This document shows, piece after piece, positions 1 through 64,000 of a stretch of 64,000 nucleotides of DNA. This stretch comes from a methanogenic archaeon ISO4-H5. GTDB lineage: Archaea > Thermoplasmatota > Thermoplasmata > Methanomassiliicoccales > Methanomethylophilaceae. The stretch covers positions 1,674,001-1,738,000 of the forward strand of contig CP014214.1 of assembly GCA_001560915.1 (NCBI GenBank), read 5' to 3'. A model generated the notes under the pieces. That model saw only the letters and a program-made list of their open reading frames with translations. It was not told the DNA's origin and did no database searches. The stretch's first letter is position 1. The number at the start of each line of letters is the position of its first letter. Position numbers and translations under genes: made by a program.

Positions 1-1770
1 CGTGAACACAGCATTCTTCAGTTTGGGCGGAACGATGTATACCTTACCGTCCTTCAGAATCGCTCCACCGTCAGAAGAGTAATCCCCATCATTGCCCAGA
101 ATAACAAACAATTCGAGATTGTCTGAATTGACAAATGCCTTCTGATTGATATTCAAAATACCGGACATCGTTACAGTCCTGAGGACACTCATCGATCCAA
201 TCGACCCCTCTCCTAATGTAAAGGGTCCGTTTATGGACAACTCGGTCACTTCTGAACCACTAAATACCTTTGAATTCAGTGTAATCGAGGAATTGACACT
301 GCAACTGATTGATGTAACGGGGGACCCGGCAAATGCCTCTTGATAAATCACGGCTGTACTGTCGATAAAGGTAACTTCCCTCAGATCTGGATTGTTTCTA
401 AACGCATACTTCGATACTTCTTTAACTCCGGTTAATACAATCGATTCCAAATCATTGTCCTTGAATGCATTTTGACCTATTATCCCGACAGGTCCATTGA
501 TGATGATTGATGTCAAACCTGTACCGCTAAAAGCATCACCATCAATGTTCAATGTTCCTTCATTTTGTATGGTTACAGTACGCAAAGCCTTACAGGCCAT
601 AAATGCCCTCGGCGAGATCTCTGTCACATTGCTAGGCACAGTATAGGCGTCCGAAGATGCAACTGCAATGACCAGTGTATTCTCGCAATAAACCTGGTTA
701 TCTATGACCCTGAAAGTTCCATTACCATTGACGGATGTTATCTGCTCCAGTTCTTCGCTATTGTAAAATGGATTTCCCGATAGTTCAGTCAGTGTAGCGA
801 ATGGCAACGCGACACTCCTGAGATTGGTGCAACCCATAAACGCAAACCCGTCTATGGACCGCAAACAATACCCTTCTGAATCAATGCCTCTGACTTCGGC
901 TGTCGTTATGAACCGGAGAGATGCACAACCACTGAACGCGTATGTCCCGATTGACTGCAGGGTGGTTGGTAAAGAAATCGATTCCAGACCACTCCTGCTG
1001 AATGAATAAACACCGATTGTCTTGAGACCTTCGCTCAGTGCTATTTCTTTCAGATTGGAAACTCCGTCAAATGCCCTGTCTGCAATGGCGTCCACCGTAT
1101 TTATCGTTCCATTGACCATTACCAGATTAGGCACGAATAGGTGGGCTTCCCCGGAAACAGTTGCCCCTGCCAAGTCCATATGGTTGTTTGTAGCGGTGAA
1201 TCTTAGAGAATATCTGTACAGCAGCACATCATTCTCATATACGGAATACGGAACAGTCACCGAGGATCCGCTCTTTGTAGACATCCCCTGGATTGCTGTT
1301 TTATCTCCGAAAAAGGTAGCTATCCCTTCGAAGGCCTGTCCTTCTTCTTCATATAGCACATCATCCGGCGATTGTTCAGTACCGTTTTTGAATTCCACAT
1401 GGAAGTTCACTGTAGGATGATCATCGTCTCCCGATAATTTGAAATGCAGTAATACCAAAGGTTCTCCGCTGACGATGTCCGTATAGTCCAAGAATGCGAT
1501 GACACCGCAATTGTCCGCCGGAATAACTCTGTACAACGCCGCAGAATCGACGAGTTTCGGGTTCCACTCTGCAGATTCCAATTCCAGATCGGTCTGAGAA
1601 TAGTTTATCTCGAAATAGGCGGACTTTACGTTTTCACAATCTCTTACAGTAATGGAATAATCCAGATAATTGTCGCCCGAAGCATCCGCTTCATTCGTAA
1701 AAATAGCGAGAAGAGACAATGACGCTATTACGACAATCAACAATGCAAAAATCGTTAATGCTCTCTTCAT
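1..1770 (-). CDS. Secreted cohesin-like / BspA-type leucine-rich-repeat protein (3' end outside window)
   Basis: The frame is open from an ATG at 1770 to the window edge, giving 590 codons with the C-terminus missing. A GAGGGG ribosome site lies just before the start. Residues 1-28 form a signal peptide (MKRA followed by a hydrophobic core). Residues about 30-120 look like a cohesin domain, with a YFEINY strand, an ALYRVIP segment and LLHFKL. From about 190 on come repeated LRR_5/BspA units (for example TIGVYSFSRSGLESI and SIGTYAFSGCASL). Such proteins are surface adhesins in gut microbes and methanogens. The cohesin-like module suggests it could bind the dockerin encoded next door, which is inference. 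It is transcribed in the same direction as the dockerin gene, 55 bp downstream. Confidence 0.8.
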   Translation of the reverse strand, partial: MKRALTIFALLIVVIASLSLLAIFTNEADASGDNYLDYSITVRDCENVKSAYFEINYSQTDLELESAEWNPKLVDSAALYRVIPADNCGVIAFLDYTDIVSGEPLVLLHFKLSGDDDHPTVNFHVEFKNGTEQSPDDVLYEEEGQAFEGIATFFGDKTAIQGMSTKSGSSVTVPYSVYENDVLLYRYSLRFTATNNHMDLAGATVSGEAHLFVPNLVMVNGTINTVDAIADRAFDGVSNLKEIALSEGLKTIGVYSFSRSGLESISLPTTLQSIGTYAFSGCASLRFITTAEVRGIDSEGYCLRSIDGFAFMGCTNLRSVALPFATLTELSGNPFYNSEELEQITSVNGNGTFRVIDNQVYCENTLVIAVASSDAYTVPSNVTEISPRAFMACKALRTVTIQNEGTLNIDGDAFSGTGLTSIIINGPVGIIGQNAFKDNDLESIVLTGVKEVSKYAFRNNPDLREVTFIDSTAVIYQEAFAGSPVTSISCSVNSSITLNSKVFSGSEVTELSINGPFTLGEGSIGSMSVLRTVTMSGILNINQKAFVNSDNLELFVILGNDGDYSSDGGAILKDGKVYIVPPKLKNAVFT

Positions 1771-1796
1771 CGTCCCCTCTCTGATAATTAAAGAGA

Positions 1797-1817
1797 CCCC
1801 CAATCAAAGATTGGGGG
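1797..1817 (-). terminator. Hairpin after dockerin gene
   Basis: A perfect 9-bp stem (CCCCCAATC / GATTGGGGG) with an AAA loop lies 8 bp past the stop of the dockerin gene. The U-tract is poor, so it may attenuate rather than stop read-through into the LRR gene. Confidence 0.5.
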
Positions 1818-1825
1818 ATATGGTT

Positions 1826-3313
1826 TCAGGCACCTCCGAGAGGGTATTGTGTGGGGTTGACAACATAATTCTTCAGATAGATCGCATCATCGGAATTGAC
1901 CACTCCATCATTGTTGTAGTCCACATTCTGTCCCTCGGGGATCGGGTGGGTCGATGCACGGAATGTATAAAGCAGCAAGTATACCGCATCATTCTCATCC
2001 ACAACGTCATCCCCATTCAGATCACCGAGCGTGTTACCGATAGTCAACATTGCCGAACCGCTGTACGTATGCTCAGGGTGGTTGACTCCATCAACAACAG
2101 TGCCGTTGACTTCAACAACACAACTAATCTGATACTCTCCTGCGGCCGCATCATCCTTCGCTTCCAACTGGAAGGTCATGAGATCCCCTGTGATGTCCTG
2201 AGGTGATGCAAAAGCAACCACATATTCACCACCGGCCAAATCGCCCTTGATGTCCGCAGAATCCAATGCGTCAGAGTATGCGGGAGATTTCAGGTTGAAT
2301 TTTGTCTCGTCGTATGATATATTGAAATACAACGAACTGACACCGCTTAAGTCCAGCGCGGATATAGTCACAGTTGTTGATGCCCCCTTATCGACGGAAT
2401 CGTCAGCCAAATTCACCCTAATAGCAGGCCCATAAAAGCCAATGGTAGCCGTTGATGTTATGGCATTCGCCAAATCGCTCAATTCAGTACTGGCAGGCCA
2501 TTCTGCCGCATTGCAAAGCACGCGATCGAAGGTTGTCAAATTAAGACTGGTCGCTTTTACAGAACCAGGCAGTAATTTCAATGTGGTTGTACCTTTTACT
2601 CTATCTTTATTGTCAAAATTACCAACCGTAGTCCCGGCACCCACCTGCGCCTCAACTATCAAATCATGATCGGCATCGGTATTATTCTTGAGCTGAATAA
2701 CTGTGGAAGCAGCACAATTTGACAATTTGCTAATGTGAATCTTATGGATCGGAACATCGCTAGCTGCGCTATTACTACTGATTAATTTTCCTCCAATCGT
2801 CACATCAGCATTGATGTATAATTCATTCAAACTAGTTGCATAACTAAATGGGCTGATTGTAGAAGGTATGTTTAACTCACGCAAGTTGCCATCATCGTCC
2901 ACCATGGAGATTAACAATTTTTGGATGGATTGTGCAGAACCACCAGTGCTTCCCAATTTCAGACCAGAAACAACATAGGTACCGGAGTCATCTACAACTT
3001 TCGGAGGGACAAGAACGATAGTGGAACTGCCAGTTATGTTTCCCGTACCGAAACTTAATGCATTCTCATCACCTATTTCATACGCTATGGTATAGGTATT
3101 ATTTTCATTCCCACATCCCTCTCCGGTAATTGTATAGCCAACTGTGGCTATATTACCCTCTATTGAGCAGGAGGTCTGAGTTACCTCATATCCTTCGTAC
3201 GAATAGGTATAACTGTTAGTTGGGTCTGCGAAAGACCCCTCCAGATAAACAACTGTCAAGGAAGATGCCAGTACCAAAACGGCGACCGATGCTAAAGCAT
3301 AATACTTTTTCAT
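1826..3313 (-). CDS. Secreted protein with LRR-like region, cohesin-like domain and C-terminal type I dockerin
   Basis: 495 residues. The start chosen is the ATG at 3313: it follows a GGGGG ribosome site and begins a classical signal peptide (MKKYYALASVAVLVLASSL). The frame itself is open further upstream. Residues about 60-290 hold irregular LRR-like repeats. Residues 295-428 resemble a cohesin (SLYFNISYDETKF, GEYVVAFA, LMTFQLEA). Residues 429-495 are a dockerin with two calcium-loop repeats: GDLNGDDVVDENDAVYLLL and DYNNDGVVNSDDAIYLKN. Cohesin-dockerin pairs assemble extracellular complexes. Here both partners are present in adjacent genes, so self-assembly of a surface complex is possible. 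Function in the archaeon is unknown. Confidence 0.85.
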   Translation of the reverse strand: MKKYYALASVAVLVLASSLTVVYLEGSFADPTNSYTYSYEGYEVTQTSCSIEGNIATVGYTITGEGCGNENNTYTIAYEIGDENALSFGTGNITGSSTIVLVPPKVVDDSGTYVVSGLKLGSTGGSAQSIQKLLISMVDDDGNLRELNIPSTISPFSYATSLNELYINADVTIGGKLISSNSAASDVPIHKIHISKLSNCAASTVIQLKNNTDADHDLIVEAQVGAGTTVGNFDNKDRVKGTTTLKLLPGSVKATSLNLTTFDRVLCNAAEWPASTELSDLANAITSTATIGFYGPAIRVNLADDSVDKGASTTVTISALDLSGVSSLYFNISYDETKFNLKSPAYSDALDSADIKGDLAGGEYVVAFASPQDITGDLMTFQLEAKDDAAAGEYQISCVVEVNGTVVDGVNHPEHTYSGSAMLTIGNTLGDLNGDDVVDENDAVYLLLYTFRASTHPIPEGQNVDYNNDGVVNSDDAIYLKNYVVNPTQYPLGGA

Positions 3314-3494
3314 ACTACCCCCTGGAGATGAGACCTTATGTGAAAGAATCACATTCACAATCATCAGATTGTGCAGACAGATGTCCCCTCCAAAGTCAAG
3401 GTAATCCATTTATCCAAATATGCGCCGACTGATCCGGATCATAGAAAGTCAGTGGCAATATCTGCCACGAAACCAGACGTGATCCTAAACAACC

Positions 3495-3571
3495 CAGAGG
3501 GTACCAACCCTCTGAGTGTTATTCAGTACTTGTTTCAATCCAGCGAGATATGCAATAATCTCGCTGGATTG
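3495..3571. terminator. Two hairpins between the dockerin and DUF4430 genes
   Basis: Two perfect stems are visible. One is CAGAGGGT/ACCCTCTG (3495-3502 with 3507-3514). The other has 14 bp (3536-3549 with 3558-3571) and a core of AATCCAGCGAGAT. The second lies 28 bp past the stop of the minus-strand DUF4430 gene and is a good terminator candidate. The rest of 3314-3599 holds no convincing gene. Confidence 0.55.
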
Positions 3572-3599
3572 AATTATTGCGTTTGGTTCAAATGGTGTT

Positions 3600-4631
3600 T
3601 CACATGCCTCCGATTGCGAAGTACAACGCATACGAATCGCTGGTCAGCGGAGCATCATCAAGCGGACTGATAAGCCCAAGAGCGAAATCGGACGTATTGC
3701 CTGATACCTCTCCGGTTGAATCCACAGTCCACTCAGAATACTCCTGCCACCATGCCCATGAATCATCTGTGTATACAGAGGGCGTGTTCGCTCCCGTAAC
3801 CTGCACAGTGTAGAGCGTAAGGAAAGCACTAATCCAACTGTAAACAGTCTGGTAAGATCCATTATCGTAATAGGGCACAACTTCCTGTCCGGTAACGTAT
3901 CCGGGGAATGCATTCTTCAGTGCGAGATACAAATCGGATCCGTAACCTACCACTTCGACTCCTGCATTAATGTTGCTTGCGGTCACATCGGCACGTCCAG
4001 TTGTAACGGACATATGCGCGTTGTTAAGTGCTGCCTGAACGGCAGAATCCTGACTAACCTTCAAGTAAAATGTTACTTCGAAGTTAGAATTTCCGACAAT
4101 GTCCGAGACAGGCACAATTGTGGAAGTAACCGTTGGGTTGAAAGCACTAATCTTGGTCTGAGCCTCCTGAGGAGTTCCGTAAATCACTGCAATGTTCGCA
4201 GTCCTGTGGTTGACGTCATAGTCCCCGAAGGGTTTGTACCATCCGAGTGTGTCGGTGGCGCTGACCCAAGAACCAGATGCATTAAGAATGTAAACATTCC
4301 AGACATCGCTGCCAGATGCAGCAATGTTGTTAATGGATGTGATCTTTCCGTACTCATAGTTAATAGAGACGTACTGTCCAGACTGGGTGTAGAGGTTCAT
4401 GTCGATGACATGATTTGTCGTTCCAAGTGCACTGTCAAGTGCAATAGCCCCGTTGTATGCATCGACGGTCTTGGGAAGCTCCCATCCGCCGCCGTAGCTG
4501 ATATTCACAGTCATCTTTCCGTTCGTCACGGGATCGTTGGTTCCGTCCGCATCACTCTGTGATGTGTAGACGATGACTCCCGCAACGGCGATAAGGGCTG
4601 CGACCATGATTGCGTATACTTTCGCTTTCAT
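3600..4631 (-). CDS. Secreted DUF4430 (transcobalamin C-terminal-like) protein
   Basis: 343 residues starting at ATG 4631 with a signal peptide (MKAKVYAIMVAALIAVAGVIVY). Residues about 38-150 match the DUF4430/transcobalamin-C pattern: DALDSALG-like helix, WNVYILNASGSW, then GWYKPFGDYDV and a terminal AVIYG strand. A second weaker copy seems to occupy about 160-340 (LYLALKNAFPG, VYSWISAFLT, WAWWQEYSEW). The family occurs in surface proteins and in the cobalamin-contacting lobe of transcobalamin. In a corrinoid-dependent methylotrophic methanogen a corrinoid-scavenging role is attractive but is inference. No membrane anchor is visible at the C-terminus, and a G10 tract lies about 130 bp upstream. 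Confidence 0.7.
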   Translation of the reverse strand: MKAKVYAIMVAALIAVAGVIVYTSQSDADGTNDPVTNGKMTVNISYGGGWELPKTVDAYNGAIALDSALGTTNHVIDMNLYTQSGQYVSINYEYGKITSINNIAASGSDVWNVYILNASGSWVSATDTLGWYKPFGDYDVNHRTANIAVIYGTPQEAQTKISAFNPTVTSTIVPVSDIVGNSNFEVTFYLKVSQDSAVQAALNNAHMSVTTGRADVTASNINAGVEVVGYGSDLYLALKNAFPGYVTGQEVVPYYDNGSYQTVYSWISAFLTLYTVQVTGANTPSVYTDDSWAWWQEYSEWTVDSTGEVSGNTSDFALGLISPLDDAPLTSDSYALYFAIGGM

Positions 4632-4860
4632 CTTATCACGTTCTTATACCGTTCTTCTTCTCGTTCTTCCGTAACCGCCGTCTTTCGGACGTAGCTACTT
4701 GCCCTCCCCTTCGAGGGACCGGGCCGCTAGGGTTCGCCCCGAGCGCTCTGCTCAGAGACGGGGGGGGGGCCTCCGAACCCGGGGGCTGCTCTCCCCTATC
4801 CCCCACGGAATACTATTCCGGGATAGACCTCCATCGGGAAGTCCATCGGGAGAGTTGATA
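4632..4860. other. Non-coding region with G10 homopolymer
   Basis: No convincing gene. A run of ten G (4760-4769) sits upstream of the DUF4430 gene. Short overlapping frames here look spurious. The stretch is noticeably GC-rich compared with the surface-protein genes beside it. Confidence 0.5.
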
Positions 4861-4934
4861 CTATATCCTACGATGCCACCAGAAGTAGCACTAGATTTTC
4901 CACTTGCAATACTAACTTGATTCATACTTTTCAT
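4752..4934 (-). CDS. Small ORF reading out of the left end of the IS1634-like element (uncertain)
   Basis: A 60-codon frame starts at ATG 4934, eight bases after a consensus AGGAGG (4943-4948), and runs across the left TIR into flanking DNA. Upstream lie a TATA-like TTTATATATAAA (5048-5059) and two competing hairpins. The N-terminus (MKSMNQVSIASGKSSATS) is encoded by the IS, while the C-terminus comes from whatever flanks it, so the product is unlikely to be a conserved protein. The translation-initiation signals are good, but the coding claim is weak. Confidence 0.3.
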   Translation of the reverse strand: MKSMNQVSIASGKSSATSGGIVGYSINSPDGLPDGGLSRNSIPWGIGESSPRVRRPPPRL

Positions 4935-4948
4935 TTGACATTCCTCCT

Positions 4949-4982
4949 GATCCGCCTTGTGCGGATCGGACGGCCGATCCGC
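4949..4982 (-). promoter_or_regulatory. Mutually exclusive hairpins before the outward ORF
   Basis: Stem 1 pairs 4961-4969 with 4974-4982 (GCGGATCGG/CCGATCCGC). Stem 2 pairs 4949-4955 with 4961-4967 (GATCCGC/GCGGATC). They share the same arm, so only one can form. Stem 2 abuts the AGGAGG ribosome site, and the layout resembles an attenuator or translational switch. Confidence 0.45.
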
Positions 4983-5101
4983 CCTCGGACCAGCTTGCAG
5001 GGAGGGTCATTATGTGCCCTCGACCACGTTAGAATATACATCCAACTTTATATATAAATGTAGTTTTGGATGGGTTTCTAAATGAAAATATTTAAATATT
5101 A

Positions 5102-6709
5102 TTATTTTTGGAAAATTAATGAATTCCTATATGTGCCAGACTTGATAATTTGAACAGGATTTACGCCGAACAATTCCAAAACTTCACGGGCCTGTTTGTT
5201 ATATATCGACATATGTAATGTTCCGTCAGAACGTCTGACCGCTTTCAGGTACTGCAAATCCCATAAAATATCCGAAACCGAACGTCCGGATTGTCTGCAT
5301 TTCGAACGGATTCCCATGTAAACTATGGTGCTGATGACGTCCTGCAGAATCTTTCCGTTGACTGTATCTTCATTATTTTTGCAGAGCGGAAGCAACTTCA
5401 GATACTCCTTTTCTGTCTTGAACACGGTTTCGATGAAGGCTCTCCCGAAATAATCATCAAGGATCTCCGCCGGAGTCTTATCCAGATTGGATATCAGGAT
5501 GAAAAATCCGCCGCGATACCTCACCCAGTTCTTCTCGCCCATACCCATCTTGTCATATTCTTCCTTGTTTTCCGACATGTAGTCGCGGAATGCCGCATCC
5601 GCATTCTCGTTGTCGAGATACACGTAGGCAAAAACCTCGTGTCCGAACACCTTATGAAGATGCTTTTTTCCGAAATAAGTGTGATTTTCCCTTACGAAAT
5701 GGTACTTACCGTTGGAGAATTGATTGCGGTATTTGGCAAAAATCGTCTTCACTCCATACCCATGACGGTCGGGCATGCGGGCGATCAGGGATTTTTCCGA
5801 GCTGCCGATACGGTATCTGGATACCAATTCCTTCCTGACATACCCCGCATCGAGTACGAGATCTGAGATCTGGATGCCTAGATACTCGCCGACATCCGCG
5901 GAAATCCTATCGACAGTGGAGACATCGGGAACGTTTCCCGGAAAAATATCATACCAGACAGGCAGTCCCGTGGCCCGATCCAGCACCAGGGCCAAACGGG
6001 TCTGCACTCCGACTGAGTCCAGACCGTGAGAGCACAGTCTGTTGGTGGGAAGATTCCTGATCGCATTGTCCAAAGGAGTCGAATCCACATAGCATGCGGT
6101 ACCGAAATCGGGATTCCTCTTCCTCATAAGCTGCACGAATTCCCTGAAAAAATGCTTCCTGGTGTCGAATTCTCCCATTTTTTTGAAATACTCACTGTCG
6201 GTACGCAGGGATTGGGGGCGGAGTTGGAGCACGGAGGACAGGAATGAACGTTCTATGAAACGGTCGCAGGTAATCTTAGTGCCGTTTTTCAGAACCTCAT
6301 ATACGGTGTGACACAACAGTTTCTCCGCAAAGAACTCATTTTTCGAAATGTTGTTGAGAATACCGATCATACCAGAGGATTTCATCATTTCAAGAACCGC
6401 ATATGAATCTCCGAATACGGTCTCGGACGGACGGAAATCACAGAATTCTTCCTTGAAGGAAGGGTCTGAAACTGATCTGAAAAGACCGGAATCCACATCA
6501 TATTCCACTAAACCGCGGGTTTTTGAAAGAAACGTACCTTTTTTACGATCAGAATCAAGAAATATGATTTTCCCTAAACTTTCCACGAGCTCCTGTTTGT
6601 AGGGATTATCCAGCTCGGGTTGATAGTGACTGTTGACCAACGATGCACTGCCGCCGATATAATTCCCCGCGGCATCTTTCCGCCCTTTCTGAACCCTTAT
6701 GAATGTCAT
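5102..6709 (-). CDS. DDE transposase, IS1634-like
   Basis: 535 residues, start ATG 6709, stop TAA. Catalytic acidic residues are recognisable: the first Asp in YVDSTPL, the second in LVLDAGYV, and the Glu in GRAFIETVFKTEKEYL. A long insertion separates the last two, as in IS4-clan proteins. The segment before the Glu (GGFFILISNLD) is typical of IS1634-type transposases. The gene fills most of the element at 4867-6900. A 22-base palindrome made of two copies of the TIR core lies six bases upstream of the start. No frameshift is seen, so the transposase is probably active. Confidence 0.9.
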   Translation of the reverse strand: MTFIRVQKGRKDAAGNYIGGSASLVNSHYQPELDNPYKQELVESLGKIIFLDSDRKKGTFLSKTRGLVEYDVDSGLFRSVSDPSFKEEFCDFRPSETVFGDSYAVLEMMKSSGMIGILNNISKNEFFAEKLLCHTVYEVLKNGTKITCDRFIERSFLSSVLQLRPQSLRTDSEYFKKMGEFDTRKHFFREFVQLMRKRNPDFGTACYVDSTPLDNAIRNLPTNRLCSHGLDSVGVQTRLALVLDRATGLPVWYDIFPGNVPDVSTVDRISADVGEYLGIQISDLVLDAGYVRKELVSRYRIGSSEKSLIARMPDRHGYGVKTIFAKYRNQFSNGKYHFVRENHTYFGKKHLHKVFGHEVFAYVYLDNENADAAFRDYMSENKEEYDKMGMGEKNWVRYRGGFFILISNLDKTPAEILDDYFGRAFIETVFKTEKEYLKLLPLCKNNEDTVNGKILQDVISTIVYMGIRSKCRQSGRSVSDILWDLQYLKAVRRSDGTLHMSIYNKQAREVLELFGVNPVQIIKSGTYRNSLIFQK

Positions 6710-6714
6710 CCCAA

Positions 6715-6736
6715 TCTAGTGCTACATAGCACTAGA
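6715..6736. promoter_or_regulatory. Palindrome of TIR core in the transposase promoter
   Basis: TCTAGTGCTA and its exact complement TAGCACTAGA are separated by CA. This 10-bp core is the same as in both terminal repeats of the element. It lies immediately upstream of the transposase ATG and could let the transposase bind its own promoter. Confidence 0.55.
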
Positions 6737-6906
6737 CAATTAAAAATTATCGGAGCAGAAAACTGGGAACGATTCGAAAATACTGGTTGTTTTTCAATGA
6801 AAAACAATCGAAAATAAAAGAAAAGATAGAAAAACTCTAAGAAAACTCTTAGGAAATCAAGGTTTCAAAAGTCTAGTGCTACTTGTTGCGTCATCTTAGG
6901 CTATAT

Positions 6907-7396
6907 GCTTTCAACCAATATTTATTAAAACTCGCGATAGGTCAGCGACCCTCCCATCCAATGCCAAAAATGACGTTTTGCGAAGGATTGAGGGGGATGG
7001 AGGATTTATCCATCCAATGTTGAGATGGGATAATATAACACCGCGGAACAGAGACCGAAGGAAAGACCTTCCGGCCGTTCTCTGCTCAGGTTCCTTTCCG
7101 GAAGACCCGGGCATCCCGACTGCCGTTCCCCAAAGGTACCCAAGGGCGATGGATCGCGATATCTTCCGTCTTCCCCGGATCTCCGTTTCCATCTTACGGA
7201 CGGAATACGTTCAAGATTCATGATCGGCATCTTGAACGGAGGCCGCGGAGCCTACATGGAATGTCTCACTCATGCATATACAGTGTAAGATGTGGCAATC
7301 TTCCTGCAAATATTACCGGACTGTCATCCCCATAGTCGGAAAGTTCCGATCCTGCACGCATGGACACGATGCTGATGTGACAGTCTTCGAAGAAAT
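6907..7396. other. Region between two insertion sequences, no supported gene
   Basis: About 490 bp lie between the target duplication of the first element and that of the second. Short frames exist on both strands, but none has a ribosome site, recognisable domain or plausible composition. The stretch may be a remnant of the pre-insertion locus. Confidence 0.4.
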
Positions 7397-7448
7397 ATAC
7401 ACCATAGATTTCCCGCAATAAGTACCATAACCGGGCAACCCCTTGCAT

Positions 7449-9008
7449 TCATTCCGAGAGGGTGGCAGACCTCTTCTTACGGGGGCGTCTGTCTTTACTA
7501 CCCTTCGGCCTGCCGATCTTCTTCACTTCATACGGGATCACGGGTTTGATTAGGATTCCGACCTCGGACGCGAATTCCGCGTCCGTCAGGGCGGTTCTGT
7601 TCATACGCCACTTCCCGTCATCGGTACGCACCATCTTGAATCTGCCCAACCGGTGCAAGGCATCGCCGTAAGTGCATTTCTCAAAGAGTTTCTTGGAATC
7701 GAGATGCTTGTAGATCCTCGCCGACATGATGGCGGCGAGGTAGTCGACGAATTCACTGGCTATGGAGGTGTAATCGCTGTGTTCACGCGTGTCATCCATC
7801 TCCAGGATGTCCCTCTCGAATCTGAACATCAGTTCTATCAACCACCGTTCGTCGTAGATCCTATCAACTTCCTCACACCCCAGGTTCAGATCCGATATGA
7901 ACACCAGAGTTCCGAACTCCCTCCTCTTGGACGCCAGTTCCCTGGCGTCCACTTGGGAGGAATCCTTTCCATTGAGATACAGGATCTCTTCCTCTTTGGC
8001 GATCTGCGGATCTCTGAACGAGTAGAGCCAGACCTTGCGGTTTTTCCATATTGCCCCGACCTTCTTGCACGATATGCCGCGTGCGTCCGGAAGACATGAA
8101 TCGAATGCCAGCATCGAGTGCTTCCTGATCTCGGGACGGTCCCTTTTCATCGGTAGCAGGAAGTGGAGTCCTTCGTGTTTCCTGATTTCGTCCTCCATGG
8201 ATTCTATGGGGAATCCCTTATCCGCTATGAGTATCCCCTCAGTGATCTTGTTCTCGCTGATGAAGTCGCTCACAGCCCTGAGGTCCACCATGTTCCCCGG
8301 ATATGCTTTGCAGCAGAGAGGCTCACGGGATTTCATCCCGTAGCAGTACATGATGGACATGTCGCGGTGTTTGGTCTGGCAGGTCTTCCTCGAAACGGCT
8401 GACAGAGAATTGATCTTGCTGTGATCCTGTTTGATGCTCCCGTCGATGATGAGACGGTCGTCCGCTCCGCAGGACGACACGCGGTTGCGCATGAAATCCA
8501 CGGTCTTTTTGTAAGCTCTGCCCACGTTCCGCAGGAACGTGCACACCTGGTTCTTACTGAGATTCATACCGGGATAGATTTCCGATATGAAACTCTCCTG
8601 ATAGGTCCTCATCATCAGCCTGTCTGTCAGCCCGCGTCTCAGAGACCTCATCATCGCCATTACGTACAGTCTTACCGCGTCCTCCTCGGCATAGACTGTT
8701 CTGAGTTCCTCCAGTAGGTTCCTGTTCTGCGAATCGCAGAGGCAGTATTCTCCCCAGTCCTTGATGTCCACGTCGCATACGGATACGGTCTCAGGCTTCT
8801 CCGCCAACGGGATGAAAGTCCCGTTGACTATATGCCCGACCACCTTGCCGTTCTTCGAGGGCCTGTGTCTCTTACCGTTCTCATCGACCCACGACTTGGA
8901 AGAAAGTTTCTCCCTCACGGGATAGACTCCGTTACGCTCGTCTCCCACTACCGTACCTTTCGGTCTCTCCACCTTGCGAATGTGTTCCGGGACTGCCATA
9001 TTTTTCAC
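7449..9008 (-). CDS. DDE transposase, IS4/IS1634-like
   Basis: 519 residues, ATG at 9008. The triad is visible as LIIDGSI (first Asp), LIADKGF (second Asp) and YDERWLIELMFRFERDI (Glu with the YREK-like context of IS4-clan enzymes). The C-terminus is very basic (GRPKGSKDRRPRKKRS). The gene is intact and lies wholly inside the element at 7403-9247. An alternative start a few codons in (MAVPEH) is possible. An inverted repeat containing the TIR core flanks the TATA region upstream. Confidence 0.9.
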   Translation of the reverse strand: MKNMAVPEHIRKVERPKGTVVGDERNGVYPVREKLSSKSWVDENGKRHRPSKNGKVVGHIVNGTFIPLAEKPETVSVCDVDIKDWGEYCLCDSQNRNLLEELRTVYAEEDAVRLYVMAMMRSLRRGLTDRLMMRTYQESFISEIYPGMNLSKNQVCTFLRNVGRAYKKTVDFMRNRVSSCGADDRLIIDGSIKQDHSKINSLSAVSRKTCQTKHRDMSIMYCYGMKSREPLCCKAYPGNMVDLRAVSDFISENKITEGILIADKGFPIESMEDEIRKHEGLHFLLPMKRDRPEIRKHSMLAFDSCLPDARGISCKKVGAIWKNRKVWLYSFRDPQIAKEEEILYLNGKDSSQVDARELASKRREFGTLVFISDLNLGCEEVDRIYDERWLIELMFRFERDILEMDDTREHSDYTSIASEFVDYLAAIMSARIYKHLDSKKLFEKCTYGDALHRLGRFKMVRTDDGKWRMNRTALTDAEFASEVGILIKPVIPYEVKKIGRPKGSKDRRPRKKRSATLSE

Positions 9009-9015
9009 AACTATT

Positions 9016-9055
9016 ATGGTACTTATAGTATAAATAGTATCCTATAAAGTACCAT
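9016..9055 (-). promoter_or_regulatory. Inverted TIR-core repeat around the transposase promoter
   Basis: ATGGTACTT (9016-9024) and AAGTACCAT (9047-9055) flank an AT-rich TATA-like stretch just upstream of the transposase start at 9008. The same nine bases occur in both terminal repeats of the element. Confidence 0.5.
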
Positions 9056-9322
9056 CATTTATAAATAAAGTCTAAACAGAAAGACCGTTCCAACAGCCTC
9101 TTATAACCATGAAATACCTCAAAACCGATGAAATGATGAGCGTAAATATCCGATCTTTGCGGAAAATATGAAAAATCCGCTCGGCGGAAATGAAATTGTT
9201 TAAGAAAGCAGTTGAGCAGTGATGGTACTTCTTACGGGAAACTTATGATACACATAATTACCACTTATGAAACGAATTCCTTTCTATGCACCGATTAAAT
9301 ATCGAAGAAATGATTCGGAATC

Positions 9323-10381
9323 ATGACGTATGAGGCCCGCGTAGGGCTATACAAGAAGATTGAAAGACTGAGGAAACGCCCTCTCATCGTTTACTCCACG
9401 AGATTTTCCAACTACAACAGCGGTTCTATGAGTATGGATTCCATTCCGGAATTCTGCGAACAGATTCTCCAGACCCCGTCCAATTCGAAGAAAGTGGATC
9501 TGCTATTGGTAAGCCAGGGAGGTGATGCGATCGTCGCATGGAGGGTGATCAATCTCCTGAGGGAGCGCTTCGATGAGGTTGATGTACTCGTCCCCTATGT
9601 GGCCCAGAGTGCAGCAACGGTCCTCTCGTTCGGTGCCGATCACATCGTTATGCACCCTTTCTCCTGCCTGGGGCCGATAGACCCGCAGATAACCATTCAG
9701 AGCAACAATCTGCAGATGCCTCCGAAAACATTCTCGGTAGAGGACATCCAAGCATACCTGGAATTCGTCAAAAAGGACCTGGGAATTACGGCATCGAAGA
9801 ACAGCCCTGCAGATTCCGAACCATCTGGATTCAACCCCAATGTCCTCGATCACCTGGTCAAGGAACTGAATCCCACGGAGATAGGCATCGTGAAGAAGAG
9901 CATGAAACTGTCCGAGGGTCTTGCGGAAAAACTGCTGTTGCTGCATATGACCGACAAGAAGCAAGTCGAAGGTATCGTGAAGAAATTCAACACGATGACC
10001 CATCACGGTTACACCATCGGACGCAAGGAGGCGAAGGAATCCGGTCTGCCTGTCGAATACCCGTCCAAACAATTGGAAAAATTGATGTGGGCCGTATGGA
10101 CTGACCTCTCATCCGAACTCAAATGCAACGTTCCATTCGATCCGCTGATTGCACTCACCGCGAATCCGAAGATGAGTGCTGCCCTGACGAACAATATAAA
10201 CATGGGTTTGCCTTACACACTCACCGCATCAGAAGTGCAGAAGATAGCAGTCGTGGAAAGCAAACAGTTTTCCAGCCACTACGATGTAAGAGATCAAATA
10301 ATCGGCTCAGGCAACGGTATAAATATATCGTTCAACGTAGTATCATCTGCCTTAGGATGGGTAAGGTCAAAAACGGGATGA
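9323..10381 (+). CDS. SppA/ClpP-fold serine protease, SDH proteinase family
   Basis: 352 residues, ATG at 9323. The pattern fits the SDH_sah (serine dehydrogenase proteinase) branch of the ClpP/crotonase fold: LLLVSQGGDAIVAWR, then VPYVAQSAATVLSFGADHIVM carrying the likely nucleophile Ser, then the hallmark CLGPIDPQ. There is no signal peptide and no transmembrane segment, so it is predicted to be cytoplasmic or peripheral. The family is thought to use a Ser-Lys dyad, and the Lys cannot be assigned here. A small gene starts four bases after its stop and is probably co-transcribed. It sits among mobile elements, so horizontal transfer is possible. Confidence 0.75.
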   Translation: MTYEARVGLYKKIERLRKRPLIVYSTRFSNYNSGSMSMDSIPEFCEQILQTPSNSKKVDLLLVSQGGDAIVAWRVINLLRERFDEVDVLVPYVAQSAATVLSFGADHIVMHPFSCLGPIDPQITIQSNNLQMPPKTFSVEDIQAYLEFVKKDLGITASKNSPADSEPSGFNPNVLDHLVKELNPTEIGIVKKSMKLSEGLAEKLLLLHMTDKKQVEGIVKKFNTMTHHGYTIGRKEAKESGLPVEYPSKQLEKLMWAVWTDLSSELKCNVPFDPLIALTANPKMSAALTNNINMGLPYTLTASEVQKIAVVESKQFSSHYDVRDQIIGSGNGINISFNVVSSALGWVRSKTG

Positions 10382-10385
10382 TAGC

Positions 10386-10580
10386 ATGTCCTACTACGGC
10401 ACCAATGTGAGCAATTCCGCATCCGCATTCGCCCAGACCGGATATTCTGCACAGGTCATGTACCAGTATGTTACCGTAGGTTCGACCGACAACCCCGGAA
10501 CTCTGACTGCTCAGGAGCTCGAGAAGCTCAACAATTCCATGAAGCTCCATGAGAAGTCCCTCTCACTGCTGGGTCAGTGA
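10386..10580 (+). CDS. Small hypothetical protein, downstream partner of the SDH protease
   Basis: 64 residues, starting four bases after the protease stop. The sequence (MSYYGTNVSNSASAF and further Ser/Thr/Gln-rich residues, ending in a helical NNSMKLHEKSLSLLGQ) is not recognised. It has no membrane segment or cysteine. Tight spacing with the protease gene is the main reason to believe it. It converges with the Fic gene, with 7 bp of overlap. Confidence 0.5.
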   Translation: MSYYGTNVSNSASAFAQTGYSAQVMYQYVTVGSTDNPGTLTAQELEKLNNSMKLHEKSLSLLGQ

Positions 10581-10939
10581 GTATTGTTCTTGAGCCACTC
10601 CGTGATGGATTCTATGTCCGCGTTGCCGCAGGCAACATCCAGCACGAAGTGATAAATCTCTTCTTCCTTTGCACAGATAATCTGATCCTCCAGAAGAAGT
10701 TCACAGGTCAGGAGAGCCGTCCTTTTGTTCCCCTCATAGAACGGATGGTAGTATGCAATACCATACAGAGCATTGGCTGCTCTCTCATACTTGTCCGTAC
10801 AGGACTCCAGCTTCTGTCCGAGGAAATAAAGATCCGACTCTGAGCGAATGAGCCCCGCCAGATCCGCCTCGGACGGATTGATGGATACGGCTATCCGATG
10901 GATGTTCACGAAAAATTCCACAGGATATTGGGACCTCAT
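10574..10939 (-). CDS. Fic/Doc family protein
   Basis: 121 residues, ATG at 10939. The motif HPFYEGNKRTA at residues 65-75 is the Fic active site, with catalytic His65, acidic residue 69 and Asn71. GNKR rather than GNGR resembles Doc. The length is that of the compact Doc toxins (about 125 residues). Fic proteins AMPylate targets and Doc phosphorylates EF-Tu; the substrate here is unknown. No antitoxin of Phd type is adjacent. The nearest upstream gene, 56 bp away and in the same direction, encodes a protein with two RHH-like segments that could serve as regulator or antitoxin, which is inference. Confidence 0.8.
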   Translation of the reverse strand: MRSQYPVEFFVNIHRIAVSINPSEADLAGLIRSESDLYFLGQKLESCTDKYERAANALYGIAYYHPFYEGNKRTALLTCELLLEDQIICAKEEEIYHFVLDVACGNADIESITEWLKNNTH

Positions 10940-10995
10940 CGATTCCCTAACATCCTACGTATATTTTATTGGTGGGTTTCTGCCCTAACGACGAT

Positions 10996-11511
10996 TCATT
11001 CGAACTCGATTGTCGGCTTCCACGGTTCTGGATCTACGTGTTCCTGTTTATTCAAATGGGCGAGTAGAACGTTATTGGCACGAACTCTCCTGTGAATGAC
11101 AATCTCCTTGTAGTACTCCAGGGAAAATCTCAGGACCTCGGGGAAATCAACGATGTTGTACGCACAGAATATCGCGTCAGAATACGAATTGATCAATCCT
11201 ATCGGCAGTGAAGCTTGAAAACTCATCCTTTTATCATTATATTTCGACTTGGGTTTCAATTTGAAAGTACGCACTATCTGCTCCCCGTACTTGAACCCCA
11301 TAGATGCCATCTTCTTCCACATTGCCGGAAGAAAATAAGTGAAGTAATCTTCCAGCAGATACTTTGCTGCGGACGCAGCGTAATCGGAGATGCTGGTGTA
11401 TTCTCCTGAATCATCGATCAAACTGAATATCTCATTGTACAATTGTGTGGAACAGGTAATTTTGACCTTCTTTGTAGGTACCTTTCCAGTTATCCCGATA
11501 TAGCTGACCAT
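10996..11511 (-). CDS. Putative double ribbon-helix-helix DNA-binding protein
   Basis: 171 residues, ATG at 11511. The segment at about residues 12-55 (KKVKITCSTQLYNEIFSLIDD, then SISDYAASAAKYLLEDY) has the strand-helix-helix order of a ribbon-helix-helix. A second similar unit occurs at about residues 97-142 (MSFQASLPIGLINSYSDAIF, then DFPEVLRFSLEYYKEIV). It is transcribed away from another RHH gene at 11622, and the shared promoter region holds a palindrome. It precedes the Fic gene. A repressor or antitoxin role fits but is inferred. Confidence 0.55.
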   Translation of the reverse strand: MVSYIGITGKVPTKKVKITCSTQLYNEIFSLIDDSGEYTSISDYAASAAKYLLEDYFTYFLPAMWKKMASMGFKYGEQIVRTFKLKPKSKYNDKRMSFQASLPIGLINSYSDAIFCAYNIVDFPEVLRFSLEYYKEIVIHRRVRANNVLLAHLNKQEHVDPEPWKPTIEFE

Positions 11512-11558
11512 GTCTCTCCCCGTAATCGTTTTTGTGGTGTCTAAGATATTACATTGGT

Positions 11559-11580
11559 TTTATATATACACTAAGTGTAT
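11559..11580. promoter_or_regulatory. TATA box overlapping a palindromic operator
   Basis: TTTATATATA is followed directly by ATACACT-A-AGTGTAT (11566-11580), two 7-bp arms. It lies between the divergent RHH genes at 11511 and 11622, the position of an autoregulatory operator. Confidence 0.5.
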
Positions 11581-11621
11581 TATAGTTTACTTTGGTGCTA
11601 ATTAGAACCAAGGAGGAAGCC

Positions 11622-11759
11622 ATGACACCGATACAGGTGATACTGACCGAAAAAGAACTGGAGGAAGTCGACAGACTTGTGAAAGAACAGTATGACTCCA
11701 AAAGCAGAGCGGATCTTGTCCGCAAAGCAACTCTGGAATACTGTCTCAGACACAGCTAA
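11622..11759 (+). CDS. Small ribbon-helix-helix protein (45 aa)
   Basis: The frame runs from ATG at 11622, seven bases after a consensus AGGAGG, to TAA. The translation starts MTPIQVILTEKELEEVDRLV and continues to KSRADLVRKATLEYCLRHS. A short beta strand (IQVILT) followed by two helices with a D/S-K-S-R-A-D-L turn is the classical CopG/Arc-type RHH. It is probably co-transcribed with the next RHH gene 20 bp downstream. Such small proteins often act as antitoxins or plasmid/virus repressors. Confidence 0.7.
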   Translation: MTPIQVILTEKELEEVDRLVKEQYDSKSRADLVRKATLEYCLRHS

Positions 11760-11779
11760 ACACATAGGAGAAAGATAGT

Positions 11780-11998
11780 ATGAACAATAATAAAGACAAC
11801 TGTGAGGGCCGTAAAATCTTCATCGGCAAAAGGGAGAAGGTGGTATGCGCCAAAATATCCTACTCGCTAAATGAGGCCGTTAGAAGGATCGTCAGAGAAG
11901 AGAACAGATTCCATTCCATTAACGACTTCGTCGAAGAGGCCGTTTTGGACAAGGTACTGAAGATTAGTGAAAGTAGGGAAAACGAGGAGGGATGCTAA
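11780..11998 (+). CDS. Ribbon-helix-helix family protein (72 aa)
   Basis: 72 residues from ATG 11780 (GGAG-type ribosome site). After a charged N-terminus, residues about 21-58 (VVCAKISYSLNEAVRRIVRE, then FHSINDFVEEAVLDKVL) give strand-helix-helix in RHH order. It is 20 bp downstream of the 45-residue RHH gene and is followed by a small hairpin (12051-12065). It sits just upstream of an integrase and so belongs to a probable integrated element. Confidence 0.65.
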   Translation: MNNNKDNCEGRKIFIGKREKVVCAKISYSLNEAVRRIVREENRFHSINDFVEEAVLDKVLKISESRENEEGC

Positions 11999-12050
11999 TT
12001 GAAGGCTAGCTCGTCCCCTCTCCGTCTTCCCACGTATGATTATGCTGCCG

Positions 12051-12068
12051 AAGGGTTTAACCCTTTTT
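12051..12068 (+). terminator. Small hairpin with T tract after the RHH pair
   Basis: AAGGGT/ACCCTT with a tight loop, followed by a run of T, about 50 bp past the stop of the 72-residue RHH gene. Confidence 0.45.
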
Positions 12069-12123
12069 CATCAGCAATCGATACTGTGAAACCGACAGAT
12101 TCCCCCTCATCGGAGGTGTATTT

Positions 12124-12252
12124 ATGACCGTCGAATACTTCGAGAACGGGGTCGTAAGGTACCTGGATCACTACGACCCCCTCCCCGATGACGAGCGCCC
12201 TCGCAGGAGAAGACCCAGACACCACGATTCCCTTCCGTACGGGTGGTGGTGA
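12124..12252 (+). CDS. Small Arg-rich ORF upstream of the integrase (42 aa)
   Basis: ATG at 12124 follows GGAGGT by six bases, and TGA at 12250-12252 lies one base before the ATG of the integrase. The translation is acidic/aromatic at the start (MTVEYFENGVVRYLDHYDPL), then strongly basic (RPRRRRPRHH), ending GWW. Its position and charge are those of an excisionase-like or translationally coupled leader peptide, but no family is recognised. Confidence 0.5.
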   Translation: MTVEYFENGVVRYLDHYDPLPDDERPRRRRPRHHDSLPYGWW

Positions 12253-12253
12253 T

Positions 12254-13333
12254 ATGTCCCGCAATCACATGTCCGAGGCTGACCTCGGCGGATACAGGCA
12301 GGACTATCTGTACAGCCCGTACAGCGGCAGTGCGCGCCATCCCAAGGCGGATGTCGGGTACGGCGGCAAGACCAACACCAGAAACGTCCACACCCCGGAC
12401 GGCTGTATCTATGAGTTCCTGAACGCCAAGTTTAGGAACGCCAAGAAATACACCCGCGACAAATGCAGGTGGAGCCTCCGCCGCATGACGAGGATCCTCG
12501 AAGCGGGCGGTTTCGATGCCTCCCCGTTCAAGATCGATGAGGATGCGGTCAACTACATCATGGATGAATACCGCGCCAGAGGAAAACTTGACAGTTACCT
12601 CGAGGGGGAGATCGCCTACCTCAACCGCTACCTGAAGTTCTTCAGGAACTATACGATAGTGGACATGAACCCCCAATTCTCCCAGGACATGAGGGTGAAC
12701 GTCCACTGGCTCGAGGAGGACCAGTACCAGACCCTCATGGATGTAAAGAAGACGCCCCTGCAGGACATAGTCATCCACCTGGAGCTGTGCCTTGGATTCA
12801 GGAACGCGGAGTGCTGCCGCCTCACCCTCAGCGACATCAACGACAGCGGCACCAAACCCTACTTCAACGTTAGGGGAAAGGGACGCGGAAACGGGAAGTA
12901 CAGGACCGTACGCTTCCATAGGGACACCAGGGCCGTCCTCAACAGGTGGCTGGACGAACGCGAGAGGATTGTCCGGATCGCCCGGGAGAACATCCCCCAC
13001 TGGCAGGACCCGGGATACGTCCTCCTGTGGTGCCACTACAAGAACCACCCTGACGTGGGCTACTACAGGGAGCACACGGGAAGCCTGGACGATGCCGTCC
13101 TGGACCCTCTCAGACCCAAGGTCGGATTCCATTTCTCCAACCACGACCTGAGGAGGACCTTCGGCCGCAGGCTCTACCATGCGGGCGTACCAATTGAGAC
13201 CATCTCCAAGTTCCTCGGCCACGAATCCACCGCTGAGACCCTCAAGTACCTGGGGATCAACCTGGACGATATGGACGAGGGCATGAAGAAGCTCGACGCA
13301 TACGACAACAAGATGGGGGTAAAGAAGAGATAA
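12254..13333 (+). CDS. Tyrosine recombinase / phage-type integrase
   Basis: 359 residues from ATG 12254, chosen because it follows the small upstream ORF by one base. The frame is open upstream, but translation there overlaps that ORF. Catalytic motifs are clear: the first Arg in LCLGFRNAECCRL, then NHDLRRTF (H-x-x-R), then LGHESTAETLKYLGI with His and the nucleophile Tyr. An N-terminal SAM-like core-binding domain occupies about residues 55-150. The organisation is that of archaeal viral/plasmid integrases. No tRNA-embedded attachment site is visible nearby. Codon use is GC-rich compared with the RHH genes before it. Confidence 0.9.
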   Translation: MSRNHMSEADLGGYRQDYLYSPYSGSARHPKADVGYGGKTNTRNVHTPDGCIYEFLNAKFRNAKKYTRDKCRWSLRRMTRILEAGGFDASPFKIDEDAVNYIMDEYRARGKLDSYLEGEIAYLNRYLKFFRNYTIVDMNPQFSQDMRVNVHWLEEDQYQTLMDVKKTPLQDIVIHLELCLGFRNAECCRLTLSDINDSGTKPYFNVRGKGRGNGKYRTVRFHRDTRAVLNRWLDERERIVRIARENIPHWQDPGYVLLWCHYKNHPDVGYYREHTGSLDDAVLDPLRPKVGFHFSNHDLRRTFGRRLYHAGVPIETISKFLGHESTAETLKYLGINLDDMDEGMKKLDAYDNKMGVKKR

Positions 13334-13357
13334 ATCCCCAGTCTGGCACATCATCTT

Positions 13358-13381
13358 CTCCAACCAATAAAATGGTTGGAG
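13358..13381 (+). terminator. Hairpin after integrase
   Basis: CTCCAACCA/TGGTTGGAG, a 9-bp stem with a 6-nt loop, 24 bp past the integrase stop and followed by a short CCTTTT run. Confidence 0.6.
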
Positions 13382-13740
13382 TAGCCTTTTAACGGGGCCG
13401 TCGGAGTGCCCGGCGGCCCCCACTTAGTGATGACAGGATCAGTGAACACCATGAACGGAATGAGCAGGAAAAATGAACAGTGGACTACCTTTTCAGGGGT
13501 TCCGAATCACCTCGATTTAGGGGTAGCCAGACATAGTGGTACGCATCGTATCAGGGAGTGGGGACCATTATTGTCCAGATCTCCCGGCGGAGACCCGTTT
13601 AAAAATTTTCTCGAAAATTTGACGTGTACCATTTTACATACGCACACAAACAAATCAAATGAAGAGTTTTGAATATTAAATTTAACACCCAAAATATTTC
13701 TTGCCCTGCACTCACGAAATTTTCTCGGAAACTGAATGAT
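13382..13740. other. Gap between integrase and zinc-finger gene
   Basis: AT-rich DNA with an 88-codon plus-strand frame (13406-13672) that has no recognisable domain and ends in low-complexity sequence. I do not call it as a gene. Confidence 0.4.
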
Positions 13741-14160
13741 TCAAAACGTTATACTAATGTTGAACATCTCCGCTATATGTTGCAACGATTCCGAAAGGAA
13801 AACGCGTTCATCTATCTCTTCCAGATTTGCCACCAGTTCCGGAACGAATTCCTCTTCGGAGATGCGCACACTATCGGTACCATTTGTCCTGGGCTATATG
13901 TGGACCTGGAGCGTCTCCACCAGAGTCTTCTTGCGGTCATCCCCGCTCCACCTATAATCCATGTATGCCCCGGTAATCTTGTACAACGTGAACGTTCCGT
14001 ATTCACCATACTGCCTGAAACACCTCCCTATGAGTTCCCGGGCCTCCTGGAGTTTCCTTTCCTCATCCATACATAGAGATTCATGCTCCTCCGCAGACTT
14101 GCGGTCATAGAACGTCCTGTTGCAGTTCTCGCATTCGAATTTGGTGTACTCGCGCACCAT
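13741..14160 (-). CDS. Zinc-finger protein with in-frame amber codon (possible pyrrolysine)
   Basis: Start ATG 14160. Residues 8-30 form a C2HC/C2H2-like finger (C10, C13, H26, C30; FECENCNRTFY). At codon 89 (13894-13896) the frame meets TAG and then continues for 50 sense codons to TGA at 13741-13743. The downstream part reads as ordinary protein (ISEEEFVPELVANLEEIDER and VFLSESLQHIAEMF). The full product would be 139 residues with a candidate pyrrolysine at 89. With amber as a stop it would be 88 residues. Methanomassiliicoccales decode TAG as pyrrolysine in methylamine methyltransferases; use in this kind of protein would be new. A nonsense mutation is the alternative. Confidence 0.65.
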
Positions 14161-14192
14161 GAGGATCAGAGCATGTCGGTGCAGATAAAGTA

Positions 14193-14253
14193 TGTTAGAT
14201 TTTGTGTTCCTCTCGCTCACACCAACATATAGCCAGGAACACAAAATCTAACA
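14193..14253. promoter_or_regulatory. 19-bp perfect inverted repeat in a divergent promoter region
   Basis: The arms 14193-14211 and 14235-14253 are exact complements (TGTTAGATTTTGTGTTCCT and its complement) around a 23-nt centre. It lies between the minus-strand zinc-finger gene and the plus-strand 14286 gene. It could be an operator for both or a stable RNA hairpin. Confidence 0.55.
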
Positions 14254-14285
14254 ATGCTTTTCAATCCCCAAAACAAATCAAACCT

Positions 14286-15545
14286 ATGCAAGGACCAGGT
14301 ATGCAGGACGGAGACGAACAGCGCATGACCGCTAGTCTTCTGAAGTATCTTACAAAAAACAGGATGCATGACGAGTACTGTCTGAAGGACCCGGGCGACA
14401 TCGAACTATTCGAAGAGATCGAACGCATCGTCAGGGAACTACCCTCCTCGGAGAAGAACCTTGACGTACGTACCTTATGGATCAGCATACCCCGCGGCCC
14501 CATCGAGGACTTCGGCGATTACGAGGACTACAAGGAAGATTACAACTACGAGGAATTCGTAAATCTTTGGAAGTACGAACATCCTGATGAAAAGGATTGG
14601 TATGTATTCCAGTATGAAAAAATACCCTGGGGCCCCAGATATGTCGCCTTGGGTAATTTGGGCTTGTTCTGCGAAGAAGAAGACAAATCGTTTAGGGATT
14701 ATTCAAGGGGCCACACCGGTCTTCTGAAATGGCTGGTGGGTATACTGAGAGAGACCGTGGATTCCGTGAAGGACGGCACATATCACGACTTGGTCGTCAG
14801 CCAACTGCCCATAGGTTACCGCAAGGGAGTGGTCAAAAGATCGGATATCTGGAAAAGCGGATATTGGTCCAGAGATGACGATCTTGACGGCATCACCGAC
14901 GAGGAGATTGAGAGATTCATCGAACTGGTGGACGGGGGGATTGAACAGGAACCTAAGGAAAAACTGGAATCTATGACCTTGAATGATTATCTGACACTGT
15001 GTTCGGTATGTTTCAGAATATTCGGGAGGGACATTGCGGATAAATCCCCCGCAGAACAGTTCAAAAGGTTCGCCGATGGACGTGACGAGGGCCTGCTGGA
15101 GCTAGATCCGGATGATCCGGATGCGTTCAGACTGTTCTGCAAGAGTTCCCACAGCGGCCATGTTTGGGAGATTTTTCCGGGCCATAGCTATTCCCGCATA
15201 CACCTGTATCCCCACACTGACGAGAACGGATGGTATCTTTACCTGAACGGACCGTTCCATCGCAATCACTTTGTGCACATCGCCCTGGAATTGACCTCCA
15301 TGGGAATCCCGATGAAGATATACGAAGCGAGCAAGGTCGTAAACGCCCTGAAGGGAGAGGATTACATCGGGATTATGCCGAGGGGGAGTTTTCCGCAGTA
15401 TTGCAGCCATCTCTTCACTGAACACGAAGTTATGGACTGCCTCTCGTTCAGGGAGGAAATGCTGGAGAAATTCGGAGATATGATCGAATGGTACGCGGTG
15501 AACACATTCTACCCTGTAATATCAGACTCTTCTAAAAAGGACTGA
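14286..15545 (+). CDS. Hypothetical acidic protein (about 420 aa)
   Basis: The frame starts anywhere from 14202. I prefer ATG 14286 (or 14301), outside the 19-bp inverted repeat, though no strong ribosome site supports either. The protein is rich in Asp/Glu and aromatics (for example EDFGDYEDYKEDYNYEEF) with no signal peptide, membrane segment or metal motif. C-terminal segments such as WEIFPGHSYSRIHLYPH and DENGWYLYLNGPFHRNHFVHIALEL suggest a beta-rich domain. The family is not recognised. Neighbours are a divergent zinc-finger gene and a disrupted DUF1016 nuclease gene, so it may belong to a defence or mobile island. Confidence 0.65.
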   Translation: MQGPGMQDGDEQRMTASLLKYLTKNRMHDEYCLKDPGDIELFEEIERIVRELPSSEKNLDVRTLWISIPRGPIEDFGDYEDYKEDYNYEEFVNLWKYEHPDEKDWYVFQYEKIPWGPRYVALGNLGLFCEEEDKSFRDYSRGHTGLLKWLVGILRETVDSVKDGTYHDLVVSQLPIGYRKGVVKRSDIWKSGYWSRDDDLDGITDEEIERFIELVDGGIEQEPKEKLESMTLNDYLTLCSVCFRIFGRDIADKSPAEQFKRFADGRDEGLLELDPDDPDAFRLFCKSSHSGHVWEIFPGHSYSRIHLYPHTDENGWYLYLNGPFHRNHFVHIALELTSMGIPMKIYEASKVVNALKGEDYIGIMPRGSFPQYCSHLFTEHEVMDCLSFREEMLEKFGDMIEWYAVNTFYPVISDSSKKD

Positions 15546-15851
15546 AATAACGCAAACAGAGGTGAATCGATGGATAGTGAACTTAAGAAATTATGTAAAA
15601 TGGACAGTACCTCAGACATAATTGGTGATATGGAACAAATTATCAATCGTTCCCGTAACATAGCATATCTGTACGTAAACAGAGCCCTGGTTCTACGCAA
15701 CTGGTTGATTGGAAGAAGAATTGATCAGGAGATTCTAAAGGATCAAAGTTTCGAAGATAATTATGGTAAGAAACTGATTGGCCTCTTTCTGAAAAACAGT
15801 GGGTAATCGGTTGGACAAAAGTACAAACGTCTGATTCCACATTCCGTTTCC

Positions 15852-17084
15852 ATGAATCCTCTCAACAGTTTCATGGAGAAGGCAATCGGAATCGTCCCGC
15901 CTTGGTTCGTGAAGTCTGTGGAATATGACGGGGTGGAGACCGTCAATGTCGAATTGGGATTCGACAGGAAGCACAGGCCGGCTGCTCCGGCCTGTCCCCG
16001 CTGCGGCGGGGAATGCAGCTATTACGATATGGTGGAGAAGACCTGGAGACACACGGATGTCTGCGACTGGATGTGTATCGTTCACGGTGTAATCCCCAGA
16101 GTGAAATGCGGATCATGCGGCAGCGTGACCAGAATCAACGCCCCCTGGGCATCGGATTCCATCAGCAAGTTCACGCAGAAATTCGAGGAGAAGGTCATCG
16201 GTCTGACGAAGAAGATGCCCGTCTCCGACGTATGCAAAGAGATGCGGCTTGACGACAGCACGGTCTGGACCATCATCGAAAGACACGTGGACCGCTGCAT
16301 GGATCATCAGGATCTGGCTTATGTGGACACTTATTACGTGGACGAGAAATGCATCAGGAAAGGCCGCCGTTATCTCAGTACCTTCCTGGACCAGAACCAC
16401 AGGGTAATCTATGTGGGAGAGGACAACACCTCCGAGACGGTGAGAGGATTCAGGGAACATCTGGAATCCCGCAACGGATGTGCCGGTAACATCCGGCACA
16501 TCAGCATGGACATGGGCGCCGGTTTCAAGAAAGGTGCCGAAGAGTACTTTCCCGACGCCGAACCGACGTTCGACAGATTCCATGTCACCGAACACATGAC
16601 CGAAGCAGTCAACGATACCAAGAAACGCGAATACTGCGACCTGGTGAACTACACTCCCGACGAACGGGGGATGATGAAAGGGCAGAAGTACCTGTTCCTG
16701 AAGAACTACGACAACCTGGATGACGGGAAGAAAGGGAAACTGCACGATCTGCTGTCGATATTCCACGATCTGGGAATAGTGTACAGGTTCAAAGAGACCT
16801 TACGGAAACTCTGGGACATGTCCTGCAAGTTTGATGCGTGGAAATTCCTGATGGATTGGATCGAGTCTGCCAGGAGAACAGGGATTCCGGAATTGATCAA
16901 GGTGACGAACCTGCTGGAGAATCATTCGAAAGGTATTCTCAATTGGTATGATTCGCATATCAGCAACGGTGTGATGGAAGGGTTCAACAGCGTTCTTCAT
17001 GCATTCAAAGGCCGTGCAAGGGGATACCGCAGTTTCGAGAGATACCGGACGATGATCTACCTCCGCTGTTCCGGATTGTGCTGA
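15852..17084 (+). CDS. ISL3 family transposase
   Basis: 410 residues, ATG 15852. An N-terminal zinc-binding domain has CPRCGGEC and a second pair, VKCGSCGS, at about residues 48-95. This is followed by an HTH-like segment (DVCKEMRLDDSTVWTIIERH). The DDE core shows VDTYYVDEKC, HISMDMGAGF and SNGVMEGFNSV with the final Glu. Length and domain order are those of ISL3 transposases. The gene is intact inside the 15781-17273 element, and a 10-bp hairpin (17213-17236) follows it. Confidence 0.92.
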   Translation: MNPLNSFMEKAIGIVPPWFVKSVEYDGVETVNVELGFDRKHRPAAPACPRCGGECSYYDMVEKTWRHTDVCDWMCIVHGVIPRVKCGSCGSVTRINAPWASDSISKFTQKFEEKVIGLTKKMPVSDVCKEMRLDDSTVWTIIERHVDRCMDHQDLAYVDTYYVDEKCIRKGRRYLSTFLDQNHRVIYVGEDNTSETVRGFREHLESRNGCAGNIRHISMDMGAGFKKGAEEYFPDAEPTFDRFHVTEHMTEAVNDTKKREYCDLVNYTPDERGMMKGQKYLFLKNYDNLDDGKKGKLHDLLSIFHDLGIVYRFKETLRKLWDMSCKFDAWKFLMDWIESARRTGIPELIKVTNLLENHSKGILNWYDSHISNGVMEGFNSVLHAFKGRARGYRSFERYRTMIYLRCSGLC

Positions 17085-17212
17085 CTCTTGTAGGTAGACA
17101 GGTAGGGGGCAGTCCCTATGTTCAACGGACGTATGACGAGGGGGAGCCCGTCCTCCCCCGAGGAATACGTACGCTTCTCGGTGTTTTCCTGATTGTGACA
17201 GATTTTGTTAAC

Positions 17213-17236
17213 GTGCAATCGCGGGTGCGATTGCAC
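17213..17236 (+). terminator. Hairpin near the right end of the ISL3 element
   Basis: GTGCAATCGC/GCGATTGCAC, a perfect 10-bp stem with a GGGT loop, followed by TTATTT. It lies 130 bp past the transposase stop and inside the element. Confidence 0.55.
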
Positions 17237-17583
17237 TTATTTCGTTCTGGCCCACTGAAAATCAGAAAGAACCACTGATTGTGGACCTATCTAGAAAACT
17301 TACCTCCGAATACGGTAAGGGATTCAGCCCTAGCACCCTCTATAAGTATGTCAGATTCTACAAACTGTTTCCGAAGATATTGTCCACAGTGTGGACACAA
17401 TCTTTTTCCTGCCTGTCATGGAGTCATTACCGCTTATTGATAGGAGTTGTAAATGATGATGCCAGAGTGTGGTATGAAAGGGAAGCTGCTGAGGAATCAT
17501 AGGCCGTGAGAACTCTACAACGCAATAAAGAGTCCCAGTACTACTTTAGAATGATAAAGGCCCCTAATCCAGAAGATCCGTGA

Positions 17584-17878
17584 GAACGATACGGTACAAG
17601 GCGTTCCCACTGAATCGGGGATAATCGATTTTTTCCAAAGTTTTTTGAATTATTTCGACTAATTATGATTAACAAAACAACAGGTGACTGCAATCACCTG
17701 TGGTTGGAGAACATCCTCACCAGATTGTTGCCCAGGGACCTTATTTAGTATTTAAATTGCAACATATATGGGGGGGGGAATTATACACATTCATTGCAAC
17801 AAATCAGGTGGTGGGGAGAAGCCCACCCACTCAAAGTGTTAAAGAACCTTTTTCAAGGATTAATCCGCTTCATAAAAC
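17584..17878. other. Intergenic region upstream of the methyltransferase gene
   Basis: No gene seen. It contains a CAGGTGA/TCACCTG hairpin (17681-17700), a TATA-like TTTAGTATTTAAATT near 17743, and a run of nine G (17770-17778) about 100 bp before the start at 17879. The last is a possible slippage site. Confidence 0.5.
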
Positions 17879-18889
17879 ATGAACAGCAAGGATGAAATCG
17901 TCAGGATGTTCGACGGCGACAGAGGGGATGCCCACCCTCCCGCAATCTTCACCCAGTCTGGGACTGTCGGACAGATGGACTCCTGCGGATCTCACTGGCC
18001 GGAAGCCAACTTCGATGCAGAGAAGATGGCGGAGCTCGCACTTCAGACCAATAAGATATTCGGTTTCGCCACCGTCAGAGTGCCGTTCTGCATTACCGTG
18101 GATGCGGATGCATTCGGATGCGGGATTTATCCCGGAAGCAACGACTCACAGCCCTCGGTGGAATCATTCAGATACTGTCCCGAAGGGGAGATCCTCGATG
18201 TCCCGGAGGACCTCATTTCTCCGGACGAATTCATCACAAGCAAAAGACCCAGCATCGTAAAGGAAGCTGCGGATATCCTCTCCAAAAACGAGGACCTCTT
18301 CCTGATTGCGGCAGTCAACGGACCCATGGCCTGCGTCAACAACCTGCTCGGCATGGAGAACACCATGATGGCACTCATGATGGAACCGGACAGAATGTAT
18401 TCATGGCTGAAGGCGGTGACCCCGCATCTCTCCGAGTTCGCCCGTGTCCTATCCGAAACCGCGGATTGCATAATGATTACGGAGGAGGCATCTTCGGAGT
18501 TCACCCCTCCGGAATACTTCGACGACGTTTTCCAGGCTTATATCCCGGATGTCATCGCAGGCGCCCACAAAGGAGCGTTCTGCACCACCCACACCTGCGG
18601 AGAGACCCTCGACATCGCAGACAGACTCTGTGCCCTCGGACAGGACGGGATCTCCCTCCAGACCGACAGCGACCCTGATGCATACATGCAGGCAATGGGC
18701 AAGGAGATCGTAAAACTGGGCGGAGTCCGTCCAGTGGATACGCTTATGATGAAAAAGCCGGAGGATGTTCTCGCAGAAGCAAAGCATGCCGCCGAAATAG
18801 GATTCGACATCGTCACCCCCGAATGCGGTGTGCCTCCTCAGACTCCGAACGAGAACCTGATGGCACTGGCACATTACCGCGAACACTGA
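17879..18889 (+). CDS. Methylcobamide:coenzyme M methyltransferase (MtaA/MtbA type)
   Basis: 336 residues, URO-D fold. The zinc ligands of MtaA/MtbA are in place: H238 and C240 in TTHTCGET, and C316 in TPECGVPP. These residues activate the coenzyme M thiol so that a methyl group moves from a methylated corrinoid protein to form methyl-CoM, the entry step of H2-dependent methylotrophic methanogenesis. Length equals that of characterised MtaA/MtbA. No corrinoid protein or substrate-specific methyltransferase is adjacent, so the substrate (methanol, methylamines or methylthiols) cannot be told. An MFS transporter follows after 11 bp. A G9 tract lies upstream. Confidence 0.85.
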   Translation: MNSKDEIVRMFDGDRGDAHPPAIFTQSGTVGQMDSCGSHWPEANFDAEKMAELALQTNKIFGFATVRVPFCITVDADAFGCGIYPGSNDSQPSVESFRYCPEGEILDVPEDLISPDEFITSKRPSIVKEAADILSKNEDLFLIAAVNGPMACVNNLLGMENTMMALMMEPDRMYSWLKAVTPHLSEFARVLSETADCIMITEEASSEFTPPEYFDDVFQAYIPDVIAGAHKGAFCTTHTCGETLDIADRLCALGQDGISLQTDSDPDAYMQAMGKEIVKLGGVRPVDTLMMKKPEDVLAEAKHAAEIGFDIVTPECGVPPQTPNENLMALAHYREH

Positions 18890-18900
18890 GTCGTGTAAAC

Positions 18901-20079
18901 ATGGGAGAGAACACGATCGTCACCGGCCGCTTCATACTGGCGGCGGCCTCGTGCTTCTTCATGACGGTCGTGTTCTTCGCCCATTTCAGTTCCATCCCGT
19001 CGTATTCGATAACCGTCCTCGGCACCGATGCCACGGTGGCCGGTTTCGTGGCAGGCATCTTCATCGTAGGGGATATCGCGGGCCGTCTCCTTCTGGGCAG
19101 ACATGTATGGAGATTCGGTCCCAACAGGCTCTGCTTCCTGTCCATGGCCGCAGGCACTGCGATTTCGATCCTTTACCTCCTGACCGAGAATGTTCCTGCA
19201 CTCTGCATCATAGGATTGGTTCACGGATTCACGTACGGCGTGGCTGAACTCGCTGTATTCGCAAGAGTCACGGCCGACCTCTCTCCCAGTGTCCGCGGCA
19301 GAGGTCTCGGGTATTTCACCCTGAGCTACAGCCTCGCCAGTGCAGTGGGTCCGCTGCTCAGCATCCACCTGGTAAATGTCGGTCTCTTTCGTGAGATATT
19401 CCTGCTGGGGCTGGTTGCTTCTGCCGCCTCCGCAGCGTGTGCGCTATTCCTCGGAAAAGATACGGAGAGAGGACAGATCCGTAAGACCCAGACAGCGGAT
19501 TACCGGCCTATATTACGTAAGACTCTGCCCATATCGATGGTCCTGCTGATATTCCTGATATCCTACTCCGGGGTGCTCACATTCATCGCCCCCTACGGAA
19601 TCGAACTGGGGATGGAAACGTACACAGCCGTGTTCTTCGTGGTGCTGTCGGTGGCCACCGTCGTCAGCAGACTGGGCATCATGGGGAAATACGATACTGT
19701 GGGTCCGGACCCCATACTGATCCCGCTGATTGTTCTGTATATCCTCGGCATGCTACTCCTGGGTGCGGCCCCCTTCGGAGAGGCCATCCTGGTGTCCGCC
19801 TTCGTGATAGGCCTGGCGCTGGCGGCCCTCGGTTCCGCCGGCAATGTCATGGCGGTGGAGGGGCTGGACATAAGGGCCCAGGGCATGGCGCTGGCCGTGG
19901 TGCAGGTCTTCATCGACCTGTCCTACATCGTCGGACCAGTGGCATACGGATATGCGGTGTCATCCGTGGGGTACTCCGAATGTTATACTGTCATGGCCGC
20001 GGTAGGTCTTGTGGCCCTTCTCGTATATCTCCTGACCTGCTCCCCATCCGTCCGCGGACGCATGGCGGGCAAAAGATGA
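18901..20079 (+). CDS. MFS transporter
   Basis: 392 residues from ATG 18901, chosen because it follows the methyltransferase stop by 11 bp and starts directly before the first membrane helix (FILAAASCFFMTVVFFAHF). About 12 hydrophobic helices are visible. The loop between helices 2 and 3 (GDIAGRLLLGRHVWRFG) is the MFS signature, and a second half begins near LRKTLPISMVLLIFLISYSG. The substrate is not evident. The operon position behind a corrinoid:CoM methyltransferase suggests uptake of a methylated compound or a related metabolite, which is inference. Confidence 0.85.
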   Translation: MGENTIVTGRFILAAASCFFMTVVFFAHFSSIPSYSITVLGTDATVAGFVAGIFIVGDIAGRLLLGRHVWRFGPNRLCFLSMAAGTAISILYLLTENVPALCIIGLVHGFTYGVAELAVFARVTADLSPSVRGRGLGYFTLSYSLASAVGPLLSIHLVNVGLFREIFLLGLVASAASAACALFLGKDTERGQIRKTQTADYRPILRKTLPISMVLLIFLISYSGVLTFIAPYGIELGMETYTAVFFVVLSVATVVSRLGIMGKYDTVGPDPILIPLIVLYILGMLLLGAAPFGEAILVSAFVIGLALAALGSAGNVMAVEGLDIRAQGMALAVVQVFIDLSYIVGPVAYGYAVSSVGYSECYTVMAAVGLVALLVYLLTCSPSVRGRMAGKR

Positions 20080-20118
20080 ATAAACGTTAATTTGAATAGT
20101 ACGAAACGCCATCCGCTT

Positions 20119-21081
20119 ATGACGATGAAGCATCTGTTCAACATCAGCGTATTCCATCTCCCCGACGAGCTGAAAGCTGCCAGGGAGTTCGTAAAGGACC
20201 CGGCCAACCGCACCGACGGTCTGGAGATCCTCACGGGCTACGATCCGATTCCGAAGCCCATGGCAGAGTGCATGATCGGTGTCCATCTGCCCTACGCCAC
20301 CGACTGGTACGGCCCGTTCACAGGGAAGAGACAGGTGCCCGAATCGAAACAGCAGGAATTCGCCAGATGGAACTCCTACGGGAAGGACCGGAAGGAGATC
20401 GTGGAAAACATCCGCATCATGATGAAATGCGCAGGAGACCTGAATCCCGCGTATGGGGTGTTCCATGCCGCCTCCGGCAACTACGATGAGATCACGGGTG
20501 TAGAATTCACCGATGATCCTGACTCCGTGGTGAGGACGATGTGCGAGATGCTCAACGAGGCATGCTCCGTTTTCCCCGGAGGCAAGCCCCCTCTCAGACT
20601 GGTATTCGAGAACACCTGGTGTCCCGGACTCATGATGCAGGACAACAGGGGATTGGATATACTCGAGAACAAGCTCGAATTCGACAACTGGGGCATCTGC
20701 CTCGACACCGGCCACCTGCTGGTCTCCATGGGAAGCGTCCATTCGGAGCCCGAGGCCCTGGATAGACTGAACGCCTGCATCGATAGATATTCTTCAGATA
20801 TGAAGGACAGGATCACCAACGTCCATCTCCATGTGAACACCACCGCGGAGTACATGCGCAGTTTTAGGAAGCCCGACACCACGGGTATGAGCGCGGAGGA
20901 ACGCATCCTCTTCGCCCACCACCACATCGGGACCATGGACGCGCATCAGCCATTCACCGACCCTGGTGTGAAGGATCTGGTGGACAGACTCGCCCCCGAT
21001 TACCTGATCCACGAGATGGGTTCAATAACCTCCGAAGGACAGATGAGGCAGCACAGGATTCAAAGGAGCCTCTTCCCATGA
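20119..21081 (+). CDS. TIM-barrel protein, sugar-phosphate isomerase/AP-endonuclease-2 like
   Basis: About 320 residues. I start at ATG 20119 because the frame upstream depends on a TTG. Features of the xylose isomerase-like TIM barrel include GLEILTGYDP, a GVHLPYATDWYGPF strand with His, LRLVFENTWCP with Glu, GICLDTGHLL with Asp and His, NVHLHVN and IHEMG. These give a plausible set of metal ligands. The gene is 39 bp after the MFS gene and overlaps the next gene by 4 bp (ATGA), so it is in the same operon. The reaction is unknown. Absence of a DNA-repair context apart from the UvrA-like neighbour leaves both a sugar and a repair role open. Confidence 0.7.
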   Translation: MTMKHLFNISVFHLPDELKAAREFVKDPANRTDGLEILTGYDPIPKPMAECMIGVHLPYATDWYGPFTGKRQVPESKQQEFARWNSYGKDRKEIVENIRIMMKCAGDLNPAYGVFHAASGNYDEITGVEFTDDPDSVVRTMCEMLNEACSVFPGGKPPLRLVFENTWCPGLMMQDNRGLDILENKLEFDNWGICLDTGHLLVSMGSVHSEPEALDRLNACIDRYSSDMKDRITNVHLHVNTTAEYMRSFRKPDTTGMSAEERILFAHHHIGTMDAHQPFTDPGVKDLVDRLAPDYLIHEMGSITSEGQMRQHRIQRSLFP

Positions 21082-23558
21082 AGGTCCCGGACCATATCGA
21101 GGTTCGCGGTGCAAGGATCCACAACCTCAAGGATATCGATGTCGACATACCTCTCAACAAGGTCGTGGGAATCGCCGGAGTTTCCGGTTCGGGGAAATCC
21201 TCCCTCGCCCTCGGCACTCTCTATTCGGAAGGTTCCAGACGTTATCTGGAAGCCCTCTCCACCTACACCCGCAGACGCATGACCCAGGCATCGCGTTCCG
21301 AGGTCGACGACGTCCGCTATGTGCCTGCCGCTTTGGCACTTCATCAGCGTCCCGGGGTGCCCGGGATCAGGAGCACGTTCGGTACTTCCACGGAGCTGCT
21401 CAACAGCATCAGGCTCATGTTCTCCAGGCTCGCCAACCACCGCTGCCCCAACGGCCACTACCTGGAACCGAGCATCAACTTCGCGGGCATGCTTGAGATC
21501 AGATGCCCCGTATGCGGTGCCGAGGTCTCACCCCCTAGCGCAGAGGAACTTGCTTTCAACAGCACCGGCGCATGCAGGGAATGCAACGGTACCGGCGTGG
21601 TTCAGGAAGTGGACGAGACCACCCTGGTCCCCGACGAGAACAAGACCATCGACGAAGGTGCCGTTGCCCCGTGGCAGACCCTCATGTGGTCCCTGATGAA
21701 GGATATCGCAAGGGATATGGGAGTGCGTACCGACGTCCCGTTCAAGGACCTCACCGAGAAGGAGAGGTGGATAGTCTTCCACGCTCCGGCCGAGAAGAAG
21801 CACCTGCTCTATTACAACGAGAAATCCGGTAACGCGGGGGAGATGGACTTCACCTACTACAACGCAATTTATACCGTTGAGAACGCCCTCGCCAAAGTCA
21901 AGGACGAGAAGGGGATGAAGAGGGTGGAGAGGTTCCTCAAGAGCAGTACCTGCCCCTGCTGCCACGGATCCAGATTGTGCGAGCGGGCCAGGGAACCACT
22001 TCTCAGGGGAATCTCCCTCGACAAGGTATGCGAGATGACCCTCTCGGATCTCGTGGAATGGGTCAAAGGCGTTCCCGATTCCCTCCCCTCCGAGATGAAA
22101 CAGATGGCAGAGAACATCTGCGAGTCGTTCCATGACACAGCAGCACGTTTGATGGATCTGGGTCTGGGATACCTGACCCTCGACCGCCCCACATCCACCC
22201 TGTCCACCGGAGAAAGACAGCGCACTCAGATGGCAAGGTCCGTACGCAACAGGACCACCGGCGTACTGTACGTCCTCGACGAACCGTCCATCGGTCTCCA
22301 CCCCTCCAACATCGAAGGGCTCATCGGAGTCATGGATGCCCTGATCGCCGATGGAAACTCGATCGTATTGGTCGACCACGATACACAGATCCTGCGCCGT
22401 TCCGACTGGATGGTCGAGCTCGGACCCAAAGCCGGGGCCGAAGGAGGCAACATCATAGCCGAAGGCACCGTGGAGGACCTGGAGAAGAATCCGAAATCAA
22501 TCATAGGTCCCTTCCTCGAGGACGGTAATCCCGGACTGCGTCCCCGCACCCCGGCCGAGAAGATGTTCGAACTAGGTACCATCGAGATGAAGACAGACCG
22601 CATCCATACCGTCAAACCGCTGGACGTGAAGATCCCCAAAGGGAGGTTCACGGTCGTGACCGGTATGTCGGGAAGCGGGAAGACCACCATGGCCCTGGAC
22701 AGCCTGATACCTGCCCTGGAGGCGAAAATCGAGGGTAAACCGCTGCCGCAGCACGTGAAGTCCATCTCTGCGGAAGGCATCGAACATGTGAAGCTCATCG
22801 ATGCCACCCCGATAGGGATCAACATCCGTTCCACCGTGGCCACCTACGCCAACATCCATGATGAACTCCGTAAAGTTTTCGCAAAGACCCAGAAGGCAAA
22901 AGAAGCAGGCGTCAAAGCGGGAGATCTTTCATACAACACGGGATCGCTCCGCTGCCCTACCTGCGACGGAACTGGCGCCATCAGCCTCGATGTTCAGTTC
23001 CTTCCGGATGTGGACATCCCCTGCCCCGACTGCGGAGGCTCCCGTTACTGCCAAAAGGCATTCACCCTGACCAGGACCCGGAAGGACGGCTCAGTGCAAT
23101 CCCTGCCGCAGCTCATGGAACTCAGCGTCAACGAGGCACTGGCACTATGCGACGATCTGTCTGTCGTGAAGTCACGTCTGAAGGTCCTGCAGGAAGTCGG
23201 ACTCGGTTATCTAACCTTGGGAGAGGCCACTCCCGGCCTGTCCGGAGGGGAGGCACAGAGGCTCAAACTCGCCAGCGAGATGGGCCGCGGACAGGACGAC
23301 ACCGTATTCGTATTCGATGAACCGACCATAGGTCTCCACCCGCTCGACGTGCAGGTCCTCATGGGCATATTCCAGCATCTCATCGAGAAAGGTGCCACGG
23401 TCGTTGTCATTGAGCACGACCTGGACGTCATCCGCTCCGCCGATTATGTCATAGACCTCGGCCCGAAAGGGGGGGAGCAGGGCGGCAGGATTGTGGTCGC
23501 AGGCACTCCTGAAGAGGTCAAAGCCTGTCCCGAGAGCATGACCGGCAGGTATCTCTGA
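21078..23558 (+). CDS. UvrA-like ATPase (class II, short form)
   Basis: 826 residues, shorter than UvrA (about 940). Two ABC modules are present: Walker A GVSGSGKSSL (about 33-42) with signature LSTGERQR and Walker B VLYVLDEPSIGLHP; and Walker A GMSGSGKTTM with LSGGEAQRLK and VFVFDEPTIGLHP. Zinc modules CPNGH/CPVC, CRECNGTG and CPTCDGTGA with CPDCGGSRYC are retained. The missing length lies between the first Walker A and its signature, where UvrA carries the UvrB-binding domain; this is as in UvrA2-type proteins linked to drug tolerance. No uvrB or uvrC is nearby. It is co-transcribed with the methyltransferase block. Confidence 0.85.
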   Translation: MKVPDHIEVRGARIHNLKDIDVDIPLNKVVGIAGVSGSGKSSLALGTLYSEGSRRYLEALSTYTRRRMTQASRSEVDDVRYVPAALALHQRPGVPGIRSTFGTSTELLNSIRLMFSRLANHRCPNGHYLEPSINFAGMLEIRCPVCGAEVSPPSAEELAFNSTGACRECNGTGVVQEVDETTLVPDENKTIDEGAVAPWQTLMWSLMKDIARDMGVRTDVPFKDLTEKERWIVFHAPAEKKHLLYYNEKSGNAGEMDFTYYNAIYTVENALAKVKDEKGMKRVERFLKSSTCPCCHGSRLCERAREPLLRGISLDKVCEMTLSDLVEWVKGVPDSLPSEMKQMAENICESFHDTAARLMDLGLGYLTLDRPTSTLSTGERQRTQMARSVRNRTTGVLYVLDEPSIGLHPSNIEGLIGVMDALIADGNSIVLVDHDTQILRRSDWMVELGPKAGAEGGNIIAEGTVEDLEKNPKSIIGPFLEDGNPGLRPRTPAEKMFELGTIEMKTDRIHTVKPLDVKIPKGRFTVVTGMSGSGKTTMALDSLIPALEAKIEGKPLPQHVKSISAEGIEHVKLIDATPIGINIRSTVATYANIHDELRKVFAKTQKAKEAGVKAGDLSYNTGSLRCPTCDGTGAISLDVQFLPDVDIPCPDCGGSRYCQKAFTLTRTRKDGSVQSLPQLMELSVNEALALCDDLSVVKSRLKVLQEVGLGYLTLGEATPGLSGGEAQRLKLASEMGRGQDDTVFVFDEPTIGLHPLDVQVLMGIFQHLIEKGATVVVIEHDLDVIRSADYVIDLGPKGGEQGGRIVVAGTPEEVKACPESMTGRYL

Positions 23559-23616
23559 CTGGTATCCTCCCGGATACCGTCCGTTTATAGACGTTGATGA
23601 GAATCAAGGTATCGTC

Positions 23617-24315
23617 ATGATAAGGAACATCGTGAAGATCGACAGCGAGAAGTGCACCGGATGCGGTGCCTGTGCGGAAGCCTGCGCCGAAGGAGCGATT
23701 CGTATGATTGACGGCAAGGCAGTACTGGTAAGCGATGCCTACTGCGACGGGCTCGGCGCATGTCTGCCTGCCTGTCCGGCGGATGCCATCTCCATCGAGA
23801 AGCGCGAAGCTGTTCCTTTCGAAGAGCCTCCCTCGGCGAAGAAACCCGAAACCATCCCTATGGCATCCTCCATCCCGATGGCAGGGTGCTCCGGTTCCGG
23901 CCCCCGCAGGATCCAGCACACTCCTTCCGCTCAGACCGGGGATGTCTCCGGACAGCTGTCCCAGTGGCCCGTACAGCTGCGTCTGGTGCCGGCTTCCGCA
24001 CCCTATCTGGAGAATTGCGACCTCCTCCTCGCTTCGGATTGCTCCGCATTCGCCTGCGGCAACTTCCACGAACGCTTCATCAAGGGCAGGATCGTACTCA
24101 TCGGATGTCCCAAACTGGACCCCGCCGAGTCCTGGAAGAAGCTCTCGGACATAGTGGCACAGCACAGCATCAGGAGCATCACCGTCACCAGGATGGAGGT
24201 TCCCTGCTGCTCAGGACTGGCCAATGCCGCCGTATCCGCCGTGGAGAAGAGCGGTAAGATCATTCCTGTCAAGGTGTTCACCGTCTATCCGGACGGAAAT
24301 GTCAGGGAAAACTGA
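23617..24315 (+). CDS. Ferredoxin-like iron-sulfur protein with C-terminal domain
   Basis: 232 residues, ATG 23617. The first cluster motif, CTGCGACAEAC, is a complete Cx2Cx2Cx3C site. The second, CDGLGACLPACP, lacks one of the usual four Cys (Cx5Cx3CP), so that site may hold an altered cluster. Residues about 100-232 form a separate domain with several cysteines (ASDCSAFACG, LIGCPKLD, PCCSGLAN). Such proteins occur next to methylotrophic and redox genes in methanogens. It is 58 bp after the UvrA-like gene in the same direction. The electron partner is unknown. Confidence 0.75.
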   Translation: MIRNIVKIDSEKCTGCGACAEACAEGAIRMIDGKAVLVSDAYCDGLGACLPACPADAISIEKREAVPFEEPPSAKKPETIPMASSIPMAGCSGSGPRRIQHTPSAQTGDVSGQLSQWPVQLRLVPASAPYLENCDLLLASDCSAFACGNFHERFIKGRIVLIGCPKLDPAESWKKLSDIVAQHSIRSITVTRMEVPCCSGLANAAVSAVEKSGKIIPVKVFTVYPDGNVREN

Positions 24316-24374
24316 GATCTCTGCTAGATTCAGGGAAAAGCCTTTTTAACCCTGCAAGGAAATTCTAACCGCAG

Positions 24375-24947
24375 ATGCTCCCTGCAGCGGACAATTCAAG
24401 GATAATTAACGCTGTAATTCAAGAAGCGCGGGAAAAGGGCATCCAGAGACTCACCATATCTGGTGTCGCCAAGCGGTGTAATTGCAGCAGGCAAACCCTA
24501 TATTACCACCATCTCGGTGGGATGGATCGCATCATCGATTACATGATATGCGAGGACCAAGACAGTATTATCGATGTCTCGGACAGTGTTCCGTATTGGA
24601 AACGCGAGACATACCGTCTGTTCCGTTCACTGAACGAAAGAGACGATTTCTTCAAAGGCATCTACGGGACCAAGTACCGCCAGACCCTTCTGGATTCTGT
24701 GAAGAGCCATGTCCGCAAGGACATAGTTCCGGACTTCCTCTCGAACCATCGCAGAGGGGACAACCCTAAGGAATGGGATACTTTGGCAGACCTCCTCACC
24801 CACCTCTTCACGGGGATGTTCGAGGAGTGCGTCGACTCCAAGGAGACGACCGACCCCGACAAGATGATGGGTAGGATCGAGAGATTGTGCGGTGCGTCGA
24901 TGCACAGGATGATTGACGATTATCTCGCATTCTCCGGTGCAAATTAA
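24375..24947 (+). CDS. TetR-like transcriptional regulator
   Basis: 190 residues, ATG 24375. The N-terminal HTH is clear (NAVIQEAREKGIQRLTISGVAKRC then SRQTLYYHH), placing it in the TetR/AcrR group. The rest is a helical ligand-binding domain with no metal site visible. It closes the methyltransferase-MFS-UvrA-ferredoxin series and is the natural candidate to control it, but has its own TATA-like sequence (TTTTTAACC) upstream. It lacks a Shine-Dalgarno site and may be leaderless. Confidence 0.75.
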   Translation: MLPAADNSRIINAVIQEAREKGIQRLTISGVAKRCNCSRQTLYYHHLGGMDRIIDYMICEDQDSIIDVSDSVPYWKRETYRLFRSLNERDDFFKGIYGTKYRQTLLDSVKSHVRKDIVPDFLSNHRRGDNPKEWDTLADLLTHLFTGMFEECVDSKETTDPDKMMGRIERLCGASMHRMIDDYLAFSGAN

Positions 24948-24956
24948 GAACAAAGA

Positions 24957-24979
24957 CCCCGGGATCCAATATCCCGGGG
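24957..24979. terminator. Bidirectional terminator between TetR and deaminase genes
   Basis: CCCCGGGAT/ATCCCGGGG, a perfect 9-bp stem with a 5-nt loop, between two convergent genes. Confidence 0.65.
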
Positions 24980-24989
24980 GAATGGATTT

Positions 24990-26279
24990 TCACCTCAGGC
25001 AGAGGGCCCTGAAGGCATCCTCTGACTGATCGAGAAGAGCGTCCTTGTCCATGGTCAGGATGTTCCTGTCCTCGACGACGAGGTCACCCTGGCACATCAC
25101 GGTCTTGACGTTCGCATTGCACATGGAGTAGGCCATGTTGGCGATGATGTTCTCGGGCAGGAGGGGCCTCATGTTGGGTGCCTTTCCGTCGATGACCACG
25201 AGATCGGCGAACTTGCCCACTTCGATAGAACCGAGGGAATCCTGCATGCCGATGGCCTTGGCACCGTTGATGGTGACGATGTCGAGCAGCTCCTGGGCGG
25301 GGGTGACGGTGGGGTCCCACCTGCTGGACTTCTGAAGGAGTCCGAGGGCCCTCATCTCGGCGATCATGTCGAGGGTGTTGTTGGTGGTGCTTCCGTCGGT
25401 TCCGAGGGATACGTTGACGCCGTACTTGTTGAACTCAGGGACGGGTGCGACACCTCCGGTGGCAAGTTTCATGTTGGACACGGGGCAGGAGGAGACGGAC
25501 ATTCCGGTTTCTCCCATGAGCTTGACCTCCCTCATGGTGAGCCATGCGGAGTGGGCGGTGATCATGCGGGGTCCGAGGACTCCGATGTCGTACAGCCACT
25601 CGGCGGGCCTCTTGCCGGTGAGCTTCTTGTGCTCGTTGACCTCTCCGCGGGTCTCGGACAGGTGCATGGTGATAGGACATCCGACCTCATCGGAGAAGGC
25701 CTTGGTCTCCACGCAGGTCTCTTCGTTGCAGACATATACTCCCTGGAGAGAAGCTCCGGGAATAATCTTCCTCTCGTTCTTGAACTTCTGATAGAAGTTC
25801 TTGCAGTTCTGGAGAGGGTTGCCCTTCTGAGTGGTCTTGTCCTCGTCGAGGCAGCACCAGCAGCAGACTCCTCTGAGTCCCGCTTCCTGGGTGGCTTTGG
25901 CGATGACATCCTCGGAATAGTAGAAGTCCACAAAGGTGGTGGTTCCGGAGAGCATCATCTCCATGCATCCGATCTTGGTGCCGAGGGCAAGGTCTGCATC
26001 GGTACGGTCGGCATCGATCTTGAAGGTCTTGTCGAGGAAGTCAGGGAAGAGAAGATCGTCGACGACGCCCTTCATCACGGTCATGGCGATGTGGGTGTGG
26101 GTGTTGACCATTCCGGGCATGACGATGTCGCCGGAGCAGTCGATCTCCCTGTCGGCTGTACCGTTGAATTTAGGTCCGACGGAGACTATCCTCTCACCGT
26201 CGACGACGACGTCCCCTCTGAGGACATCGCGGTTGGCGTTCTGGGTGACGATCCATGCGTCACGGAAGACTGTAATCAT
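24990..26279 (-). CDS. dadD: 5'-deoxyadenosine / methylthioadenosine / S-adenosylhomocysteine deaminase
   Basis: 429 residues. Amidohydrolase metal ligands: NTHTHIAM (H61, H63), ITMHLSET, MITAHSAW and SLGTDGSTTNN. The overall sequence fits the MtaD/SahH-bypass group. In Methanocaldococcus the homologue (DadD) deaminates 5'-deoxyadenosine, MTA and SAH to inosine products. Methanogens make much 5'-deoxyadenosine through radical-SAM enzymes. The MtnA homologue and class II aldolase at 45135-46744 could take the later steps. The gene symbol is by homology reasoning only. Confidence 0.8.
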   Translation of the reverse strand: MITVFRDAWIVTQNANRDVLRGDVVVDGERIVSVGPKFNGTADREIDCSGDIVMPGMVNTHTHIAMTVMKGVVDDLLFPDFLDKTFKIDADRTDADLALGTKIGCMEMMLSGTTTFVDFYYSEDVIAKATQEAGLRGVCCWCCLDEDKTTQKGNPLQNCKNFYQKFKNERKIIPGASLQGVYVCNEETCVETKAFSDEVGCPITMHLSETRGEVNEHKKLTGKRPAEWLYDIGVLGPRMITAHSAWLTMREVKLMGETGMSVSSCPVSNMKLATGGVAPVPEFNKYGVNVSLGTDGSTTNNTLDMIAEMRALGLLQKSSRWDPTVTPAQELLDIVTINGAKAIGMQDSLGSIEVGKFADLVVIDGKAPNMRPLLPENIIANMAYSMCNANVKTVMCQGDLVVEDRNILTMDKDALLDQSEDAFRALCLR

Positions 26280-26376
26280 GAAACGGTGAACGGAACTTCC
26301 TGTTTAATAGTTACTTAGTCGCGCGCCCGCCCACGGACAAAACAAAATACTGCAAATCCCTTCGGATGCTGATAAG

Positions 26377-27240
26377 ATGGTCTACCGTATCACATTCCTG
26401 GGAACCGGCGGAGGGAGGCACACTACGATGTACCAAACCCGCTGCACCGGAGGTATGCTCTTCGAGCACGGTGAGCCATCGCACTATCTTCACATAGACC
26501 CCGGACCGGGTGCACTCACACAGATGAGACGCATTCATTACGATCTCGGGAAGACGGAATCCGTCATCATCTCCCATGCCCATCCCGACCACTATTCAGA
26601 TGCCCCCTCTGTGATCGAGGGAATGACACGCGGAGGATGGGTCAAAAGGGGTTCGACCTACGGAAGTCCCTCAGTGATCGAGGGGATGGAAGGTCTCGGA
26701 CCGTGCCTGTCCCCGTACCATCTGGGTCTTACGGAAAAGACCGTATCGTTCAGACCCGGGGATGTCCTTGACGTGGACGGTATGAAGACCGAGATCTGCC
26801 GGGCCAAACACAGCGACCCCTGCAACGTCGGTTTCAGATTCGACACCCCCTACGGTGTCGTATCCTACGTCAGCGACACCGATTACGAGGAGGAAATAGG
26901 AGAACAGTACAAGGGCAGCAGGGTGCTCATCCTGCCGGTCACCACCCCGCATAACAACCGCATCAAATACCACCTGTGCACCGATACCGCCATCGAGATG
27001 GTGGATCAGGTGAAACCGGAACTATGCATATTCATCCACCTGGGTATCGTCATGATCAAACACGACCCTGCCGGACAGGCGGCCATGTGCGAGGATGCCA
27101 CCGGAGTCAGGACGGTGGCCGGAGAGGACCTCATGACCCTGGACATAGACCGTGAGCTCTCTTTGGGAAAGGCACAGACCTATCCCGACGACGAGTGGAT
27201 ACCCGGATGGGCACCGGACATGCCGGAGGGAAAGAGATGA
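26377..27240 (+). CDS. Metallo-beta-lactamase fold hydrolase
   Basis: 287 residues, ATG 26377. The motif HAHPDHYSD (H67, H69, D71, H72) is the MBL metal site; further ligands are likely in AKHSDPCNVGF, SYVSDTDYEEE and FIHLGIVMI. The N-terminus ITFLGTGGGRHTTMYQTRCTGG resembles RNase Z/PhnP-type hydrolases, but no RNase Z exosite arm is evident. It overlaps the CCA-adding enzyme gene by 4 bp (ATGA), so a tRNA-related role is conceivable. Substrate unknown. Confidence 0.75.
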   Translation: MVYRITFLGTGGGRHTTMYQTRCTGGMLFEHGEPSHYLHIDPGPGALTQMRRIHYDLGKTESVIISHAHPDHYSDAPSVIEGMTRGGWVKRGSTYGSPSVIEGMEGLGPCLSPYHLGLTEKTVSFRPGDVLDVDGMKTEICRAKHSDPCNVGFRFDTPYGVVSYVSDTDYEEEIGEQYKGSRVLILPVTTPHNNRIKYHLCTDTAIEMVDQVKPELCIFIHLGIVMIKHDPAGQAAMCEDATGVRTVAGEDLMTLDIDRELSLGKAQTYPDDEWIPGWAPDMPEGKR

Positions 27241-28562
27241 GCCTGGAAGACGAGATACTGGTGAGGATACGCCCCACCGCGGAGGAGACCGCACGCATTG
27301 ATGCTGTGGCCAAACACCTGGTGGACTTCGTCCGCAGCTACATGGACGAGCATGGTATCGATGCGGAGCTCAAACTGGTCGGCTCCTACTCCAAAGGTAC
27401 ATACCTTGCGAATCCCGACCTGGACCTCTTCATCATGTTCCCGCCGGAAACCCCGCGCAAAGAACTTGTCGACGTGGGTCTGAAGATCGGAGAGGATGTG
27501 CTGCACGGCACCCGCATGTACGCCGAACACCCATACACCAGCGCTGTCTTCGAGGGTGTCGACGTCGATCTCGTACCCAACATCCACATCAAGGACACCT
27601 CCCATCTGGAGACCGCTGTGGACCGCACCCCGTTCCATACCGAATACCTCCTCAGCCACATAAAGGAAGGTCAGGCCGACCAGATCCGCCTGCTCAAGAA
27701 ATTCATGAAGGGCGTCGGCACCTACGGAGCGGAACCCAACGTACGCGGATTCTCGGGATACCTCTGCGAGATCCTCGTCCTCAGATACGGGTCGTTCCGC
27801 AAGGTCCTCGAAGCCGCGGCAGAGGAATGGCATCCCGGCATTCAGATCGAACTCGAGAAAGCGCATGTCAGACTGACCGCGCCCATCGTGTTCTACGACC
27901 CTGTGGACGGAAAACGCAACGTCGCTTCCGCTGTGCACGAGGACACATTCAACAGATTCATCGCAGCATCCAAGGCATATCTGGCACATCCCGACGAGAG
28001 ATTCTTCTTCCCCCGTCCCAGGCAGCCCCTTCCGGAATCGGAGATCCTCTCCAGGACGGGTTCCGGACTGTTCCGCCTGCTGGCAATCAGCCTCGGGAAG
28101 CCCGATACCGCTGACGACAACATCTACGCGCAGGTATGGAAGTCACAGTACGCTCTGGAGAACAAGTTCCGGCGCTTCGGTTTCGAAGTGTTCCGTGCGG
28201 TGCACGGTGTCAGCGATGGACGGGTCACCCTCCTCTTCATGCTCGCTCATGACACTCTGACTGACAGCATGCTGCGCGAAGGCCCCTCGGCGGACGGCAA
28301 GAATGCCCAGGCATTCCTGGACAAATGGAACGAGGCAGGTATCGTCAGACCGTTCATCCGCGACGGAAAATGGTATGCGGTGGTCCCCCGCCAATACACC
28401 TCCGCAGAGGATATGATCAGGAAGGAGATTGCCCAGGCGGGTGTCGGAAAGAACGTCCCGCTCGATTCACTGAAGGTATTGGATCACGACACTGCCGTGA
28501 AGGAATGCGACAGGCTGCTCCTCAGCGAACTTCTGGACCCCAGGGAAGCCTGGGAGAACTGA
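27237..28562 (+). CDS. cca: CCA tRNA nucleotidyltransferase (archaeal class I)
   Basis: 441 residues from ATG 27237, which overlaps the preceding stop. The nucleotidyltransferase site is LVGSYSKGTYLANPDLDLFIMF, with GS and two Asp, and a third Asp in GVDVDLVPN. It is followed by the archaeal central and C-terminal domains (HIKEGQADQIRLLKKFMKG, GFSGYLCEILVLRYG). The enzyme adds or repairs the CCA tail of tRNAs. This fits the window, where tRNA-Val(TAC) lacks an encoded CCA while three others have it. Confidence 0.9.
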   Translation: MSLEDEILVRIRPTAEETARIDAVAKHLVDFVRSYMDEHGIDAELKLVGSYSKGTYLANPDLDLFIMFPPETPRKELVDVGLKIGEDVLHGTRMYAEHPYTSAVFEGVDVDLVPNIHIKDTSHLETAVDRTPFHTEYLLSHIKEGQADQIRLLKKFMKGVGTYGAEPNVRGFSGYLCEILVLRYGSFRKVLEAAAEEWHPGIQIELEKAHVRLTAPIVFYDPVDGKRNVASAVHEDTFNRFIAASKAYLAHPDERFFFPRPRQPLPESEILSRTGSGLFRLLAISLGKPDTADDNIYAQVWKSQYALENKFRRFGFEVFRAVHGVSDGRVTLLFMLAHDTLTDSMLREGPSADGKNAQAFLDKWNEAGIVRPFIRDGKWYAVVPRQYTSAEDMIRKEIAQAGVGKNVPLDSLKVLDHDTAVKECDRLLLSELLDPREAWEN

Positions 28563-28571
28563 TGAACCCTC

Positions 28572-28946
28572 TCAGAAGAAGGGAGGGTTGATGAACAGGA
28601 TGCAGGCTCCGAGGGCCAGTGTCAGGTAGATGAGATAGTTACCCAGCAGGGTCTTGGTCTCAAGAAGGTCTGCCCTGATTCCGCAGGTGACGAAGAGCTT
28701 CTTCATGATGGCGCAGACGAAGAACACCAGAAGGGTATCGATAACCGTAACGATGGTCTTGTCCGAAAGGCTGTTCCAAATGACAGCTGCCACGAATCCC
28801 ACGACGATAGCGAGAACTATCGCTAAAATGAGGACCTTGGTCGAATAGAGGCCTTTGAGAAGGAACTCACGCTCGTCGAAAGCCGAGGGGTTGAACGTGT
28901 ATTCTTCCTCGGGCTCCTCCTTAATAAGACGCCTTTTCTTTGCCAT
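28572..28946 (-). CDS. Small conserved archaeal membrane protein
   Basis: 124 residues from ATG 28946 (MAKKRRLIKEEPEEE), preferred to an upstream start. A charged cytoplasmic N-terminus of about 45 residues precedes three hydrophobic helices (KVLILAIVLAIVVGFVAAVIW, TVIDTLLVFFVCAIM, NYLIYLTLALGACILFI). No function is recognised. It converges with cca and is divergent from radA. Confidence 0.65.
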   Translation of the reverse strand: MAKKRRLIKEEPEEEYTFNPSAFDEREFLLKGLYSTKVLILAIVLAIVVGFVAAVIWNSLSDKTIVTVIDTLLVFFVCAIMKKLFVTCGIRADLLETKTLLGNYLIYLTLALGACILFINPPFF

Positions 28947-29100
28947 ACTGATGCCACAAATTGACACACCTTTATAATATTTGTCGCCCCGCGCGCTTTA
29001 TAATAAGCAAGGAGCCGAGGATTTCTCGGGGGACAGGGGACTCTGAAATCCTCACTTCCCCGAAAATAACGCAAAAAATGAAATTTTCTCGGAAAAAAGT

Positions 29101-29129
29101 TCACTTTCGGTCACTTTCGGTACTTTCGG
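29101..29129 (+). repeat. Three tandem copies of (T)CACTTTCGG upstream of radA
   Basis: TCACTTTCGG occurs twice in direct succession and is followed by TACTTTCGG. The block ends about 18 bp before the radA TATA box and could be a regulator-binding array. Confidence 0.6.
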
Positions 29130-29146
29130 TGACCTCCCCCTCTTAA

Positions 29147-29157
29147 CCTTATATACT
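29147..29157 (+). promoter_or_regulatory. TATA box of radA
   Basis: CCTTATATACT, 34 bases before the radA ATG, the usual archaeal spacing for a short leader. A GGAGAG ribosome site lies between them. Confidence 0.65.
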
Positions 29158-29190
29158 CCCGTTTCGGTCTGTTACGTAGGAGAGAAAAAC

Positions 29191-30132
29191 ATGGGAGAGA
29201 AGACCCTTGAAGACATACCCGGAGTCGGACCCGCAATCGCTGAGAAGCTCCGCGAAGCAGGATACACTGAGATCATGGCCATCGCTGTGGCAGCACCCTC
29301 TGACCTGGCCGAGACCTGTGAGATCGGAGAGAAGAAGGCACAGGACATCATCGAAGGAGCCAAGCTGTGCGCAGATGTCGGAGGCTTCGAGACCGGTGAC
29401 GCCATCATGCAGAGGCGCGCGGCCGTTACCAAGCTCACCACCGGTTCCGATGCATTCAACCAGCTGATCGGAGGAGGCATCGAGAGCCAGGCCATCACTG
29501 AGCTCTTCGGAGAGTTCGGAAGCTGCAAGACCCAGGTGTGCTTCCAGCTGGCCGTCAACGCCACCCTTCCCGAGGACAGGGGAGGACTGGATTCCGATGT
29601 GATCATCATCGATACTGAGAACACCTTCAGGCCCGAGAGGATTGTGCAGATGTGCAACTACCTCGGCGTGGACCCCGAGACCACCCTCAAGAGGATCCAC
29701 ATAGCCAGAGCATTCAACTCCCAGCACCAGGTCCTGCTGGTCGACAAGGCCATGGAACTCGCCAAGGAGATCAAGGTGAAGCTCCTCATCGTCGACTCGC
29801 TCACCTCCCACTTCAGGGCGGAATTCCTCGGAAGGGGTTCCCTCGCAGAGAGGCAGCAGATCCTCAACCGCCACATGCACGACCTGCTGAACTTCGCCAC
29901 CCTCAACAACGCGGCCATCGTGGTCACCAACCAGGTCGCAGCCAAGCCCGATGCATTCTTCGGAGACCCCACCAGGCCCATCGGAGGACACGTCGTGGGA
30001 CACACCGCCACCTTCCGTATCTACCTCAGGAAGGGTAAGGCCGGCAAGAGGATTGCCAGGCTCATCGATTCACCCAACATGCCTGAGGGCGAGGCTGTCT
30101 TCAATGTGACCGAAGACGGTATTAAGGATTGA
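29191..30132 (+). CDS. radA: DNA repair and recombination protein RadA
   Basis: 313 residues, ATG 29191. An N-terminal helix-hairpin-helix domain ([19 protein letters not shown]) is followed by the RecA core. Walker A reads GEFGSCKT (107-114), with Cys112 where Gly is usual before the Lys. Walker B is [16 protein letters not shown], the polymerisation/L1 region follows ([10 protein letters not shown]), and L2 contains [14 protein letters not shown]. RadA forms filaments on single-stranded DNA for homologous recombination. It is translationally linked to trmG10 (TGATG). Confidence 0.95.
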
Positions 30133-31142
30133 TGAATCAGCCAAACGTGAACAAAACGTACCTCTTCGAACTGCTGGGCGAACTGAAGGACATGCCCAGG
30201 GACGAAGTCCTCAAGACCGCCGAGACCGAGAGCGACGGAAGATCGGTCAGGATCTCGGACGGTCCCGGATACGTCGTAGTGTCCGTGCCGGAGGAATGCA
30301 TCGACGGCATAAACGACCGTCTGGCACTTACCCATATGATGGGTGAATTCCTCGGCTCGTTCGAAGCGGACGACCTTTCCTCGGTGGAGGGCATGACCCT
30401 CCCCGAGGGTACTTTTGCCATACGCTACAGACGCTTCGCAGGCATGAGTCCCGACGTCGATTCCCAGAAACTGATCCGCCGCATCGGGGACATCCTCTCG
30501 AAACACAACGACGTGGACCTCAAACATCCCGACGTCGTAGTACGCATGCTCATAAGCGACAGAATCCACCTCTACATCGAGAAGAAGGCATTCGATGCGG
30601 ATCTCCTGAGGGAACGCAAGGTCAGCGAGAGGCCGTTCTTCTCACCTATCTCGCTCCATCCGAAATATGCGAGAGCGCTCATCAATCTCACCGGCGTGAA
30701 ACGCGGAGGCACTGTGCTGGACCCGTTCTGCGGAACCGGAGGGATAGTGATCGAAGCTGCATCCATGGGAATGAAGGCTGTTGCCTCGGACTTCGACCCC
30801 GAGATGGTGGCCGGCACCCGCGAAAACATGGAGTTCTACAACCTCCCTCTGGCGGATTTCGAGGTCATCGACATAAGCGACATCCCCGAGAGATTCCACG
30901 ATATCGACGCCGTGGCCTGCGACCCTCCTTACGGAAGGTCCACCAAGACCGGAGGGGAGAACATCGACAGCATCTATGCCCGTGCTCTGAAAGCATTCCC
31001 CGGAGTGCTCACAGAGACCGGAAAGGCAGGTGTCGTCCTCCCCCATATCTTCCAGACCGGGGATATGCGCCTCGATGCGGTATACGTGCAGTTCGTGCAC
31101 GGCACCCTCTCGAGACACTACCACATCTTCGGCCGGAACTGA
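30132..31142 (+). CDS. trmG10: tRNA (guanine(10)-N2)-methyltransferase
   Basis: 336 residues from ATG 30132, overlapping the radA stop by one base. A THUMP-like N-terminal half (about 50-160) precedes the Rossmann methyltransferase with GGTVLDPFCGTGGIVIEA (SAM motif) and the catalytic DPPYGRS near residue 260. This order is that of archaeal Trm-G10, which makes m2G or m2,2G at tRNA position 10. Two operon neighbours (radA and the membrane-lipid genes) have unrelated functions. Confidence 0.9.
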   Translation: MNQPNVNKTYLFELLGELKDMPRDEVLKTAETESDGRSVRISDGPGYVVVSVPEECIDGINDRLALTHMMGEFLGSFEADDLSSVEGMTLPEGTFAIRYRRFAGMSPDVDSQKLIRRIGDILSKHNDVDLKHPDVVVRMLISDRIHLYIEKKAFDADLLRERKVSERPFFSPISLHPKYARALINLTGVKRGGTVLDPFCGTGGIVIEAASMGMKAVASDFDPEMVAGTRENMEFYNLPLADFEVIDISDIPERFHDIDAVACDPPYGRSTKTGGENIDSIYARALKAFPGVLTETGKAGVVLPHIFQTGDMRLDAVYVQFVHGTLSRHYHIFGRN

Positions 31143-31189
31143 GTCGCGCGCACGCACACCTTATATTATGGGACGGGATAGGGAGGCAC

Positions 31190-32008
31190 GTGAACAAGTA
31201 TCTCCGCCTCTTCAGGCTTCAGAACGGAGTCATGGGGTTCATCGGACTTCTTATCGCGATCTTCATCGCCGCGGGTTATGACATGCTCGACCAATGGGTC
31301 AACATTGTCATCGGCGGAGTCATCGTGGTGGCGTTCGTGGCCGGAGGTAACTCGCTCAACGATTATGTGGATGCTGAGATCGACAAAACCGCCCACCCCG
31401 ACAGGCCTGTCCCGATGGGCGAACTGACTGCCAGGACCGCCATGATCTGCGGTTACGGCGGTCTTGCGATCGCAGTGGTCCTCTCGCTCTTCCTGCGCCG
31501 CTGGGAAGCCACCCTCATAGTTCTGGCCGCAGCGGTCATGATGATTGGTTACGAGATCGCCCTGAAACAGAGAGGCTTCGTCGGCAACCTCTGCATCGCC
31601 ATCCTCACCGGTCTGGTCTTCATGTTCGCAGGAGGAATCGTGGGAGATTTCTCCCAGGTCTGGATCCTTGCCCTCCTCGCCGCACTCGTCAGTGTGGGAC
31701 GCGAGATCGCCAAGGATATCGAGGATGAGGAATCCGACAAGGGAAGCAGGCGCACCCTCCCCATGATGATCGGGGACCGCAATGCGGGCATCGTTGCCGC
31801 TGTGTTCTATGTTCTCGGACCCCTCCTCAGTTTCATCCCGTTCTTCACAGGACTGTTCGGAATCCTGTATGCTGTAGTGATTGTGGCTGACGCCATCTTC
31901 ATCTACTGCGCGGTGCTGGTCTTCAGCAACCCACACAAATCCGAAAAACTCGCTAAAGTGGCAATGTTCGTCGCACTGATTTCATTCATTCTGGGTGTAG
32001 CATTATGA
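31190..32008 (+). CDS. Geranylgeranylglycerol-phosphate geranylgeranyltransferase (DGGGP synthase, UbiA family)
   Basis: 272 residues with GTG start behind GGGAGG. The first Asp-rich motif, NSLNDYVDAEID (about 54-65), and the second, GREIAKDIEDEESDKGSRR, are those of UbiA prenyltransferases. Seven to nine membrane helices are visible. The archaeal ether-lipid subgroup attaches the second geranylgeranyl chain to GGGP. The following gene encodes GGGP synthase and overlaps by 4 bp (ATGA), strongly supporting this specificity. Confidence 0.9.
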   Translation: MNKYLRLFRLQNGVMGFIGLLIAIFIAAGYDMLDQWVNIVIGGVIVVAFVAGGNSLNDYVDAEIDKTAHPDRPVPMGELTARTAMICGYGGLAIAVVLSLFLRRWEATLIVLAAAVMMIGYEIALKQRGFVGNLCIAILTGLVFMFAGGIVGDFSQVWILALLAALVSVGREIAKDIEDEESDKGSRRTLPMMIGDRNAGIVAAVFYVLGPLLSFIPFFTGLFGILYAVVIVADAIFIYCAVLVFSNPHKSEKLAKVAMFVALISFILGVAL

Positions 32009-32751
32009 TAGACGTGAAAGAATACCTCAAGGAAAAGCTGGCCAAAGGAACCGTACACTTCACCCTCCTGGACCCCGATCCCGCAAAGCTCTCCGTCGAG
32101 AGCGCCAAGGTCATCGCCAAGAGGATGCAGGAAGCAGGTACCGACGCATTCATGATCGGAGGTTCCACCGGGGTCACCACCGAGAATCTCGGTGCCATCG
32201 CAATCGCTGTCAGGGAAGCCACCGGTCTGCCCACCATCTACTTCCCCTCCGATGTCCATGCCATCTCCGATGAGGTCGATGTCATGCTCTTCATGAGCAT
32301 CGTCAACAGCAGCAACCCCAAGTTCATCACCCACTATCAGGCCAAAGCCGCACCCTACATCAAGATGCTGAACATCCCCACCATCCCCATGGCGTACATC
32401 GTCGTGGAACCCGGAATGACCGTCGGCAGGGTCTCCGAGGCCAAGCTCATCCCCCGTGATGACATCGAGGGCGCCACCGGCTTCGCTCTCGCCGCCCAGA
32501 TGATGGGTATGCAGCTCGTTTACCTTGAAGCAGGAAGCGGTGCCGACAAGCCCGTTCCCCCCGAGATGATCGAGACCGTCAAGATGAACATCGATGTCCC
32601 CCTGATCGTCGGAGGAGGCATCAGGACCCCCGAGGCCGCTGCTGCGGCAAGGGAGGCCGGTGCTGACATCATCGTCACCGGTACCTTCGTGGAGCAGTGC
32701 TCCGACGACACCCTCCTGAGGGCCGTCGTCAAGGCCGCCAAGGGAATCTGA
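32005..32751 (+). CDS. Geranylgeranylglyceryl phosphate synthase
   Basis: 248 residues, TIM barrel. FTLLDPDP at the start binds glycerol-1-phosphate and magnesium; QLVYLEAGSGADKPV and VGGGIRTPEAA match the phosphate-binding end of GGGP synthases. The enzyme makes the first ether bond of archaeal lipids. It is translationally coupled to the DGGGP synthase gene, so consecutive reactions are encoded together. Confidence 0.93.
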   Translation: MIDVKEYLKEKLAKGTVHFTLLDPDPAKLSVESAKVIAKRMQEAGTDAFMIGGSTGVTTENLGAIAIAVREATGLPTIYFPSDVHAISDEVDVMLFMSIVNSSNPKFITHYQAKAAPYIKMLNIPTIPMAYIVVEPGMTVGRVSEAKLIPRDDIEGATGFALAAQMMGMQLVYLEAGSGADKPVPPEMIETVKMNIDVPLIVGGGIRTPEAAAAAREAGADIIVTGTFVEQCSDDTLLRAVVKAAKGI

Positions 32752-32760
32752 GGTAAATCC

Positions 32761-33123
32761 ATGGGAAAAAGATACGAGGAGTTCAACCACAACACGCCCA
32801 TCTCGCCTCAGGCACCGATGTACCTCACGCCCGAGGAGAAGGCCGCCAAGATCACTCCCGAGCTCAAGGTAGCCGCCAGGAGGTATCTCTGCCCCAACTG
32901 CGGAAGGGAGTTCAGTCTCTTCCAGTCCAGGGCTGTCGCCTGCAAGTACTGTCCCAAAGCGAATCAGCGCTGCCCCAACGTACGCTGTCCGTACTGCGAT
33001 TCGGAATTCCCCATCGCAGGATTCATCATCCCCAAGAACAACGGCAGGGAGGATGAGCGTATCATGAACGATTACACGGACGAGGTTTTCAACAGGTGGG
33101 CCGACAGGTACAACCGCCGCTGA
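32761..33123 (+). CDS. Zinc-ribbon protein
   Basis: 120 residues, ATG 32761, nine bases after GGGP synthase. Cysteine pairs at CPNC (with GREFSLFQ), CKYC, CPNVRCPYC form one or two zinc ribbons in the middle; flanks are charged. It looks like a small archaeal nucleic-acid or assembly factor. No specific function is recognised. Confidence 0.6.
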   Translation: MGKRYEEFNHNTPISPQAPMYLTPEEKAAKITPELKVAARRYLCPNCGREFSLFQSRAVACKYCPKANQRCPNVRCPYCDSEFPIAGFIIPKNNGREDERIMNDYTDEVFNRWADRYNRR

Positions 33124-33588
33124 TCACTGGATGTCAATCGGCGAGACCTTCAGGACATCGTCGTATTTCCTGACGATTCCGTCCCCGAGGAGTTCTTCCA
33201 ATACCACTTCGAGCGTGAGCCATGCCTTGGCATCCTTGCGGAAGCACCCGGTCACGGAGAGACCGTTGCGTCCGAGAGAGCCGTGAAGGTGCATGACCGG
33301 TTCCCCTTTCTCGTCGGGGAACACGGTACCGACCCCGGCGAACTCGGTGGGGGCGTCAGTGGTGTAGGTCATCGGAGAGATGGGTGCGGTCTCCTTCCCA
33401 TCGACCAGATGGGGACCGACCACGAATGTCGATCCGGCCTGTATTCCGCCGAGTATAGAAAGTCTGGCACATGAGATGCCATTGCTTTTGCAGAAAGATT
33501 CCACGGAATCCTTGACGGATTCCCCGGATGATAGGGAGAGGACGAAAATCCTGCCTCTCCCCAGTTCCTTGGATTTCAAACAGATCAC
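33124..33588 (-). CDS. PPC/DUF296 domain protein
   Basis: 154 residues, ATG 33588. The PPC (plant and prokaryote conserved) fold is indicated by IFVLSLSSGESVKDSVESFC, ARLSILGGIQAG, the metal-site HLHGSLGRNG and a closing VTGCF with LEVVLEEL. Stand-alone bacterial and archaeal members form trimers and bind metal. Plant members use the domain next to AT-hooks. No AT-hook is present here. It overlaps the low-complexity gene by 4 bp and is co-transcribed with it. Confidence 0.8.
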   Translation of the reverse strand: MICLKSKELGRGRIFVLSLSSGESVKDSVESFCKSNGISCARLSILGGIQAGSTFVVGPHLVDGKETAPISPMTYTTDAPTEFAGVGTVFPDEKGEPVMHLHGSLGRNGLSVTGCFRKDAKAWLTLEVVLEELLGDGIVRKYDDVLKVSPIDIQ

Positions 33589-34433
33589 CTGTACTTGCTG
33601 TACCTGTCCATCAGTTTGCAGATCTTGTCGTACTCCTCTTTGCCGAGGTAGCCGTCGTCGACGAAGGTCTTGGCATAATCCTTGGCATCCTTGGTGGAGA
33701 TACGGGATGCTTTGGCGATGATGGATGCGAGGAACGAGGATGCCATCCCGGGATCCATGGAGGACTGGGAGAGGATTTCGTTCATGTCGTACTTGAAAGG
33801 TGCGAGTTTGTGGGTGTTCAGCATGGACTGCCTCTGGGTGGCTGCCTTGCTGGGCTTCCCGGAGGAGTTGTTCTTCTTATTCTGCGCATTGGGGCGCGAA
33901 GGGGCTTTCTGGGAGGATCCCCTGTAGGACATGCTGTAGTTGGCGTCGCTCTTCTTGGGTACGTGCGCGACCCTGGTAGCGGGAATGTCGTCACCGGCAT
34001 CCGTGAGCTCTAATCCTGCGGTCTCATCGGATTTGTCGTCGAACTGCTTGGGAGCGGGCCTGCCGTAAGCGGGACGTGCTCCTGCGGGTGCGGATCCCTG
34101 GGGTCTGGGACCTTTGGGTCCGGTTCCGGGAGCTCCCTGAGGTTTGCCGTAAGCGGGACGTGCTCCTGCGGGTGCGGATCCCTGGGGTCTGGGACCTCTG
34201 GGTCCGGTTCCGGATGCTCCCTGGGGACGGTCTCCGCGAGGCCTTCCCTCGCCCTGTCCCTGAGGCCTTCCCATAGGGCGGTCTCCGCGGGGACGGTCGG
34301 ATGAATTCGAACGTGCTGCCGGGCGTGCCTCATCGCGGCGGCCGGCGGTCTGCGCATTTCCTCTGCTGCCCATGGGCTTCTGTTCTGCCGATGATTTAGC
34401 AGGCCTGCGCGGTTTCTCTGTGTCTTCTACCAA
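33585..34433 (-). CDS. Low-complexity Arg/Gly/Pro-rich protein with helical C-terminus
   Basis: 282 residues, ATG 34433. Residues about 20-150 are disordered and rich in R, G, P, Q, A, including two near-identical 28-residue units (GPRPQGSAPAGARPAYG...) encoded by an 84-bp tandem repeat. Residues about 200-282 appear folded and helical (YDMNEILSQSSMDPGMASSF, TFVDDGYLGKEEYDKICKLM). RGG/RPQG-rich tails often bind RNA or drive condensates, which is inference. It shares an operon with a PPC-domain gene. Confidence 0.7.
   Translation of the reverse strand: MVEDTEKPRRPAKSSAEQKPMGSRGNAQTAGRRDEARPAARSNSSDRPRGDRPMGRPQGQGEGRPRGDRPQGASGTGPRGPRPQGSAPAGARPAYGKPQGAPGTGPKGPRPQGSAPAGARPAYGRPAPKQFDDKSDETAGLELTDAGDDIPATRVAHVPKKSDANYSMSYRGSSQKAPSRPNAQNKKNNSSGKPSKAATQRQSMLNTHKLAPFKYDMNEILSQSSMDPGMASSFLASIIAKASRISTKDAKDYAKTFVDDGYLGKEEYDKICKLMDRYSKYR
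34061..34228. repeat. 84-bp tandem repeat, two copies, within the low-complexity gene
   Basis: Copies at 34061-34144 and 34145-34228 differ at few positions and keep the reading frame (28 codons each). Copy-number change by recombination would alter the disordered tail length. Confidence 0.75.
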
Positions 34434-34543
34434 AAGAACTACTCCGAGCGTGCGAACATCAACAAAGATAAAAAGGGTATGGGTGAATATGTCTGAAAAG
34501 TACCGTTCCGGACGGTAACCACCAAGGATGGCGAAGACCGAAA

Positions 34544-35674
34544 ATGGAAAGAAACTACAATGTTTTCGAAAAGAACAAGACCAGTCTATGGATACTTTTC
34601 ATACTCTCGATAGTGTTCTTGACGATCGGCGCATGGACCTCGGCATATGAGAGTATGCTGGTAGCCGCCTCTACGCTGATACTCACCCTCATCGCTCTCC
34701 AGAAGAAGGACTCGCTGTACATCCCGCCGCTGTTCATAGTGCTGCTGACCGCGGTCATGATCCTGGTCCAGATTTCCAACAGACTGGGGTCCGGATTCGA
34801 GGTCCTGGATATCGCCAGCGATGTGCTCATAGGCATGTTCACATGCATCCTGGGTCTTATGATGCTGCTCGCCATACTGAGGTCCTCTCCGGAATTCGAT
34901 ATGGAGCATCCGTTCTTCATCTCGTTCAGCGCGTTCTGCATCGGAACCGCCGTCAGCCTGTTCCTGGTCATGGTCAATTTCTGGATCGAGGAACTCTCCG
35001 GAGGTTCGGAGGATGCCCTGCGCTCATTCATAGTGAGCATGACCTTCAGCATGCTCGGTTCGCTGGTGACCGCCGCGGCATTCTATTTCAACAGGCACAA
35101 CGGACTGTTCGAGCACACCCTCAACCGCTTCATCAAGGACAACGCCGACGTACTGGGTGTCCAGGACCGCGCCAAGAAGGAGATCCTCAAGGAGATCGAG
35201 GAAGGGGAGAGCTCTAAACTGGAATTCAAGTCCACCCTCCGTACCAATCTGAAGACCGGCGAGAAGGATCCCCGCATGGAGAGAGCCGTTCTGAAGACCA
35301 TCGTCGCGTTCCTCAACAGCAGGGGAGGTACCCTCCTCATCGGGGTGGCCGACGACGGAACGATCCTCGGAGTGGACCTTGCATCCTTCGAGAACAGTAA
35401 GGACAAATTCGGCCTCCACCTCAACAATCTGATAAAGACCCAGATAGGCAGCGAGTTCCTCCCATTCCTCAGCTTCACCATGGTCGATTTCGACGACAAG
35501 TCGGTGATGCGCGTGGCATGTCAGATCAGCGACCGCCCGGTCTTCCTGACAGACGGCAAAGAACAGATCTTCTATGTCAGGTCCGGGCCGTCCACCATAG
35601 ACCTCCACGGTATGGAGCTCCTCTACTACGCCAACCACAACTTCGGAAAGAACCTGAAGAAACACGGCCAGTGA
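34544..35674 (+). CDS. Membrane protein with cytoplasmic AlbA_2 (Schlafen-type) domain
   Basis: 376 residues, ATG 34544. Five or six hydrophobic helices fill about residues 12-185 (LWILFILSIVFLTIGAW first). The C-terminal half holds an AlbA_2 domain: EEGESSKLEFKSTLR, AFLNSRGGTLLIGVADDGTILGVD and FYVRSGPSTIDL. AlbA_2 domains are usually found in DNA/RNA-binding regulators or Schlafen-like proteins. It is placed four bases before larE, so co-expression with nickel-pincer synthesis is likely, for reasons not known. Confidence 0.75.
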   Translation: MERNYNVFEKNKTSLWILFILSIVFLTIGAWTSAYESMLVAASTLILTLIALQKKDSLYIPPLFIVLLTAVMILVQISNRLGSGFEVLDIASDVLIGMFTCILGLMMLLAILRSSPEFDMEHPFFISFSAFCIGTAVSLFLVMVNFWIEELSGGSEDALRSFIVSMTFSMLGSLVTAAAFYFNRHNGLFEHTLNRFIKDNADVLGVQDRAKKEILKEIEEGESSKLEFKSTLRTNLKTGEKDPRMERAVLKTIVAFLNSRGGTLLIGVADDGTILGVDLASFENSKDKFGLHLNNLIKTQIGSEFLPFLSFTMVDFDDKSVMRVACQISDRPVFLTDGKEQIFYVRSGPSTIDLHGMELLYYANHNFGKNLKKHGQ

Positions 35675-35678
35675 TAAG

Positions 35679-36437
35679 TTGGAAACAGTTACGCCCGCCC
35701 TCAGAGATTTCTTCACAGCCCACCCCAGGGTGGCCCTGGCCTTCTCGGGAGGTACCGATTCCTCCTATCTCCTCTATGCGGCGAAGAAATGCGGTGCGGA
35801 GATAACCGCATACCATGTCAGCTCGCAGTTCCAGCCGCACTTCGAGACCGAGGATGCACGCAGATTAGCGGATTCCTTGGGGGTTCCGCTGAAGATACTC
35901 GAATGCGACATCCTCTCCGATGCCGCCGTGGCCGCGAATCCGCCCAACCGCTGCTATCTCTGCAAGAGGATAGTGTTCTCCAACATCCTCCGCGCTGCGG
36001 AAAAAGACAATACGGGAATCGTCATAGATGCCACCAACGCTTCCGACGACCCGTCGGTACGTCCCGGGATGAAAGCCCTGGACGAACTCGGTATCGTCTC
36101 CCCGCTCAGACTCTGCGGCATCGACAAGAAAGAGATCCGCAGGCTGTCGAAGGAGGCGGGACTCCCGACCTGGGACATACCTTCCAATTCCTGTCTTGCC
36201 ACCCGCATCCCCACCGGTACCCTCCTGACCGCGGAGAACCTGGAAAGGACCGAGAAGGCGGAGGACGAACTCCGTCTGCTGGGACTCCGCGAATTCAGGG
36301 TCCGTTCGGCCGGTACAGCCGCCAGACTCGAAGTGGTCCCCGAGGAAAAGGAGAAAGCGGAATCCCTCCGTGAGTCCATCCGGAGGATATTGCTAAAATA
36401 CTACTCAGACGTAATCTTCGCAGAGAGGAGACGTTGA
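35679..36437 (+). CDS. larE: LarE, ATP-dependent sulfur-inserting enzyme for the nickel-pincer cofactor
   Basis: 252 residues with a TTG start at 35679. The PP-loop is SGGTDSS at 23-29. Three cysteines, C92 and C95 (NRCYLCKR) and C172 (SNSCLATRIP), match the LarE type that binds a [4Fe-4S] cluster; the single-Cys type sacrifices its own sulfur. LarE converts the carboxylates of P2CMN to thiocarboxylates. larB and larC follow directly, which fixes the assignment over general PP-loop ATPases. Confidence 0.9.
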   Translation: METVTPALRDFFTAHPRVALAFSGGTDSSYLLYAAKKCGAEITAYHVSSQFQPHFETEDARRLADSLGVPLKILECDILSDAAVAANPPNRCYLCKRIVFSNILRAAEKDNTGIVIDATNASDDPSVRPGMKALDELGIVSPLRLCGIDKKEIRRLSKEAGLPTWDIPSNSCLATRIPTGTLLTAENLERTEKAEDELRLLGLREFRVRSAGTAARLEVVPEEKEKAESLRESIRRILLKYYSDVIFAERRR

Positions 36438-36438
36438 C

Positions 36439-37191
36439 ATGGACACCCTGGAGCTTCTCAGACAGGTTAAGGAGGGTAAGATCAGCCCCGAGGACGCTGA
36501 GCGTCAGCTGCGCATGCAGCCCTTCGTCGACCTCGGTTACGCCAAGGCGGACACCCACCGCAAGATCCGTCAGGGCTCCACCGAGGTCATCTACGGAGCG
36601 GGCAAGACCCCCGAACAGGCCGTCGGCATCGTCTCCGCACTGAAAGACGGCGGTTCCGCATGCGTCCTGGTCACCCGCTGCGATGAAACCATGGCAGCCG
36701 CATTGGGGAATGCGTTCGGGGATTCCGTCTATTACCCGGATGCCAGGATCTGCACCGTAGGGGCCGCACCTGCCCCGTCTCCCAACAGTTTCGTATGCAT
36801 CGTATCCGCAGGCACCAGCGACCTGCCGGTGGCAGAAGAGGCCGCGGTCACCGCGGAATCCCTGGGAAGCAGGGTCGAGAGGGTATACGACGTCGGAGTC
36901 TCCGGTATCCACCGCCTGTTCGCAAAGGCCGATGTGATCATGAAGGCCCGTGCGGTCGTCGTGGTGGCAGGCATGGAGGGCGCTCTCCCCAGTGTCGTGG
37001 GAGGATTGGTCAACGTCCCGGTCATCGCCGTACCCACCTCGGTGGGATACGGGGCATCGTTCGGCGGCATCACCGCTCTGCTCTCGATGATGGACTCGTG
37101 TGCATCCGATGTCAGCGTGGTCAACATCGACAACGGTTTCGGAGCAGGATACATCGCAAACATGATAGACAGAAGGAGTGCACCGTTATGA
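36439..37191 (+). CDS. larB: LarB, pyridinium-3,5-biscarboxylic acid mononucleotide synthase
   Basis: 250 residues, ATG one base after the larE stop. The C-terminal PurE-like domain shows CIVSAGTSDLPVAEEA, VYDVGVSGIHRL and the closing VPTSVGYGASFGG motif. LarB carboxylates and hydrolyses NaAD to P2CMN, the first step toward the nickel-pincer nucleotide. It overlaps larC by 4 bp. Confidence 0.92.
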   Translation: MDTLELLRQVKEGKISPEDAERQLRMQPFVDLGYAKADTHRKIRQGSTEVIYGAGKTPEQAVGIVSALKDGGSACVLVTRCDETMAAALGNAFGDSVYYPDARICTVGAAPAPSPNSFVCIVSAGTSDLPVAEEAAVTAESLGSRVERVYDVGVSGIHRLFAKADVIMKARAVVVVAGMEGALPSVVGGLVNVPVIAVPTSVGYGASFGGITALLSMMDSCASDVSVVNIDNGFGAGYIANMIDRRSAPL

Positions 37192-38357
37192 GGACGATTT
37201 ATCTGCAATGTAACGCGGGTGCATCCGGCGACATGATCGTCGGCGCCCTGGCAGGACTGCTCGACGACCCGCAGGAATTCGTATCCATGATCGATTCCGC
37301 AGGTATCCCCGGACTCACCCTCACCCTTGAGAAGGGGGAGATGTCCGCCATCACCGGAAACAGGGTGCATTTCTTCATCGAAGGAGAGGAGGAAGGTCAC
37401 GGACACCACCATCACCACACCCCTGTCTCCGACGTTCTGGGTCTTATCAAAAGACTCAATGTCTCCGACCGTGTGAAGAATGACGCATGTGCCATCTACG
37501 GCATCATCGCCGAGGCGGAGGCCAAGGTCCACGGCAAACCCGTCGACATGGTCCACTTCCATGAGGTCGGTGCACTCGATGCTGTTGCCGACGTGGTGGG
37601 CACCTGCATGCTGATAGAGCGCCTGTCTCCCGAGAGGATAGTATCATCGCCTCTCCGCACCGGTTTCGGCGAGGTCCACTGCGCACATGGTATCCTTCCT
37701 GTCCCCGCACCCGCCACCGCTAACATATTGGTAGGGATACCTGCCTATGCAGGCGACGAGGAGGGGGAGTTCTGCACTCCCACTGGGGCGGCCATCGTGA
37801 AGTATTTCGCGGACAGCTTCGGACCGATGCCCATGATCACCGTCGGGCGTATCGGATGCGGACTCGGCTCCAAGGTATTCAGGACTGCCAACATCCTGAG
37901 GGCATTCTCGGGCGAGACCGACACGGGAACGGAACGTATCAAGGAGATCACCTGCAACGTCGATGACATGACCCCCGAGGACCTGGCCGGGATCATCGAT
38001 ATCCTGCTCAAGGCGGATGCCAGGGATGCCTTCATCAGGCCCTGCCTCATGAAGAAGGGCAGGCCCGGTTTCGAACTCACCTGCCTCTGCTGGGACAAGG
38101 ACCTCCAGACCATGCTCGACATCATCCTGACCAACACATCCACCAGCGGTGCCAGGGTCCATGAATGCGACAGGTACGCCATGGACTACCGTCATGAGGA
38201 TTGCGATACCGAATACGGCAGGATCAGGGTCAAGGTCTACGAAGGCTTCGGGAAGACCAAATGGAAACCCGAGTACGACGACCTTCAGGAAGCCGCCAGG
38301 AAGAACGGCGTCTCCTTGAAGCAGGTACGTGACAGCGTCGTATACAGACCGAAATGA
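37188..38357 (+). CDS. larC: LarC, nickel insertion enzyme for the pincer cofactor
   Basis: 389 residues from ATG 37188 (ATGA overlap with larB). The N-terminus (LQCNAGASGDMIVGAL) is typical. A His-rich stretch HGHHHHH at 71-77 probably gathers nickel. VHFHEVGALDAVADVVG and CTPTGAAIVKYF are conserved. In Lactiplantibacillus larC is split by a programmed frameshift, but here it is one uninterrupted ORF. LarC uses CTP to insert nickel. No lactate racemase (larA) lies in the window, so the client enzyme is elsewhere. Confidence 0.92.
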   Translation: MRTIYLQCNAGASGDMIVGALAGLLDDPQEFVSMIDSAGIPGLTLTLEKGEMSAITGNRVHFFIEGEEEGHGHHHHHTPVSDVLGLIKRLNVSDRVKNDACAIYGIIAEAEAKVHGKPVDMVHFHEVGALDAVADVVGTCMLIERLSPERIVSSPLRTGFGEVHCAHGILPVPAPATANILVGIPAYAGDEEGEFCTPTGAAIVKYFADSFGPMPMITVGRIGCGLGSKVFRTANILRAFSGETDTGTERIKEITCNVDDMTPEDLAGIIDILLKADARDAFIRPCLMKKGRPGFELTCLCWDKDLQTMLDIILTNTSTSGARVHECDRYAMDYRHEDCDTEYGRIRVKVYEGFGKTKWKPEYDDLQEAARKNGVSLKQVRDSVVYRPK

Positions 38358-38360
38358 AAA

Positions 38361-38446
38361 TGGTGCGGAGAAAGGGATTCGAACCCTTGAACCTCTACGG
38401 ACGGGATCTTAAGTCCCGCGCCTTTGGCCAGCTCGACTACCTCCGC
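38361..38446 (-). tRNA. tRNA-Leu (anticodon TAA)
   Basis: The complement begins GCGGAG and ends CTCCGCACCA. The anticodon loop is CTTAAGA, there is a long variable arm as in tRNA-Leu, and the TPsiC stem has GGTTCGAATCC. CCA is encoded. A TATA-like TTTATATGG lies upstream on the minus strand at about 38469-38480. Confidence 0.93.
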
Positions 38447-38520
38447 GGATACCCTTCTAAGGCCCATTTTACCATATAAAGTGTGCGACACATTTTAAGC
38501 GATGTGTCCGATTAACCCCT

Positions 38521-39213
38521 GTGTCCCAGAAGTATCCGGACGAGGAAACCATCGTCTATGCCGTCAGGAAGGTCATGCTGAAGAAGCCCCGCATCGAGAG
38601 TCAGAGGGAGTTCGCGGCACTGGTCACCGAGGCCCTGAAAGAGGAAGACCCAGACATCCGTATCAGCGCATCGCGCATCAGGAAGGTCGCGATTACCTCA
38701 GGCGTGGTCAAGCTCGATATCGGATACCGTGAAACGGACCGTTCCGATCTCCCCGACCTCTGCCCCGTCTGCGGCAGCGGCATGTCCCCCGTCATCAACA
38801 ACACCCTCGACGGCGACATCACGGAGATCAAGCGCAACTGCACCGTATGCCCGTATTCCGTAGGGAAGACCGTGCTGGTCCCCGGGAAATACGTCTTCAT
38901 CAGGACCGCAGGCAGGGAACTCACGGAACAGGAGATCCGCCTGAGGAAGCTCAGGAAGGCCGCATCCCTCCTCCGCAAGGCATCCCGTCTCATCGGAGAA
39001 TCACTGGACGGCACCAACTTCCCCCAGAGGCAGGATTATGCCCAGGAGATGATCGATGAGATCCTCCACTCCCGCGAGATGACCGGGAGCATCCCCAATC
39101 TGGAAGCGGACATACGCGCCGAAGCACATTCCGACCCCTTATGGACCAAACCGCTGTCCTCGCCCAAGTACCCTGAAAGAAAGGTATTTGATGAGCGCAC
39201 GGATACACTTTGA
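38521..39213 (+). CDS. Conserved archaeal zinc-ribbon protein (GTG start)
   Basis: 230 residues starting at GTG 38521 (MSQKYPDEETIVYAVRKVM). The N-terminal 70 residues look like a winged-helix (SQREFAALVTEALKEE, ISASRIRKVAI). A zinc ribbon follows (CPVCGSGM, then CTVCPYS), and the C-terminal part is charged and helical. The family occurs in many archaea without an assigned role, to my knowledge. It is 27 bp upstream of the ACT-domain gene and probably co-transcribed. Confidence 0.6.
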   Translation: MSQKYPDEETIVYAVRKVMLKKPRIESQREFAALVTEALKEEDPDIRISASRIRKVAITSGVVKLDIGYRETDRSDLPDLCPVCGSGMSPVINNTLDGDITEIKRNCTVCPYSVGKTVLVPGKYVFIRTAGRELTEQEIRLRKLRKAASLLRKASRLIGESLDGTNFPQRQDYAQEMIDEILHSREMTGSIPNLEADIRAEAHSDPLWTKPLSSPKYPERKVFDERTDTL

Positions 39214-39240
39214 CATTCACACATTAGAGGAGACCTTACC

Positions 39241-40149
39241 TTGAAGAGCTGGGAGTTCACCAAAATCGAAGGAAACAAGATCAAGATCGACAGCTGGCTG
39301 TCCGACACCATGGGCCTGGTCGACGGCGGATGCATCTACAGCACCCTGTTCAAATACCCCGAGGACGGACCCAAGAGGTACGAACTCATACTGTCCATGT
39401 ACCCTCAGGAGAACTTCAGGACCCTCGCCCAGGTGACCGTCTTCGCGGACGATGTCCCCGGTTCCACCGTGCAGTCCGCCAAGTTCCTCACCGACCAGAA
39501 GATCAGAATCCTCAACTCCGTATCCCTCACCGGTATCTCCGACACCACCATCATCTGGAACATCCTCGCCGACCTCAATTTCGCAGGAGAGGGAGAGCTC
39601 ATCAAGGAGAGGTTCCAGGAGCTCAAGGAAGCAGGCGACGCATCCGTGGACAAGATCCGCCACGTCAGCATCAAGCCTGCCAACATCGGAAGGATCTTCC
39701 GCGAGAAGACCGACCTCGGCAGCCTCAAGACCGAACTCAGGAAGGGTGCACCCGTCACCTATTCCGACGGTTACTTCGACCTCAGCGCTGAGTACGGCGA
39801 CATCCTGACCGATGTGGACGGACAGGAGGCCATGGTCACCCTCGACCCGGGATCCTGGCTGGTATCCATCGTCATCTTCAAACCCAACACCAACCTGGTC
39901 AAGATCAACATGAACGTCCCCGACTGCATGGGATCCATCGACTCCGCCCTCTCGCTCCTGGCAGAGGAGGGAATCAACCTCATCTCCGTGTTCACCAAGG
40001 TCATGATTTCCTATCAGACCATGGACATAGAGGTTGTCGCCGATCTCAAGAACAGCAAGATCGGCATCGAGGAGCTGAAATCCAAACTCCCCGAGCACCT
40101 TGCCAAGCAGAACGGAACCTTCGAACTGAAGTCCATCCAGGCCCTCTGA
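39241..40149 (+). CDS. Protein with two ACT-like domains
   Basis: 302 residues with a TTG start behind GGAGACC. Residues about 45-110 (RYELILSMYPQENFRTLAQV, SLTGISDTTIIWNILADL) and about 218-300 (VKINMNVPDCMGSIDSALSL, GINLISVFTKVMI) read as ACT folds. The middle contains a helical region (KERFQELKEAG) and an EYGDILTDVDGQEAMVTLD strand set. ACT domains bind amino acids or other effectors; no enzyme domain is attached. Function unknown, possibly regulatory. Confidence 0.55.
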   Translation: MKSWEFTKIEGNKIKIDSWLSDTMGLVDGGCIYSTLFKYPEDGPKRYELILSMYPQENFRTLAQVTVFADDVPGSTVQSAKFLTDQKIRILNSVSLTGISDTTIIWNILADLNFAGEGELIKERFQELKEAGDASVDKIRHVSIKPANIGRIFREKTDLGSLKTELRKGAPVTYSDGYFDLSAEYGDILTDVDGQEAMVTLDPGSWLVSIVIFKPNTNLVKINMNVPDCMGSIDSALSLLAEEGINLISVFTKVMISYQTMDIEVVADLKNSKIGIEELKSKLPEHLAKQNGTFELKSIQAL

Positions 40150-40170
40150 GCCTGTCAAAAAAAATCATTT

Positions 40171-40200
40171 CCCGTTCCCCCTGGAACATGGGGGAACGGG
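40171..40200. terminator. Strong hairpin terminator between convergent genes
   Basis: CCCGTTCCCCC/GGGGGAACGGG, an 11-bp perfect stem with an 8-nt loop. It is flanked by A8 on the left and T5 on the right, so it can terminate from both sides. Confidence 0.8.
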
Positions 40201-40209
40201 GTTTTTGTC

Positions 40210-41595
40210 TTACTTTAAGAAGTTCTTCATCTCGGCCTTCATTGCAGGCTTGAGACCGGCGTTGCTCTTGTTGACGAACACCTGCACGTTCTCCTCTACG
40301 GCCTGCTTCACGAGGCTGATGACCGAGTTGTCCCTGGAGATGACTCCGACCGAAAGACCCACATCCGTCTGATCGAGCTCGTCGGGGATATCGTCGACGG
40401 TGGCGACGGTCCTGATGGCGAGAACAGGCAGTGCCTGGTCCACGAACAGGGTGTCGTCCTCCTCGGGGATGCTTCCCAGGATGACGGGTGAGAAGTAGTG
40501 TCCGTTCTCGGTGAATTCCTTCTTTATCCTCTTTCCGCCCCAGAGGATGAAGGCCTCCTCATCCCTGAGCAGTTTGTCGAAGCGTGTCCTCGCGTTGTCG
40601 GACATGAGAGGTCCGCAGAAGGCATCCGCCTCCCAGGGATCGTCGATGTTGAGGTCTTTGGCCTGTTCGATAAGGGCTCTGATGAAATCCCTCTCGTCCT
40701 CGGCGAGGATGATGACCTTGGAAGTGGAATATAGTCCCTGTCCGGTGTACTTGAATGCGGACTCAAGAACATCGGCGGCAGCCTTCTTCACATCGTTGGG
40801 GTGTGCCACGACGATGGGGTTCATTCCCTTGATCTCATTGATGAAATCCAATCCGTCATCGACCATCAGGAACATGAGGTCATCCATTCCCTTTCCGCAT
40901 CCGCACGCCACGACTCCGCTGATGTTCATGTCGTCGGAGAGTTCGGTGACGTAACGGTCGAGACGGTCAGCAACGATGTTGATGACACCGTTGGGAATGC
41001 CTGCCTTCACGAAGAGGTCGTAAACGGTGAAAACGGGCAGGGGGCAGACTCCGCTGGGCATGATGACCACAGTGCTGCCGGCCGCGAGTGCCGCTGCGGC
41101 GTATCCCATGGGTGCCGCCAGAGGCGAACTGGTGAGTGCGATGATGCCCCATACTCCCTTGGGCTTACCCTTGATGGTGGCGGCATCATCGGCGGCCTGA
41201 CGGAGGATCTCGACGAAACGGTCGACCTCCAGCATGGCCTCCCTGCGGGTGAATCCGGTGCTGAGGACGACCTCCGCTGCCAGGTCGTACCTGCGGGTAC
41301 CCATGGCATTGACCACGAACCTGAGGATCCTCGAACGCTCCTCCTGGGAGGTCTTGGACCAGCTCTCGAAGGCCTTAGCTGCGGCCTCGGCGGCATAGGT
41401 TGCGGTTCCCTTCTCGGGTTCCTGCAGGGTTCCGAAAATGATGGTGCTGTCCACTGGGCTGACCAGGGGTAGATCTGTTCCGGAGGCAATGTTCATTCCT
41501 CCGACGATGGCGGACAGGTCGTGCTTCTCCCTGTCCAGGACTCTCTGAAGAGCCTCTTCGAATTTCGCGTCGTCCACAAGGGGTTCGCCAGACAT
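40210..41595 (-). CDS. Aldehyde dehydrogenase-fold protein lacking the catalytic cysteine
   Basis: 461 residues from ATG 41595 (MSGEPLVDD); an upstream start would add 17 poor residues. The ALDH fold is clear (GVWGIIALTSSPLAAPMGYA, TVVIMPSGVCPLP, INEIKGMNPIVV). At the nucleophile motif, normally FxxxGQxC, the sequence is FKYTGQGL (281-288), so Leu stands where Cys is required. The general-base Glu (E254) remains. It may be inactive, have changed chemistry, or play a structural role. It is flanked by a terminator and a tRNA gene, not in an operon. Confidence 0.75.
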   Translation of the reverse strand: MSGEPLVDDAKFEEALQRVLDREKHDLSAIVGGMNIASGTDLPLVSPVDSTIIFGTLQEPEKGTATYAAEAAAKAFESWSKTSQEERSRILRFVVNAMGTRRYDLAAEVVLSTGFTRREAMLEVDRFVEILRQAADDAATIKGKPKGVWGIIALTSSPLAAPMGYAAAALAAGSTVVIMPSGVCPLPVFTVYDLFVKAGIPNGVINIVADRLDRYVTELSDDMNISGVVACGCGKGMDDLMFLMVDDGLDFINEIKGMNPIVVAHPNDVKKAAADVLESAFKYTGQGLYSTSKVIILAEDERDFIRALIEQAKDLNIDDPWEADAFCGPLMSDNARTRFDKLLRDEEAFILWGGKRIKKEFTENGHYFSPVILGSIPEEDDTLFVDQALPVLAIRTVATVDDIPDELDQTDVGLSVGVISRDNSVISLVKQAVEENVQVFVNKSNAGLKPAMKAEMKNFLK

Positions 41596-41680
41596 GCCTG
41601 CGGTATGTACGCGAATAAAAATAATAGTTGTGTGCCCCGCCTGCAAAAGATTTATAGAAAAAGCACGTTCGCCTGGTTAC

Positions 41681-41756
41681 GGACTCATGGTCTAGGGGTT
41701 ATGACGTCGCCTTCACACGGCGGAGGTCGCCGGTTCAAATCCGGCTGGGTCCACCA
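41681..41756 (+). tRNA. tRNA-Val (anticodon CAC)
   Basis: Acceptor GGACTCA pairs with TGGGTCC. The anticodon loop TTCACAC sits between TCGCC and GGCGG, the TPsiC arm contains GGTTCAAATCC, and CCA is encoded. A TTTATA box lies about 30 bp upstream. Confidence 0.93.
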
Positions 41757-42178
41757 TACTTTCTACACCTATTCCCTGAACGAATCATACTCGAATCACC
41801 GAAGGTTGATTCTTGAAAGTTACTTAATTGGATTGATAAAATCTTTTTAGGACCACCTAAACTTAAATAATATTTAGGATTTCCTAAGTAAATATCTGTG
41901 AAGTCCAAAGCTCTCGTGATTTCCTTATGATTGTTTCGGGAGCTGCTGATCGCTTCACACAATACTGCTTCAGAGAAATATGGAATGATGAACGCCCTGT
42001 CGGATATCGAAAATATACTGAGACCCAGACCATCTAAGGTTGAGGGTCTGCGTATTTTCCTTTCCGCACCGATTACGCACAGTTATACAATCCAATCTTC
42101 AAAGGATTTATAATGAAAAAAGCTTTTAGGATGATACATCCAAGTAACTAAAACTTGATTAGTACTTAGGAGGTAACA
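41757..42178. other. Intergenic region with paired TTAGG palindromes
   Basis: AT-rich, no supported gene; a 60-codon frame starting at TTG 41931 has no domain. Two 14-bp palindromes, TTAGGACCACCTAA (41847-41860) and TTAGGATTTCCTAA (41874-41887), lie with centres 27 bp apart and look like tandem operator sites. Confidence 0.5.
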
Positions 42179-42982
42179 ATGAGGAACACCTGTCAAAGAT
42201 GTAATTATTCATGGAGTGCGAGATCCGAAACTCCGACCAGGTGTCCCAATTGTAAATCTACCAGATGGAACCGCCGCGTAATCCGGGATAAGTGCCTGCG
42301 CTGCAACGCCGAGTGGATCCAGCGCGGAGAGGAACAGCCCAAATACTGTCCCGTGTGCCACTCCACGATGTGGAACTACGAGAAGAAAGTGTACACCTGT
42401 CCGAAATGCGGCAGGACCAGAGCACTTAGATCCAACAGCCGCAACGGCCTGTGCCCCTACTGCGACATGTACGTAGAAAGGAGACAGACTCATGACGATC
42501 CCCTTCCGGAGAACCTCGCGGGGATCAAGAACCTGCTCCACCTCTGGGGCAACGGCAAGGGTCTGGCACTGTACTATATCTGCAACGGACACAACAAAGC
42601 ATTCCTCCTCGACCACGGCAAATACGTAGGCGAGATCAACATCGAATCCTTCTTCAAGACACAGGGTCAGAGATTCAGCGAGCGGGACATCAGGGACGGC
42701 GCCCAATACAATTCCGTCTTCTCCCTGGCTGCCGAATCCATATTGTCGTCCTCGCAGACCCCGGAACAGAAGATCGACAGCATCAGCAAACTCTACCGCA
42801 TCCCGGTCCTGGATGCACGCATCATAGAGATGGCGGAATCCGGAATAGGTTCCCTTCCCATCAGCCTCAAACTCGATATCCCTTACGACAAGGTACGGGA
42901 AGTCCTCGAAAACCTGCCCCAGTTAAAGAGCCAGACAGAGGAACAGAGGTACGTCAAGAACAGCGGATACCGGACGAGATGA
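42179..42982 (+). CDS. Multi-zinc-ribbon protein
   Basis: 267 residues, ATG five bases after AGGAGG. Three zinc ribbons in tandem occupy residues 1-102: CQRC/CPNC, CLRC/CPVC and CPKC/CPYC. The middle part (about 105-165) has a compact LWGNGKGLALYYICNGHNKAFLLDHG segment. The C-terminus (about 190-260) reads as HTH-like helices (GSLPISLKLDIPYDKVREVLENL). A DNA- or RNA-binding regulator is likely, but no family is recognised. Confidence 0.6.
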   Translation: MRNTCQRCNYSWSARSETPTRCPNCKSTRWNRRVIRDKCLRCNAEWIQRGEEQPKYCPVCHSTMWNYEKKVYTCPKCGRTRALRSNSRNGLCPYCDMYVERRQTHDDPLPENLAGIKNLLHLWGNGKGLALYYICNGHNKAFLLDHGKYVGEINIESFFKTQGQRFSERDIRDGAQYNSVFSLAAESILSSSQTPEQKIDSISKLYRIPVLDARIIEMAESGIGSLPISLKLDIPYDKVREVLENLPQLKSQTEEQRYVKNSGYRTR

Positions 42983-43016
42983 CCTTCTTCCGACTGATTT
43001 TTTTAGAAATAATGAG

Positions 43017-43089
43017 TGGACCTGGCCGGGCTCGAACCGGCGACCTTCGCCTTGTAAGGGCGACGTCATAACCACTAGACCACAAGTCC
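43017..43089 (-). tRNA. tRNA-Val (anticodon TAC)
   Basis: The complement starts GGACTTG and ends CAGGTCCA. The anticodon loop CTTACAA lies between TCGCC and GGCGA, and the TPsiC arm has GGTTCGAGCC. CCA is not encoded and must be added by the CCA enzyme. Confidence 0.92.
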
Positions 43090-43194
43090 GTTGTCACCCT
43101 TTAAGAAGACATCCTATAAATACGAAATCCTCGAAACGCGTAAAAGTTTGCGAGTTCAGTACTCTTATATCTGTGAAATCTCTTCCCCATCTGA

Positions 43195-43269
43195 GCGATT
43201 GTAGTCCAGTGGTTAGGACGGTGGCTTCCCAAGCCATTGACCCGGGTTCGAATCCCGGCAGTCGCACCA
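43195..43269 (+). tRNA. tRNA-Gly (anticodon CCC)
   Basis: Acceptor GCGATTG/CAGTCGC, anticodon loop TTCCCAA between GTGGC and GCCAT, TPsiC arm with GGTTCGAATCC, CCA encoded. Confidence 0.93.
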
Positions 43270-43297
43270 TTTTTGCATTCACCTCGATTGGAAACAT

Positions 43298-43339
43298 ATA
43301 ACATTCCGATGTGCCAGACATTCCGTTTCCGAATGTTAT
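43298..43339. other. Hairpin downstream of tRNA-Gly
   Basis: ATAACATTC and GAATGTTAT form a 9-bp stem around a 24-nt loop about 30 bp past the tRNA. It may help terminate transcription, but no T-tract follows. Confidence 0.3.
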
Positions 43340-43448
43340 CCTAGTATGATGCAACGATTTCCGGTCCGGATGGACGGATATTCCCACTTGCGGACGTACC
43401 ATCAGGAGTACCAATAATAAAATAACGTGAGCGTATAGGGAGAGTAAT

Positions 43449-44483
43449 ATGGTGCTGGAAATCGACAGTTCTAGGGGCGAAGGCGGAGGACAGATGGTCC
43501 GTACATCTGTAGCTTTAGCCACGCTTACCGGCACCACCACACGCCTTACCCGCATCAGGGAGAACCGCCCCACCAACGGACTTTCCAAACAGCACACCAC
43601 CGCGGTCAACGCCATCGCCCAGATGACCGGATCCAAGGTCACCGGCAACTACCTCGGTTCCTCCGAGCTGCTGGTCGAACCCGGCAACCTACAGGTCCCC
43701 AACATCACACTGGATATCGGCACGGCAGGAAGCATCAGCCTGGTCGTACAGGCCACCCTGCTGGCGGCCAGGAACTACAAGGAGAGGTTCACCCTGGACC
43801 TCAAAGGAGGCACCAACGTCATGTGGGCACCTCCCATCGACACCTACTCCATGGTCCTGTTCCCGCTGATGGAGCGCATGGGTATCCACGCCCATCTCGA
43901 CATCATCCGCAGGGGTTTCTATCCCATCGGAGGCGGAGAGGTCAAGGTCACGCTCGACCCCATGGGCAACATAAAACCGCTGAACCTCGATACGCTCGGG
44001 GACTTCATCGGCATCAAGGGACTGTGTTTCGTGCAGCACCTGTCCGACCGCATCGGCCAGGACATGATCGATGCCTGCAAGAAGGTCTTCAGTCCCAAAT
44101 ACGACGTCAATATCGAATTCGAGAAATGCGAAGGCACCTCCCGCGGAGCCGGTATCGTCCTGGTGGCGGAATATGAGAACGGTCTGCTCTCCAGCAACGT
44201 ACTTTCCAGCAAGGGCCACAGCCCCCAGCAGTCCGGACTCGATGCGGCGAGCGATCTCCTGCAGGAGATGACCGCGAAATCCACCATCGACATCCACACG
44301 GCCGATCAGATCCTGCCTTACATGGCCATGGCGGACGGAAAGAGCAGCTTCATCGTCTCCAGGATCAGCAAACATCTTCTGAGCCAGATGGATACTCTGG
44401 AGTCCTTCCTGGACGTAAGGTTCGGTGTGGAAAGGAAGGATGACGGATATCACTTCTCCGTCACCCCGGGTGCATATAGATGA
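43449..44483 (+). CDS. rtcA: RNA 3'-terminal phosphate cyclase
   Basis: 344 residues, ATG 43449. Typical features include the N-terminal EIDSSRGEGGGQMVRTSVAL, RGFYPIGGGEV, a SRGAGIVLVAE strand and the catalytic His region IHTADQILPYMAMADG. RtcA converts RNA 3'-phosphates to 2',3'-cyclic phosphates with ATP through a His-AMP intermediate. No rtcB is next to it. It heads a five-gene operon with arfC, mtnA, an aldolase and nop5, all with overlaps or short gaps. Confidence 0.93.
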   Translation: MVLEIDSSRGEGGGQMVRTSVALATLTGTTTRLTRIRENRPTNGLSKQHTTAVNAIAQMTGSKVTGNYLGSSELLVEPGNLQVPNITLDIGTAGSISLVVQATLLAARNYKERFTLDLKGGTNVMWAPPIDTYSMVLFPLMERMGIHAHLDIIRRGFYPIGGGEVKVTLDPMGNIKPLNLDTLGDFIGIKGLCFVQHLSDRIGQDMIDACKKVFSPKYDVNIEFEKCEGTSRGAGIVLVAEYENGLLSSNVLSSKGHSPQQSGLDAASDLLQEMTAKSTIDIHTADQILPYMAMADGKSSFIVSRISKHLLSQMDTLESFLDVRFGVERKDDGYHFSVTPGAYR

Positions 44484-45115
44484 AACCCTTCGTTCTAGTG
44501 AATTGCGCAATGTCCGCGGACGGCAAACTGGCCGGTCCCGAGAGGAAACAGGTAAGGATCTCCTCCGAGGAGGACATGGTGCGCGTCAAGAATCTGCGCA
44601 AGAGATACGATGCCATTCTGGTGGGTGTAGGTACCGTCATCGCAGACGACCCACATCTGACCATCAAGAACGCCACATACGAGGAGAATCCTGTTAGGAT
44701 AGTCCTCGACAGCCACGGCCGCATCCCCTCCGATGCGAGGGTCCTGGACGACCGTGCTCCCACCGTCATCGTCACTAACAACGAATGCACCAAGGATTGG
44801 GGCAGCAACGTGACCGTCATCCGCGGCGGCAGCGGGAGGATCAACCTCACCGATGTCCTGCACATCCTGGCCAAGGACCTGGGCATCGAGAACATGATCG
44901 TCGAGGGCGGAGGAGAGGTCATCGCCTCGTTCTTCAGGGAGAAACTGGTGGACAGGTACTCCGTGTTCGTGGGAGGCCTGCTCATCGGCGGACGCACCTC
45001 CCCCACCCCGGCGGACGGCGTAGGATGGCTGGCCCCCGAAGGCATTAAACTATCATTGGACTCCGCAGAGGTCCTGGGGAACGGTGCTCTATTGACGTTC
45101 ACACCGAAATACTGA
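44480..45115 (+). CDS. arfC: 2,5-diamino-6-ribosylamino-pyrimidinone 5'-phosphate reductase
   Basis: 211 residues, overlapping rtcA by 4 bp. RibD-C/DHFR-like reductase with NCAMSADGKLAG, AILVGVGTVIADDPHLT, VRIVLDSHGRIP and IVEGGGEVIASF. It performs the NADPH-dependent side-chain reduction in archaeal riboflavin and F420 precursor synthesis. No deaminase domain is fused, as in archaeal and fungal forms. The symbol follows the archaeal naming and is by homology reasoning. Confidence 0.88.
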   Translation: MKPFVLVNCAMSADGKLAGPERKQVRISSEEDMVRVKNLRKRYDAILVGVGTVIADDPHLTIKNATYEENPVRIVLDSHGRIPSDARVLDDRAPTVIVTNNECTKDWGSNVTVIRGGSGRINLTDVLHILAKDLGIENMIVEGGGEVIASFFREKLVDRYSVFVGGLLIGGRTSPTPADGVGWLAPEGIKLSLDSAEVLGNGALLTFTPKY

Positions 45116-45134
45116 CAATCAACTGGTGATTCAC

Positions 45135-46136
45135 ATGAAGGCAAGAATGGAAAACGGAAAGACCGAGGATATCAAAGCGGTCTGGTTCGAAAACGGTAAG
45201 GTCAGGATGATCGACCAGAGGGAACTCCCTCTCAAACTGGTCATCGTCGATTTCGAGGATTACCGTGACGTCGCCATGGCCATCAAGAACATGACCACCA
45301 GAGGCGCACCCTGCATAGGTGCCAGCGCCGCCTACGCCATGTGCCTGGCGGGACTTAAGAAAGAAAATCTCGACGAGGCCGCCAAATACATCAAGGCAGC
45401 CCGTCCCACCGCTTACGACCTGTTCTACGCCACCGACTGGATGTACGACCGCCTCAAGGCGGGGGAGGACCCCGTGAAGGCCGCGGATGCATACTCCGAT
45501 CTCACCGTGGACAAATGCAGGAAGATCGGGGAATACGGAGGAGCACTCATCAAGGACGGCATGAAGCTCATGACCCACTGCAACGCAGGCGCACTCGCCA
45601 CCGTCGATGTCGGTACCGCACTCGCCCCCATGAGGAACGCCCACGATGTAGGAAAGAAGTTCTTCGTCTACGCCTCCGAGACCCGTCCCCGTCTCCAGGG
45701 AATGCAGCTCACCGCCTGGGAACTGAACCAGGAGGGCATCGACCACGCCATCATCCCCGACGGTTCCGCAGCTTACTACATGTCACAGGGTGTCGACATG
45801 ATCATCGTCGGTGCCGACAGGATCGCCGCCAACGGCGACTTCGCCAACAAGATCGGTACCTTCGACAAGGCCATCGTCGCCAAACACTTCGGCATCCCAT
45901 TCTACGTGGCCGCACCGGTTTCCACATTCGACTTCTCCACCAAGACCGGTAAGGACATCGTCATCGAACAGAGGTCCGAGGAGGAGATGACCATGGTCAA
46001 GAACATCCGTATCGCACCCGTGGGCTCCAAGGCCCTCAACCCTGCCTTCGACGTAACTCCCGCCGAGTTCGTCACAGGTTTCATCACCGAGAAAGGCATC
46101 TTCAAACCGACGGAAATCTCCGAGATGAAAGAATGA
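45135..46136 (+). CDS. mtnA: Methylthioribose-1-phosphate isomerase family (MtnA-like)
   Basis: 333 residues from ATG 45135. MTTRGAPCIGASAAYAM, LMTHCNAGALATVDVGTAL with catalytic Cys, ETRPRLQGMQLTAWEL and IIVGADRIAANGDFANKIGT with the general acid Asp identify the aldose-ketose isomerase group. MtnA acts on 5-methylthioribose-1-phosphate. Related enzymes accept 5-deoxyribose-1-phosphate. The next gene encodes a class II aldolase with a 4-bp overlap, which suggests both act in sequence on a 5-deoxypentose phosphate. Confidence 0.88.
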   Translation: MKARMENGKTEDIKAVWFENGKVRMIDQRELPLKLVIVDFEDYRDVAMAIKNMTTRGAPCIGASAAYAMCLAGLKKENLDEAAKYIKAARPTAYDLFYATDWMYDRLKAGEDPVKAADAYSDLTVDKCRKIGEYGGALIKDGMKLMTHCNAGALATVDVGTALAPMRNAHDVGKKFFVYASETRPRLQGMQLTAWELNQEGIDHAIIPDGSAAYYMSQGVDMIIVGADRIAANGDFANKIGTFDKAIVAKHFGIPFYVAAPVSTFDFSTKTGKDIVIEQRSEEEMTMVKNIRIAPVGSKALNPAFDVTPAEFVTGFITEKGIFKPTEISEMKE

Positions 46137-46744
46137 ACAACGAAGCCTTCGCCAGGAAACGGCTTGTGGAATGCTGCCACATGCTCTACGACAGGAACCT
46201 CACCGTATCCGCCGGAGGCAACATGAGCGTCCGCCTCAACGACGGGGAGATCCTCATCACTCCCAGCGGAGTGAACAAGGGACTGGTCCGCGAGGACGAT
46301 CTCGTGAAGATGGATATGGACGGCAACGTGCTGTCCGGCGGCAAGCCCTCCATCGAGCACAAATTCCATCTGGGTATATACAGGGAGAACCCGGAGACCA
46401 ATGCGGTGGTCCACTGCCACCCCCTCTACTGCCTGGCGGTTCTGACACGCGGAGAGGACCTCAAGAGCACCCTCACCCCCGAAGGTGTGCTGCTCCTCGA
46501 CCAGGTCCCCACCTGCAGGTATGCCACCCCAGGATCGGACGAACTGGTGGATGCGGTCATGGAATATGCACGCGCACCTGCCATGCTGATGGCCAGGCAC
46601 GGCGCCATCACCCAGGGACGCACCCTGGAGGAGGCCTACAACCGCATGGAGGAACTCGAGTTCCAGGCCCACCTGCAGATCCTGGCGGGAGATGCTGAGG
46701 AACTGCCTATGAGCGAGATCATGAAACTCAGGGAGATACGCTGA
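46133..46744 (+). CDS. Class II aldolase (fuculose-phosphate aldolase-like)
   Basis: 203 residues. The zinc triad is visible as HCHPLY (two His) and a downstream His in MARHGAITQG; the acid Glu is probably in IEHKFH. SAGGNMSVRL and TPSGVNKG bind phosphate. The fold is that of FucA-type aldolases. In methanogens the homologue makes lactaldehyde for F420, and in bacteria a related enzyme cleaves 5-deoxyribulose-1-phosphate to DHAP and acetaldehyde. Coupling to mtnA favours the latter here. Confidence 0.85.
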   Translation: MNNEAFARKRLVECCHMLYDRNLTVSAGGNMSVRLNDGEILITPSGVNKGLVREDDLVKMDMDGNVLSGGKPSIEHKFHLGIYRENPETNAVVHCHPLYCLAVLTRGEDLKSTLTPEGVLLLDQVPTCRYATPGSDELVDAVMEYARAPAMLMARHGAITQGRTLEEAYNRMEELEFQAHLQILAGDAEELPMSEIMKLREIR

Positions 46745-46745
46745 C

Positions 46746-47852
46746 ATGGCCATACTTATCACGAAATGGTTCGGGGTTTTCCTGGTCGACAACAAATCCA
46801 ACCGCATCATGGACAAGCGCCTGATGCCCATGGACCCCCTGAAGACCGCCGAGAAACTGGCGGAGATCCAGAAGGGAGGGATACTCCCGGAAGAGAAGGA
46901 GCTGGCACATGGCCGTCAGAAGCTAGCTGTGGGAGACAGGAGACAATCCGAACTCGGTAAGCCCGAGATGTACGACTCGTCCTTCATAAAGCCCCAGGAC
47001 TTCGGCTACGATGACGCATTCATGCACGAGGTCATGCTCAACCTCGGGAAGCTGAGGGCCTCCGAACCCATCGCCAGGGACAAGAACCTGGTACAGGCCA
47101 TCAGGTACCTTGACGACCTGATCGAGGTATCCAACCTCCTCAGCGAGAGGCTCCACGAATGGTACGGCATGCACTTCCCCGAACTGGCCGATCTGGCCAA
47201 AGACGACAGGTATGCGCTGCTCATCGCCAGGCACGGGGACAGACAGGGCATCATCGACGAACTGGCCCTCGACCTGCAATCCATGGGTTCCGATTTCGAT
47301 CCCGATGACATTTATGCGGTGCAGAACCTCGCAGACTCTCTTTACAGGACCTACGAGGACCGCAAGAGCACCGAGGAATACATCACTGCGCTCGTCGAGC
47401 AGATCTGTCCCAACATGTGTGCCATCCTGGGCGGACCGCTGTCCGCCAGGCTCATATCCCTCTCGGGAGGATTGGAGAGGCTCGCCTCGCTGCCCTCCTC
47501 GACCATCCAGCTGCTGGGTGCCGAGAAGGCTATGTTCAGACACTTAAGGTCAGGCAAGAACCCTCCGAAACACGGTGTGATCTACCAATACCCAGATCTT
47601 AGGAAAGCACCTTATTGGCAGAGGGGTAACATCGCCAGGGCTCTGGCAGGAAAGGTCCTCATCGCCGCCAAAGTGGATCAGTACAAAGGAGAGTTCTGCG
47701 GAGACCGTCTAAACGAAGAATTGAAGGCCCGTATCGCCGATATCAAACGCAGGTATCCTGATCCTCCCAAGAAAAAAGACAAGCCCGCAGGCAAGGGAAA
47801 GGGCCCCAAAGGCCACGGCAAAGGCCGCCGCGGCGGACCCAGACACAACTGA
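46746..47852 (+). CDS. nop5: Nop5 (Nop56/58 homologue), C/D box sRNP core protein
   Basis: 368 residues. A coiled-coil middle (about 90-200) precedes the Nop domain signature (LLGAEKAMFRHLRSGKNPPKHGVIYQ) and a basic low-complexity tail (KGKGPKGHGKGRRGG). Nop5 bridges L7Ae and fibrillarin in box C/D sRNPs for 2'-O-methylation. Fibrillarin usually follows nop5 in archaea, but here the next gene is aIF5A behind its own promoter, so flpA is elsewhere. Confidence 0.92.
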   Translation: MAILITKWFGVFLVDNKSNRIMDKRLMPMDPLKTAEKLAEIQKGGILPEEKELAHGRQKLAVGDRRQSELGKPEMYDSSFIKPQDFGYDDAFMHEVMLNLGKLRASEPIARDKNLVQAIRYLDDLIEVSNLLSERLHEWYGMHFPELADLAKDDRYALLIARHGDRQGIIDELALDLQSMGSDFDPDDIYAVQNLADSLYRTYEDRKSTEEYITALVEQICPNMCAILGGPLSARLISLSGGLERLASLPSSTIQLLGAEKAMFRHLRSGKNPPKHGVIYQYPDLRKAPYWQRGNIARALAGKVLIAAKVDQYKGEFCGDRLNEELKARIADIKRRYPDPPKKKDKPAGKGKGPKGHGKGRRGGPRHN

Positions 47853-47888
47853 CTGGCCCTCCGATTACGGGCTGTCTTCCGACCTAAT

Positions 47889-47900
47889 CTATATATTTAA
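47889..47900 (+). promoter_or_regulatory. TATA box upstream of aIF5A
   Basis: CTATATATTTAA, 123 bases before the aIF5A ATG, predicting a leader of about 100 nt. The region 47853-48022 otherwise holds no gene. Confidence 0.6.
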
Positions 47901-48022
47901 CGTGCGATTATAGCAAATGATTAGGATGCTCCAGACATCGTTATCTCAGCCCCAATACGACAGGGAAAGGAACAAACGGATAATCTGAGTGCAGACTTTC
48001 AACATAAAAAGAAGGTATCAAA

Positions 48023-48412
48023 ATGGCAGAGTGGGAAATGAAGGAGCTCAGGGAGCTCAAAATCGGAAGGTACGTAAACATCGACGATTCACCTTGTAAG
48101 ATCATCTCGATCACTACCTCCAAACCCGGAAAGCACGGATCCGCAAAGGCTTCCATCGAAGCCACCGACATTTTCACCGGTGCTAAGAAATCCATCAACG
48201 CACCCGTCAGTGCAAAGGTCCAGGTCCCCATCATCGACAAGAGGAAGGGACAGGTCATCTCCATCGACGAGGGCAACAACGAAGTTCAGATCATGGATCT
48301 TGAGACCTTCGAGACCTTTACCATGCCCATCAACGATGACCACGAGAGCGTTCTGGCGGACGGTGCCGAGGTCATGTATATCGTCGCGATGGACAGAATG
48401 AAACTAATGTGA
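48023..48412 (+). CDS. eif5A: Translation initiation factor aIF5A
   Basis: 129 residues. The hypusination loop KPGKHGSAK places the modified lysine at K37. The N-terminal SH3-like barrel and C-terminal OB-fold are complete. aIF5A relieves stalled ribosomes after spermidine-dependent modification. The next gene, ten bases on, is a speB-type ureohydrolase that would supply putrescine from agmatine for that modification, a meaningful pairing. Confidence 0.95.
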   Translation: MAEWEMKELRELKIGRYVNIDDSPCKIISITTSKPGKHGSAKASIEATDIFTGAKKSINAPVSAKVQVPIIDKRKGQVISIDEGNNEVQIMDLETFETFTMPINDDHESVLADGAEVMYIVAMDRMKLM

Positions 48413-48421
48413 GGATCAAAA

Positions 48422-49285
48422 ATGGCGTACGGGGTCACCTATGCTGATGCAGACGCTGAATACAGCGACGCTGACGCAGTGATATTCGGTGTCCCGTACG
48501 ACCACACTGCCAGCTTCAAGGCTGGGGCCCGCGAGGCCCCGACCGCTGTCAGGCAGGCATCTTACAATTTTGAAGAGTTCCACTTCGAACACGGACTGGA
48601 CCAGGTCCAGCCTGTGGTATGCGATTACGGGAACTGTGATGATTTCATCCTTCCCGAGGATATGCTCGAGGAAGTAAAGTTCGCAGTAGGGCCCACCATC
48701 CGCGACGGTAAATTCCCCATCGTCATCGGCGGAGAGCACTCGGGCACCATCCCGGTCATACAGAGCTACAAGGAGAGATCCATCGCCCTGATGACCATCG
48801 ACGCCCACCTGGATTCCAGGGACGAGTACATGGGAACCCCCAACAGCCATGCGTGCGTCACCAGGCGCGCGGCGGACGTCCACGGACTCGACAACGTCTG
48901 TGCGGTAGGTGTCCGTGCCATCGGCAGGGAGGAATTGGACAGGGAGGATGTCGTCCCCCATGTCACCGCTTTCGAGATCTTCGATCACGGAATCGAATGG
49001 GGTGTCAAGAAGGCCCTTGACGGTCTCAAAGCTGACAAGATATACCTGTCGATCGACATAGACGGTATAGACCCAGCATACGCACCCGGTACCGGAACGC
49101 CCGAGCCTTTCGGCCTGCTCCCCATACAGGTGAAGAAGGCCATCAACATGGTCGGGGACCGTCTGGCAGGATTCGATGTAATGGAGATCTGTCCCCCGGC
49201 GGACCATTCCGGGATCACCGCCATCCTGGGTGCCAGACTCATCAACGAAGCTCTCGCTGTCCTCGGAAAGAATCTGAGACAGTGA
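48422..49285 (+). CDS. speB: Agmatinase
   Basis: 287 residues. Ureohydrolase metal motifs: GGEHS (103-107), DAHLDSRD (127-134) and SIDIDGIDPAYAPGTGTPEP. It hydrolyses agmatine to putrescine and urea. The co-directional aIF5A gene upstream suggests a link to deoxyhypusine formation. Length is normal for the family. Confidence 0.9.
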   Translation: MAYGVTYADADAEYSDADAVIFGVPYDHTASFKAGAREAPTAVRQASYNFEEFHFEHGLDQVQPVVCDYGNCDDFILPEDMLEEVKFAVGPTIRDGKFPIVIGGEHSGTIPVIQSYKERSIALMTIDAHLDSRDEYMGTPNSHACVTRRAADVHGLDNVCAVGVRAIGREELDREDVVPHVTAFEIFDHGIEWGVKKALDGLKADKIYLSIDIDGIDPAYAPGTGTPEPFGLLPIQVKKAINMVGDRLAGFDVMEICPPADHSGITAILGARLINEALAVLGKNLRQ

Positions 49286-49298
49286 GGGAAAAATAAGC

Positions 49299-49318
49299 CC
49301 CTGGCACATGTGCCAGGG
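49299..49318. terminator. Palindromic terminator between agmatinase and phosphohexomutase genes
   Basis: CCCTGGCACA/TGTGCCAGGG, a 20-base perfect palindrome between convergent genes, followed by TTTT on the plus strand. Confidence 0.6.
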
Positions 49319-49332
49319 AATTGGTTTTAAAA

Positions 49333-50685
49333 TCACTCGAAGGAGCTGAGATACTCTTTCACCATGGCCTCGTACTTGGATGCGAGTTCCTCGGCGATGG
49401 CCTGCTCCCTGGATTCGGCGTAGACCCTGAAGATGGGTTCGGTACCGGAAGCCCTGGCAAGCACCCATCCGTTGGGGAACAGGAGTTTGAGACCGTCGGT
49501 CAGATCCCTTCTCAGGTCGGCGGTGCGTTCCTCGAGGAACTTGAGGAGGGGCTCCTTGAGCTCGTTGGGACACACGAGTTTCTTCTTGACAGTGTAGAAA
49601 GGCACCAGTGAATCGACCTGCTCCTTGAGCGGTCCGATCTTGATGATGCTCTCGAGCATCCTTCCGATGGCCATTCCTCCGTCCCTGCAGAACTGGTGGT
49701 CTGCGAAGATGAGACCTCCGTTTTCCTCTCCTCCGAACACGCCTCCGTTATCAATCATCCTGCGGGCGACCTTGGGCGATCCGACTGCGGTACGCTCCAC
49801 AGTGCCTCCGACGGCACCCACGGTCTCATCGATGACTGAGGAAGTGGCAACAGGAGTGACGACGATGCCTCCGCCGTTCTCCTTGACGATAGAGCGGGCG
49901 AGGATCGCGAGAGTCTTGTCTCCCGGGACATAGTTACCTTCTCCGTCGATGAAGACGCACCTGTCTGCATCTCCGTCATGCGCTATACCCAGGCATGCTC
50001 CGGTGGCCTTGACCATCTTGATAAGATCCTGAAGGTTATCCTCAGTAGGCTCGCTGGGGTGTCCGGGGAACTCTCCCTGAGGGTTGCCGTTAAGAGTTAT
50101 GGCTCTGACTCCCAGCCTCCTGAGAAGCAGTGGGGAGGTGTAGTAGGCTGCACCGTTGGTACAGTCGAGGACCACGGTAAGATTCGCCTCGCGGATGGCA
50201 TCGACATCGAGCTTGGAGATGATGGCATCCACATACTCATCGGCGGCACCGAGATATTTGCTCGAATGGCCGGTCTCCTTCCAGTTCACAGGTGCGATAT
50301 CCTCATCGTACTTGTTCTCGATGGCCTCTTCCAGCTCGGGGGATGCTTCGGTACCGTCGTTGGCGATGACCTTGATACCGTTGAACTGAGGGGGATTGTG
50401 GGATGCGGTGATCATCACACCACCGACCACTCCGTGGGTCCTTACATAATACTGGAGTGCGGGGGTGGGAAGCGATCCCAGGTCGATGACGTCGCAGCCG
50501 ACGGACATGAGTCCCGCGGATACTGCCATCTTGAGCATATCGCAGGTGTAACGGGTATCGGTAGCGATGGCGGTGACGCCAGGGTTCACTGCCCCGATGG
50601 CTTTTCCCATCTGCAGAGCGAGCTGAACGTTCATGTCCTGGTTAACTACACCGCGGACACCATTCGTTCCGAACATCTTGGTCAT
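49333..50685 (-). CDS. glmM: Phosphoglucosamine mutase / phosphomannomutase
   Basis: 450 residues. The phosphoserine loop TASHNPP has catalytic S95. The metal loop is DGDADRC, the sugar loop GEENGG, and the phosphate-binding tail RASGTEPIFRVYAE. Archaeal members interconvert hexosamine or mannose 1- and 6-phosphates for glycoconjugates; which substrate cannot be told from sequence. Symbol tentative. Confidence 0.85.
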   Translation of the reverse strand: MTKMFGTNGVRGVVNQDMNVQLALQMGKAIGAVNPGVTAIATDTRYTCDMLKMAVSAGLMSVGCDVIDLGSLPTPALQYYVRTHGVVGGVMITASHNPPQFNGIKVIANDGTEASPELEEAIENKYDEDIAPVNWKETGHSSKYLGAADEYVDAIISKLDVDAIREANLTVVLDCTNGAAYYTSPLLLRRLGVRAITLNGNPQGEFPGHPSEPTEDNLQDLIKMVKATGACLGIAHDGDADRCVFIDGEGNYVPGDKTLAILARSIVKENGGGIVVTPVATSSVIDETVGAVGGTVERTAVGSPKVARRMIDNGGVFGGEENGGLIFADHQFCRDGGMAIGRMLESIIKIGPLKEQVDSLVPFYTVKKKLVCPNELKEPLLKFLEERTADLRRDLTDGLKLLFPNGWVLARASGTEPIFRVYAESREQAIAEELASKYEAMVKEYLSSFE

Positions 50686-50839
50686 TTGAATCTCCTTCTA
50701 ACCTGGTCTGGCCAGGAATATGGGGACAGCTATCGCTCAGTAAAGGATATAGTTTCCGATAGCGGAATCGGAAGAACATACGGAATCCGCTCCGCTCATC
50801 ACGTAACGGAGCGCTCTGCGCAAGAAAAGGGCGAAGGCC

Positions 50840-51352
50840 TCAGGACTGCTCTTTCTGGGCGTTGGCCTGTTCCTCAATCCATTTCTTGATGTCGGCCTTC
50901 TTGGTGCTTCCGACACCGAACTGTTCCGAGAACTTGGGGGTGGTGGTGAGCTCCTTGCTCTGTCCCACGGGGCGTGCGTGCACCAGTCCCATATCGATGA
51001 GGATGTGTACATCGTCGTATGCGCGGGGTCCGCGGACCGCCACCAGCTTGGACTGCATGACGGGCTGGTTGTAGGCGATGGTGCTGAGGGTACGCATCAC
51101 GCCTGCCGGCATGTCGGGTCTGGCGAACATTCCGGTGAACTTCTTGCAGTCGGGGCGGAGCACCATGCGGTACTCCCCGCCGGCGTCGGAGATGATTATG
51201 GCGGAATCGCGCATATCATACTCCATCTTCAGGTCCTTCAGCGCATATCTGACGGAGGCCTCGTCAAGACCGGTACGACTGACGATGTCGGCCACCCTGA
51301 GGGAATCGGTGGCGGCGAAGAGCGCCGCTTCGACCATCGTCTTGTCTTCCAA
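50840..51352 (-). CDS. scpB: Segregation and condensation protein ScpB
   Basis: 170 residues. Two winged-helix domains are suggested: KTMVEAALFAATDSLRVADI with EASVRYALKDL, then MRTLSTIAYNQPVMQSKLVAVRGPRAYDDVHILIDMG. The second matches the ScpB pattern. It lies one base downstream of scpA and completes an smc-scpA-scpB operon. Confidence 0.88.
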   Translation of the reverse strand: MEDKTMVEAALFAATDSLRVADIVSRTGLDEASVRYALKDLKMEYDMRDSAIIISDAGGEYRMVLRPDCKKFTGMFARPDMPAGVMRTLSTIAYNQPVMQSKLVAVRGPRAYDDVHILIDMGLVHARPVGQSKELTTTPKFSEQFGVGSTKKADIKKWIEEQANAQKEQS

Positions 51353-51353
51353 C

Positions 51354-52211
51354 TCAGTTCACCGCCGCCATGGTCTCCAGGGGGACGGTTGCCTCCGGGA
51401 GCTTGATCTGAACCATAATCTCGCCGTAAGGGAGGGTCTCCTGGAAGACATCCAGCCTGCCGTTCCTCACGAGATGCAGCACGGATACGAAGACGCTGAC
51501 GTTCGCCTCCCTGTCATCGGTGTAGAACTCGGTGATGGGCATGGGGTCCATTCCCATCGCGTAGATCCTCTGGTAGACCATCTCGACGACGGACTCGTCG
51601 TCCTCCTTGTGAGCCTTGTTGTCGAACTTGATGGGGATCTTCGCCTTGAGCTTCTCCTTGGTCGCCTGCCTGGCCTCGTAGATCTCTGCCTCGCGCTTGG
51701 CCTCCTCGAAAGCGTCGAGGAGATCCAGCATGGTGACGGAGCGGAGCTCGCAGCGGGCGTAGGTCCTGCTGATGGGTACATCGGGAACGATCATGACATC
51801 CTCATCCTCGAACTCGAAATCGCTGAGGTCGACGGGTTCCTCCTCGGCAGGGGGCTCCGCGGTCATGCGGGTCTCCTGCGACTGCAGGTTGAGGATCTTC
51901 CAGGCCATGAGCAGCAGCCTGCCCGCGACCAGCATGTCGAAGCGGTTGGAGGAGACCTTCTCGGAGTAGAGCCTGGCGAACTCCTCCAGGTTGATGGCCC
52001 AGGGGTCCATGCCCTTCTCCAGTACGAGACTGAACACCGACCTGATGGACTCGTCCACACTGTCGGAGAGCTGCTCGCCCGAGTTCTCCTCGTGAAGTAC
52101 CTCAAGGTACCCGTTTATCCTCTTGAAGGACTCCTCGTCCTCCGCCATAGCCTTGTGGAACAGAAGGTGCTGTTCCATCAATTCCATCTGTACGTTTGCA
52201 TCCATTTTCAT
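51354..52211 (-). CDS. scpA: Segregation and condensation protein ScpA (kleisin)
   Basis: 285 residues. The N-terminal helical part (MDPWAINLEEFARLYSEKV, LLLMAWKIL) and the C-terminal winged helix (YTDDREANVSVFVSVLHLVRNGRLDVFQ) are kleisin-like. A long acidic/charged linker (EEEPVDLSDFEFEDED) separates them. It bridges the SMC heads. It starts three bases after the smc stop. Confidence 0.88.
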   Translation of the reverse strand: MKMDANVQMELMEQHLLFHKAMAEDEESFKRINGYLEVLHEENSGEQLSDSVDESIRSVFSLVLEKGMDPWAINLEEFARLYSEKVSSNRFDMLVAGRLLLMAWKILNLQSQETRMTAEPPAEEEPVDLSDFEFEDEDVMIVPDVPISRTYARCELRSVTMLDLLDAFEEAKREAEIYEARQATKEKLKAKIPIKFDNKAHKEDDESVVEMVYQRIYAMGMDPMPITEFYTDDREANVSVFVSVLHLVRNGRLDVFQETLPYGEIMVQIKLPEATVPLETMAAVN

Positions 52212-52214
52212 CCC

Positions 52215-55200
52215 TCAGTCTTGCGACTCCTTCTGGCGTTTGAGTGCTTCCTCCTCGAATTTGGATACCTCCTCGAGGTCAGGCTGCATGATCACCCTGC
52301 TGATTCCAGTGGGCGGTCTGGTGACACCGATGAGGTGGTCAGCCAGCGTGAGCGTGACCTTCCTCAGGGACACCTGTATGAACTGTGCTTTGGCCGAACT
52401 CTCCTTGACCCTCTTGGCCACGAGCTCGGAGTTTGCGGCATCCAGGAACATGTCGACCTCGTCCAGTACATAGAACGGGGACGGCTGGTACTCCTGGATG
52501 GCGAAGATGAACGACAGCGCGGTGAGAGACTTCTCTCCTCCGGAGAGTGCCTCCAGCCTCAGCAGCTTGCCGTTCCTGGGTTTGGCGTTGATCTGAAGTC
52601 CGCCGTTGAACGGGTCCTCGGGGTCCTCGAGGGCCATGTATCCCTCGCCTCCGCCGGACAGCTGGGCGTAGATCTGCTTGAAGTTCTCGTTGACCGCATC
52701 GTAGGACTCCATAAAGAGACCCTTCTTCTTCGCGGTCAGGTCGTCGGTGAGCTTGTCCAGCTCAGCGATCTGCTTGTTGAGTGTCTTGATCTGCTCCAGC
52801 ATGACGTCGTATTCCTTCTTGCGGACCTCGTAATCGTCGATGGCACGAAGGTTGACGGCTCCGAGCGTGGAGATCTTGTCCTCGCAGGTACGGATGGTAC
52901 GTTTGAGGGCCTCCTCGGAGGGGATGGGTGTGGGTACCTCGATCTGGATGGCGGCCACTTCCTCTTCGAGCTGCTGGATGTTCTGCCTGATGATGATCAT
53001 CTGGGCTTCCTGGGAGGCGATGACACCTTCCTTGTTCTCGATGTTGGACTGCACCTTACCCATCTTCGCATCGAGGGCGTAGCGGTTCTCGATGAGGGAG
53101 TCCTTCTGCACTTTCAGGTCCTCGAGACCGGATTCCATCTCGGACTCGATCTTCCTCAGTGCTTCGAGGGCAATGGTGAGCTCGGCGATGTTCTTCTCGT
53201 TGTTGGCGATGGATTCGGTCTGGGCCGCGATCTTGCGGTCGACCTCTGCGACCTGGAGGTCGTATGCCTCCTTCTGCTTGTCGAGACCCGACAGCTCGGC
53301 CTTGGCTCCTCCGATCTGCGATGCCAGGTCGTTCACGGTCTGGCTACATTCGAAGACCTTGTTCCTGACTGCCTGTATGCGCTCCTGCAGGTCGGCGGGG
53401 GCGATGACTGCCATGCGTTCGCGGGCGGCGGTACGCTCGTTCCTGAGGTTCTCCAGGTTCTGTCCGGTGGTCTGGGCGGCTGCGGTCTTCTGGACCAGGT
53501 CCGATTTGGCGGTCTCCAGTTCCTTCACGGCCCTGGTGAGGTTGTCCTCCGCGGTCTTGAGATTCCTCTTGGTCTGCTCGAAGGATGCCTTGGCGGCGGC
53601 CAATTTGTCCCTGGACGCGTTGTCGGAGCCTGCGATCCTCCTCATCTCATCGTCGGCGGCACGGATGGCGTCGCGCTTGTCCCTGAGCATCTCGCGGACG
53701 GTCTCCAGGGCCTCGCTTGCCTTCCTCACGTTCTGCGCCGCCTCGTCGAGTGCTCCCTGTGCGGTGGGTCCGAACTTGGCGATGGTGTTCTTCCTGATGG
53801 TTCCTCCCGCCATGGCACCGGAGGCCTCGATCAGCTCACCCTCACGGGTGACGATCCTGATTCCTCCCATGATCTCACGGGCGGTATCGAGCGATTTGAC
53901 CACAAGGGTGTCCTGGAACACATACCAGAACACGTTGGTGTACTCGGGTGCGAAATCCAGGAAGTCGGTGGCGTATCCCTCGGTCCTCTTGAGGACCATG
54001 ATGGCCTTGGCGCGGGGTTTGCCGGGCATCATCTTGTTGAGCGGCAGGAACACCACCCTGCTGAGTCCGTTGGATTTCAGGTACTGGATGCACTGCGCGG
54101 CAACGGCGTCGGTCTCCACGACCACCGCCTGCATCTTACCTCCGGCAGCTACTCCGAGAGCGGTCTCGTACCCGGGCTCGACCTTTGCGAGCTCGGCGAC
54201 GGTACCGCGGATACCGGCGATCTGGCCGGTGTTCTTGAGTGCGAGTATGCGGGATACGGCCTCTCCGGCTCCATTGACGGAATCGGATGCGCGCTTCTCC
54301 GCGGACAGTTTGTTGTATTCGTTGTTGGCACGATCCAGGGCGGACCTGAGCTGGGACTCCTTGTCCTCCAGCTGGGCCTCCTCCTGTTTGAGGGCCAGGA
54401 TGCGTTTGGATATCTCCTCGGTGTTGTCGGGGCCGACCTCGTTCTGGACCTCCTTGAGGTTCTGGTCGGCATCCTTCATCTCGAATTTGGCGGTCTCCAG
54501 GGCCTCTTCCGCATCGGCCTTTCCGGTCTCGGCGTGGTCGAGCACGATCTTGGCCGCAGCCTCCGCGGTCCTGGCATCCTGGTCGATGATGATGGCGCTG
54601 TCGATGTCCTTGTCCAGCGTCACGATCTTCTTCTGGAGCTCGGTCAGCTCGCCGCCATGCCGGGTGGTCTCCTCGCTGATCTGTGCCTCTTCCTTCTTGG
54701 CGTTGTCGAACTCCTCCTTGGCAGCGTCGTGCTGGATCTTGAGGTCGTTCAGACTCTCGGAGAGGGTCCTGTACAGGTTGCGGTTCTCTTCGATGGACTC
54801 CAGGAAGCCTGCCTTGAACTCGTTCTGGTTCCTGATGTCCGCCTCGGAGGTCTCCATCCTGTCCTTCTCGGTGGCGAGTTTGATCTTGGTGTTCTCCAGG
54901 TCATCCTTCACCTTGCGGTACTCGGGGCCGGCCTTGGCCTCGATCTCCGCCTCCTTGGCGATGATGGCCTGTTCGTTCTCCGCGTGCTGGTTCCTGACGG
55001 TTTCCTTCTCCTTCTTCAGGACCTCCAGCTCCCCGCGGAGCTTGTCGGTGTATTGGGTGAGGTTCTCGAGGGTAGAAACCTCCTTGTCCCTCTGCCTCAC
55101 GGTGAGCTGTGCTTTGGCCACGTCGAGGGAGTTCTTGGTCTCCAGGTAGATCTGGGCCTGCTCCTTGTCCTTCTCGAGGGATTTCAGCTGCCTCTCCTTG

Positions 55201-55805
55201 TCCTCACGGAGGACGTCGATGAGATTGAGATTGTCGGTGGCCTCCTTCTTCTCGCCCTGTGCCTTCGCGATATCGGCATCGAAACTGGCGATTCCGGAGA
55301 TACCGTCGATGATGCGCCTCCTCTCGAGGTTGCTCATCTGTACGATGTGGGTGACGTCACCCTGCTGGACCAGATTGTATCCGTCGGCGCTGATCCTGGC
55401 CTTGGTGAGCAGGGAATCGAACTCGCCCAGAGTGGATTTCTGGTCGTTGATGTAGAAGTACGAGGTGTAATCCTCTCCGTTGTCGGAGAGCTTGACGTAA
55501 CGCGTGAGACGGACGGTGTCGTCGTTCCACGGGAGGATGCGGTCCTTGTTGTCGAATACCAGGGAAACGGTCATGGACTTGGCCCTGGACTTGGAGGCCC
55601 CGCCGCTGAAAATCAGATCCGTTATCCTGCCGGCCCTGACGGCCTTGGGGCTCTTGGGCCCTAACACGAACATGATGGCATCGCCGATGTTCGATTTTCC
55701 GGAACCGTTCGGTCCCGTGATTGCCATATACCCCTCCATGAGAGGTATTGTTACTTTCCCACCAAATGATTTGAAGTTCTCTAACTCAATCTGTCTTAGA
55801 TACAT
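52215..55805 (-). CDS. smc: Chromosome segregation ATPase SMC
   Basis: 1196 residues from ATG 55805 (MYLRQIELENFKSFGG), preferred over a longer frame. Walker A is GPNGSGKSN (31-39). Two long coiled coils (about 170-490 and 670-1000) flank a hinge of about 500-640 (AGIRGTVAELAKVEPGYETALGVAAGGKMQ). C-terminal signature LSGGEKSLTAL and Walker B FYVLDEVDMFLD complete the head. It entraps DNA with ScpA/ScpB. A 1528-codon antisense frame opposite it is a composition artefact. Confidence 0.96.
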   Translation of the reverse strand: MYLRQIELENFKSFGGKVTIPLMEGYMAITGPNGSGKSNIGDAIMFVLGPKSPKAVRAGRITDLIFSGGASKSRAKSMTVSLVFDNKDRILPWNDDTVRLTRYVKLSDNGEDYTSYFYINDQKSTLGEFDSLLTKARISADGYNLVQQGDVTHIVQMSNLERRRIIDGISGIASFDADIAKAQGEKKEATDNLNLIDVLREDKERQLKSLEKDKEQAQIYLETKNSLDVAKAQLTVRQRDKEVSTLENLTQYTDKLRGELEVLKKEKETVRNQHAENEQAIIAKEAEIEAKAGPEYRKVKDDLENTKIKLATEKDRMETSEADIRNQNEFKAGFLESIEENRNLYRTLSESLNDLKIQHDAAKEEFDNAKKEEAQISEETTRHGGELTELQKKIVTLDKDIDSAIIIDQDARTAEAAAKIVLDHAETGKADAEEALETAKFEMKDADQNLKEVQNEVGPDNTEEISKRILALKQEEAQLEDKESQLRSALDRANNEYNKLSAEKRASDSVNGAGEAVSRILALKNTGQIAGIRGTVAELAKVEPGYETALGVAAGGKMQAVVVETDAVAAQCIQYLKSNGLSRVVFLPLNKMMPGKPRAKAIMVLKRTEGYATDFLDFAPEYTNVFWYVFQDTLVVKSLDTAREIMGGIRIVTREGELIEASGAMAGGTIRKNTIAKFGPTAQGALDEAAQNVRKASEALETVREMLRDKRDAIRAADDEMRRIAGSDNASRDKLAAAKASFEQTKRNLKTAEDNLTRAVKELETAKSDLVQKTAAAQTTGQNLENLRNERTAARERMAVIAPADLQERIQAVRNKVFECSQTVNDLASQIGGAKAELSGLDKQKEAYDLQVAEVDRKIAAQTESIANNEKNIAELTIALEALRKIESEMESGLEDLKVQKDSLIENRYALDAKMGKVQSNIENKEGVIASQEAQMIIIRQNIQQLEEEVAAIQIEVPTPIPSEEALKRTIRTCEDKISTLGAVNLRAIDDYEVRKKEYDVMLEQIKTLNKQIAELDKLTDDLTAKKKGLFMESYDAVNENFKQIYAQLSGGGEGYMALEDPEDPFNGGLQINAKPRNGKLLRLEALSGGEKSLTALSFIFAIQEYQPSPFYVLDEVDMFLDAANSELVAKRVKESSAKAQFIQVSLRKVTLTLADHLIGVTRPPTGISRVIMQPDLEEVSKFEEEALKRQKESQD

Positions 55806-55934
55806 CCCGATTTTCCCCTTCGAGACAGATTCCGGCGTAACCCGTATTGCATCCCATTTCCGTCCGTGCACCGAACAACCTGAGTTGGAGATCGCCCGTA
55901 CGCACACGAACAGCGCGTGATTATATGCGTGGAT

Positions 55935-55947
55935 TATATATAAAAAG
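55935..55947 (-). promoter_or_regulatory. TATA box of the smc operon
   Basis: On the minus strand TTTTTATATATAA lies about 130 bases upstream of the smc start, in a 260-bp intergenic region that otherwise holds no gene. Confidence 0.5.
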
Positions 55948-56066
55948 TGCCCCTAATAAACGGCATCGGAGCCGATTATCCCATGTCTGGCACATACGCG
56001 GTGTCCGATCGTCCGGCCCAAAGGGCTGTCAGAGACATCCAGCCACAGACTGGGTCATCGTTCTTC

Positions 56067-56666
56067 TCAGTCCTCTCCGGGACCGTTCTCCCGGCGGATC
56101 TTCACGATGTCGAATACCACCGTAATCATGACGATGATAACGACCACCATGAGTGCCAGCAAGGCTACTTTGGTCTGTGCGAAATGCACTATGCTGCCCA
56201 GAGTGGGTGACACTCCCACGACCTTCCCGGTAACATCTTCCGGAGAGATCGTCTCACAGTGGGTATTGGAAGAATCGGGGACATCGCTGTTGCGATAGGT
56301 ATCTCCCAGGGTCTTGAACTGCGTAGGAGTGCCGCTGCTGTCTGTGGTTATGTCGACTACACGATGCACGGTGAGACGTCCGCTGTAGTGGAAGGAGATG
56401 ACGTCACCTACCTTGATGGAGTTCAGCTCGTTCTGGTCCAGTTTCTCTATCATGACGATACAGTTCGTGGGCAGGGCACCGATCTCCACATCCGAAGGCG
56501 TGTTCTTGGCCATGGAACCAGTCACGATGATGCGTGTCTCGCGGTCGTTGAGATCGAAGGACTTACCATTGAAATTGTAGAAGAAAACAGCCGTGGAGGC
56601 CAGTATCAGAACCACCGCCGCTATGACGACGATGCGCTTCTTGGTCAGGGATGATTTCAAGTCCAT
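56067..56666 (-). CDS. Signal peptidase I (archaeal/Sec11 type)
   Basis: 199 residues from ATG 56666. N-terminal anchor RIVVIAAVVLILASTAVFF. Catalytic Ser51 lies in VTGSM, His101 in TVHRVVD (the archaeal His replaces the bacterial Lys), and Asp in LGDTYRNSD. A second membrane helix closes the protein (VALLALMVVVIIVMITVVF). It removes Sec signal peptides at the membrane, consistent with the several secreted proteins in this window. Last gene of the carS-pyrE-udg-HAD operon. Confidence 0.88.
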   Translation of the reverse strand: MDLKSSLTKKRIVVIAAVVLILASTAVFFYNFNGKSFDLNDRETRIIVTGSMAKNTPSDVEIGALPTNCIVMIEKLDQNELNSIKVGDVISFHYSGRLTVHRVVDITTDSSGTPTQFKTLGDTYRNSDVPDSSNTHCETISPEDVTGKVVGVSPTLGSIVHFAQTKVALLALMVVVIIVMITVVFDIVKIRRENGPGED

Positions 56667-56689
56667 GGTATGCCTCAGGATATCTATAC

Positions 56690-57496
56690 TCAACGGGTTT
56701 TTAAGTCAGACGCAGACAGAGTACGGACAATCTCTTCCGGGACTATGTCTGCGACCGAGCCTTTGACGAAGGTGGGTCTGATTCCGGATGCCTTCAGGAG
56801 CGCCTCGTCGGTCTCCCCGGACAGTACCAGAATGGAGGCGATGTTCGCATCCACCGCCATACGGATATCGGTCGAGAGACGGTCCCCCACCATGACCACG
56901 CGGTCGGGTTCCACACCCATCTCCAGGGCAGCCATGTCGAGCATCAGGCGGTTGGGCTTGCCCACGACCGTGGCCTTGTTCCCGGTAAGGCTCTCGAAAA
57001 GTCTGATGAAGGGCCCGATGTCGACGTCGTAACCGTCCTCCGTGGGACATACGTCGTCCGGATGGGTGGCGATGAGCTCGGCGCCCTTCTGGATATAGTG
57101 GTAAGCATCGTTGAGTCCCTCGTAACCGATGGTGGTATCGAAGGTCAGCAGGACTATGTCCGGGACCTCTCCCTCCTTGGGTCCGGGTATCCCGGCGGAA
57201 CGGATCTCCTCTGTCACATCGGGTGTCGCCAGAACATATACTGACTTCCCGGCACGGTTCTCTTTGATGAAACGGATGGTGGCGATGGTGGAGGTCAGAA
57301 CGTGATCCTCGGTTATCTCGAATCCCATGCGCCTGAGACGGTCGGCATAGAACTTCTTGGGATGGGAGGAGTTGTTGGTGATGAATCTGAACGGTATGCC
57401 CTCGGCCTTCAGACGGGATATGAACTCCCTGGCGCCGGGTATGGGCCTCTCGCCGTGGTATACGGTACCGTCCATGTCCAATGCGAAGCCTATCAC
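56690..57496 (-). CDS. HAD-superfamily phosphatase, NagD-like
   Basis: 268 residues. DMDGTVYHGERPIPGA (nucleophile Asp), FITNNSS and VVGKPNRLMLDMA with VMVGDRLSTDI define a class IIA HAD. Related archaeal enzymes dephosphorylate phosphoglycolate or small sugar phosphates. Substrate unassigned. It overlaps the uracil-DNA glycosylase gene by 4 bp. Confidence 0.85.
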   Translation of the reverse strand: MIGFALDMDGTVYHGERPIPGAREFISRLKAEGIPFRFITNNSSHPKKFYADRLRRMGFEITEDHVLTSTIATIRFIKENRAGKSVYVLATPDVTEEIRSAGIPGPKEGEVPDIVLLTFDTTIGYEGLNDAYHYIQKGAELIATHPDDVCPTEDGYDVDIGPFIRLFESLTGNKATVVGKPNRLMLDMAALEMGVEPDRVVMVGDRLSTDIRMAVDANIASILVLSGETDEALLKASGIRPTFVKGSVADIVPEEIVRTLSASDLKTR

Positions 57497-58029
57497 AGAC
57501 CGAATTCCTCCTTGACCATGGCGAGCGTCTTCCTCAGTTCCTCGCGGGCGGCTTTGCGGTATACGCAGGCCATCGGGTGGTAGGTGGGGATGAAGAGGAT
57601 TCTCTCCCCGCAGACCTCGATGTACTGCCGGGTGTTGATAATAGGGGCAAGCGGACCCTCATATCCCAGAAGGTCGCGGATGGCCGATTTCCCGAGCCCG
57701 ATGACCGCCTTGCGGCCGGCCAGTTCGCTGTCCAGGTACTTCCTGCAGGCGGCCATCTCGGACTGCTCCGGATCGCGGTTGGCAGGCGGACGGCATTTTA
57801 CGGTATTGGTGATCATGACCCTGGAACGTTCCAGACCCACGTCCGCCATCGCCTGGTTGAGTATCTGACCGGCGCGGCCCACGAAGGGGGCTCCCTGCAG
57901 GTCCTCGTTCTCTCCGGGCGCTTCGCCCACCAGTACGACCGGCGACTCCAGATCGCCGGAGGGCAGGACCAGGTTGGTGCGTCCCTCGCAGAGGGCGCAC
58001 AGCCTGCAGTCCTTCTCGGGACTGATCAT
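57493..58029 (-). CDS. Uracil-DNA glycosylase, family 4
   Basis: 178 residues. N-terminal CRLC pair (C8, C11) of the iron-sulfur cluster, GEAPGENEDLQGAPFVGRAG with the uracil-binding loop, NTVKCRPPANRDP, and the HP motif in PTYHPMA. Family 4 enzymes remove uracil from DNA in archaea and thermophilic bacteria. Overlaps pyrE by 4 bp. Confidence 0.9.
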   Translation of the reverse strand: MISPEKDCRLCALCEGRTNLVLPSGDLESPVVLVGEAPGENEDLQGAPFVGRAGQILNQAMADVGLERSRVMITNTVKCRPPANRDPEQSEMAACRKYLDSELAGRKAVIGLGKSAIRDLLGYEGPLAPIINTRQYIEVCGERILFIPTYHPMACVYRKAAREELRKTLAMVKEEFGL

Positions 58030-58559
58030 TGTGCATCCTTCAGAAGGTCGGAACCCTTGACCAGGGCATTGAGCTCCACGCCGATGCCGGCGAGGTTCTC
58101 CCTTCCTCCTCCCTCACGGTCGATGACGGAGAAGATCCTGGTAACGTTGGCACCCTCTCCGCGGAGGGCCTCGATGGCCTTCATGCTGGAACCGGCGGTG
58201 GTGATGACGTCCTCCACCACGAGCACCTCATCCCCTGCCTCGAGGTCTCCTTCTACAAGTTTGCCGGTACCGTGGTCCTTCCTCTCCTTGCGGACCATCA
58301 GGAGCGGGATGCCGGTCTCCAGGGACAGGGCGGTGGCCAGAGGGATGGAACCGAGGACGACCCCGGCGACCCTGGCGGGCTTCATGCCCTTCTCCTTCAT
58401 CATCGATGCCATGGACTTGGCGATGAGTGCCAGCACCTCGGGTTTGGTACTTGCCTTCTTGATGTCTATATAGTAGTTGCTCTTGGCTCCGGAGGCGAGG
58501 GTGAACTCCCCGAACTGAAGCGCTCCGCAGTCTTCCAATGCTTTCTTCAAATCGCTCAT
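58026..58559 (-). CDS. pyrE: Orotate phosphoribosyltransferase
   Basis: 177 residues. LQFGEFTLASGAKSNYYIDIKKA is typical, and VLVVEDVITTAGSSMKAIEAL is the PRPP-binding loop. It forms OMP from orotate and PRPP in pyrimidine synthesis. It lies four bases downstream of the carS gene in a dense operon. Confidence 0.93.
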   Translation of the reverse strand: MSDLKKALEDCGALQFGEFTLASGAKSNYYIDIKKASTKPEVLALIAKSMASMMKEKGMKPARVAGVVLGSIPLATALSLETGIPLLMVRKERKDHGTGKLVEGDLEAGDEVLVVEDVITTAGSSMKAIEALRGEGANVTRIFSVIDREGGGRENLAGIGVELNALVKGSDLLKDAQ

Positions 58560-58563
58560 GTAA

Positions 58564-59142
58564 TCACCAAGGCTCCTTCTTGAGCCCCATCTTGTAACCT
58601 ATGATGTTGACGCTGCGGTGGATTCCGAACATCACCAGCAGCAGGAATATGAGTGCACAGATGTGCCATCCCTCGATGTAGGTGGCATAGACCCAGCCGG
58701 GGAAGAATATGGACGTGATCAGGAACGCTCCGATGACGAAATCGTACTGATCCAGAATGGGTGCTTTGGCCCCGCGTTCCAGTCCGAGACGCCTCTTGAT
58801 AAAGGCTGCCATGAGGTCTCCCAGGATGGCACCGAACGACAGACACGCGAGGATGCCGACGTTGGCCCAGAATCCTCCGTAACCCCAATAGTCAGAAGAA
58901 CCGAACAGAGCGGAGACACCGATGAGGATCAGACCGAGGAATATGCCGGAGAATCCTCCTCCGAACAGTCCCGCCCAGGACTTGCCGTCGCCGAATATCC
59001 TCTTGCCATGCCAGGTTTTACCGAAATCGATCTTGGTCTTACCCATCTTACCGAACACCACCGCCGCTGAATTGGGCAGCATGGCCGGGAGGAAAAGCCA
59101 GAATCCGTTGAGGATGATGACGATGACGCCCCAGATATCCAT
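58564..59142 (-). CDS. carS: CDP-archaeol synthase
   Basis: 192 residues from ATG 59142 (MDIWGVIV). About five membrane helices, with the conserved LPNSAAVVFGK, DFGKTWHGKRIFGDGKSWAGLFGG and RRLGLERGAKAPILDQYDF. CarS activates unsaturated archaetidic acid with CTP. Together with the GGGP/DGGGP synthases at 31-33 kb and the reductase and GGPP synthase at 60-62 kb, it completes most of the pathway. Confidence 0.9.
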   Translation of the reverse strand: MDIWGVIVIILNGFWLFLPAMLPNSAAVVFGKMGKTKIDFGKTWHGKRIFGDGKSWAGLFGGGFSGIFLGLILIGVSALFGSSDYWGYGGFWANVGILACLSFGAILGDLMAAFIKRRLGLERGAKAPILDQYDFVIGAFLITSIFFPGWVYATYIEGWHICALIFLLLVMFGIHRSVNIIGYKMGLKKEPW

Positions 59143-59216
59143 ACAGTCGGAATGCCGCATGGTCCTATAATGATATCGCCCTATGGCTTATATCGGAACG
59201 GCACCATACACAGGAT

Positions 59217-59675
59217 ATGCTCGTACTGGACAGCTCCGCATTGTTCTCGATGGAACAGCTCCCGGAGGAGGAATCTGTCTGCCCTCCCGGCGTCATCAGG
59301 GAGCTCACCAAGTACAAGGACCACCGTCTGGACCTCTGGGGCGATCTCCTGAGGGTATCGGACTGCACCGAGGACTCCATCAAGAAAGTGGAGGAAGCGG
59401 CCAGGAAGAGCGGCGATCTGGGAAGGCTGTCGCCGGTAGACATCACCGTGCTGGCACTTGCCCTGGATGTGAACGGGACCGTCCTGACCGATGATTACTC
59501 CATCCAGAACACGGCCCGCATCATGGGCATACCTTACAGGGCGATAGGGCAGGCTGGCATCAAGAAGGTGGAGAAATGGAACTACCAGTGCATCGGCTGC
59601 GGTAAATGGTACAAGGAAAAGGTTCCTGACTGCCCGATATGCGGTTCGGAGCTCCGCGCCCACCGCAAGCGCTGA
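59217..59675 (+). CDS. nob1: Nob1-like PIN-domain endoribonuclease with zinc ribbon
   Basis: 152 residues, ATG 59217, probably leaderless behind TATA-like GGCTTATATCGG. PIN acidic residues are in LVLDSSAL, PPGVIRELT, SPVDITVLALAL and GTVLTDDYSIQN. A C-terminal ribbon, CIGCGKWYKEKVPDCPICGSEL, follows. The archaeal Nob1 cleaves the 3' end of pre-16S rRNA. Its stop adjoins the TGA of the convergent GGR gene. Confidence 0.88.
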   Translation: MLVLDSSALFSMEQLPEEESVCPPGVIRELTKYKDHRLDLWGDLLRVSDCTEDSIKKVEEAARKSGDLGRLSPVDITVLALALDVNGTVLTDDYSIQNTARIMGIPYRAIGQAGIKKVEKWNYQCIGCGKWYKEKVPDCPICGSELRAHRKR

Positions 59676-60779
59676 TCACGGGAACAGACGCTTGCACCTG
59701 ATGAGTTTTCCCATACGGCGCTTGCCGAGCAGTTTCATGCATAATGCGGTGCTCTTCTCGCTCCTGAATGCGAAGGTGTCCGCCAGCTTCTTGTTGCCGG
59801 CGGCAATCTTTAGAGGTTTGTAGAGGACGTTGCGCCAGGCCTGTTCGTATTCGGCCAGGGAACGGTTGTGAAGAACGTTATCGGCAGCGACCTATCCCGC
59901 CATACGGCCGGTAATCATCGCCTGGGGGATTCCTCCTCCGTTGACGGACATCACGACTCCCGCGGCGTCTCCCACCACCATGCCGACATCGGCATAGGTC
60001 TTGGACACAGGGCCCTCGCTGGGCACATACTTGCCGCGGACCGTGGATATGACCTTGATGTCGTGAGCGTTCACGAACTTGTCGAAATATCCGCGGAGGG
60101 ATCCGTTAGAGAACTTGGGGGAGAAACCGACACCCACGTTGGCGGTGCCTGCCTTGGGCATGATCCATGCGTACGCCCCGGGAGCGATACCTCCGAAGAA
60201 CATCTGGATGTACGGATCGTAATCGCCCTCGGCCTGGGCGGAAACAGCGGGATAGGGATTCTGGTTAGCGGGGAGTCCCAGGCTCTGCGCGACACGCGAA
60301 CCAGGTCCGTCGGCACCGATGATCGTTTTGAATTCTATCTCGCCCTCGGAGGTTTTGGCGATATTGCCTTCCCTCTCGTAGAAACGGCAGCACTTGATGA
60401 GATCGGCTCCGGATTTCACCGCCTGGTCGGCAAGATACTGGTCGAAACGGTCCCTGTCAGTGGTGTATCCTGTAAAAGGGAACTCCCAGACGCGGTCCTT
60501 GGGGTCGATGAGCCTGATACCCTCGACGTTGCGGACTGCCAGATTCGAAGGGAGATTGAATAGTTCGTCGGCTCCGGTAAGGTTGGGGAACATGTCCGTG
60601 ATCTCCTCGACGGAAGGCATGAGCTCTCCGCAGCGGACGGGGGTCCCGATGACGGAACGGCCCTCGATCATGGTAACTTTCACGCCTTTCTCGGCTGCAT
60701 AACGTGCTGCGAGACTCCCCGCAGGACCTGCACCGACAACAAGAATATCGGTCTTTAGTCTCTCTGTCACTGGAATCAC
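59676..60779 (-). CDS. Geranylgeranyl reductase family protein with in-frame amber codon (candidate pyrrolysine)
   Basis: GTG start at 60779, overlapping the idsA stop (GTGA). FAD site GAGPAG (16-21), a second motif IIGADGPGSRVA and GDAAGVVMSVNGGGIPQAM are those of digeranylgeranylglycerophospholipid reductases. At codon 296 (59892-59894) TAG follows ITGRMAG. The same frame continues for 71 codons (VAADNVLHNRSLAEYEQAW, then KLADTFAFRSEKSTALCMKL) to TGA at 59676, reading as the normal family C-terminus. The full product is 367 residues. Family members usually carry a residue such as Glu at this place, so GAG to TAG is one step. Pyrrolysine insertion is the likely rescue in this clade. Confidence 0.8.
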
Positions 60780-61747
60780 CTGTCACGGGAAACGATGAAC
60801 TTGGCGAAATCGATCAAGGCCTGCTTGTAGACGGAATCGGGAATGGGGCCCAATTCGGCAATAGCCTTGTCTGCATAATAATTGGCGAGGTTGTAGCAAC
60901 GGTCAATTGCATCGGTCCTCTTGATGAGGGTGATCGCTTCTCCGGCTGCGTTGTAATCGGTGCGGTCATCCTCGAAAATGTCCATAATACGGATTCCCAC
61001 GGTGGGATCGCGCATTCCGTAGATGATGGGGAGGGTCGGTTTACCCTCGACGATGTCATTGCCCACCAGTTTTCCGGTGTTGCTCTGATCTCCGATAATG
61101 TCCAGGAGATCGTCGATGATCTGGAAGGACATACCGATGTTGAATGCGAAGTTGCCGAGGGCCACAATCTTATCGAAATCCTCGGGTGCTGCGACGTAGG
61201 CACCGCACTTGGCGGCACATTCGAGAAGACGTGCGGTCTTCCCGGTGATAATCTTGAGGTATTCCGCCTCGTCAGCCCTGACGTTGTGCTCCATCTTCTT
61301 CTGGTCGAACTCTCCGGAACCCATGGCTGCGGCAGCGTCGATGACGAAGTTGACGACTTCCTGGGAGGTTGCACCCATCAGCTGGAATCCGAGAGCGAAC
61401 ATGAAGTCTCCGGCGACGATGGACCTTCCGAGGGAGTACTCCTTGTAAAGGGCCTTGGCACCGCGCCTGATCTCTCCTGCATCGTTGATATCGTCGTGGA
61501 TCAGGGTGGCGTTGTGGATGATCTCGATGGCTGCTCCGATATCGACGGCCTTGGAGGTGTCCTGTCCCCCGAGTGCGTGGAACGCCAGGAGACATAAAGC
61601 GGGCCTGACCCTCTTACCGTGGTTGGAAAGCACATATTGGCACATCTCTCTGAGCAGAGGGTTCTCCGCCCTGTCGGTGATGTTCTCCATCACCTTATCG
61701 ACATCCTCTAATTCGGATGCAATACAATTGTACCAATCTTCGGCCAT
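60776..61747 (-). CDS. idsA: Bifunctional short-chain isoprenyl diphosphate synthase (GGPP synthase)
   Basis: 323 residues. First Asp-rich motif LIHDDINDAGEIRRG, second SFQIIDDLLDIIGD, plus GKRVRPALCLL near the N-terminus. The residue pattern is that of archaeal all-trans polyprenyl synthases that make farnesyl and geranylgeranyl diphosphate, the substrate of GGGP synthase. It is translationally coupled with the GGR gene. Confidence 0.92.
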   Translation of the reverse strand: MAEDWYNCIASELEDVDKVMENITDRAENPLLREMCQYVLSNHGKRVRPALCLLAFHALGGQDTSKAVDIGAAIEIIHNATLIHDDINDAGEIRRGAKALYKEYSLGRSIVAGDFMFALGFQLMGATSQEVVNFVIDAAAAMGSGEFDQKKMEHNVRADEAEYLKIITGKTARLLECAAKCGAYVAAPEDFDKIVALGNFAFNIGMSFQIIDDLLDIIGDQSNTGKLVGNDIVEGKPTLPIIYGMRDPTVGIRIMDIFEDDRTDYNAAGEAITLIKRTDAIDRCYNLANYYADKAIAELGPIPDSVYKQALIDFAKFIVSRDR

Positions 61748-61828
61748 CTGTTGATGAATGGCCAGACCCTATAAAATAGTTGGTGGATTTTTGTGGTTGG
61801 GGTTTGGGAAATGGTTTGATGGATAGCC

Positions 61829-62074
61829 TCAGGCAGGCTCCCACTTGCAGCGTACAGGAGAGACGATTGCATTCTCGGCTTTGAGTTCCTTGAACGCTTT
61901 GTCGATCTCTTTCCTGTCGATACCGGTGATCTTCTCGACCTCACCTGCGCTGAGAGGCTTTCCGGCTTCCTTCATCGCTTTCAAAACTTCGTCCTTTACG
62001 GCTATGTTATCACCGTATCGTAATGGACATGCGACATAATAATAGAATCGGAATAATAGAATCGGAACGGGCAA
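61829..62074 (-). CDS. Small winged-helix protein, start uncertain
   Basis: The conserved part reads VKDEVLKAMKEAGKPLSAGE, TGIDRKEIDKAFKELK, then SPVRCKWEPA, a MarR/ArsR-like winged helix seen as a stand-alone protein in many archaea. No ATG or GTG precedes it in frame. The only options are TTG 62074, which would start before a tandem promoter-like repeat, or ATG 61975, which trims the first helix. A rare start codon or a sequence error is possible. Confidence 0.6.
   Translation of the reverse strand: MPVPILLFRFYYYVACPLRYGDNIAVKDEVLKAMKEAGKPLSAGEVEKITGIDRKEIDKAFKELKAENAIVSPVRCKWEPA
62040..62067. repeat. Tandem 14-bp repeat upstream of the winged-helix gene
   Basis: AATAATAGAATCGG occurs twice back to back. 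On the minus strand it gives TATA-like CTATTATT copies just before the winged-helix coding part. Confidence 0.6.
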
Positions 62075-62164
62075 AGGCGAATCGAAATAACACGGGCCCT
62101 TTTCCTCCCAGACCCAACCGATGACAAAAAAGAAGATGAGTTTCTCATACGTAACCTGTTTGAC
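62075..62164. other. Spacer after the 23S rRNA gene
   Basis: About 90 bp between the winged-helix gene and the 23S 3' end. No 5S rRNA or tRNA is recognisable in it. Confidence 0.4.

Positions 62165-64000
<1,836 letters not shown>

What the first reader, a model, noticed from the sequence alone, without database searches (positions are those of the whole stretch)
13741..14160. Zinc-finger protein with in-frame TAG and a 50-codon continuation
The C2HC-finger ORF meets TAG at codon 89, then runs 50 more codons in the same frame to TGA with clearly protein-like composition (acidic helices). A random frame in this AT-rich region would rarely stay open so cleanly. It may be a pyrrolysine-containing regulator or an amber-switchable C-terminal domain.
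Basis: partly seen in the sequence, partly recalled or inferred. Interest (0 to 1): 0.72.

Follow-up and report, generated by a model that had tools for sequence, protein, structure and literature searches.

The report
Zinc-finger gene with amber codon
A small zinc-finger gene in a rumen methane-producing archaeon carries an internal TAG that this organism probably reads as the rare amino acid pyrrolysine, as it does in dozens of its other genes, so this is one more candidate of a known kind and not evidence of a new switch.

Summary
The geometry is real, but on the minus strand: ATG at 14160, TAG at codon 89 (13896-13894), 50 further open codons, TGA at 13743-13741. The genome (1,937,883 bp; probably Methanomassiliicoccales isolate ISO4-H5) carries a complete pylT-S-B-C-D cassette. 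In 864 kb sampled, nine ambers lie inside single Pfam/NCBIfam domain matches (e.g. citrate synthase, Cas3, MtmB). The only clearly terminal ambers belong to two insertion-sequence families. So TAG in a real gene here is more often sense than stop, and pyrrolysine at codon 89 is the best reading. Nine relatives from this order carry the finger plus 86 or more further residues; a stop at codon 89 would leave 58. No homologue aligns significantly with the tail, and HMM tests with swapped tails gave no support. No hairpin follows the TAG. A pyrrolysine-containing full-length protein is likely (about 0.75). A dedicated amber switch has no positive evidence. The published genome paper already counts 46 amber-bearing genes.

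The parts
13741..14160 (-). Zinc-finger gene, read through TAG: ATG at 14160 to TGA at 13741, 139 residues
   Evidence: Translation with TAG read as a residue
14071..14139 (-). C2HC zinc finger, residues 8-30 (C10, C13, H26, C30)
   Evidence: Sub-threshold DUF7128 and zf-C2HC_2 matches; the four ligands are invariant in six aligned proteins
13894..13896 (-). In-frame TAG, codon 89; proposed pyrrolysine codon
   Evidence: Sequence; pyl cassette in the genome
13744..13893 (-). Open 50-codon continuation after the TAG; coding status not proven
   Evidence: Open frame; neutral composition; no significant homology
14193..14253 (.). Perfect 19-nt inverted repeat with a 23-nt spacer that holds a TATA-like sequence, between the finger gene and the divergent gene; possible shared promoter/operator
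   Evidence: the repeat finder; promoter role is inference

Best explanation
This is a minus-strand gene for a small C2HC zinc-finger protein of about 139 residues, of a thin family seen in other Methanomassiliicoccales. Its codon 89 is an amber that the cell's pyrrolysine system (tRNA-Pyl with anticodon CUA, charged by PylS) reads as a sense codon, so the main product is the full-length protein with one pyrrolysine. The amber most likely arose by drift in a host that suppresses TAG efficiently, not as a regulatory device. Shown: the ORF geometry, the complete pyl cassette, and TAG inside conserved domains of other genes in this genome. Inferred: decoding at this codon, that the 50-residue tail belongs to the folded protein, and that the finger binds nucleic acid or protein.
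For: Complete pylT-S-B-C-D cassette. In 864 kb, nine ambers lie within single domain matches: citrate synthase, MtbB, MtmB, nitrogenase-like, geranylgeranyl reductase, LRR_5, RNase_T, Cas3, PHP-type hydrolase. The clearly terminal ambers seen belong to two IS families. The literature counts 46 amber-bearing genes in ISO4-H5 (PMC5011839) and 1.6% TAG stops in M. alvus (PMC4153887). Nine relatives have 86 or more residues after the last finger cysteine, against 58 if TAG ends this protein and 109 if it is read through. All six checked genes around it that are intact end in TGA or TAA.
Against: The tail has no significant sequence match to any relative and its composition is neutral. Homology to relatives stops near residue 59, before the TAG. 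The gene lies near an integrase and IS elements, and IS genes in this genome do end in TAG. Shorter finger ORFs exist in more distant or paralogous loci (L076, L107).
Confidence: 0.75

Rival explanations
1. TAG is the true evolved end of an 88-residue finger protein that came in with mobile DNA. The 50-codon tail is open by chance and at most adds a readthrough extension when tRNA-Pyl is charged.
For: IS genes here end in TAG. A chance open run of 50 codons is not rare (15%). Tail composition and homology tests are neutral or negative. An integrase gene is adjacent.
Against: No terminal TAG was recognised outside the two IS families in 864 kb. Relatives are longer. Their hosts belong to the same order, for which the literature reports pyl genes, so TAG would be a poor stop there too (PMC4153887).
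Confidence: 0.17
2. The TAG is a regulated amber switch: the finger-only form is made when charged tRNA-Pyl is scarce and the long form when methylamines are plentiful, changing the protein's activity.
For: Only the arrangement itself: a self-contained finger before the TAG and a separate tail after it.
Against: No downstream hairpin (z-score -0.08), no relative with TAG at this place, and the same kind of amber occurs in many unrelated housekeeping genes of this genome.
Confidence: 0.05
3. The frame is a decaying pseudogene in which TAG is one of the first lesions.
For: A nearby gene appears split by an ISL3-type element (15570-17502), so parts of this region are decaying.
Against: The first 88 codons still score as coding, the finger ligands are intact, and the frame has no other lesion.
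Confidence: 0.03

Closest known systems
Predicted pyrrolysine proteins other than methylamine methyltransferases in Methanomassiliicoccales (Borrel et al. 2014, PMC4153887; ISO4-H5 genome paper, PMC5011839)
   Same: In-frame TAG in an ordinary gene of a host with pylTSBCD and few TAG stops
   Different: Those were called when one homologue covers both sides of the TAG; here no significant homology reaches the tail. Whether this gene is among the 46 published ones could not be checked
Methylamine methyltransferases MtmB, MtbB, MttB
   Same: Amber read as pyrrolysine in the same genome
   Different: There pyrrolysine is catalytic and conserved; here no conserved or functional role is seen
C2HC finger proteins of other Methanomassiliicoccales (L003, L014, L015, L018, L020, L102, L103, L106)
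   Same: N-terminal C2HC finger, in most an 'L(I/V)G(K/R)' motif, then 86 or more residues after the last cysteine
   Different: The members read have no in-frame TAG; the five aligned are 21-29% identical to this protein

Membership tests
Pyrrolysine-containing proteins | Host encodes tRNA-Pyl, PylS and pyrrolysine synthesis | tested here: met
   PylS, PylB, PylC, PylD above curated cut-offs; tRNA-Pyl sequence upstream of pylS
Pyrrolysine-containing proteins | In-frame TAG within an open frame that continues to TGA or TAA | tested here: met
Pyrrolysine-containing proteins | Homologue covering both sides of the TAG with a sense codon there | tested here: inconclusive
   Relatives are long enough, but tail similarity is not significant
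Pyrrolysine-containing proteins | Pyrrolysine found in the protein by mass spectrometry | not testable with these tools
   Needs proteomics
Pyrrolysine-containing proteins | PYLIS-like hairpin after the TAG (helpful, not required) | tested here: not met
   Fold no better than shuffles, z-score -0.08. PMC4153887 notes that such signals are not obligatory, so this does not exclude membership
C2HC/C2H2-type zinc-finger proteins | C-x2-C-x12-H-x3-C ligand pattern, conserved in relatives | tested here: met
   C10, C13, H26, C30 invariant in the six-protein alignment
C2HC/C2H2-type zinc-finger proteins | Match above a Pfam gathering score | tested here: not met
   Best are DUF7128, 22-24 bits against 25.7, and zf-C2HC_2, 17-18 bits against 27

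The most novel reading that the evidence does not exclude
A finger protein of an integrase-linked accessory region whose C-terminal part is made only when tRNA-Pyl is charged, so that methylamine supply sets which of two forms exists.
Probability: 0.05. Interest if true: 0.7.

Novelty: new member of a known kind. Interest (0 to 1): 0.25.

Why it matters
It adds one plausible pyrrolysine protein outside methylamine metabolism and supports the view that in this group TAG is close to an ordinary sense codon. In practice, gene callers using table 11 will truncate such genes. The value of this single case is modest, because dozens are already listed for this genome and the tail is not proven.

Tried and rejected
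(1) Plus strand at these coordinates: unrelated frame. (2) The genome-contig hit L007 'matching' residues 92-133: a chance match in an unrelated long protein (it looks like a polysaccharide deacetylase) sharing little more than SEEEFVPE. (3) Relatives in IMG/VR viral contigs: none confirmed; phage records gave only finger-level or chance hits. (4) A remembered resemblance of the tail to small phage proteins ending in 'EISEEEF': not supported by PHROGs or phage tblastn, so dropped. (5) My visual alignment of the tail with 'EITLEDA...LEAKVRGFEL' of L014: not significant in pairwise or HMM tests. (6) Synteny: homologues of the divergent 419-aa neighbour are not next to a finger gene of this family in the loci inspected. 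(7) AlphaFold2 on the single sequence: mean pLDDT 48, too poor to use, so no fold search was run. (8) PYLIS-like hairpin: none.

Full report
Observation. The described ORF is real and lies on the minus strand: ATG at 14160, a C2HC finger, TAG as codon 89 (13896-13894), 50 further codons, TGA at 13743-13741. The plus strand at the same coordinates is an unrelated frame. Pfam finds the finger only below curated cut-offs.

Host. The window belongs to a single-contig genome of 1,937,883 bp, which fits the published closed genome of methanogenic archaeon ISO4-H5 (Methanomassiliicoccales; about 1.9 Mb, PMC5011839). The assignment rests on size (the exact published length is recalled, not retrieved) and gene content. 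PylS scores above its curated cut-off, and so do PylB, PylC and PylD, all in one row on one strand. Directly upstream of pylS lies a tRNA-Pyl-like sequence with a CUA anticodon; ARAGORN and Rfam did not report it in the stretch searched.

How TAG is used in this genome. I sampled 800 kb besides the window and called ORFs with a codon model, reading TAG as sense: 681 calls, 38 with at least one TAG. Several of those 38 look like antisense or 5'-extended calls and carry no weight. Nine TAGs lie inside one continuous domain match: citrate synthase, MtbB, MtmB, a NifH/nitrogenase-like fusion and geranylgeranyl reductase, an LRR_5 protein and an RNase_T exonuclease, Cas3 and a PHP-type hydrolase. 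A phosphoglucose isomerase-like protein has domains on either side of its TAG. The clearly terminal TAGs belong to two mobile families: five copies of an rve-type transposase, with TGA nine codons later, and two TnpB/OrfB copies whose continuations differ in length. This agrees with the paper's count of 46 amber-bearing genes, including 17 hypotheticals and 10 IS elements, and with the 1.6% TAG stops of the related M. alvus (PMC4153887). The prior for 'sense' is therefore high for ordinary genes, but lower for genes on mobile DNA. The gene calls are my own and small genes may be missed.

Is the tail coding? Local base composition gives a 4.5% chance of 50 open codons, but 15 of 103 TAA/TGA-ended genes with gene-free, AT-matched 3' flanks are open for 50 codons or more. 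Codon usage of the tail is neutral: likelihood ratio 0.4 overall, 1.3 GC-matched. A classifier with cross-validated AUC 0.95-0.98 gives the tail 0.23-0.48 and the part before the TAG 0.73-0.99.

Relatives. Searches of 147 genomes of the order and 390 drawn from the phylum found a thin family of finger proteins. Nine members were read. All have the finger, most have an 'L(I/V)G(K/R)' motif, and all have at least 86 residues after the last finger cysteine. Our protein would have 58 if TAG ended it and 109 if read through. In one MAFFT alignment the residue after the TAG, Pro90, is invariant, but a wider alignment does not keep that. Tests of the tail itself: a family HMM gives about 0-1 bit. Pairwise sums against all nine relatives are reached by 1.8% of off-frame decoys, 11% of real C-termini of other genes and 29% of shuffles. 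HMM scores of chimeras with decoy tails match or exceed the real one in 79% of cases. So relatives support a longer protein by length, not by sequence.

Mechanism. Most likely tRNA-Pyl decodes the amber and the 139-residue product forms. No hairpin follows the TAG (z-score -0.08), and no relative with a TAG at this place was found. The amber is best seen as a tolerated mutation in a TAG-suppressing host, as PMC4153887 proposes for M. alvus. The function of the protein is inferred only: a finger protein, perhaps DNA-binding, next to a tyrosine-type integrase (12188-13333) and divergent from a 419-aa protein without a Pfam family. Between the two genes lies a perfect 19-nt inverted repeat with a TATA-like sequence in its spacer.

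Comparison with what is known. It would work like other predicted pyrrolysine proteins of the order. Membership is not fully shown, because the criterion used in the literature (one homologue covering both sides) is not met with significance. From memory, not retrieved (searches found no copy), a recent study argued that some archaea read all TAG codons as pyrrolysine; if so this case is ordinary.

Probability. I combined TAG use in this genome, the open-frame rate, neutral composition and relative lengths informally to about 0.75 for a genuine full-length pyrrolysine-containing protein. This is a judgement, not a computed posterior.

Noticed in passing
window 14193-14253: Perfect 19-nt inverted repeat (TGTTAGATTTTGTGTTCCT, 23-nt spacer) between the divergent finger gene and the 14286-15545 gene, with CATATAG in the spacer; no other pair found in the genome with the 14-nt core. 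Possible two-way promoter with operator.
   Followed up: partly
window 13885-13901 and 14225-14241: The DNA around the TAG codon (ACATATAGCCCAGGACA on the minus strand) resembles the spacer and arm of that inverted repeat (17 nt, 82%); may be chance.
   Followed up: no
window 59676-60779, minus strand: Geranylgeranyl reductase-like gene with an in-frame TAG at codon 296 and coding signal on both sides.
   Followed up: partly
window 15570-17502: A gene that from memory resembles DUF1016 seems split by an ISL3-type transposase (15852-17084); its downstream piece contains a TAG with similar-looking sequence continuing after it.
   Followed up: partly
window 14286-15545: 419-aa protein with no Pfam or PHROG match; relatives at 33-56% identity in several genomes of the same family.
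   Followed up: partly
L063:6673-6743, minus strand: tRNA-Pyl-like sequence directly upstream of pylS, not reported by ARAGORN or Rfam in L004, whose stretch covers this place.
   Followed up: yes
L088:6173-7480 and 15857-17236; L055:5565-6518 and copies: TnpB/OrfB and rve-type transposase copies end in TAG in a genome that otherwise seems to avoid TAG as a stop; readthrough may extend these proteins.
   Followed up: partly
L018, L103, L106, L003: In three relatives, two or three diverged C2HC finger genes lie side by side, as if the family expands in tandem on accessory DNA.
   Followed up: no
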